Source: an uncultured Rhodospirillaceae bacterium (GTDB lineage: Bacteria > Pseudomonadota > Alphaproteobacteria > UBA7887). Taken from it: a stretch of DNA of 33,938 bases. The notes beneath the pieces were generated by a model. The model had not been told where the DNA came from and searched no databases. It was given only the letters and a program-made list of their open reading frames with translations. The DNA is taken from positions 1 to 33,938 of the forward strand of contig CAJWQN010000003.1 in assembly GCA_913045505.1 (NCBI GenBank), given 5' to 3'. Below, piece after piece: positions 1 through 33,938 of the stretch. How positions within the stretch are numbered: position 1 is the stretch's first letter; each line of letters begins with the position of its first letter. The translations under genes were made by a program, and so were the position numbers.

Positions 1-723
1 CGCCGGGGCCGGCAATCGGGCGACCCGCGCGGTCACCGGGCGGGCTCCAAGATCGGTGTCGTCGCGCAACTGATCCGCCGCCACCCGTTCGATCCCCGGA
101 TGATCGACGGTGACCGCGTTGGCGATCAGGGTCGCGGCGGCATCCGATCCGGCGGCGGTCGCGGCCAGTACGGTGACCGAATCGGCGATGCCCAGGGACA
201 GTGAGCGTCCCCGCCAGCCCGAGGTGGCGAGGCCACGGACGGGCGCGTGATGGGGCAGGTGGATCAGGGCGTCACGGGCCGGCGCGTCGAGATCGGCGAC
301 GAGGCCGGCGTCGAGCGCCTGGCCGGGGGCGAGGTGGAAGGCGATGTCGCCGCCGTTGTTGACATAGGCTTTGCTGAGGGCGCGCCCGGCTGTCAGGGTG
401 GCCAGCACGTCGTCCGCGACCGCGCCGGCGACCGCGGCCATCGGGGTGATGAATTCGCGCCGGTGGGCCCAGACCGCGGCCGCCATCCGCCGCGCGACCG
501 GGCCGTGGAGGACCGGCGGCGCGGCGCCGATGGGGCTCCGGAGCACGTCCAACTCCCCGACCAGGGTCTCCAGAATATCCTGGAATCGATCGACCGCCTG
601 GCGGTACGCGGCCCAGACTTCGCGCTCGGCGCCGAATGCCTGGGCGATGATATCGATCGGCCCGTGCTGCATGTGCAGCCGACCGGTTTCGGCGAGCAGC
701 ATCGCCCGGGGGCCGCCGGTCAC
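1..723 (-). CDS. UPF0280 family (ApbE-like) protein, 3' end outside window
   Basis: Read on the minus strand from a GTG at 723, this frame stays open for 241 codons to the window edge, so the C-terminus is missing. The protein has the UPF0280 hallmarks: YVNNGGDIAFHL in the middle, resembling the NNGGD loop of ApbE flavin transferases, and ATSGWRGRSLSLGIADSV later. UPF0280 belongs to the ApbE fold superfamily and has no established reaction. The GTG overlaps the stop of the upstream reductase gene (GTGA) and a GGAG lies 7 bases before it, so the two are translationally coupled. Known ApbE proteins attach FMN covalently to partner proteins, so flavinylation of the neighbouring reductase is a reasonable inference, not shown here. 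No internal stop or frameshift is seen. Confidence 0.85.
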   Translation of the reverse strand, partial: MTGGPRAMLLAETGRLHMQHGPIDIIAQAFGAEREVWAAYRQAVDRFQDILETLVGELDVLRSPIGAAPPVLHGPVARRMAAAVWAHRREFITPMAAVAGAVADDVLATLTAGRALSKAYVNNGGDIAFHLAPGQALDAGLVADLDAPARDALIHLPHHAPVRGLATSGWRGRSLSLGIADSVTVLAATAAGSDAAATLIANAVTVDHPGIERVAADQLRDDTDLGARPVTARVARLPAPA

Positions 724-2162
724 GGCCGGTCTCCGGGCCACGGTGTCGCCGAATCCCATGGCGTGGTGGCGTGGCGGGTCTCGGCCAACACCTCCTCCAG
801 CGCCACGATCGAAGCCACATGGCCGCCGAGAGCGGCGTGATCGGCCCGCGCCATGGTGAACTCGATCGGGGCGACCAGGGCCGGGGTCGGCACGTAGCCG
901 AACGATCGCGCCGGCATTTTCGTGACATCGACCATGAAGGTGATGCCGCCGCCCGGCCAGACATAGACCGGGGCGCCGCCGCAGGTCACTTTGGTCAGCG
1001 CCTGCTTCACCGAACGGGTCAGCCGAACCGGATTTTCGGTCACGCCCGAGCGCAACGAGCCACCGGCCCCGGCCATGAACAGCACCGTGCACAAGGCCGG
1101 CTCGCAGTTCTCGGCGATCCGCGCGACCGCTTGCGCGATCGGGGCCGGCATCGCCTCGGGTCGCGGTGTCAAGCCTTCGTCGAGCCGGTACCAGGCCGCG
1201 TCCTCGCCGGTGGTCGAGACCATCAGCAGACGGAGCCCCGGCCAGGCGGCGGCCGGATCGATCCGCTCGATGATGTCGAGCGGATCGGAGATATCGGTGC
1301 CGCCCCAGCCCGCGCCCGGTTCGGCGACCTGGAAGTAGCGGCCCGGCGTGGACCGCCGTCCGCGCACCCGTATGCCGGCCGGCCGCATGTCGAGAAAGCG
1401 CCCGGCCTGATGCTCGGTGAGCACGCCGGTGATGTGATCATCGACCACCACCACCTCGTCGGCATGGCCGTGCCATTGCCGGGCGAACATGCCGATGGTC
1501 GCCGACCCGCATCCGACCCGCATCCGCTCTTCGGTCTCGCCATCGACCACCGGAGGGGCGCCGGCCTCGATCACGACCTCGGCGCCGCTCTCGACAGCGA
1601 CCGTGACCGGCGCGCGGTTGCACAGATCGAGCAGCGCCCGGCAGGTCACCGTCCCTTCCCGCTTGGAGCCGCCGGTCAAATGGCGGACACCGCCCAACGC
1701 CAGCATCTGGGAGCCGTACTCGGCGGTGGTGACATGGCCGATCTGGGCGCCGTCGCTGAGTACGCGCGCCTGTTCGGGGCCGAGATAGCGGTCGGTGTCG
1801 ATTTTCACCTTGAGCCCGCAATAGCTGAAAATGCCCTCCGAAACGACGGTCACCATGTCGACGTCGCCATGGCGGCTGGCGACGACGAACGGCGCCGGCT
1901 TGTAATCGGGATAGGTGGTGCCGGCGCCGATGCCGGTAACGAAGCGATCGGCTGGGCCGAGCACCTCACCGTTCCAATCGGCGCTGGCCTCGGCGAACGG
2001 TACCAGCCGTTCGGCACGCTCCGCCACCACCAGCGGATCGACCCGGGTCAGCACCCCGTCGCAGTTGGCGTAGCGGTCGCAGGCGCCGGCCTTGCCCGGG
2101 CGAATCCGACACAGCACCGGGCAGGCGTCGCAGCGGACCAGGCCGTCGTCGCCTTCAGCCAT
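720..2162 (-). CDS. hnr: 6-hydroxynicotinate reductase-like Fe-S protein
   Basis: A 480-residue cytoplasmic protein. Its N-terminus carries a cysteine cluster (C11, C14, C18, C28 in CDACPVLC...GKAGACDR) expected to bind a 4Fe-4S cluster. Size and motif fit the 6-hydroxynicotinate reductase family, which in Eubacterium barkeri reduces 6-hydroxynicotinate to 1,4,5,6-tetrahydro-6-oxonicotinate with ferredoxin electrons. The ATG at 2162 overlaps the end of the molybdenum hydroxylase gene by 8 bases and the stop overlaps the UPF0280 start, so it sits in the middle of a coupled operon. A hydroxylase making a 6-hydroxy heteroaromatic followed by this reductase forms a coherent two-step route. The family is assigned by recall of sequence character. 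The exact substrate (nicotinate or another N-heterocycle) is not visible from sequence. Confidence 0.75.
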   Translation of the reverse strand: MAEGDDGLVRCDACPVLCRIRPGKAGACDRYANCDGVLTRVDPLVVAERAERLVPFAEASADWNGEVLGPADRFVTGIGAGTTYPDYKPAPFVVASRHGDVDMVTVVSEGIFSYCGLKVKIDTDRYLGPEQARVLSDGAQIGHVTTAEYGSQMLALGGVRHLTGGSKREGTVTCRALLDLCNRAPVTVAVESGAEVVIEAGAPPVVDGETEERMRVGCGSATIGMFARQWHGHADEVVVVDDHITGVLTEHQAGRFLDMRPAGIRVRGRRSTPGRYFQVAEPGAGWGGTDISDPLDIIERIDPAAAWPGLRLLMVSTTGEDAAWYRLDEGLTPRPEAMPAPIAQAVARIAENCEPALCTVLFMAGAGGSLRSGVTENPVRLTRSVKQALTKVTCGGAPVYVWPGGGITFMVDVTKMPARSFGYVPTPALVAPIEFTMARADHAALGGHVASIVALEEVLAETRHATTPWDSATPWPGDRP

Positions 2163-4905
2163 TGGCCCGCTCCATGTCTCGAATGGCGGCGCGCAGCCGG
2201 TGCGGCAAGGCGGGCACGCGGGTGACGCGGACGCCGGTGGCGTGACGGATCGCGCCGAGGATGGCCGGCGCGGTCGGAATCAAAGCCGGCTCGCCGACGC
2301 CCTTGGCACCGAACGGTCCCAGCGGCTCGGCCTGCTCGATCAAGGTCACCGTGATCCCGGGCATGTCACAGAAGGTGGGGATCAGATAGTCGTGCAAGTT
2401 CTCGGTCCGTCCCGGCAGATATTCCTCCATCAAGGCAAGACCCAGACCCTGGGCGATGCCGCCGTGAATCTGACCTTCGGTCAAAGTTGGGTTGATCGCC
2501 CGGCCGACATCATGGGCGGCGTGGATATAGACAGGCCTGGTCATGCCCAAGGCCAGGTCCACATCGACCACCGCCATTTGGGCGGCGAAAGCGTAAGTCG
2601 CGTAGGGCGTGCCCTGGCCGTCGGCGTCGAGCGGCGTGGTCGGTGGATCGAACCGGCCCGCGCCGGCGAGCACCGCCCCATCGGCGTCCTCGGGCAGGGC
2701 GGTCAAATCGATCCGGTGCCGCGCGCCGCCGTCGGTCACGGTAAGACTTGGCCCATCGAGGTCGAGAGAAGCGTCGGCGCCGGCGTTGACCAGGCGCAAT
2801 ATCCGCTGCGTCAAGTCTTCTCCGGCAAGCTGCGCGGCGCGGCCGGAGATGAAGGTCTGGCGGGAGGCCGAAGTCTTGCCGGCATCATCCGTGCGGTCGG
2901 TGTCGCCAACCACCATCCGGACCCGATCCACCGGGACGCCCAGCGTATCGGCGACGACCTGAGCCAGGACGGTGCTCGATCCCTGGCCGATATCGACCGC
3001 GCCGTTGTAGAGCGTGAGTGTCCCATCGCGCGACAGGGCCAGACGCATGGTTGAGGGATTGCTCGGTGCCGTATTGCCGATGCCGTACCACATGCAGCCG
3101 ATGCCGACGCCGCGTCGGCTCCGGGGGTCGGCGGCGTTGAACGCCTCCGCCTCGGCCAGCGCCGCGTGCCAATCGGGGAGGAGCGCCTCCAGGCAGGCGG
3201 CGAGGCCGACACTGTCGCCGAGAACTTGCCCGGTCGCGGTCCGATCGCCGGGCCGGAGCGCGTTTCGCGATCGAATCTCGAGACGGTCGATGTTCAAGCT
3301 CGCGGCCAAATCGTCGATCAGCGCCTCATGGGCGATCGCGGTCTGGGGCACGCCGAAGCCCCGGAAGGCGCCGGCCGGGGCGGTATTGGTAAAGTAGGCC
3401 CGACCCCGCGCCCGAACATTGGCCAGCCGGTATGGCCCGCAGCCGTGGATCGGCACCCGGCCGGCAACGGTCGGCCCCCAAGACGCATAAGCCCCGGTGT
3501 CGAACACCGCATCCACGGACGCCGCCCGCAACCGGCCCTCGTCATCGGCGCCGATCCGGGCGGTGATCCGCGCGGCGTGGCGCTTGGTCGAGGCGGCCAT
3601 GCTCTCGGGCCGGTCGAGGACCCAGGCCACGGGTCTCCCCTCCAACCAGGCGGCGCGGGCGATCAGGGGCTGGACCAGCAGATCGAGCTTGCCGCCGAAG
3701 CCGCCGCCGCAAGTGGTGGGAACGATCCGCACCTGGTCCGGGGCCAAGCCCAGAACATGGGCGGTCTCGTCACGATCCATATAGGGGGTCTGGGTGCTGA
3801 CGTGGATTTCAATCCGATCGCCCGTGCGCCGCGCCCAGCCGGCCTCGGGCTCGATATAGGCGTGCTCCACGGCCGAGGTCTCGAACACGCCTTCGGCCAG
3901 GGCCGCGCAGTCGGCCCATGCGCGGTCCGCGTCACCGCTGACGACACCGCCCTCGACAAGCAGATTGCCGGGCTTGTCGGCCTGGACCCGGGGCGCATCC
4001 TTGGCCATGGCCGCGTCGAGACCATGGACGGCTTGAATCGGCTCGTAGGACACCGGCACCGAGCCCGCGTCGACCAGGGCCAGGCTGTCGCGGTCGCCGA
4101 CGAGGGCCAGCACCGCCTCGCCCCGATACCGGGCCAGGCCGTCGGCGAGCACCGGCTGATCCCTGAGTTCCGGGTAGATGCCGAAAGCGTTACAGGGCAG
4201 GTCGGCGGCGGCGAGCACCCGGACCAGGCCCGGATGGGCGGCGCGGAGTGGGCCCAGTTCGCCGACGGTGAATCGGGCCGGATAGGGGGCGCGCACCGCC
4301 TTCAGCCACAAGGCTCCGGTCGGCACCGCGTCGGCGCCGAACCGGGCTTCGCCGGTCAGCTTGGCGATGCCGTCCACCTTGACGGTCCGGGCGCCGACCG
4401 CGGCCCCGGAGGATGGCACCTTACCTCCGTCATCACCTCCCACGTCGAGCACTGCGTCGACGATTTTCCGATACCCGGTGCATCGGCACAGGACGCCGCC
4501 GAGGGCATCGGCAACTTCTTGCTCGGTGGGCGCCGGTGTGTGGCGCAACAAATCGGTGGCCGCGATCAGCAGGCCCGGCGCGCAGATGCCACATTGCGCC
4601 GCGCCGTGGCGGTGAAACGCGGCCTGGAGCGGGCCGAACTCGAGTCCCTCGACCGTGGTCACTTCGGACCCGGCGATGCGGCCCAGGGGCACCAGGCAGC
4701 TACAGAACTGGGCGCCGTCGATCAGCACCGTGCAGGCGCCACAGTCACCGGCGTCGCAGCCGACCTTGGTGCCGGTCAGGCCCAGATCGTCGCGCAACGC
4801 GGCGGCGAGCCGTTTGGCTGGCGCCGCCGCCACCGTGATCGGCCGCCCGTTGACCGTGAACGCGATGGCTTCGGCCCCGGCGATCGGGGCAGTGGCATCG
4901 TTCAT
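2155..4905 (-). CDS. Molybdenum hydroxylase, fused 2Fe-2S and molybdopterin subunits (xanthine dehydrogenase family)
   Basis: A 916-residue fusion. Residues 1-160 are the small iron-sulfur subunit: plant-type cluster cysteines C50, C55, C58, C70 (GCDAGDCGACTV) and the second cluster C105, C108, C140, C142 (QCGICAPG, CRCTGY). From about 175 to the end is the molybdopterin-binding large subunit, with FGGKLD, GAFRGFGVPQ and the active-site glutamate E872 in GVGEPALIP. Enzymes of this family hydroxylate purines or N-heteroaromatics using water as the oxygen source. There is no FAD domain in the chain; that subunit is the gene immediately upstream (4-base overlap). The order 2Fe-2S then Mo without a FAD domain differs from the eukaryotic XDH chain. 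The downstream reductase points to nicotinate or a related ring as substrate, which is inference. Confidence 0.9.
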   Translation of the reverse strand: MNDATAPIAGAEAIAFTVNGRPITVAAAPAKRLAAALRDDLGLTGTKVGCDAGDCGACTVLIDGAQFCSCLVPLGRIAGSEVTTVEGLEFGPLQAAFHRHGAAQCGICAPGLLIAATDLLRHTPAPTEQEVADALGGVLCRCTGYRKIVDAVLDVGGDDGGKVPSSGAAVGARTVKVDGIAKLTGEARFGADAVPTGALWLKAVRAPYPARFTVGELGPLRAAHPGLVRVLAAADLPCNAFGIYPELRDQPVLADGLARYRGEAVLALVGDRDSLALVDAGSVPVSYEPIQAVHGLDAAMAKDAPRVQADKPGNLLVEGGVVSGDADRAWADCAALAEGVFETSAVEHAYIEPEAGWARRTGDRIEIHVSTQTPYMDRDETAHVLGLAPDQVRIVPTTCGGGFGGKLDLLVQPLIARAAWLEGRPVAWVLDRPESMAASTKRHAARITARIGADDEGRLRAASVDAVFDTGAYASWGPTVAGRVPIHGCGPYRLANVRARGRAYFTNTAPAGAFRGFGVPQTAIAHEALIDDLAASLNIDRLEIRSRNALRPGDRTATGQVLGDSVGLAACLEALLPDWHAALAEAEAFNAADPRSRRGVGIGCMWYGIGNTAPSNPSTMRLALSRDGTLTLYNGAVDIGQGSSTVLAQVVADTLGVPVDRVRMVVGDTDRTDDAGKTSASRQTFISGRAAQLAGEDLTQRILRLVNAGADASLDLDGPSLTVTDGGARHRIDLTALPEDADGAVLAGAGRFDPPTTPLDADGQGTPYATYAFAAQMAVVDVDLALGMTRPVYIHAAHDVGRAINPTLTEGQIHGGIAQGLGLALMEEYLPGRTENLHDYLIPTFCDMPGITVTLIEQAEPLGPFGAKGVGEPALIPTAPAILGAIRHATGVRVTRVPALPHRLRAAIRDMERANG

Positions 4906-5747
4906 GGGTTCGCCGCCAGGGATTCGAGGGTCCGGCGGATCACGGTCAGGGCGGCGTCGCGGCGATATGCGGCGCTGGCGCGCGCATCGTCGATCGGCGC
5001 CAGGGGCCCTAGATGCGAATCCTGGGCGATCCCGCCCAAGGCCGAGGTCAGCGGCTCACCTACCAGGGCCGCCTCGAGCGCGGGTAGCCGGCAGGCGAGG
5101 GGCGAGCAGGCGCCGACCGCGACCCGCGCCGCGACCACCACGCCCGCCAACGACACCTCGATCACGGCCGCGACCATGACGATCGATATCACCAGAGAGG
5201 CCCGGGCGCCCAATTTGGTGAACGCGCCATACGCGCGGGGCGCGGCCGGCTTGGGGATCAGGATCGCGGTCATCAATTGGTTGGGGCGGCGTGCGGTCCT
5301 GCGGTTGCCGGTGACGAACTGGCCCACCGGCAAGGTCTCGATGCCCCCGACCGATGACAGTTCGACACGGCCATCAAGGCTCATCATAGCCGGAATCCCG
5401 TCGGCCGCGGGCGATGCGTTGCACAAATTGCCGCACAGGGTACCGGCGTTCTGAATCTGGATGCCGCCGATCGCGGACGCGGCGCATTTGAGACCGTCGA
5501 ACAGCGCCGGCAGCGGCGCCCGCGACAGATCGGTCCAGGTCGCCAACGCGCCGACGCGCCAATGATCGCCCCGGTCCGCGATCCCGCGCAGTTCGGCCAC
5601 GGCGCTGATGTCGAGGAGGTCGCCGGGGACCGCCCGGCCGACATGGGCCGGATAGACGTCGGTGCCGCCAGCGATGACGGTGGCGGTGGCGCGGTCTAGC
5701 GCCGCCAGCGCCTCGGATAGTTTTGTTGGCCGTGCGTAGCCGACCAT
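4902..5747 (-). CDS. FAD-binding subunit of the molybdenum hydroxylase (CoxM type)
   Basis: A 281-residue protein from the ATG at 5747; a longer reading from 5786 would run through the palindromic site and lacks the family's usual start. The chosen start gives the typical opening MVGYARPTKLSEALAAL, and a GGAGG lies 13 bases upstream. FAD-contact motifs are VIAGGTDVYP near residue 40 and QIQNAGTLCGNLCNASPAAD near residue 115, both standard for the CO dehydrogenase/xanthine dehydrogenase FAD subunit. It passes electrons from the 2Fe-2S clusters of its partner to an acceptor. It is the first gene after the regulator and overlaps the fused subunit by 4 bases, fitting a stoichiometric complex. It is somewhat short at the N-terminus but otherwise intact. 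Confidence 0.88.
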   Translation of the reverse strand: MVGYARPTKLSEALAALDRATATVIAGGTDVYPAHVGRAVPGDLLDISAVAELRGIADRGDHWRVGALATWTDLSRAPLPALFDGLKCAASAIGGIQIQNAGTLCGNLCNASPAADGIPAMMSLDGRVELSSVGGIETLPVGQFVTGNRRTARRPNQLMTAILIPKPAAPRAYGAFTKLGARASLVISIVMVAAVIEVSLAGVVVAARVAVGACSPLACRLPALEAALVGEPLTSALGGIAQDSHLGPLAPIDDARASAAYRRDAALTVIRRTLESLAANP

Positions 5748-5772
5748 GGCTGCAAGCGAGCCTCCGCCACAA

Positions 5773-5794
5773 GATCGTTTGTACACATACGATC
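5773..5794. promoter_or_regulatory. Palindromic candidate operator of the hydroxylase operon
   Basis: A 22-base imperfect palindrome: GATCGT, a ten-base core containing TGTACA, then ACGATC. Nine of eleven base pairs match. It lies about 25 bases before the ATG of the FAD subunit, in the roughly 100-base gap after the MarR gene. Position, length and symmetry fit a dimeric winged-helix repressor such as the adjacent MarR protein. Binding is inferred, not shown. Confidence 0.6.
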
Positions 5795-5847
5795 ACCGAC
5801 GGGCGCGCGAATCAAGGTTTTGTTGGGCTTGGACAGGCGGCCGGGGT

Positions 5848-6306
5848 TCAGGTCAGCTTCTTGAGCAGGTCCAGAAACAGGGCGCGGTCGGCCGGCGACA
5901 AGGGCTCCAGGATCGCGTCGCTGACCCGGAATCCGTTCGGGATCAAGCGTTCGACCAACGCCGTCCCGGCCGAAGTGAGGCGCAGCAGATTGCGGCGGCG
6001 GTCGTTGGGATCGGGACGGGTGGCGATCAGGCCGCGATCGATAAGGCGCCGGGTCACGCCTTGGACCGTGGCCGGGTCCATGGCGGTGAGGCGGCCGAGG
6101 TGATTCTGCGACAATTCGCCGCCATCGGCCAGCTCGACCAGGGCGGCGAATTGGGTCGGCGTGATCCGGGGATCGCCGATATGGGCTTGGAAGTGGGCGG
6201 TCGCGCGTTGATGGGCGCGGCGCAGCACATGGCCGACTTGATCTTCAAGCCGGTATGGAAGTTCCGCCGCCGCCGGGGCAGCCGGCTTCGATCCCGAATG
6301 CGCCAT
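5848..6306 (-). CDS. MarR-family transcriptional regulator (NicR-like)
   Basis: A 152-residue protein with the MarR plan: an N-terminal dimerisation helix (LPYRLEDQVGHVLRRAHQ), a winged helix-turn-helix around residues 65-95 (LSQNHLGRLTAMDPATVQGV) and the wing DPNDRRRNLLRLT. MarR proteins bind 16-22 base palindromes and are usually released by a small aromatic ligand. It lies directly upstream of the hydroxylase genes on the same strand, with the palindrome at 5773-5794 between them. In Pseudomonas the nicotinate regulator NicR is also a MarR protein and takes 6-hydroxynicotinate as ligand; the N-terminus here has a similar character, from memory. The natural inducer here is therefore likely the substrate or first product of the hydroxylase, by inference. 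Confidence 0.88.
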   Translation of the reverse strand: MAHSGSKPAAPAAAELPYRLEDQVGHVLRRAHQRATAHFQAHIGDPRITPTQFAALVELADGGELSQNHLGRLTAMDPATVQGVTRRLIDRGLIATRPDPNDRRRNLLRLTSAGTALVERLIPNGFRVSDAILEPLSPADRALFLDLLKKLT

Positions 6307-6418
6307 AGCCCGTCTCTATCACAGCCCGAGGGCCGCCGACAGGGCGTCGGTATGGGGGCTGTCGCGATCGGGGTCCGTGGGATAGTCTCGCGCTCTGGCA
6401 GCCACCGGAGGCGAAAGC

Positions 6419-7300
6419 GTGACTTCAACGACTTCCGATCATGCGGTAACCGTGGTTATTCCGGCGTTCAACGAGCAGGACGGAATCGGCGATCAAATCG
6501 TCAAGGTTCGCGAGGCTCTCGGCGAGACCGACTGGCGGCACGAGCTGATCGTGGTCGATGACGGATCGACCGATGACACCGCGGCCGAGGCCGCCCGGCA
6601 CGACGTTCGGCTGATCCGCCAGCCGCACAATCACGGCTACGGATCGGCCTTGCGCAAGGGGATCGCCGCAGCCGAAACCGAATGGGTGCTGATCATCGAC
6701 GCCGACGGCACCTACCCGGCGAGAGCGATCCCGAGCCTGCTCGCCCAAAGCCCGGACCACGACATGGTGATCGGCGCCAGAACCGGCTCCGAGGTTCACA
6801 TCCCCTTGATCCGGCGGCCGGCCAAATGGCTGCTCAACAAGCTCGCCAATTACCTCGCCGAGCAGAAAATTCCGGATCTCAACTCGGGCCTGCGCCTGAT
6901 GCGCAAACCGCTGGTCGCGCGCTACGAACATATTCTGCCGCTGGGTTTTTCCTACACCACCACCATCACCTTGGCGGCGTTGTGCAATGGCCATGAGGTC
7001 AGTTACGTGTCGATCGACTATTTGCGCCGGGTCGGCCGCTCCAAGATTCGACCGGCTCATGCCCTGCAGTTCGCGATTCTGATCATTCGCACCATCACCT
7101 TGTTCAATCCGTTGCGCATTTTCATTCCAGCCGGCGCGGTCCCGTTCCTGGGCGGCCTGGCCAAGCTCGCTTACGACCTGAGAGACGCCAATATTTCCGA
7201 TGGCGCGATCATGGGACTTCTGGCCGGATTGCTGATCTGGTCGGTCGGTATTCTGGCCGACGCGGCCGCCCGGATCACGTTCGGCTTCCGGCCCAAATGA
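6419..7300 (+). CDS. GT2 glycosyltransferase, polyprenyl-phosphate sugar synthase type
   Basis: A 293-residue protein from a GTG start with GGAGG 7 bases upstream. The catalytic GT-A domain opens with VTVVIPAFNEQDGIG, has the nucleotide-binding VVDDGSTDD and the acidic IIDADGTYP (a DXD-like motif), and resembles dolichol-phosphate mannose synthases. Two hydrophobic segments at the C-terminus (around 230-285) anchor it in the membrane. Such enzymes move a sugar from a nucleotide donor to a polyprenyl phosphate on the cytoplasmic face. It is the first gene of a five-gene cassette and overlaps the next gene by 4 bases (ATGA). The GT-C enzyme at the end of the cassette would be the natural consumer of its product. 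Donor sugar is unknown. Confidence 0.9.
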   Translation: MTSTTSDHAVTVVIPAFNEQDGIGDQIVKVREALGETDWRHELIVVDDGSTDDTAAEAARHDVRLIRQPHNHGYGSALRKGIAAAETEWVLIIDADGTYPARAIPSLLAQSPDHDMVIGARTGSEVHIPLIRRPAKWLLNKLANYLAEQKIPDLNSGLRLMRKPLVARYEHILPLGFSYTTTITLAALCNGHEVSYVSIDYLRRVGRSKIRPAHALQFAILIIRTITLFNPLRIFIPAGAVPFLGGLAKLAYDLRDANISDGAIMGLLAGLLIWSVGILADAAARITFGFRPK

Positions 7301-8220
7301 GCCCCGGCCGATTGATTCCGATCGCCGGTAGCGCGGTGTTGCTGGTGGCGCTGGCGATGTTGCTCCCGCTTGCCGAGATATGGCGCGGACTGGGCGCGGT
7401 GCCGGTCGAGGTCTGGCTGCTGGCGGTTGGCGGGTTTCTGGCCTGTCACGGATTGGGCGCTCTCAAGTGGTCGCGCATGCTCGAGGTCGCGGCGGTGCGC
7501 CTGCGGTTTCGGAACGTGCTGCGGTACTACCTGGCCGGCCTGGCGGGAAATCTGATGTTGCCGTCGGTGATCGGTGGCGATGTGATCAGTGTCGGTCTCG
7601 CCGCGCGCCGGGCCGACAATTCCGCCGGGGCGATCTTGGGCTCGGTCCTCAACCGGCTCCTTGACGCCGGTGCGCTGGCCCTGTTTGTCGCCATCGGCCT
7701 CGCCGCTCTGCCCGGCGGATTGGTGGCGTTGAATATCGACCTGCCCTGGAATTGGCTCGCCGTGGCCGTGCTCGCGGTGGTCCTTCTCGGTGGATTCGGC
7801 ATCCCAGCGGCGCTCAGGCGGTTGCCGCGCCGCCAGCGGGTGCATCTGCGCCAAGCTACACGAGCAATCGTGGGGCAACCGTTGCCGATCCTGGCCGCGT
7901 TCGGCCTCGGCGTGGCGATGCAAGCGGGCTTGATCGCGTTGACCATTCTGCTCGGCACCGCGGTCGGCCTCGAGCTGCCGCTGTCGGTTTGGCTGATGGC
8001 CTGGGCTCTGGCGAAGCTGGCGGCATTCCTGCCGATCAGCCAGGCCGGGATCGGCACCCGCGAGGTGGCGTTCGCGATCGCCATCGCGCCGTTTGGCGCG
8101 CCTCCATCCCTGGCCGTGGCGGCGGCGCTGGCCTGGAACGCGGTCCTGGTCTGCGGCTGCGCGCTCGCCGGACTACTCGCCGGCCTGATTCCGCCCGCGG
8201 GAGTCTCCAGCGAGTCATGA
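7297..8220 (+). CDS. Lysylphosphatidylglycerol synthase TM-region/flippase-like membrane protein
   Basis: A 307-residue integral membrane protein with about eight hydrophobic segments. The pattern fits the UPF0104/LPG_synthase_TM family: [25 protein letters not shown] near residue 85 and the later [23 protein letters not shown] near residue 230. There is no lysyl-transferase domain, so it is the membrane part only. Members next to GT2 glycosyltransferases are often proposed to flip or handle polyprenyl-linked sugars, but this is not settled for the family. It overlaps its neighbours by 4 bases on both sides, consistent with obligate co-expression with the glycosyltransferase. Confidence 0.82.
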
Positions 8221-9134
8221 AGTTATGGGAACGGGCAGTCCTGTTCGCCCCGCCGGTGGCGATTCTGGCGGCCAGCCTGATCGCCACCGGATTGGACACC
8301 GGCACGGTTCGGCTTTGGCGGGTGCCGGTTCACGAGGACGGCCGGCGAGATCTGTTGGAGACGGTGTTCTATTTCGAGCACGCGGTGCGCGAGCTGCCCC
8401 TGGATCTGGTGTTGGGCATTGGCCTGGCGGCGGCGATGGCGGCCTTTTATCCGCGCGCGCGCCCCGGTCCGCGCCCGACCCGGTGGTGGGTCTGGACGGC
8501 CTTTGTGATCACGGTTCTTCTGATCGGATCGGTGGTCAGCGTCGGTGCCGTGGCGAGTCTGCAAAATCTCTCGCAGATGCCGACCCGACCGGGCGCGCCG
8601 TTGGCCTGGGGGCACCATTGGCAATATCATTTGCTGAGCCGTTTGGCGGTGCTGTTGGCCGGATTCGCGGCCGCGGGCCTGCTTGGCGACCGCGGCGGCG
8701 CCGGCAGCCCGCGTCCGTTCGCCGCCACGCTGATCGGGTTCGCGGCGCTGACGGCGATCTTTATCCCGGGCTTGGAGCCGTTCATGGACCCGCTTTACCT
8801 GGGCCACCAGGCGCGCGAGCTGTTCACCCAAGCATTGGTCACCATGCCGCTCGGCCTCGGCGTTTGCCTTTGGCTTGCCGGGCGGGACAGCAGCGAAACC
8901 GCGCCCCCGCGACGGGGCGCGATCATGTTGTGCGGCGGCGCGGCGGCGGCGATCGGCGCCTACCTGGCCGGCGGAATACTCCTCGCCGAGTCCTATGCCC
9001 TGCGCCAGAGCCCCGGATTCGTGCCGGTGGTGTTCGGGCATTTTCTGGAGAGCGTTCCGACCTTCGTGGTGGTGCCGCTGGTGGCCGGGGCGGTCTACCT
9101 GCGGCTTGCCGGGGCGGGGCGCGGGGCGCGATGA
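8217..9134 (+). CDS. Unrecognised polytopic membrane protein in glycosylation cassette
   Basis: A 305-residue protein starting at the ATG that overlaps the previous stop (ATGA). A much longer in-frame reading begins inside the upstream gene and is not needed. Around seven to eight hydrophobic helices are visible, starting with [18 protein letters not shown] and ending with [15 protein letters not shown]. Between helices 3 and 4 there is a likely extracytoplasmic loop with [10 protein letters not shown], rich in histidine and tryptophan. I do not recognise the family. Its place between a flippase-like protein and a flavoprotein, coupled by 4-base overlaps, says it takes part in the same lipid or glycan pathway. 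No catalytic motif can be named. Confidence 0.75.
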
Positions 9135-10537
9135 CGCCTCATGTGGTGATCCTGGGCGCCGGCCCGGCCGGCTTGGGCGCGGCCTACCGCCTCCGCCAGG
9201 CCGGCACCGCCGCCGCCACGGTGATCGAACGCGGCGCCACCGTGGGCGGCAACGCCGCGAGCTTTCCCCTGGCCGGCATGCAGGTCGATTACGGCAGCCA
9301 CCGCCTGCATCCCCAATGCGACCCGGCGGTGCTGGGCGACCTGCGGAGCCTGCTCGGGGCGGACCTGATCGAACGCCCCCGTCACGGCCGCATCCGGTTA
9401 CGCGGCAGGTGGATCGGATTTCCCCTCGCGCCCCTCGACCTGTTACTGCATCTGCCGCCGGGCTCCGCCGCCGGCGCGGCCTGGGACATGGTCCGCGCGC
9501 CGTTGCTCGGGCCCGCCCCGGAACAAGACAGTTTCGCGACCGTGCTCGAACGCGGCCTGGGCCGCACCATCTGCCGGGATTTCTATTTTCCCTATGCCCG
9601 TAAGATCTGGGGTGTGGCGCCGGAGCAGTTGTCGCCGGTCCAGGCCCGCCGCCGCGTGGCCGCGAGCTCGTCGGCGCGCCTGATCGCGAAGGTGCTGTCC
9701 GCGGTGCCCGGGCTGGGCGGCAAGGCCGCCGGCCGGTTCTTCTATCCGAGACATGGCTTCGGGCAGATTTGCGCGCGCCTGCGCGACGCCGCGGTCGCGG
9801 CCGGAGCGGAGGTGCTGACCGGCACCGAAGTCACCGCGGTCAGCCACCGCGACGGCGCCGTCACCGGCATCACCGCAGGCGGGCACGCCCTCGACGCCGA
9901 TCACGTCTGGTCGACGATTCCGATCACGACCCTGGCCCGGCTGATGACCCCGCCGGCCCCGGCGGACCTTCGACAAGCAGCCGGGCGACTGTCCTATCGG
10001 GCCATGATCCTGGTCTATCTGGTGGTCGCCACGCCCCGGTTCACGGAGTTCGACGCCCATTATTTTCCCGAAGCCGCGATTGCGATCAGCCGCCTGTCGG
10101 AGCCCAAGAACTATGGCCTGGCCTCGGAACCCGCGGCGCGGACCGTGCTGTGCGCCGAATTGCCCTGCGCCGTGGACTCCGAGGTCTGGCGGATGAGCGA
10201 CGAGGATTTGGGCGCCCTGGTTCTGGACGCCCTGGCGGGTGCCGGCATCCCGGTGCGGGCGCCGGTCGAAGCGGTGATCAGTCGCCGTCTCGCCCAGGGC
10301 TATCCAATTTACGAGCGCGGATTCGAGCACGCGTTCGATGCGCTGGACCAGTGGCTCGGTGGATTTGACCGCCTGCTCACGTTCGGACGGCAAGGATTGT
10401 TCGCTCACGACAACACCCACCACGCCTTGGCCATGGCCTATGCCGCCTGCGATTGCCTGCGTGCCGACGGAGCGTTCGACAAGGCCCTGTGGCACCGCCA
10501 CCGCCGGGCATTCGAGCACCATGTCGTGGTCGATTGA
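9131..10537 (+). CDS. FAD-dependent amine-oxidase/UDP-galactopyranose-mutase-like protein
   Basis: A 468-residue protein starting in the ATGA overlap. The N-terminal dinucleotide fold is clear: [17 protein letters not shown] with the GxGxxG signature, an acidic residue after strand 2 (VIERG), then [23 protein letters not shown], typical of the protoporphyrinogen-oxidase/UGM-like group. A C-terminal FAD motif appears at [25 protein letters not shown]. Proteins of this type in polysaccharide clusters act either as sugar-nucleotide mutases or as oxidoreductases of lipid intermediates; the sequence alone does not decide. Heme synthesis is unlikely, because all neighbours are glycan or membrane genes. 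The last base of its stop is the first base of the next start (TGATG). Confidence 0.85.
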
Positions 10538-12210
10538 TGATCCGAGCCGTATCCGCCTTGATCGGAGGCGGCTTGCTGCTCGGCATCGCCCATCTGGCGG
10601 CTCTGCCGCCCTGGGAAGGTTTCGACGAGACCGCCCATTACGCCTATATCCAGTATCTGGCCGACGTCCATGACCTGCCGCCGCGCGCCACCGCGGTGCT
10701 ATCGACCGACGTCGAGGCCTTTGAAGGCATCGGGCCGACCCGCTATAAGCCCCAGCCTCCGTTCGACCCCTTCGGTACCTACAGCTACCGGACGTTCTTC
10801 GCCGCGCCGGACGACGTGATCGTCCAGGCCGGGACCTATCTCAACCAGCCCCCGCCCGAACCCCGCCGCTACGTGCCCGCCCGGCGCGCCAATTGGCAGT
10901 CGCAGCACCCGCCGCTCTATTACCTGCTCATGGCGCCGTTGTACCTGGCCACCAAGGGTATGAACTGGGTCGATCATCTGCTCCTGGTGCGGATGGCGTC
11001 CTATCTCATGGCCTGTGCCGCCCTCGTCGTCGGAGTCCATGGCGCCCATTTGGCGACCAACCGCTACCGACTGATTCCGGATCGGATCGCGCCGCGCGCG
11101 CGCCATGGCGGCGTGGTGCTCGGGATCGCGCTCTGGCCGGTGCTGTTTCCGATGTGGATTCCGGAGATGGCCCGGCTCGGCAACGATTCGCTGTCGGCGT
11201 TGATCGTCGCGCTGGTCTGGCTGAGGCTGGTGCATCTTCTCGGGCATGGCGATCGGGCGCGCGACTATGCGTGGCTGGGGGTGATACTCGGCTGCGGGCT
11301 GCTGACCAAGGTCCTGTTCGCGCCGATCGCGTTCGGCGTTGGCGTGTTCCTCGCGGCCCGCGCCTGGCGCCGGCTGTCGTGGCACCGCGCGGGCACGGTG
11401 CTGATGGTGTTGGCGGTGCTGGTCGCGGTCACGGTTGGGATTGGCGGCTGGTGGTACGTGGGCAATTTCCTCGACACCGGCTCTTTTGTCGGCAGCACCC
11501 ATTTCGTTCGTCTCGGCCAGGCGGGCGGCGTGGCCATGGTCCTGGACACCCCGGTCACTGCCGGGCGCCTGCTGGAAGGCCTGGCGGTGATCGCCATGAC
11601 CTTCGTTTGGGGCGGCACCTGGTCGTTCGCATGGCCGAATTACGCGGCCATGGTGGGCCTCGCCCTGGTACCGTTGGTGCTGGCCGGCGCCTATGGGATC
11701 GGGCTCCGCCGCGCCCGGATCGATTCCCTGACCTGGCTGCCGGTGTTCGTGCTGGTGCCGGTCGCGATCGCCATCGTCATCAACCTGTTCGTGAAAATGG
11801 CGCTCTACCGGGAGGGGTTCAACGTTCCGGGCTGGTACCTTCATTTGCTGGCGGTGCCGCTGGGCGCCGCGCTCGGGATCGGCATCGCCGCGTGCTGGCC
11901 GGCGCGCTGGTTTCGACTCAGCCTGTCGATCCTGGGCGGCTATGCCCTGGCGTTCGCGGCCTGGGCGAGCGCGAGCCAGGTCTTGCTGTACACCGGATTT
12001 GCGATCAAGGCCGGTGATCGGGGCGCGTTCCGGCTGGCGCCGGAGCTGCCCAGCATTGGCGATTTGGTGGCCCAGGTCGGCGAACGCCTGGCCGTGATCG
12101 CCTCGCCCAATTTGGCCGCGGCGGCGTTCGCGGCCGGGGCGGTGCTTCTGGTGGTCGGTTCGGGTTTGGCCTGGCGCGGCTATGCGACCTTGGAATCGGA
12201 TTCGACGTAG
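10537..12210 (+). CDS. GT-C fold membrane glycosyltransferase (DUF2142/ArnT-like)
   Basis: A 557-residue integral membrane protein with roughly ten to twelve hydrophobic segments. After the first helix comes an extracytoplasmic loop with the acidic pair WEGFDETAHYAYIQYLAD, then a long loop ending QSQHPPLYYLLMAPLYL. This order (acidic motif early, HPPLYY before helix 2) is characteristic of GT-C enzymes that transfer sugars from polyprenyl-phosphate donors outside the cytoplasm. The start follows from the TGATG junction with the flavoprotein gene. It is the last gene of the cassette and probably uses the lipid-linked sugar made by the first gene. Its 3' end overlaps the convergent cyclase gene by 31 bases. 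Confidence 0.87.
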   Translation: MIRAVSALIGGGLLLGIAHLAALPPWEGFDETAHYAYIQYLADVHDLPPRATAVLSTDVEAFEGIGPTRYKPQPPFDPFGTYSYRTFFAAPDDVIVQAGTYLNQPPPEPRRYVPARRANWQSQHPPLYYLLMAPLYLATKGMNWVDHLLLVRMASYLMACAALVVGVHGAHLATNRYRLIPDRIAPRARHGGVVLGIALWPVLFPMWIPEMARLGNDSLSALIVALVWLRLVHLLGHGDRARDYAWLGVILGCGLLTKVLFAPIAFGVGVFLAARAWRRLSWHRAGTVLMVLAVLVAVTVGIGGWWYVGNFLDTGSFVGSTHFVRLGQAGGVAMVLDTPVTAGRLLEGLAVIAMTFVWGGTWSFAWPNYAAMVGLALVPLVLAGAYGIGLRRARIDSLTWLPVFVLVPVAIAIVINLFVKMALYREGFNVPGWYLHLLAVPLGAALGIGIAACWPARWFRLSLSILGGYALAFAAWASASQVLLYTGFAIKAGDRGAFRLAPELPSIGDLVAQVGERLAVIASPNLAAAAFAAGAVLLVVGSGLAWRGYATLESDST

Positions 12211-15200
12211 CGGCTCAACTCCTCGGCCACCGACGCGGCGTCGCGGTCGCGGTTGAGGCCCTTGAAGAGTTCGATCGCCTCCTCGAATTTCCGCTCGGGC
12301 TTCTTGCCCTCCAGAATCAACAACTGAGCTTCGAGCCGGGCCGCCTCGGCCAAATCGACCGCCCGGTCGCGTTCGGTGGCGATGGTGCGCGCCCGGACCA
12401 GATGGTCACGGGCGGCGGCCCCGTCCCCCTTGCGGACATAGACCGTGCACAAGGCCAGTTCGTTGGCCAGGATCTTGGTCTCGAGCCCCAACTCGCGGTG
12501 CATGCGCATGGCGCCCAGAAGCGCGCTTTCGGCCTCGTCCAGCCGGTCCAGGTCGATATAGCACCGACCCTTCAGCATCGCCGCCGACCCGGCACCGAAC
12601 AGGTTGCCGATCCGATCCATGGTCTCGAACGCCTTGTCGAAATAGTCCAGCGCCTCCTCCAATTCGTCGCGCTTGCGGTGGAGGTAGCCCATCGACAGGT
12701 AGACGTTGCCGCTTCGCCGCTTGTTGCCCATTTCGATGGTGAGCTCGAGACTTCGCCGGTTGAACTCGAGCGCCTTTTCGAGGTCGCCCATGTGCTCGAA
12801 GACCACGGCCAAATTGTTGCACACCTGGGCGGTTTGCTCGGTCGCCTGCTGGGCCTCGAAAATCTCCAACGCCCGTTCGGCCTTTTCGACCGCTTCCTCG
12901 TGCTGGCCGATCTGGTTCAGAACCCAACTCTGATTCATCATCAGCAGGCCGGCCTCGATGGTATCCGGATGATCGGCGAGCAGCGCCGAGGCCTGTTCGT
13001 AGACTTCGATCGCCTGGTCCTTCGAGCCCAGCTTCTCCTCGATACGACCGATGTTGCGCATCGCATCGGCTTTGCGCAGGTCGTCGTCGATCAATTCGAT
13101 CGCCTGACGCCAGGATTGAATCGCCCCATCCAGATCGCCGAGCAATTCCTGGGTATCCGAATAGGCAATGTAGATATCCTGGAGCGCGGTCGCGGGATGG
13201 GCCAGACCCTGCCCGACCTCGAGCGCTTCTTGGAAATATTTCGCGGCGTTCTGATTGGCATAGGTGGCCTTGGCCTTGAAGCCGCTTTTCACCAGGTATT
13301 CGAAGGTTCGCTCGTCATCGTCGGCAAGCCGATAATGCTCGGCCAGCACTTCGAAATGATCTTCCAGGCGGGCGCCGTAAAGCGCCTCCATCTCGCGGGC
13401 GACGATCTGATGCAATTCCTTCCGCTTCTTGAGCAGCATGGTCGAATAGACCGCTTCCTGAATCAGGACGTTGCGGAAGCTGTATTCGATCTCGGGGAAC
13501 GAACTCGACTCGAAAATCAGCCCCATGTCGGCCAGCTGGCTGAGTTTGTCGTCGATGTCGGCCAAGGTGACCAGCCGCTGAATCAGGGCCTGCTTGAACA
13601 CCGGCCCGACCACGGAGGCGGTGTGCAAGATATCCTTCAGCCCGCTTTGCAGCTTGTCGATGCGGGCGATGATGATGCCCTGGATCGAACTCGGAATCGC
13701 GATCTGGTCGAGATCCTTGGCGATGCGGATCTCGCCATCGCCGACCTTCTCGACCACGCCGTCGTCGAGCAAGCTGCGGACAATTTCCTCGATGTAGAGC
13801 GGATTGCCCTCGGCGCGGCCGCGGACCAGCTCCAACACCGCGTCGGCAACGGTTTCGCAGCCCAACAATTGCCCGACCAATTTATCGGATTCGGCGGCGG
13901 TCAACCGTTCGAACGTGATCTGGGTGCAACCGGCGCCGAGCGCCTTTTCCGCGATTAGCGGCAATTTGTCGGACGCGTGCTCCTTGACCGGGCGCATCAG
14001 CACCAGCATCATCACCGGATCGTCCTTGAGCGCCTCGAACAAATAGGCGAGCATCTCGACCGAGGTGTTGTCGGCGTGGTGCAGGTTCTCCAGCACCAGC
14101 AACAGCGGCTTTGCCCTGGCCAAATTCTTGAACAACCAGGCGACCGCCCTGAAGGTCGACATCTTCAGTTCCTGAGCGTCCATTTCATCGACCGGAACGT
14201 CGAACTGCTCGGCCAACTGAAGGCCCAGGATGGCGCCGATGAACACCACGGCCTCGCGCGCCTCCGAATCCAGCGCCTCCGGGTCGAGGTGCAGCAGCAA
14301 CGGCAGATTCTTGGCGATCTTCGCGGCCATGAAGCCCGGCAGGTCTTCCGAATCGATGTCGCACAGGTTCTTGACGATGTCGGCGAACACGTAATAGCTG
14401 GTGGTCTGGCCGAACGAGGGGCACATCCCCTCGATGACCTGAATATCGCCTTCCTTGAGCCGGCCCTTGAGTTCGGCCTGGACCCGGCTCTTGCCGATTC
14501 CGGGGTCCGAGATCAGAAACACCGCCTGACCCTGTTGGTCGACCAGCCATTGGGCGCATTGGTCGAGGGTCTTGAGTTCCTGGTCGCGCCCGACCAGCGG
14601 TGCCGCCACCGCGCCGGCCTTGCGGGCCTGGCCCTTCAGGCTTCGGGCCTTGACCACCTCGTAGACCGCGACCGGATCTTTCTTGCCCTTGACCTTGATC
14701 GGCTCATGGGCGGTGAAGTCGAACAGGCTTCGGATCAGATTGTGGGTGTAACTCGAGATGAAAATCTGTCCGGTTCCGGCGATCGATTCGAGTCGCGAGG
14801 CCAGATTCACGGTGTCGCCCATCACCGTGTAGTCCATCTTCTGATCGGAGCCGACGCCGCCTGCGATGACCATGCCGGAATTGATACCGATATGCAGGGT
14901 CAGGGGCTTCTCGAGCTTGATCGGCAAATCGTCGTTGTAGTGCTCGAGATCCTTGCGCATGTCGAGGGCCGCGCGCACCGCCAGTTCGGGATCGTTCTCA
15001 TGGGTGATCGGGGCGCCGAAGATGGCCATCACGCAATCGCCGATGAACTTGTCGACATAGCCTTCGTAGCGGACCACCGTATCGGCCATCAGCTTCAGGC
15101 AGCCATTCATGATCGTGGTCACGTCCTCGGGATCGAGCTTTTCGCTCATCGCCGTGAAGCCGGAGATGTCGGCGAACAACACCGTGACGTTCTTGCGCTC

Positions 15201-15455
15201 GGACTCGATCTCCTGTTCGGCGCCGGCCGGGGCCAGCGCCGGGGCGCCCGCGGAGGGGCGCGCGCCATCGGCCGGGAACGGTGGCAGGGCCGTTCCCGAC
15301 CGGTGATGAATGCGCGCGCCGCAACCGGCGCAATATCTGTCGCCCTCGACCACGGCCGCGCTGCATCGCAGACAGAACAAATACAGGGCGGCACCGCAGC
15401 CGGTGCAGAACTTGGCTTCGTTCCGGTTGTCGCAACCGCAATCAGAACACTTCAC
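12180..15455 (-). CDS. Class III adenylate cyclase with zinc ribbons, AAA-type ATPase and TPR domains
   Basis: A 1091-residue protein from a GTG. Residues 1-46 form two zinc ribbons (C3/C6-C17/C20 and C28/C31-C42/C45). The cyclase domain (about 88-265) has metal aspartates D96 (LFADISGF) and D140 (FIGDCVMAIFG), purine-selecting K136 and T210 (YTVMGDTVN), and catalytic N217 and R221: a complete, ATP-specific class IIIb set. From 287 (LVGRDQEL) an ATPase module follows, with P-loop SDPGIGKS at 316-323, where serine replaces the first glycine, and a Walker B-like LLLVLENLHHAD. The last 330 residues are TPR repeats. Such multidomain cyclases are soluble and thought to respond to protein partners. 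The gene faces the glycosylation cassette and overlaps its end. No partner is identifiable here. Confidence 0.93.
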   Translation of the reverse strand: MKCSDCGCDNRNEAKFCTGCGAALYLFCLRCSAAVVEGDRYCAGCGARIHHRSGTALPPFPADGARPSAGAPALAPAGAEQEIESERKNVTVLFADISGFTAMSEKLDPEDVTTIMNGCLKLMADTVVRYEGYVDKFIGDCVMAIFGAPITHENDPELAVRAALDMRKDLEHYNDDLPIKLEKPLTLHIGINSGMVIAGGVGSDQKMDYTVMGDTVNLASRLESIAGTGQIFISSYTHNLIRSLFDFTAHEPIKVKGKKDPVAVYEVVKARSLKGQARKAGAVAAPLVGRDQELKTLDQCAQWLVDQQGQAVFLISDPGIGKSRVQAELKGRLKEGDIQVIEGMCPSFGQTTSYYVFADIVKNLCDIDSEDLPGFMAAKIAKNLPLLLHLDPEALDSEAREAVVFIGAILGLQLAEQFDVPVDEMDAQELKMSTFRAVAWLFKNLARAKPLLLVLENLHHADNTSVEMLAYLFEALKDDPVMMLVLMRPVKEHASDKLPLIAEKALGAGCTQITFERLTAAESDKLVGQLLGCETVADAVLELVRGRAEGNPLYIEEIVRSLLDDGVVEKVGDGEIRIAKDLDQIAIPSSIQGIIIARIDKLQSGLKDILHTASVVGPVFKQALIQRLVTLADIDDKLSQLADMGLIFESSSFPEIEYSFRNVLIQEAVYSTMLLKKRKELHQIVAREMEALYGARLEDHFEVLAEHYRLADDDERTFEYLVKSGFKAKATYANQNAAKYFQEALEVGQGLAHPATALQDIYIAYSDTQELLGDLDGAIQSWRQAIELIDDDLRKADAMRNIGRIEEKLGSKDQAIEVYEQASALLADHPDTIEAGLLMMNQSWVLNQIGQHEEAVEKAERALEIFEAQQATEQTAQVCNNLAVVFEHMGDLEKALEFNRRSLELTIEMGNKRRSGNVYLSMGYLHRKRDELEEALDYFDKAFETMDRIGNLFGAGSAAMLKGRCYIDLDRLDEAESALLGAMRMHRELGLETKILANELALCTVYVRKGDGAAARDHLVRARTIATERDRAVDLAEAARLEAQLLILEGKKPERKFEEAIELFKGLNRDRDAASVAEELSRYVESDSKVA

Positions 15456-15613
15456 GGTCCCACCTTTCCCGTGATCGCCGGGCGCACGCCATAGCCGGCT
15501 GACCGGCCCGCCGCCCCGCTCTCATCCGGCTCTCATAATGCGCTTTGGCGCCCGCTTGTACACTATAACACTGGGTTTGGCGCCGGCCACGACCAGAGGT
15601 GGGCGGCAAGATC

Positions 15614-15635
15614 ATCGCCGCCCTCTGGCGGCGAT
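15614..15635 (-). terminator. Stem-loop after the Sel1-repeat gene
   Basis: A perfect 9-base inverted repeat (ATCGCCGCC / GGCGGCGAT) with a four-base loop, touching the stop codon of the Sel1 gene. As transcribed from the minus strand it is a strong GC hairpin but has no U-run after it. It may slow polymerase or stabilise the 3' end rather than act as a full intrinsic terminator. Confidence 0.45.
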
Positions 15636-16228
15636 CACGGGCAGCGGGTCGAATCGATCAGTCGCGCGGTCGGTCCCCCGGCCGAATCGGGAGGACCGTC
15701 GAACGCCAGCAACGACCGATCCGTGGCCTTGAAGCAGTTGCCCGTTATCGAGTCGCAAATCCGCCGCGCCGGCCTCAGTCGAGGCCGGGCCGGAATCCGG
15801 GCCGCCATTTCCGGACCCGCCGTTCCTCCGGCCAGGCTATCGAGGTCCACGCCGGCGGCCGCGAGTCCCTGCTCGGCGGCCCGCCGCAGCCACCGGGCCG
15901 CTTGGTTCCCATCCTTGGCCACACCGGTCCCGGTCGCATACATCAGGCCGAGCGCGTATTGGGGCTGGGCTAGGCCCTGCTCGGCCGCGCGTCGATACCA
16001 AATCGCCGCTTCCTCCAGATTCCGGGGCACGCCCATCCCGCGAAAATAAGAATCCGCGAGGCCCCATTGGGCGGCCGCGTCGCCGGCCAGGGCCAGCGCC
16101 CGATAGTCCCGAACCTGGGCGGTGGCACAGCCGAGCGCCACCGCCGGGCCGGACAGGGCCAGCCAGACCACGAGGCCGGCAATCCCAAGGCTAAGCTTGA
16201 GCCCGAATCGAACACCATCCATCCGCAT
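15635..16228 (-). CDS. Secreted Sel1-like repeat protein
   Basis: A 197-residue protein. The N-terminus is a signal peptide (basic start, hydrophobic core LSLGIAGLVVWLALSG, likely cleavage after AVA). Residues about 45-125 hold at least two Sel1-type repeats, for example AAAQWGLADSYFRGMGVPRN and QPQYALGLMYATGTGVAKD, each followed by an AAxWYRRAAEQG helix. Sel1 repeats are TPR-like scaffolds for protein contacts, often periplasmic. The C-terminal third is low in structure and has a cysteine pair (CDSITGNC) that could form a disulfide. It lies upstream of the cyclase gene on the same strand, 180 bases away and separated by a hairpin, so joint transcription is uncertain. Partner and role are unknown. 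Confidence 0.85.
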   Translation of the reverse strand: MRMDGVRFGLKLSLGIAGLVVWLALSGPAVALGCATAQVRDYRALALAGDAAAQWGLADSYFRGMGVPRNLEEAAIWYRRAAEQGLAQPQYALGLMYATGTGVAKDGNQAARWLRRAAEQGLAAAGVDLDSLAGGTAGPEMAARIPARPRLRPARRICDSITGNCFKATDRSLLAFDGPPDSAGGPTARLIDSTRCP

Positions 16229-16312
16229 GACGCCATGGTAACATGTTTAACCGTCGCCGCGGCGCGCCATGAGCTCGCGGCGACCGGACAACGACGGACG
16301 GGAGATCAGGCC

Positions 16313-16810
16313 ATGGCAACGATCAAGGACGCGGCCGGCCGGGCGGTGGTCCTGCAACCGGGCGACGGGCCGTCCTACTGGCAGCCGATGCCGGCCAACG
16401 GCTTCAGCGAGATCAAACTGACGCCGGAGAACACCGGATACGGTGCTTTGTCGTCGGGATTTCAGACCATCGCCGCTGGCGGCCATATCCGGGCCCATTC
16501 CCACGACGAACAGATCGAGATGCTGGTCTTCTTCCGGGGCCGGGGCCGGGTCGTCGTCGATGGCGAGAGCCACCCCTGCGAGCCCGGCACGACGTTTTTC
16601 CTGGGCCCCCATGTCCGCCACCAGATCATCAACGATTCGGACGCCGATCTGGTCATGTTGTGGATGATCTCGCCACCGGGACTGGAAGACTTCTTCGCCA
16701 CCATCGGCCGCCCCCGTTCCCCCGGCTCACCGGCCCCAGCCCCCTTCGCCCGACCCGACGACGTGACCAAGGTCGAGCACCGAATGGGCTTCCGCGATAT
16801 CGGGGATTAA
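16313..16810 (+). CDS. Cupin-domain protein
   Basis: A 165-residue protein from the ATG at 16313, with GGAG 8 bases upstream; the frame is open further upstream but has no better start. A single cupin barrel spans about residues 40-125. Motif 1 is HIRAHSHDEQIEMLVFFRGRG, giving the two histidines and the glutamate of the usual metal site, and motif 2 is FFLGPHVRHQI with the last histidine. The protein probably binds Fe or another divalent metal, but cupins range from dioxygenases to isomerases and sensors, so no reaction can be named. It is divergent from the Sel1 gene and convergent with the di-iron protein, five bases away, so it appears to be a single-gene unit. Confidence 0.8.
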   Translation: MATIKDAAGRAVVLQPGDGPSYWQPMPANGFSEIKLTPENTGYGALSSGFQTIAAGGHIRAHSHDEQIEMLVFFRGRGRVVVDGESHPCEPGTTFFLGPHVRHQIINDSDADLVMLWMISPPGLEDFFATIGRPRSPGSPAPAPFARPDDVTKVEHRMGFRDIGD

Positions 16811-16815
16811 GGGGT

Positions 16816-17910
16816 TCAAAACACCGGTACGATGTCGTCGGGGTCGAAGGCGACGGTCTCGCCGTCGATGCCGATCTCGGGGATGGCCGGGAAGGCGATG
16901 CCGTAGGGCTCGATGACCCCTTTCATCCTGAGCACGGCGGCGCGCCAGTTCTCGGCCCGTTGCTCCAGGCTGAGCACACCCAGCCCGGCATCGCGGGCAC
17001 AGTCCTCGAGCAGCCGGTGGGCCGGGGTGAAGGTCTCGGGCAGGTCCCAGAACTGGTCCGGCGGCTCATAGAGGATGCCGGAGAGAAACACGTAGCCGGC
17101 GCGGAGCTGGCGGGTGATCATCAGGCGTTGTTCGTCGTCGAGCGCCGGCAGCAGCTTGCGGATCATGGCCATGCAGATGCCCATATGGCGGGCCTCGTCC
17201 TTGCCGATGCAGCGGAACGCTTCCGCCAGAACCGGGATACTGGTGTTTAGATGCATGCCGTGAAACAGGGTCGCGGCCGCCAATTCGCCCATCAGAAAAG
17301 ACGTGAACAGGATCGCCAGGGGATATTTGCCGATACTGCCCTTGAACCCGGTCCAGTAGCGGGCGCCATTGTGGTAGTACCAACGCACATTGTTCTGGGC
17401 CAAGCGACCGAGCGCGGTCTCGGGGGTATAACCGAGCGGGCCGCCGGGGGTGAGGCGCGCGATCACCCGCTGGCAGATTTCCTCGTGATTGACTTCGTCG
17501 CGGGTGACCGAGAAGAAGCATTTGCGGACCGGGTCCTCCTCATGGGTCTCGTAACTGTGGATCATGGCCCGGGCGAACACCGCGGGTCCCGAGGAATCGA
17601 ACACCGAGAGGAGCGCGAACCAATAGGCGATGGCATAGCGCTGATCGGGGCTGAACGACTCCTTCTTCAGGCTCTCCCATTCCAGCAGATGGGGCGCCCA
17701 GCCGGGATCGCGGGCGGCCTCGTAGATATCCACGAGCTTGGCGGTCTCGACCGTCCATTGGAGCGGGAAGATGTTATGCTCGGGAAACGGCGGTGGCTCG
17801 GTGGTTCCGAACAGAATCTGCTCTGGCTCCGGACGCCCCTCGGCACCAAGCGGTGGCGGCTTCAGCCCGGCGGCCAGCGCTTCCGCCCCCTTGGACGCCT
17901 CGGTGCTCAT
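16816..17910 (-). CDS. Ferritin-like/R2-like di-iron protein
   Basis: A 364-residue protein starting at the ATG at 17910; the open frame extends to 18120 but the extra 70 residues are unlike the rest and would overlap the divergent methyltransferase. Two carboxylate-histidine iron motifs are visible, DEVNH (E139, H142) and DEARH (E239, H242), with E209 between them on the helix MGELAAATLFHG. This is the order seen in ribonucleotide-reductase-R2-like and AurF-like di-iron oxidases. Helical content is high and there is no signal peptide. The substrate cannot be told. It is divergent from a methyltransferase gene with 193 bases between them; no clear operator was found there. Confidence 0.75.
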   Translation of the reverse strand: MSTEASKGAEALAAGLKPPPLGAEGRPEPEQILFGTTEPPPFPEHNIFPLQWTVETAKLVDIYEAARDPGWAPHLLEWESLKKESFSPDQRYAIAYWFALLSVFDSSGPAVFARAMIHSYETHEEDPVRKCFFSVTRDEVNHEEICQRVIARLTPGGPLGYTPETALGRLAQNNVRWYYHNGARYWTGFKGSIGKYPLAILFTSFLMGELAAATLFHGMHLNTSIPVLAEAFRCIGKDEARHMGICMAMIRKLLPALDDEQRLMITRQLRAGYVFLSGILYEPPDQFWDLPETFTPAHRLLEDCARDAGLGVLSLEQRAENWRAAVLRMKGVIEPYGIAFPAIPEIGIDGETVAFDPDDIVPVF

Positions 17911-18103
17911 GCACCGGCCCCGGTCATGGCCATATCGTCTCCCGTCGCCGACAATGTCTTGGTCCGGCTCATTCCCCGATATTAGGGTCTCGACAACCGT
18001 CAACCAAGCCCGATGGCGGCCACCTTCGAGACTTGCAAATCGAGGCCGCATGGTCGAGGAAACCTCGAGCAAATCATGCGATCGCACGAAGGGAACGCTC
18101 GTT

Positions 18104-19012
18104 ATGGCGGTGAGAGGCATTGGCCAGGCTGACGACAGCCCGATTTCAAAGAGTGCGATGCTGTTGGTGACGGCTTGTGCCGTGGTTTCGAAGGATCCGG
18201 TTTACGCGCGGACCTTTCAAGACCCCTACGCGGCCTGGTTCGCGGCCGCGATCTCGGACGAAGCGGCCGAGCGCCTGCCGACCCTGGACGACCTGGCGGC
18301 ACGCGCCGCCTTCATCGAGGAGACCGAGCGCGATCTCGATGGTCTGGTGACCCATGTCGTCTACCGCAAGCCCTGGATCACCGATCGGGTGCGCGGCGCC
18401 TTGGAGGCCGGCATCGGACAACTGGTGATACTGGGTGCCGGGTGCGACACATTATCGCTAAGGCTCGAGAAGGCCCTGGCGGGCGTCGAGGTCTTCGAGT
18501 TCGACCGGACGCCGGTGATCGACTTTCGGCGCCGGGTGCTCGGACAACATGGCGCCTTGGCCGAAAACGTCCGGCTTCTGACAATCGATTTCGACGAGGA
18601 CGACCTGGGTACGGTCCTGGGCGCCAACGGCTTCGACCGGGACAAGCCCGCGATCATCGTCGCCGAAGCGGTGGTCGAATATTTAACCGGAGATGGGGTC
18701 GAGGGATTGTTCGCTTCCGCGCGCCGGATGGGGGCACCGGACAGCCGCTTGATTTTCACATTCCTGGCCAACAAGGTTTACGAACCGGGCAAGTTCGACA
18801 CCCTGCGCGATAGGCTCGACGAAGGCGGCGAATCGCTGAAGTTCGGTCTGGTTCCGTCTGAAATCGAGCATTTTCTCGACGCGCGCGGATTTCGTTTCCT
18901 TGAAATGGCGACCCCCGAGACGATCGAACGCGAGATCGTCCCGTTGGTTGGCGCGCCGGTCGGGATCATTCCCGGTTGGCATTTGGTGCTCGCCGAGCGC
19001 CACATGCGCTGA
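18104..19012 (+). CDS. SAM-dependent methyltransferase, leucine carboxyl methyltransferase-like family
   Basis: A 302-residue protein from the ATG at 18104, with AAGGGA 9 bases upstream; the open frame begins far earlier, across the neighbouring gene. The Rossmann methyltransferase core begins at residue 108 with QLVILGAGCDTLSLRL (SAM-binding glycine loop), followed by VFEFDRTPVIDFRR for the acidic ribose contact and IIVAEAVVEYL as the post-motif strand. The pattern matches the LCM/TIGR00027 family, many of whose members make small molecules or methylate acids of unknown identity. It is followed 62 bases later by the phosphatase gene in the same direction, so the two may be co-transcribed. 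The methyl acceptor is unknown. Confidence 0.85.
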   Translation: MAVRGIGQADDSPISKSAMLLVTACAVVSKDPVYARTFQDPYAAWFAAAISDEAAERLPTLDDLAARAAFIEETERDLDGLVTHVVYRKPWITDRVRGALEAGIGQLVILGAGCDTLSLRLEKALAGVEVFEFDRTPVIDFRRRVLGQHGALAENVRLLTIDFDEDDLGTVLGANGFDRDKPAIIVAEAVVEYLTGDGVEGLFASARRMGAPDSRLIFTFLANKVYEPGKFDTLRDRLDEGGESLKFGLVPSEIEHFLDARGFRFLEMATPETIEREIVPLVGAPVGIIPGWHLVLAERHMR

Positions 19013-19074
19013 GCAGACTCTCAGTCTATAAGGTCGGACCCCGGTTCTTGCCGGTGTCGCGGCGAGGAGCCCCC

Positions 19075-19671
19075 GTGACCGAAGACAACCAAGACCTGCT
19101 GCCGTTCCGCTTGTCGATTTGCGGCCTCGACGAGCTGGCCGCGCTCGCCGGCGCCGGGATCAGCCACGTGGTTTCGATCCTGGACCCGGAATGGCCCGAT
19201 CCGGAGGCGTTTGCGGCCTATCCGGATCACCGGCGCGAAACGTTCCGGTTCGATGACGTGATATACGAGCGGCCCGGCTACGTGTGGCCGCGCCGGGCCG
19301 ATATCGAGAACATCCTCCGGTTCGCCGGCCGGCTGCCGGGCGAGGCGGTGCACCACCTTCTGATTCACTGCCACGCCGGTGTTTCGCGCTCGACCGCGGC
19401 GGCGGTGATCGTGATGGCGGCGCTGAACGGGGGCCGGGAAGCGGAGATGTTCGACCTGATCGACGGCTTGCGGCCCCGAAGCTGGCCCAACAGCCTGATG
19501 ATCGGCCTCGCCGACGAGATGCTCGACCGCGACGGCGCGCTGCTCGGGGCCATGCGCGCCCACCACGCCCGCGTCGCCGCCCGCCACCCGGACCTGGCCG
19601 AAATCATCCGCCTCCACGGCCGCGCCCACGAAGTCCCGGGGTTGGCCCAGCCCCCTACACCTTCGGCTTGA
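19075..19671 (+). CDS. Protein-tyrosine-phosphatase-like protein
   Basis: A 198-residue protein from a GTG with GAGGAG five bases upstream. The active-site loop [10 protein letters not shown] at residues 98-107 has the CX5R signature (C99, R105) of cysteine phosphatases. Aspartates in [11 protein letters not shown] (D60, D61) are candidates for the general acid. The sequence lacks the longer features of classical PTPs and looks like the bacterial dual-specificity type. It is cytoplasmic, with no signal peptide. The last 17 bases overlap the end of the convergent msrB gene. It could act on phosphotyrosine, phosphoinositide or nucleotide substrates. Confidence 0.78.
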
Positions 19672-20053
19672 GCGATAATGCCCCGGAGTTGAGGCAGTAG
19701 CGGAGGCCGGTGGGGGCGGGGCCGTCTTCGAACACGTGGCCCAAATGGGTGTCGCAGCGGCTGCACAGGACCTCGGTGCGGATCATGCCGTGACTGGTGT
19801 CGGTCTCGGTCGCGACAATCTCGGGCGCGATCGGCTGGAAGAAGCTCGGCCAGCCGGTGCCGGAATCATATTTGGTCCCCGAGTCGAACAAGGCCTGGCC
19901 GCAGCCCGCGCACAGATAGGTGCCGGAGGTCTTGGTGTTCCAATAGGCGCCGGAGAACGCGGGCTCGGTGCCGTGCTGGCGGCAGATCGCGTATTGCTCT
20001 GGGGTCAGGGCCTGGCGCCACTCGGCGTTGGTCTTGGTGACTTTTTCGGTCAT
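19655..20053 (-). CDS. msrB: Peptide-methionine (R)-S-oxide reductase
   Basis: A 132-residue protein. The start is the ATG at 20053, because the GAAGGAG that would serve as its ribosome site lies 6 bases before it; a start at 20068 would swallow that site. The zinc-binding pairs are CAGC and CSRC, and the catalytic cysteine sits in RYCLNSGAL, with GTGWPSFF also standard. MsrB reduces methionine-R-sulfoxide in proteins with thioredoxin. It directly follows pcm, whose stop overlaps the msrB ribosome site, so the two protein-repair enzymes are translationally linked. The C-terminal end overlaps the convergent phosphatase gene. Confidence 0.96.
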
Positions 20054-20064
20054 CGCCGACTCCT

Positions 20065-20733
20065 TCAATGGCTGATCACGAAGCTCGAGAACCGGACCGG
20101 CAGGATTTCGCGGGTGTGGCTGCGCCCGCTCGGGTCCTTCTCGACCAGAATCAACTGCTGGGCGTCCTCGATCCCGGCCGGGATCACCATCCGCCCGCCG
20201 GGCTTGAGCTGCTCGATCAGGGCGGGCGGAATCAGCTTGGGCGCGGCGGTGACCATGATCTTGTCGAACGGCGCATGGTCCGCCCAGCCATGGGCGCCGT
20301 CGCCGATTCGAATTGAGATGTTGCGGTAGCCCATCTTGCGATGTCGATGTTTGGCCTCCTCGGCCAGTTCGGGGAAGATCTCGACGGTGTAGACCTGATC
20401 GGCGAGCTCGGCCAGGATCGCCGACTGGTAGCCGAGGCCGGTGCCGATCTCGGCCACCGTGTCATCGGGCGCCAACTCAAGAAGATCGGTCATCAGGGCG
20501 ACGATGAACGGCTGCGATATGGTCTTGCCGCAACCGATCGGCAACGGCGAATCGGCATAGGCGTATTTGCGCATCTCGGTGGGCACGAATTCGTGGCGCG
20601 GGACCTTGGCCAGCGCGTCGATCACGGTCTGGTCGAAGTACGGGCGGCCGGTCTCGTCCGCGACCATGCCGGCATGGGCCTTGATCTCGACGATCATCTC
20701 CCGGCGCAGCACGGCGAAATCGGAATCGTTCAT
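20065..20733 (-). CDS. pcm: Protein-L-isoaspartate O-methyltransferase
   Basis: A 222-residue protein of normal length for the family. It methylates isoaspartyl residues in damaged proteins using SAM and so starts their repair. Seen in order: the conserved RHEFVP near residue 46, the substrate-loop [20 protein letters not shown] motif [15 protein letters not shown], acidic [10 protein letters not shown], and ITVTAAP-like [11 protein letters not shown]. The C-terminal LVEKDPSG... LPVRF is typical. It is the first gene of a two-gene unit with msrB. The 138-base gap to the divergent dehydrogenase gene should hold both promoters, but none is clear. Confidence 0.96.
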
Positions 20734-20871
20734 GACCGTTCCAGCTTAGCGCAGCCTCGGGGCCGCGTCCGCAAAGAATGGGCCAGGGGGCCTGGATTCC
20801 CCGGCTCGGCTGGGTAATGCTCGGCACGCGCCTCGCGCCCGCAGGCGGACCTGTCCCCGGAGCCCCGATCG

Positions 20872-21789
20872 ATGCTGGCGAAATTCATCGACTGTCCCCA
20901 GTTCTTGGCCGACCTCTACGGCCCCGATTTGCGGCGCATCGTTCCCGACCTGGTGGTCAATGTCGGCGACCCCTCGGAAGCCGAGGCGCTGGCCCTGCTC
21001 GCCGATTGCGGGGTGGTCGTGAACGACCATACCCGGCTGAGCGCGGCGATGTTGGCGGCCTGCCCGGATTTGAAGGCGATCGTGTTCATGGGCACCGGTG
21101 CGTCGAGCTATGTCGATATGGACGCCGCCGAGCGGCTCGGGATTCGGGTGCGCACGATCAGCGGCTACGGCGACCGGACGGTCGCCGAACATGCGGTGGC
21201 GTTGATGTTCGCCGCCGCCCGCAAGGTCGCCGAGATGGACCGGGCGTTGCGCGGGGGCATCTGGGAGACCCGCGACAGTGTCGAGCTGGCCGGCAAGACC
21301 CTGGGCGTGATCGGCACCGGCGGTATCGGCCGGGCGATGGCGGAGCTGGGCGCCGGCCTCGGCATGCGGGTGATCGCCTGGAACCGCTCGGGTCTGCCGG
21401 CGGGCGTGCCGGCCCAGGCCTCGGGCCTGGACGCGCTGGTTGCCGAGGCCGACGTGATCTCCCTCCATCTCGCGCTGAACGAGGAGACCGAGGGCCTGAT
21501 CGGGAGCGACCGCATCGCGCTGATGGGTCCGGGGACGATCCTGGTCAACACCGCCCGCGGCGCCCTGATCGACGAGCCGGCGCTGATCGAGGCGCTGGCC
21601 GCGGGGCGCATCCGCCATGCCGCGCTCGACGTGTTCGCGGCCGAGCCGCTGGCCGCCGATCATCCCCTTCTCGCGCTCGACAACGTGACCCTCACCCCCC
21701 ACGCCGGCTTCATGACCGCCGAGGCCTCGGCGCGCCTGCTCGAAATGGCCCTGAACCTGGTCGCCGAAGAGCGCGCGGCGGCGGGTTGA
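20872..21789 (+). CDS. D-isomer-specific 2-hydroxyacid dehydrogenase
   Basis: A 305-residue protein with GGAG 9 bases before its ATG. The NAD-binding fold starts with GKTLGVIGTGGIGRAMAELG. Catalytic residues are the arginine in ILVNTARGALID, the glutamate in AALDVFAAEPL and the histidine in LTPHAGFMT, all present. A substrate-domain loop SGYGDRTVAEHAVALMF is also typical. The enzyme reduces a 2-keto acid to the D-2-hydroxy acid, or the reverse, in the cytoplasm; the substrate cannot be told. At about 305 residues it is shorter than SerA and has no ACT domain, so serine synthesis is unlikely. Its end faces the ATP-grasp gene across a nine-base gap. Confidence 0.92.
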   Translation: MLAKFIDCPQFLADLYGPDLRRIVPDLVVNVGDPSEAEALALLADCGVVVNDHTRLSAAMLAACPDLKAIVFMGTGASSYVDMDAAERLGIRVRTISGYGDRTVAEHAVALMFAAARKVAEMDRALRGGIWETRDSVELAGKTLGVIGTGGIGRAMAELGAGLGMRVIAWNRSGLPAGVPAQASGLDALVAEADVISLHLALNEETEGLIGSDRIALMGPGTILVNTARGALIDEPALIEALAAGRIRHAALDVFAAEPLAADHPLLALDNVTLTPHAGFMTAEASARLLEMALNLVAEERAAAG

Positions 21790-21798
21790 GCCGATAGG

Positions 21799-23016
21799 TC
21801 ACTCTTCGATCGTGAACCTCAGATGCCCGTGCGCCTGGCGGAGGGCGGCCTCGACCGTGGCCGGGTCGGCGGCATGGGCGAAGATGAAACCCAGATATTT
21901 GCGCCCCTCGGGCAGGGGCACCAGGTTCTCGCCGATCGGAATGGTGATCGTGACATCACCGATGCCGGCGACGGCGCGCGCTCGGCCGAGGCCGTCGATC
22001 GCCTTCAGGGTGCCGGCGACGGGGATCGGGATCATCATCACCCCGCCGGCGTCGCGCTCGCGGATCAGGTTGTCCTGGGGCAGGCCGAGGGCGTGGCGCA
22101 GGATCACGTCTTCGAGAGAGATGCCGGCGCCGAAACGGAGCGCCCGCGCGCACAGGCCCCCGATCGAGCGCGCGGCCATGTCGACCACCCAGAGGTGGTC
22201 GCGGTCATGGCGCAATTCGGCATGGATCGGACCATGATGGAGGCCAATGGCGGCGGCGGCCCGCTCGGTGGCGGCGGCGATCCGCGCTTGCATCCGTGCC
22301 ACCAGGCGTGACGGCGTGACGTAGAGGGTTTCCTCGAAATAAGGACCGATAAGGGGATCGGGCTTGTCGAACAGGGCCAGTACCCGCAAATGCCCGGCGT
22401 CCATCAAACCTTCCACGGCCACTTCCTGGCCGGGAAGATAGTCCTCGATTAGAATCCGCAGTGGATCGTCCGGCCCGAGGAGGCCCGAGACGCGCGCGAA
22501 GGCGGCTTCGAATCCGGCCCGGTCGTCGGCGCGAATCACGCCCCGGCCGCCGGCCATGGCGAGCGGCTTGAGCACGCAGGGATAGGTCTGGGCGCGGGCC
22601 ACCGACCGCGCGTCCTCGGTGGCGCCGACCAGGCGAAAACCCGGTGACGGCAACCCGCCGGCGGCCAGCGCGGCGCGCAGGAGATGCTTGTCCCGGGTCG
22701 CCCGGACCGCCTCGATGCCATTGTGGCGAAGGCCCAGCGCCGCCGCCGCGTGGGCGGCGAGAACCACGCCCCCATCATCGACCGCGACCACCGCATCGAA
22801 CAGGCGGTTGCCGGCATGGGCGGCAATTTGCCGGGCACCGGCCTTTCCGTCGGCGAAGTCGAACCGCGCCACCCCACCGTCGGAGAATGCTTCCGAGGCC
22901 TGAGCCCGATCGGTCCCGACCACGACTTCGACCTCGACCGGCAGTCGGCCGGCGGCGGCCATGAAATCGGATGCGCGGTAGGTGTCCGACGGCACCAGCA
23001 ACAGCAAGCGTTTCAT
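21799..23016 (-). CDS. ATP-grasp ligase
   Basis: A 405-residue protein. An N-terminal Rossmann-like region (LLLLVPSDTYRASDF) precedes the ATP-grasp fold: TRDKHLLRAALAAGGLPSPGF near residue 107, the ATP-binding lysine in TYPCVLKPLAMAGGRGV, the EDYLPGQEVAVEGLM strand, and the metal-binding HAELRHDRDHLWVVDMAARSIGG. The C-terminus has a domain reminiscent of biotin-carboxylase-like ligases. These enzymes join a carboxylate to an amine or thiol via an acyl phosphate. It lies 37 bases downstream of the radical SAM gene, with the same strand and order. It is likely a partner in one pathway, by analogy with radical SAM/ATP-grasp pairs that make modified peptides or amino acids. Substrate is unknown. 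Confidence 0.88.
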   Translation of the reverse strand: MKRLLLLVPSDTYRASDFMAAAGRLPVEVEVVVGTDRAQASEAFSDGGVARFDFADGKAGARQIAAHAGNRLFDAVVAVDDGGVVLAAHAAAALGLRHNGIEAVRATRDKHLLRAALAAGGLPSPGFRLVGATEDARSVARAQTYPCVLKPLAMAGGRGVIRADDRAGFEAAFARVSGLLGPDDPLRILIEDYLPGQEVAVEGLMDAGHLRVLALFDKPDPLIGPYFEETLYVTPSRLVARMQARIAAATERAAAAIGLHHGPIHAELRHDRDHLWVVDMAARSIGGLCARALRFGAGISLEDVILRHALGLPQDNLIRERDAGGVMMIPIPVAGTLKAIDGLGRARAVAGIGDVTITIPIGENLVPLPEGRKYLGFIFAHAADPATVEAALRQAHGHLRFTIEE

Positions 23017-23053
23017 GATGGGCCTTGGGTGAGGCCGATTGTGGCGACAGTGA

Positions 23054-24460
23054 TCAAACGGCGGCGCGCTGGGCCGCGGTCGGCTCGGCGCAGCAGTACC
23101 AGGGCTCGCTCATGCGCGGCACCGGCGCCCGAGACCGAGCCGGCGGCAACCAGTCCGGCACCGGGTCGAGCCCACCGGCGCGGCGGGTGAGGGCGACGAT
23201 CTTGGCGAAGGTCCCGGCACGGTCTTCGCCGATCCCCTCGGCTCCCTCGACCGCCGCCGCGACAGCCTGGCTCAGGGCCTCGACTCGCGGGTCGGGGTTG
23301 CGCCAGGGATAACTCAATGCCTCCGGCTGGTAGGGGCCCAGGCCGCGGCGCAACGCGGCCAAGCCGCGCAGACGCGAGCCCTGGGGCACCAGCAGCCGGA
23401 TCGCGAGCTGGATCGGGGCGACCTCGGCGATCAGGTCGAGAGCCGCGATCTCGCGCAAGAGATCGTGGTAGCCCTCGAGAGTTGTCCAAGGCGTGAACGG
23501 AATGAAGGTCGGCGACAGGGTGAGCCCGGCGTCGCGGGCAAGCGCGACAGCGCGCAGGAAATCGACCCGGCTGTGGCCCTTGTCGAGCAGGGCCAGCACC
23601 TCGTCGTCGAGCGATTCGACGGCGGTGGTGACCAACAGGCATCCGGTCTCGACCAGGGTCCGGAGATGGCGCCGCTGGCGGAGCAAATGCTCGACCTTGA
23701 TGGTGGCGTCGTAAGTGATTTCGGGATCGGCCGCGTGCACGGCCCGGACCAGGCGCAGGGCGTGACCGACGCCGTTGAAGAAATCCGGATCGCCGAAGCT
23801 GATGTGTCGGGCTCCGGCGGCGATTTGGGTCGCGATATCGGCCATCACCACGTCGTGCTGGACGACGAAGAACCGGCCGTCATAGACCGGCACCACCGGG
23901 CAGTGCCGGCACCGGTGCTTGCAGCCCCGGCTGGCCTCGGTATAGCCGCTCCGGCGGTGCTCGTCTCCGATCTGAAGAGTCGCGTAGTTGTCGAGGCCGG
24001 GCAGGCCGGCGCGCTCGGGCATCCGGAACCGTTGCTTGGCGAGCGCGACCACTGGCGCCACCGTCGGCGCCTCGGATATCACCTGCCCGTCGTTGGCGAC
24101 CAACCGGTGATAAAGATCGACCAATGGGGTCTCGAATTCGCCGCCAATAATCGACTGCCCGCCCAGGTCCCGCAGATAGCCGGCGTTCATCGGCGCGTAG
24201 AGCCCGTAAAAGCAGAGATGGGCGCCGGGATTGAGGTCGCGGATGCGCGCGATCACGTCGCCGGCGAGTCGGGTCGCGGTGTGCATGGGCAGGTGGATCG
24301 CGATCATCCCGGCGGCGGCCACGGCCGCCGCATCGAGGTCTTCGACCGCGAGGTCGTTGCAGGTCACCCGCGCCCCGGCCTGGCGCAGCCACGCCGCGGG
24401 CGAGGCCAGCCCGAACGGCTGGTGGCCCAGATCGTAGGTGGACAGCAGCAGGACGTTCAT
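23054..24460 (-). CDS. Radical SAM protein with B12-like N-domain and CCAEP tail
   Basis: A 468-residue protein from the ATG at 24460; a TTG four codons earlier is less likely. Residues 1-150 look like the cobalamin-binding fold (STYDLGHQPFGLAS). The radical SAM motif is C180, C184, C187 in EASRGCKHRCRHC. The middle has GDPDFFNG and VTTAVESLDDEVLALLDKGH, usual for the barrel. At the C-terminus the tail EPWYCCAEPT puts cysteines at 456 and 457. This matches, from memory, an uncharacterised group of radical SAM proteins in which the second of these cysteines is selenocysteine in some species (CUAEP). Here it is cysteine. The tail suggests a redox-active pair. The gene lies between the NifU-type scaffold gene and the ATP-grasp gene, all on the minus strand. 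Confidence 0.9.
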   Translation of the reverse strand: MNVLLLSTYDLGHQPFGLASPAAWLRQAGARVTCNDLAVEDLDAAAVAAAGMIAIHLPMHTATRLAGDVIARIRDLNPGAHLCFYGLYAPMNAGYLRDLGGQSIIGGEFETPLVDLYHRLVANDGQVISEAPTVAPVVALAKQRFRMPERAGLPGLDNYATLQIGDEHRRSGYTEASRGCKHRCRHCPVVPVYDGRFFVVQHDVVMADIATQIAAGARHISFGDPDFFNGVGHALRLVRAVHAADPEITYDATIKVEHLLRQRRHLRTLVETGCLLVTTAVESLDDEVLALLDKGHSRVDFLRAVALARDAGLTLSPTFIPFTPWTTLEGYHDLLREIAALDLIAEVAPIQLAIRLLVPQGSRLRGLAALRRGLGPYQPEALSYPWRNPDPRVEALSQAVAAAVEGAEGIGEDRAGTFAKIVALTRRAGGLDPVPDWLPPARSRAPVPRMSEPWYCCAEPTAAQRAAV

Positions 24461-24494
24461 CGGCCGTCCCAATGGCGGCGCGTCGTCGGTGCCG

Positions 24495-25337
24495 CTATTT
24501 CGAGGGCTGATAATAGGGGTTCGTGCCGCCCGCGTGATCGGTCACGTCCAGCACATGAACGATGTCCGGCGCGGCGCGCTTGATTTCGCCCTCGACCCCC
24601 TGTTTGAGGGTCACGTCGGCCATGCCGCAGCCCTGGCAGCCGCCCTCGAGCCGGATGTAGACGGTGTCGTCGGTGACGTCGACCAGGGCGATATGGCCGC
24701 CATGCATGGCCACCGAGGGGTTGATCCGCTGATCGAGCACGTCGCGGACCGCGAGGCCGGTCGGTGTCTCCAGGCCCGGCTTCGGGATCAGGTCGCGGTG
24801 GTCGATGACCTGCTCGACCTCGGCGATGTAGTGGCGGAGCATGTTCTCGATCCCGCTCCTCAGCCCGAACGCGGCGCCGCTCATTTCGAGCGCCACCTTG
24901 CCCTCGGAGAAGCCGTGGAACACCGCTTCGCCGCCGTTCTGGGCGAGAGCCGGGCGGACCCGGGAGTCCAGCAAGTCCTTGATCTGGGCGACCAGCTCGG
25001 CGTCTTCGGGGGCGAAATCCTCCTCGATTTGGGAGTCATCGGCGCCGGAGGCGGCGGTCACGGCCGGCGCGCCGGACATGAAATGCTCCATGATCGCGCT
25101 CAGAATCGCCGGCTTGAGCACTTGCCACTCCGTGTCCCCGGCCTTGGTGACGCTCACCAGATCGACCCCCAACGTGACCGCGACCACATTCTCGATCTCG
25201 AACAGCCGCGCCGCCAGCGGCGAGCGCGCGCTCGATTCGCGGTCCGGAAAACTGACGGTTCCGGCGTCCATGACCGTGCGCCCGGGCAGGAATTTGAGCA
25301 CCGCCGGGTCGGCGTCGGCCTCGGTCTGAATAAACAT
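24495..25337 (-). CDS. NifU-type Fe-S scaffold with tandem, partly degenerate NifU domains
   Basis: A 280-residue protein from the ATG at 25337 with GGAGG just upstream. Residues 1-87 are the Nfu N-terminal domain (MFIQTEAD...VLKFLPGR). A first NifU-like domain (about 112-170) keeps VRPALAQNGGEAVFHGF and GIENMLRHYI but has lost its CxxC: the stretch reads SGAAFGLRSG. A second NifU domain (about 195-262) is complete, with C234 and C237 (GGCQGCGMA). Such proteins carry Fe-S clusters to target apoproteins. Ordinary alphaproteobacterial Nfu proteins have one such domain, so the duplication is notable. The gene precedes the radical SAM gene by 34 bases, so it may supply clusters to it; a housekeeping role is equally possible. 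Confidence 0.88.
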   Translation of the reverse strand: MFIQTEADADPAVLKFLPGRTVMDAGTVSFPDRESSARSPLAARLFEIENVVAVTLGVDLVSVTKAGDTEWQVLKPAILSAIMEHFMSGAPAVTAASGADDSQIEEDFAPEDAELVAQIKDLLDSRVRPALAQNGGEAVFHGFSEGKVALEMSGAAFGLRSGIENMLRHYIAEVEQVIDHRDLIPKPGLETPTGLAVRDVLDQRINPSVAMHGGHIALVDVTDDTVYIRLEGGCQGCGMADVTLKQGVEGEIKRAAPDIVHVLDVTDHAGGTNPYYQPSK

Positions 25338-25371
25338 GGCGACCTCCATCGCGGGGATTTGGTCTCAAGGT

Positions 25372-25401
25372 CTATAATCGGGGCTTCCGCGCCCAGTTCA
25401 A
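25372..25401 (-). promoter_or_regulatory. Candidate promoter for NifU/radical SAM/ATP-grasp genes
   Basis: On the minus strand TTGAAC is followed after 18 bases by TTATAG, a fair sigma-70-type pair, about 35 bases before the NifU ATG. It lies in the 82-base gap after the VOC gene. It would let the three downstream genes be expressed apart from the VOC gene. Based on pattern only. Confidence 0.35.
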
Positions 25402-25419
25402 CCCCAAGCCCGCCGACGA

Positions 25420-25848
25420 TCAGAAAATCGGATCCGATCGCGTCGCCGTGGTCAGGAATTCGAGCAGGTTGCCGTCGGGATCTCGGAAATATACGGATTG
25501 GCCCCACACACCGTCGGCCGCCGGACGCGGCACCGGGCCTTCGATGATTTCCACCCCGCGATCGGTCAAATAATCCACCGCTGCCTCGATATCGGCGTCC
25601 CAGCGAAAACACAGGTCGACGGAGCCTGATTCCAAACGGTCGGCCACTATATATGCCGGATCGTCGAGTTTTTGCAGATTGACCACGGCGCCGCCCAGCA
25701 CGACCTGCATGACCTTGACCTTTCCTTCGCGGTAAGCGGATTCGAACGGCAAGGCACCACCCAGGACATCCCGATAGAAAACAATCGAGCGTTCGATATC
25801 GCTTGCCATGATAACGACGTGATCGATGTTGCGAATCGGGATGGCCAC
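25420..25848 (-). CDS. VOC (glyoxalase/dioxygenase fold) protein
   Basis: A 142-residue protein with the two beta-alpha-beta-beta-beta halves of the vicinal oxygen chelate fold. The opening IRNIDHVVIMASDIERSIVFYRDVLG gives the first metal histidine, and the end SVYFRDPDGNLLEFLT gives the glutamate. VOC proteins bind a metal and act as lyases, dioxygenases or antibiotic-binding proteins; the function here is open. It is upstream of the NifU gene on the same strand with an 82-base gap, so common transcription is possible but not certain. It is divergent from the DOPA-dioxygenase-like gene, with an inverted repeat between them. Confidence 0.88.
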   Translation of the reverse strand: MAIPIRNIDHVVIMASDIERSIVFYRDVLGGALPFESAYREGKVKVMQVVLGGAVVNLQKLDDPAYIVADRLESGSVDLCFRWDADIEAAVDYLTDRGVEIIEGPVPRPAADGVWGQSVYFRDPDGNLLEFLTTATRSDPIF

Positions 25849-25905
25849 TCGCGCTGCCCCTCTGGTTGCCTGGTAATACCGTAGTCCGTCACCAAACCGC
25901 TCACA

Positions 25906-25939
25906 AGCCTTGCCGCGGGCGCGGAATCATGGCAAGGCT
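25906..25939. repeat. Inverted repeat between divergent VOC and dioxygenase genes
   Basis: Two perfect 9-base arms, AGCCTTGCC and GGCAAGGCT, separated by 16 bases, centred in the 138-base intergenic region. The position suits a shared operator, or a hairpin in the leader of the dioxygenase mRNA, which starts 48 bases downstream. Confidence 0.4.
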
Positions 25940-25986
25940 CGGGGCCGTGGCAAGGGCCGCCGCCAATGCGAGGAGGTTCGGACGTC

Positions 25987-26358
25987 ATGAGCACGGCGGA
26001 GATCGATACCGACTTCGATCAAAGTCCGATCACGGGCTATCACGCCCATATTTACTACGATCCGGCGAGCCGGGAGACGGCGGCGCGGATTCGCGAAGCG
26101 CTGGGCGCCAGGTTCGAGGTCGAGCTCGGCCGCTGGCGCGAGGAGCCGGTCGGGCCGCATCCCCAATCGATGTATCAGGTCAAGTTCGCGCCCGCTCAGT
26201 TCGCCCTGGTGGTGCCGTGGCTGATGCTCAATCGCGACGGGCTCGACGTGCTGGTCCACCCCTCGACCGAGGATGCCTATGCCGACCACAGCCATCGGGC
26301 GATGTGGCTGGGCGAAAAGCTAGTGCTCCGGCTCGACGGCCTGGACTCGCCCAGGTGA
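25987..26358 (+). CDS. DOPA 4,5-dioxygenase family protein
   Basis: A 123-residue protein. The ATG at 25987 has AGGAGG 10 bases upstream, which favours it over the earlier in-frame start. The family signs are GYHAHIYYDP near residue 18, PHPQSMYQVKF in the middle, and a late histidine cluster VHPSTEDAYADHSHRAMWLG. These histidines are the likely iron ligands. Known members open the ring of DOPA-like catechols at the 4,5 position, but most bacterial members are uncharacterised. At about 120 residues it has the usual single-domain length. It is followed by the c-di-GMP gene after 214 bases with its own candidate control site. Confidence 0.87.
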   Translation: MSTAEIDTDFDQSPITGYHAHIYYDPASRETAARIREALGARFEVELGRWREEPVGPHPQSMYQVKFAPAQFALVVPWLMLNRDGLDVLVHPSTEDAYADHSHRAMWLGEKLVLRLDGLDSPR

Positions 26359-26481
26359 GCCAACCTCGGTAGTCGGTCTCGAGCGAGAAGATCGGACGCG
26401 GCTTGGGATCGCCGGGGCGGACCGCGCGGCCCTTGGGCGCACACCCCCGAAGGCTAGGCGAAAGCCGACAAAACGGACCGA

Positions 26482-26497
26482 TGTGATTTTGGTCACA
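26482..26497. promoter_or_regulatory. CRP-type binding site before the GGDEF-EAL gene
   Basis: The sequence TGTGATTTTGGTCACA is a perfect TGTGA-N6-TCACA palindrome, the textbook CRP/cAMP-receptor consensus. It lies 75 bases before the ATG of the PAS-GGDEF-EAL gene in a 214-base non-coding gap, a normal place for activation. A CRP/FNR-family protein encoded elsewhere would be needed. The five-base half sites match CRP rather than FNR (TTGAT). Confidence 0.6.
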
Positions 26498-26572
26498 TAT
26501 GGACGCGCGGCGCTGTGCGTGAATGGGTCGGTACTCGGGAGCGATCCCGCGAAACCCGGAAGGCGGAAGGCC

Positions 26573-28381
26573 ATGATCGGTCTCGGCAAGTTTCTTGGCT
26601 TGATGGTCTTGGCCATGGTCGAACGGATCGATCGGCAATCGATACCGCTGATGTTTCAGAGCCTCGACATTCGGCGCAAGGACGTGATGATGCGCAACGT
26701 GGTCCTGAACAGCTTCGACGGTATCATCGCCATCGACGATTCCGGCGCGATCGAGGTGTTCAATCCGGCGGCCGAGCGTATGTTCGGCTACCGCAGCGAC
26801 GAAATCATCGGCCGGCCGGCGGCAATTCTTTTTCCCGAACTCGAAGGTCCCGAACTCGAAGGTCGGGACAACTCCCAGGCACAGCGCGACGTGCGCGAAA
26901 TCGATGGCGATCTGCGCGAGATGGCGGGCCGGGGCAAGGATGGCCGCACGTTCCCGGTCGAGATGGCTCTCAGCGAGGTGGCGATCGACGACCGCGGCCT
27001 GGTGACCATGTTCGTTCGCGACATCACCCGCCGCAAGGCCCAGCAGCATCGCCTGGAGCATCAGGCGCTTCACGACGCGCTGACCGGCCTGCCCAATCGC
27101 ACCCTGTTTCAGGATCGGGTTCAGCAGACGATTCTGTCGGCGGCGCGCAACCGGGAATCGTTCGCGGTCCTTTTGCTCGACCTGGATCGCTTCAAGGAAG
27201 TCAACGACACCCTCGGTCATCATATCGGCGACCTTCTGCTCCAGCAGGTGGCGACGCGGCTGGGCGACGTCATGCGCGCATCCGACACCATCGCCCGGCT
27301 CGGCGGCGACGAATTCGCCCTGCTGTTGCCGGAGATGGAGAACGCCGAGGCCGCCCAGCGGGTCGCCGAGACCATCGTCGAGGCCCTGCAACGCCCCTAT
27401 GCCCTGGCCGGACTGACCATCGAGGTCGGTTCCAGCACCGGTATCGCCATGTTTCCCGCCCATGGTGACGAGCCCGCGGTTCTGATGCAGCGCGCCGACG
27501 TGGCCATGTACGCGGCCAAGCAGGCCGATGCCGGGACTCAAATCTACGACCCCGAGATCGATCGCCACGGTGTTCGCGATCTGACCTTGGCCGGTGAACT
27601 GCGCCGGGCCATCGACAACGACCAACTGGTGGTCCACTACCAGCCCAAGGTCGATCTGAGCAAACGGCGGATCATGGGCGCCGAGGCGCTGATTCGCTGG
27701 CAGCACCCGGAGCACGGCTTGCTGCCGCCGGGCGATTTCATCGACACGGCCGAAAAGACCGGGTTGATCGAGCCGCTCACCCTTTGGGTGCTGAACACCG
27801 CCCTCGCGCAGTGCGCGGCGTGGCGCCGGGCCGGGATCGACATCGAGATGGCGGTCAATATCTCGGCCAAGATGCTGGACGATCCGTCGCTCGGGCCCAA
27901 GGTCGAAGGCCTGCTGCGGGCCTGGCGCGTGCCGGCGGAAGTGCTGGTCCTGGACGTGACCGAGAACGCCTTGATCGCCGACCCCGACCACGCCATGGAG
28001 ACCATCGTCGCCATATCCGAATTGGGCGTGCGGGTCGCCATCGACGATTTCGGCACCGGCTACTCCTCGCTCGCCTACCTGTCCCGGCTTCCGGCCGACG
28101 AACTGAAGATCGACAAGAGCTTCGTGTCGGGCATGATCGGCGACGCCAGCAACCGGACGATCGTCCAATCGACCATCGACATGGCTCATAATATGGCTCT
28201 CAAGGTCGTGGCCGAAGGCATCGAGAGCGATGCGCTGATCGAGGCGCTGGCCGGGATGGGCTGCGATATCGGCCAGGGCTTCCGGTTCGCGCGCCCCTGT
28301 CCGGCCGACAAGTTCGAAGCCTGGCTCACCGAATCGCCGTGGGGCGCCCGCGACATGAACGTCTTGGCCCTGGCCGCATGA
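26573..28381 (+). CDS. PAS-GGDEF-EAL cyclic-di-GMP synthase/phosphodiesterase
   Basis: A 602-residue protein starting at the ATG at 26573 (GGAAGG upstream); a start at 26483 would lie inside the CRP-type site. After a short hydrophobic N-terminal stretch comes a PAS domain (about 40-160), ending in VRDITRRKAQQHRL. The GGDEF domain has the intact RLGGDEF at 244-248 and a product-inhibition site RASD at 235-238. The EAL domain has EALIRW at 371-376, then NISAKML, DDFGTGYSSL and VVAEGIES, so all metal and catalytic residues appear present. Both making and breaking c-di-GMP are possible. In such dual proteins one activity often dominates or is controlled by the PAS ligand, which is unknown here. 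A 15-base tandem duplication sits in the PAS region. Confidence 0.95.
   Translation: MIGLGKFLGLMVLAMVERIDRQSIPLMFQSLDIRRKDVMMRNVVLNSFDGIIAIDDSGAIEVFNPAAERMFGYRSDEIIGRPAAILFPELEGPELEGRDNSQAQRDVREIDGDLREMAGRGKDGRTFPVEMALSEVAIDDRGLVTMFVRDITRRKAQQHRLEHQALHDALTGLPNRTLFQDRVQQTILSAARNRESFAVLLLDLDRFKEVNDTLGHHIGDLLLQQVATRLGDVMRASDTIARLGGDEFALLLPEMENAEAAQRVAETIVEALQRPYALAGLTIEVGSSTGIAMFPAHGDEPAVLMQRADVAMYAAKQADAGTQIYDPEIDRHGVRDLTLAGELRRAIDNDQLVVHYQPKVDLSKRRIMGAEALIRWQHPEHGLLPPGDFIDTAEKTGLIEPLTLWVLNTALAQCAAWRRAGIDIEMAVNISAKMLDDPSLGPKVEGLLRAWRVPAEVLVLDVTENALIADPDHAMETIVAISELGVRVAIDDFGTGYSSLAYLSRLPADELKIDKSFVSGMIGDASNRTIVQSTIDMAHNMALKVVAEGIESDALIEALAGMGCDIGQGFRFARPCPADKFEAWLTESPWGARDMNVLALAA
26834..26863 (+). 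repeat. In-frame 15-base tandem duplication in the PAS domain
   Basis: Two identical 15-base units beginning CCCGAACTCGAAGGT follow each other exactly, giving PELEG twice in the protein near residues 88-97. The reading frame is kept. Perfect identity suggests a recent slip or selection for the repeat. Confidence 0.85.
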
Positions 28382-28460
28382 TTCCTCGCCATCGGGTGGC
28401 GGAAGGCGGAAGGCTCGGCTAAGCTCGGCCCCAGTGGCAGGGGCGCTGCTGGGGAATGCC

Positions 28461-29741
28461 GTGAGCGCGGGAACCAAGTTGCTAATTGCCGGCGCGATGG
28501 TCGCCTGGGCCGGCGCCGCGCAGGTCTCGGCGGCGGCCACACTCACCATCGCCTGCGCCGCGGTCGGCATCGAACAGCGGTTGTGCCGGGATGGCGCCGG
28601 GGCCTGGGCGGCGCGGACCGGCCATCGGGTCACCCTGATCCAGACTCCGAGCCTCGCCAACGAACGTCTGGCCCTGTTTCAGCAACTGCTCGCCGCCGGC
28701 TCGTCCGATATCGACGTGCTTCAGATCGACGTCATCTGGCCCGGAACCCTGGGACGCTATTTCACCGACCTCAGCCCCCATATCGACGCCGAAGTCCGGG
28801 CCCGGCACTTCGCGGCGCTGATCGACAACTACACCGTTGACGGCGCGCTCACGGCGATGCCGTGGTATGGCGATGTCGGGCTGCTTTATTACCGGAAGGA
28901 TCTTCTGACCCGTTACGGCCACGGCGTCCCCGAAACCTGGGACGATCTGGCCGCGACTGCCGCCGCCGTGGTCGCGGCCGAGCGCGCCGAGGACGCCGAG
29001 GGCGCGGCGCGGATGGTCGGCTACGTGTTCCAGGGCAAGGCCTATGAGGGGCTGACCTGCAACGCGCTCGAATGGATCGTCAGCCACGGCGGCGCCATTC
29101 TGGCGGCGGACGGGTCGCCGGCGATCGACCGGGCGCCGGCGGTCCGGGCGATCGAGACCGCCGCATCCTGGATCGGCGCCATCGCGCCCAAGGGCGTGCT
29201 CAACTATGCCGAGGAAGAAGCCCGCGGCACCTTCCAATCCGGCCAGGCGGTGTTCATGCGCAACTGGCCCTATGCCTGGGCGCTGGTCAACGGCGCCGGC
29301 AGCCCGGTCGCGGGCAAGGTCGGCATCGCCCCGCTGCCGAGGGGCGAGGGTGGCGAGAGGGTCGGTACCCTCGGCGGCGGCGGGCTCGCGGTCTCCAAGT
29401 TTTCCGCCCATCCCGCGCTCGCCGCCGATCTGGTCGCCGATCTGACCGGCTATGACGAACAGATCCGCCGCGCCATCGCCGGTGCCTTCAACCCGACCCT
29501 GCCGGCGGCCTATGACGACCCGGACCTGCTTCGCGCCCAACCGATCATGGCGGCGCTGCGGCCGGTGCTGACCGGTGCGGTGGCCCGGCCGGCGCGGATC
29601 GCGGGTGACCGCTACAACGCCCTCAGCGCGCTCCTCTGGAACGCGGTCCACGACAGTCTTGCCGGTCGCGGCGACGCCGCCGGCAATCTGGAAGCGGCGG
29701 CGCTGCGCATCAAACGCCTGCGCCGCGGCGGGCAATGGTGA
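28461..29741 (+). CDS. Sugar ABC transporter substrate-binding protein (ThuE/MalE-like)
   Basis: A 426-residue protein. The GTG at 28461 is preferred over the one at 28434 because GGGGA sits five bases before it and the product then begins with a normal signal peptide (MSAGTKLLIAGAMVAWAGAAQVSAA). The mature part has the family-1 binding protein pattern: LLAAGSSDIDVLQIDVIWPG, AMPWYGDVGLLYYRKDLL, YEGLTCNALEWIVSHGG, and GGGGLAVSKFS near the hinge. It would bind trehalose, sucrose, maltose or a similar glycoside in the periplasm and pass it to the permeases encoded next. The stop overlaps the permease start by 7 bases. Specificity is inferred from family likeness only. Confidence 0.9.
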   Translation: MSAGTKLLIAGAMVAWAGAAQVSAAATLTIACAAVGIEQRLCRDGAGAWAARTGHRVTLIQTPSLANERLALFQQLLAAGSSDIDVLQIDVIWPGTLGRYFTDLSPHIDAEVRARHFAALIDNYTVDGALTAMPWYGDVGLLYYRKDLLTRYGHGVPETWDDLAATAAAVVAAERAEDAEGAARMVGYVFQGKAYEGLTCNALEWIVSHGGAILAADGSPAIDRAPAVRAIETAASWIGAIAPKGVLNYAEEEARGTFQSGQAVFMRNWPYAWALVNGAGSPVAGKVGIAPLPRGEGGERVGTLGGGGLAVSKFSAHPALAADLVADLTGYDEQIRRAIAGAFNPTLPAAYDDPDLLRAQPIMAALRPVLTGAVARPARIAGDRYNALSALLWNAVHDSLAGRGDAAGNLEAAALRIKRLRRGGQW

Positions 29742-30636
29742 GGCCGGCCACGGTCGCGCCGCTTCGCCGGCACCGCACCCGACTGGCCTGGGCGGCGCTG
29801 GCGCCGGCGCTGGCGGCGGTCGCCGCGGTCGCCGGCTGGCCCTTGCTCAGAACCCTGTCGCTGGCGTTCACGGACGCCCGGCTGGCGACCATCGAGACGG
29901 CCCGGTGGGTCGGGCTCGAAAATTTCGCCTGGACCCTCAGCGATCCGGACTGGTGGCGGGCGGTCTTCAACACGCTGGTGTTCGCGGTCTGCTCGGTGTC
30001 TCTGGAGTTGGTGCTGGGGCTGGCCTTCGCCTTGCTGCTGAATGCCGGACTGCGCGGCCAGGGCGCGCTCCGGGCGGTGGCGCTGGTGCCCTGGGCGGTG
30101 CCGACCGTCGTCGCCGCCCAGGTGTGGCGGTGGATGTATCACGACGTCCATGGGGTGGTGAACGAACTGTTGCTCGGGCTCGGCGTGATCGCCCAGCCGG
30201 TCGCCTGGCTCGCCGATCCGGCGCTGTCCCTGGCGGCGGTCATTCTGACCGACGTCTGGAAGGCGACCCCGTTCGTCACCCTGCTGCTGCTGGCCGGATT
30301 GCAGACCATCCCCGCCCCGGTGATCGCCGCCGCGCGGCTCGATGGCGCCGGGCCGCTCGATCTGCTGATCCGGATCATCCTGCCCCTGCTGCGCCCGGCG
30401 ATCGTGGTCGCGGTACTGTTTCGCGCGCTCGATGCGCTGCGCGTGTTCGACCTGATCTACGTCATGACCAGCAACAGCCGGGCCACCGCCACGGTCTCGA
30501 TCTACACCCGTCAGGCCCTGATCGACTTTCAGGACCTGGGCGCCGGATCGGCGGCGGCGGTGCTGACCTTCGCCCTGATCGGCATGGTCGCGGTCGCCGC
30601 CGTGTTCGCGCTCAGGCCGGCGACCGGGGTGGCGCG

Positions 30637-30640
<4 letters not shown>
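29735..30640 (+). CDS. Sugar ABC transporter permease 1 (ThuF/MalF-like)
   Basis: A 301-residue inner-membrane protein with six hydrophobic segments, the first at WAALAPALAAVAAVAGWPLL. The cytoplasmic EAA loop reads AARLDGAGPLDLLIRIILPLLRP near residue 205, the contact point for the ATPase. The opening ENFAWTLSDPDWWRAVFNTLVF is the usual start of the permease core for family-1 sugar importers. There is no long periplasmic insertion such as E. coli MalF has, so it is the shorter ThuF type. The gene overlaps the binding-protein gene before it and the second permease after it, so subunits should be made together. Confidence 0.93.
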
Positions 30641-31467
<827 letters not shown>

Positions 31468-31470
31468 TCG

Positions 31471-32562
31471 ATGGCCGCGATCACCCTGGAAGGGGTGAGC
31501 AAGCGCTACGGCCCCGTGATCGCCCTGGACGAGATCGATATCGCCATCCCGGACCGCGCCTTGACCGTGGTGGTGGGGCCCTCGGGCTGCGGCAAATCGA
31601 CCCTGCTCAAGGTCATCGCCGGGCTCGAGGAGGCCGACTCGGGCCAGGTCGCGATCGGCGGCGAGCGGATCGATCACCTGCCGCCGGCGCGGCGCAACGT
31701 CGCCATGGTGTTCCAGGCCTACGCGCTCTATCCCCACATGACCGCGGCCGAGAACATGGCGTTTCCGCTGCGCATGGCCGGCCTCGGCCGTGCCGCGATC
31801 GCGACCCAGGTGCGGGCGGTGGCCGAGACCTTGCGCATCGCGGACTTGCTCGACCGCAAGCCCGCCGCGCTCTCGGGCGGCCAGCAGCAACGGGTGGCGA
31901 TCGGCCGGGCGCTGGTCCGCGATCCGGCGGCGACCCTGCTCGACGAGCCGCTCAGCAATCTCGACGCCCAGCTCCGCGCCGACATGCGCGCCGAAATCGC
32001 CGGGCTGCAAAAACAATTGGGCGCGACCATGGTGCTGGTCACCCACGACCAGATCGAGGCGATGACCCTGGCCGAGCGGATCGTGGTTCTGAACCATGGC
32101 CGCGTCGCCCAGACCGGCGGCCCCCTCGATCTCTACCACCGCCCCGCCAACCGCTTCGTCGCCGGCTTCATCGGCGCGCCGCAGATGAATTTTCTCGATT
32201 GCCGGATCACCGCCCTCGGCGCCGACGGCATCGCGGTCGCGCTGGCCGGAGACCTTACTCTCACCATCCCCGCCGATCCCGGCGCGGCGCGGGTTGGTGT
32301 TGCGGCGACCCTCGGCATCCGCCCCGAGCATCTGGCCCTTGGCGAAACCTCGGACCCATCGCTTGTTTGCGCCGTCACCCGCGTCGAGCGCCTCGGCGCC
32401 AGCGCCCATATCACCGTCGACTCCGCGGCCGGCCCGCTCCGGGTCGCGATTGCCGGCGAGCCGTCGCTCAAAGAGGGCGAATCCCTCGCCCTCGGCCTGG
32501 CGCCCGCGCGCTGCCATCTGTTCGACGCCGACGGCATCGCACTGGCGTCGAGAACGCTGTAA
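31471..32562 (+). CDS. Sugar ABC transporter ATP-binding protein (UgpC/MalK/ThuK-like)
   Basis: A 363-residue ATPase. Walker A is GPSGCGKST at 36-44, the Q-loop lies in MVFQAYALYPHMT, the signature is LSGGQQQRVAIGRAL, Walker B reads ATLLDEPLSNLDAQLR, and the switch histidine is in VLVTHDQIEAMT. After about residue 235 a TOBE-type regulatory domain follows (GIRPEHLAL), as in MalK and UgpC. It powers the two permeases. In many alphaproteobacteria one such ATPase serves several sugar importers, but here it has its own system. The TAA stop codon is part of the first copy of the repeat cluster that follows. Confidence 0.95.
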   Translation: MAAITLEGVSKRYGPVIALDEIDIAIPDRALTVVVGPSGCGKSTLLKVIAGLEEADSGQVAIGGERIDHLPPARRNVAMVFQAYALYPHMTAAENMAFPLRMAGLGRAAIATQVRAVAETLRIADLLDRKPAALSGGQQQRVAIGRALVRDPAATLLDEPLSNLDAQLRADMRAEIAGLQKQLGATMVLVTHDQIEAMTLAERIVVLNHGRVAQTGGPLDLYHRPANRFVAGFIGAPQMNFLDCRITALGADGIAVALAGDLTLTIPADPGAARVGVAATLGIRPEHLALGETSDPSLVCAVTRVERLGASAHITVDSAAGPLRVAIAGEPSLKEGESLALGLAPARCHLFDADGIALASRTL

Positions 32563-32798
32563 TACGGGGACAGATGATACGGGGACCGTAATACGGGGAC
32601 AGTTTACTTAATTGCGCCAAATCATCGCCGCCATAGGGGCCGCGATTATTCCGCCCTCAATCTTCGAAATCCTCGAACCCGCTTCTCAACAGCGGTCTAA
32701 TTAAGTAAACTGTCCCCGCAATAGGGCAGACGAAACCTGTTCGTTGGATATAATTAAGTAAACTGTCCCCGCAATAGGGGCTGTCCCCGCAATAGGGG
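32561..32798. repeat. REP-like cluster of GGGGACAG inverted and direct repeats
   Basis: An AT-rich intergenic block between convergent genes. GGGGACAGTTTACTTAATT at 32595-32613 is matched exactly in reverse at 32699-32717 and again at 32752-32770. The two reverse copies share 29 identical bases including the flank up to CCCCGCAATAGGG. Shorter GGGGAC units lie at 32565-32573 and 32581-32586, and two CTGTCCCCGCAATAGGGG units lie head to tail at 32763-32798. GGGGACAG-type repeats are known companions of REP-associated tyrosine transposases (RAYTs) in proteobacteria. No transposase is in the window. The block could form a large hairpin that ends or protects both convergent transcripts. Confidence 0.8.
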
Positions 32799-32823
32799 AA
32801 TGATGCTGGCCCCGGGCGGCCCC

Positions 32824-33786
32824 TCAGGCCGCCGCCGGGACCGTGCCTCGGGCGGTGATGCCGGCTTGCTCGAGGGCGGTGGCGAGGCGGGCGATCTCGG
32901 TCGCGTCGAGCTTCATCAGCGGCGGTCGGACCACCGCCCTGGGCAGGCGGCCCAAGAGGACCAGGCATTCCTTCATCCGGTTGTGCATGTCCAGGAACGG
33001 CGGCGTGTAGAACGCCTGGACGATCGGCACGATCCGGTCGTTGACCGCCTGGGCGCGGGCCAGGTCCTTGGCCCGCACCGCGTCCCAGAGCGCGACCTGC
33101 AGGTCCGCGATGACGCTTCCCGCCCCCGACAGCAGCCCGTTGCAGCCCATCACCAGGGACGACATCAGCCATGCCGAATGGGTGCTGAGCACGTTGACCG
33201 GGCGCGGCAGGGATTGAAGGGCGCGGATATGGCGTTCATGGAGCATCGGATCGTTGCACCAATCCTTGATCGCGCGAATCCGGGGGATGGTCTCGACCAG
33301 CTCGAGCAGGGTCTCGAACGGCGTGCCCAGGCCGCCGGCCATCGGATACTGGAACAGGATGATCGGCAGGTCGGTGGCTTCGGCGATGGTCTCGAAATGG
33401 ACCCGCGCCATCTCCGGGCGGAGCTGGCCGCCCATGGCCATGGAGTTGGGCGGAAACACCAGCAACGCGGCGGCGCCGTGGCCGGCGGCTAGGCGGGCGA
33501 GGTCGGCGGCCCGGGCGCTGCCGTCGGCATAGATGCCCGAGATCACCGGAACCCGCGCCCCGATCTCGTCCATGGTGATGCCCAGCAGCCGGTCCTGCTC
33601 GGCGAAGCTGCAGGCATGGACTTCCGAGGCATGGGCGTTGACCGTCACCGCCGAGATACCGGCGACCGAGGCGACATCGCGCAAATGGCCGCGATAGGCG
33701 GCCTCGTCGATCTCCCGGTCATCGTCGAAGGGCAGCAGGCAGGCGGGAATCACCCCTTGGGGCCGGTCATCCTCGAAGCGCGCCAT
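32824..33786 (-). CDS. Dihydrodipicolinate synthase family aldolase/lyase
   Basis: A 320-residue protein; the ATG at 33786 has GAGGAGG upstream, so earlier in-frame starts are less likely. It is a DapA-type (beta/alpha)8 barrel: start GVIPACLLPFDDDREID, Schiff-base lysine K174 in RIRAIKDWCND and the tyrosine Y147 in ILFQYPMAGG. The usual GTTGE loop of true DapA is replaced by VNAHASEVHA, so lysine synthesis is unlikely; the protein belongs with the many family members acting on sugar acids, hydroxyproline products or other 2-keto acids. It ends facing the sugar importer, with the repeat cluster between, so it is not in that operon but might serve the same catabolism. Confidence 0.88.
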   Translation of the reverse strand: MARFEDDRPQGVIPACLLPFDDDREIDEAAYRGHLRDVASVAGISAVTVNAHASEVHACSFAEQDRLLGITMDEIGARVPVISGIYADGSARAADLARLAAGHGAAALLVFPPNSMAMGGQLRPEMARVHFETIAEATDLPIILFQYPMAGGLGTPFETLLELVETIPRIRAIKDWCNDPMLHERHIRALQSLPRPVNVLSTHSAWLMSSLVMGCNGLLSGAGSVIADLQVALWDAVRAKDLARAQAVNDRIVPIVQAFYTPPFLDMHNRMKECLVLLGRLPRAVVRPPLMKLDATEIARLATALEQAGITARGTVPAAA

Positions 33787-33888
33787 GGCTCCAAGCCTCC
33801 TCATTTCCTGATCCGATCCCCGCCATGGTAGCACCCCGCGCCAGGCCGGTCATCCGCCGCGAAACGGGGTTGTCGCTAGCAGGTGATA

Positions 33889-33927
33889 TGTCCGGTTTAT
33901 GTAGCACATGATCTGTCCGGTTTATGT
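33889..33927. mobile_element. Direct repeats at right edge, possible insertion sequence end
   Basis: TGTCCGGTTTATGT occurs twice in direct order, at 33889-33902 and 33914-33927, 25 bases start to start. This composition and spacing recall the multiple terminal repeats of some IS21-like elements. Any transposase would lie beyond the window, so this is a suggestion only. Confidence 0.4.
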
Positions 33928-33938
33928 TCGAGCCTTTT

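Follow-up and report, generated by a model that had tools for sequence, protein, structure and literature searches.

A CCAEP-tailed radical SAM protein, an ATP-grasp ligase and an Nfu-type carrier: a recurring gene set with putative ArsL-like chemistry

The window analyzed here, a stretch of 33,938 nucleotides from an uncultured Rhodospirillaceae bacterium, raises the question of why a radical SAM protein of a family without a function is encoded between an Nfu-type iron-sulfur (Fe-S) carrier and an ATP-grasp ligase, and what the three proteins might make together.

Layout of the locus and kinship of the radical SAM protein

An open reading frame check found the Nfu (24495..25349), radical SAM (23054..24460) and ATP-grasp (21799..23016) genes to be neighbors on the minus strand, as the initial annotation had described, and re-checking gave the same intergenic gaps of 34 and 37 bases. 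These gaps are too small for a precursor peptide, which is therefore excluded between the genes, in line with the earlier failure to find one nearby. A VOC gene upstream (25420-25848) was rejected as a fourth member, since its relatives were not found beside other loci, and one cluster of neighboring genes was dismissed because it was the radical SAM gene itself, overlapped in a shifted frame. Across genomes, the three genes are a recurring, conserved set.

The radical SAM protein (468 amino acids) matches NF040546, the CUAEP/CCAEP-tail radical SAM (seleno)protein family (rSAM_CUAEP), with 619.7 bits against a curated cut-off of 500, and a chance match is excluded because the E value is 3e-186. 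It is a full member of the family and carries the C-terminal C[CU]AEP tail: PWYCCAEPTAAQRAAV. The codons of the CxxxCxxC motif (C180/C184/C187; 23900..23923, minus strand), which supplies the radical SAM [4Fe-4S] ligands, and of the CCAEP tail (C456-P460; 23081..23095, minus strand) lie where the initial annotation had placed C180/C184/C187 and C456/C457, and both motifs are invariant in 49 homologs. The radical SAM domain PF04055 was detected at 51.1 bits. The N-terminal domain, previously called cobalamin-like, resembles B12-binding domains in its fold only: PF02310 reached 22.5 bits, short of its cut-off of 32.1, and a conserved DxHxxG motif was not found in the alignment of the 49 homologs. 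As the initial annotation had stated, the family is named but has no function in NCBIfam, and our literature search found no paper that names it. What is new for this family is its gene context, selenocysteine at the first tail position and the Nfu-or-YggX rule, all set out below.

The assignment to the CCAEP-tail group therefore stands, but ArsL, its functional neighbor, had been overlooked. After NF040546, the next best family for the window protein was ArsL (NF040542, 259.6 bits), followed by a third at 39 bits, so that ArsL is, by sequence, the nearest described family. ArsL transfers ACP to As(III) (PMC8552651; JACS 2024 146:21214, as cited in PMC12159101). Pairwise alignment with Pseudomonas amygdali ArsL gave 31% identity over 406 amino acids (E value of 1e-69), and the CC pair of the ArsL tail, RCCLKC, aligned with the CC of CCAEP. 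The window protein thus shares with ArsL of the arsQML arsinothricin cluster a B12-like/radical SAM architecture and a C-terminal vicinal cysteine pair, and several ArsL clusters also contain an ATP-grasp ligase. It differs in scoring below the ArsL cut-off of 450 bits, and the CUAEP family differs in its tail, W(Y/F)CCAEP, in having selenocysteine variants, in lacking flanking ars genes and in using a ligase of another clade. A neighbor survey found no ArsM, ArsQ, ArsN, ArsH, arsR or arsenic transporter gene beside the window locus or typical CUAEP homologs, and a typical arsenic island was rejected on this ground. Arsinothricin, the product of the ArsL route to which the window protein is related in this way, is an arsenic antibiotic.

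On this kinship, we consider ACP transfer by the CUAEP radical SAM protein to be probable, if only by a little. The structural comparison leaves room for a conventional 5'-deoxyadenosyl radical reaction on a small molecule, in which the CC/CU tail would be a redox partner, as the initial annotation had proposed, or a leaving-group partner, and the ATP-grasp enzyme would afterward ligate that molecule. The AlphaFold model (pLDDT of 93.8, pTM of 0.92) found its nearest solved folds in AprD4 (E value of 8e-18), TsrM and OxsB, none of which transfers ACP, and the tail was modeled with fair confidence (pLDDT of 84-87). The repeated replacement of cysteine by selenocysteine would also suit such a reaction. 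These fold matches are distant, however, with 13-19% identity, and the only close sequence relative, ArsL, does perform ACP chemistry; we regard a conventional reaction as unlikely.

Cysteine and selenocysteine at the tail

The window protein is itself a cysteine form. Among 80 loci from named genomes, 15 had an in-frame TGA in the tail, at the second cysteine in 10 and at the first in 5, the latter all labeled as Chloroflexota/Anaerolineae. Over 137 loci the tails were CC in 91, CU in 40 and UC in 5, with one unclear. This bears out the suspected alternation of cysteine and selenocysteine among homologs; the initial annotation had placed selenocysteine at the second position, which is so in 40 of the 137, but the first position is used as well, and this is unexpected. 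As single-sequence SECIS z-scores were weak, hairpin strength 3' of the TGA was judged by comparing selenocysteine with cysteine forms at the same codons: the mean folding energies were -8.5 and -2.7 kcal/mol, respectively (P value of 1.6e-8, relatedness ignored). SelB scored above its cut-off in all 15 selenocysteine genomes and in 6 of 9 cysteine genomes. The selenocysteine homologs combine a TGA at a conserved cysteine, a downstream hairpin and SelB in the genome.

On the well-supported branches of the tree, tail changes numbered at least 8 for the CC label and at least 9 for the CU label, and the form with selenocysteine first made up one clade (support of 100/100). Since exchange occurs at both positions, each cysteine seems to be important and to tolerate selenium. 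Selenocysteine at either position and the repeated switches suggest a nucleophilic or metal-binding pair, and a metalloid or chalcogen may bind at the tail, whose role would then go beyond that of a redox pair. It is unusual for selenocysteine to be swapped between two adjacent positions, and this offers a way to probe what the tail does.

The ATP-grasp ligase and its iron partner

The ATP-grasp protein (405 amino acids) is of the L-amino-acid-ligase type by its domains, with ATP-grasp_4 (PF13535) at 95.7 bits against a cut-off of 27 and LAL_C2 (PF18603) at 58.4 against 29.4, and its ligation activity is putative. Its closest PDB entry was 3vot, the L-amino acid ligase BL00235 (E value of 7e-32). 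It shares this domain pair with BL00235, BacD and DdaF, but its scores fall well short of the cut-offs for BacD and DdaF, and the CUAEP-linked ligases form a clade of their own (32 tested; support of 97/88). The ATP-grasp enzymes of ArsL plasmid clusters in Alicyclobacillus, Priestia, Pantoea and Klebsiella are of the same broad type but fall into a separate clade (support of 100/98). Descent of the two sets from one ancestral module was rejected given these separate clades and an identity of 22%. An amino-acid ligase would therefore have joined this kind of radical SAM protein twice, and this convergence speaks for an amino acid as the probable product of the radical SAM step.

A ligase gene lay within 3.5 kb of the CUAEP gene in 51 of the 81 best-matching loci, and in 22/33 Chloroflexota and 11/20 Actinomycetota loci when sampling was by phylum. 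In 28 genomes it was not adjacent, and 23 of these hold it elsewhere (451-646 bits), with one copy each except for G800, which has two ligases and two CUAEP radical SAM genes. The genes had been expected to stay together; the ligase is positioned apart in about 36% of eligible loci but is almost never absent from the genome. Among 301 Chloroflexota genomes, 73 had both genes, 2 the radical SAM gene only (partial hits), 23 the ligase only and 203 neither, which places the ligase clade in 73/75 genomes with the radical SAM gene and 23/226 without it (kinship ignored). Among 80 Alphaproteobacteria, the corresponding values were 11/11 and 1/69, again ignoring kinship and leaving uncounted two weak matches of 152 and 203 bits. 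The proposed co-occurrence of ATP-grasp and tail thus holds in both groups. Because of the 23 ligase-only Chloroflexota genomes, the substrate of the ligase does not depend on the radical SAM protein everywhere. These genomes would fit a view of the ATP-grasp gene as an unrelated operon passenger and of Nfu as only maturing the radical SAM cluster, as would an Nfu that serves as the genome's general carrier. The near-strict co-occurrence in two phyla, the single ligase clade and the paired duplication in G800 argue the other way; the ATP-grasp enzyme as a bystander is strongly disfavored, and this view as a whole is very improbable.

The third protein had been taken for a two-domain NifU scaffold, but a domain search revealed three domains: Nfu_N, a degenerate NifU domain and a C-terminal NifU domain, the only one to keep a CxxC (24627..24638, minus strand; GCQGCG in translation), which is predicted to bind the cluster. 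Each of 24 aligned Nfu proteins has a single CxxC, and the likely start, an ATG at 25337, gives the MFIQTE N terminus common to orthologs. In its genome (86.6% complete), as in those of several relatives, this is the only NifU-domain gene found. Neighbors were counted in the 104 loci that extend 2 kb to either side: the radical SAM gene had Nfu nearby in 38, YggX in 29, either in 67 and both in none (a few loci duplicate one genome, and phylogeny was ignored). The ligase was adjacent in 67 loci of this set, and 61 of those had one or the other. Ligases away from the radical SAM gene adjoined Nfu (8) or YggX (6) in 14 of 20 cases, and of 18 loci from the ligase-only Chloroflexota genomes, where the radical SAM gene is missing, about 15 still had Nfu next to the ligase. 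On the tree, the radical SAM gene was lost repeatedly while the ATP-grasp/Nfu pair survived. Nfu therefore tracks the ATP-grasp gene, with YggX in its place in other phyla, and a dedication of Nfu to the radical SAM protein was rejected, as no second NifU-domain gene turned up here or in several other genomes and Nfu stays with the ligase after radical SAM loss. These counts show that the ligase has Nfu or YggX beside it, never both (0 of 104 loci), even with the radical SAM gene absent or elsewhere, and this rule is new. Since it holds without an adjacent radical SAM gene, the iron/Fe-S link is tied to the ligase no less than to the radical SAM protein. The exclusivity may also inform on the poorly understood YggX. 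The idea that the ligase tags a C-terminal lysine common to Nfu and YggX was dropped, as Acinetobacter NfuA also ends in YFK.

This pattern, together with aconitase neighbors in 13 of 28 Acidobacteriota and LipA neighbors in 6 Chloroflexota, would be explained if the ligase, with the radical SAM protein where present, made a small thiol, selenol or metal-binding peptide for iron/Fe-S trafficking, a process in which Nfu and YggX would be the protein components. The Fe-S genes may, however, merely support a radical SAM enzyme, and such a role in iron homeostasis does not predict the ArsL kinship or the MerB-like, HgcAB-like and ArsR companions of some loci. We find it possible though rather unlikely; it may be compatible with ACP transfer.

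Unusual companions and a possible pathway

Five CUAEP genomes lacked the ligase. Two of their loci, L062 and L038, contain 2-ketoarginine-methyltransferase-like, aminotransferase, L-isoleucine-dioxygenase-like and MerB-like genes, L062 with a GCS2 ligase in addition; L045 and L067 contain DUF169, CpaM and an HgcAB-like fusion, and L088 has a MerB-like gene nearby. In Catenulispora (L096), DUF169 and ArsR/SmtB stand beside a ligase-GNAT fusion and a PLP decarboxylase. By their predicted families, these companions point to amino-acid and organometal chemistry in a minority of operons. A minority also resembles selenoprotein systems with HgcAB-like, CpaM, MerB-like and SaoD/DsrE genes, which are absent from the window and from most CUAEP members.

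The pathway that we propose is a conserved biosynthetic module of three genes. The C/U tail would hold a soft atom as acceptor (As, Se, S or another element), and the ArsL-like radical SAM protein would transfer ACP to it. The resulting non-protein alpha-amino acid would contain a carbon-heteroatom bond. The ATP-grasp enzyme would then ligate this radical SAM product to a second amino acid, while Nfu, or YggX in other phyla, would handle the iron or Fe-S clusters that the pathway needs or serves. We infer the tail as acceptor site and the dipeptide as product. The ArsL relationship, the CC pair at both tails, the ligase co-occurrence, the companions in exceptional operons and the cysteine/selenocysteine switches speak for this scheme. 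Against it, the ACP chemistry rests on about 30% identity, typical members lack the flanking ars genes of ArsL clusters, the ligase, mostly with Nfu adjoining, is kept in the 23 Chloroflexota genomes that lack the radical SAM gene, and the Fe-S company of Nfu, YggX, aconitase and LipA is unexplained by a metalloid product alone. We give ArsL-like ACP transfer at the tail followed by ligation, taken as a whole, somewhat less than an even chance. Arsenite is the first candidate for the acceptor, although a doubtful one. More speculative still, and improbable in our estimate, is a widespread pathway, distinct from arsenic resistance islands, in which a selenocysteine-tailed ArsL-like enzyme would make a new metalloid or chalcogen amino acid and the ligase would turn it into a small peptide cofactor linked to iron/Fe-S; Nfu and YggX would be protein partners that can replace each other. 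Tying a function-less family to ACP transfer, one ligase clade and an Nfu-or-YggX partner gives a testable pathway, and the module points to a small molecule that can now be sought.

The NF040546 radical SAM protein is present in a quarter of the sampled Chloroflexota genomes (75/301) and occurs in Acidobacteriota, Actinomycetota and Alphaproteobacteria as well. A search of 72,556 plasmids returned one CUAEP protein versus 16 ArsL/RCCLKC-tail proteins.

Neighbors of the CUAEP gene in other genomes

At loci L045 (10360-13039) and L067 (11112-13903), the gene for the CUAEP/CCAEP-tail radical SAM protein (CUAEP) is followed by DUF169, the corrinoid-associated methyltransferase CpaM, and an HgcAB-like fusion protein. 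The CUAEP operons of L062 (6217-11367) and L038 encode methyltransferase, aminotransferase, dioxygenase-like, and MerB-like proteins, with GCS2 in addition at L062; their gene content resembles that of a natural-product cluster whose product would be an organometal(loid) amino acid. In Catenulispora rubra (L096, 6703-8529), a GNAT acetyltransferase is fused with an L-amino-acid ligase, and an ArsR/SmtB regulator adjoins. A SaoD/DsrE family protein (NF040913, 198 bits) is convergent with CUAEP at L172 (5563-5928); relatives occur close to one locus from Chloroflexota and two from actinobacteria. Inspection of tail codons in L056, L061, L086, L093, and L099, which form one clade, placed the selenocysteine TGA at the first cysteine, not the second (WY-U-CAEP).

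Ligase loci and their partners

CUAEP was not found in the ligase-bearing genomes of L190-L207 and L217, which belong to Chloroflexota and one alphaproteobacterium (G007); most of these ligases adjoin the Fe-S carrier gene Nfu. Chloroflexota loci also show, in 17 of 33 cases, a methionyl-tRNA-formyltransferase-like gene next to YggX and either CUAEP or the ligase (L127-L147, L221, L225, and L239); its score of 130.5 bits is under the fmt cut-off of 201.5.

Other genes in the window

The AurF-like protein at 16816-18120 (-) was matched weakly by PF11583 (26.8 bits) and had no NCBIfam match. A DOPA 4,5-dioxygenase-family gene (25966-26358, +) lies near Nfu, and a relative adjoins Nfu in L178, from a genome of the same family.
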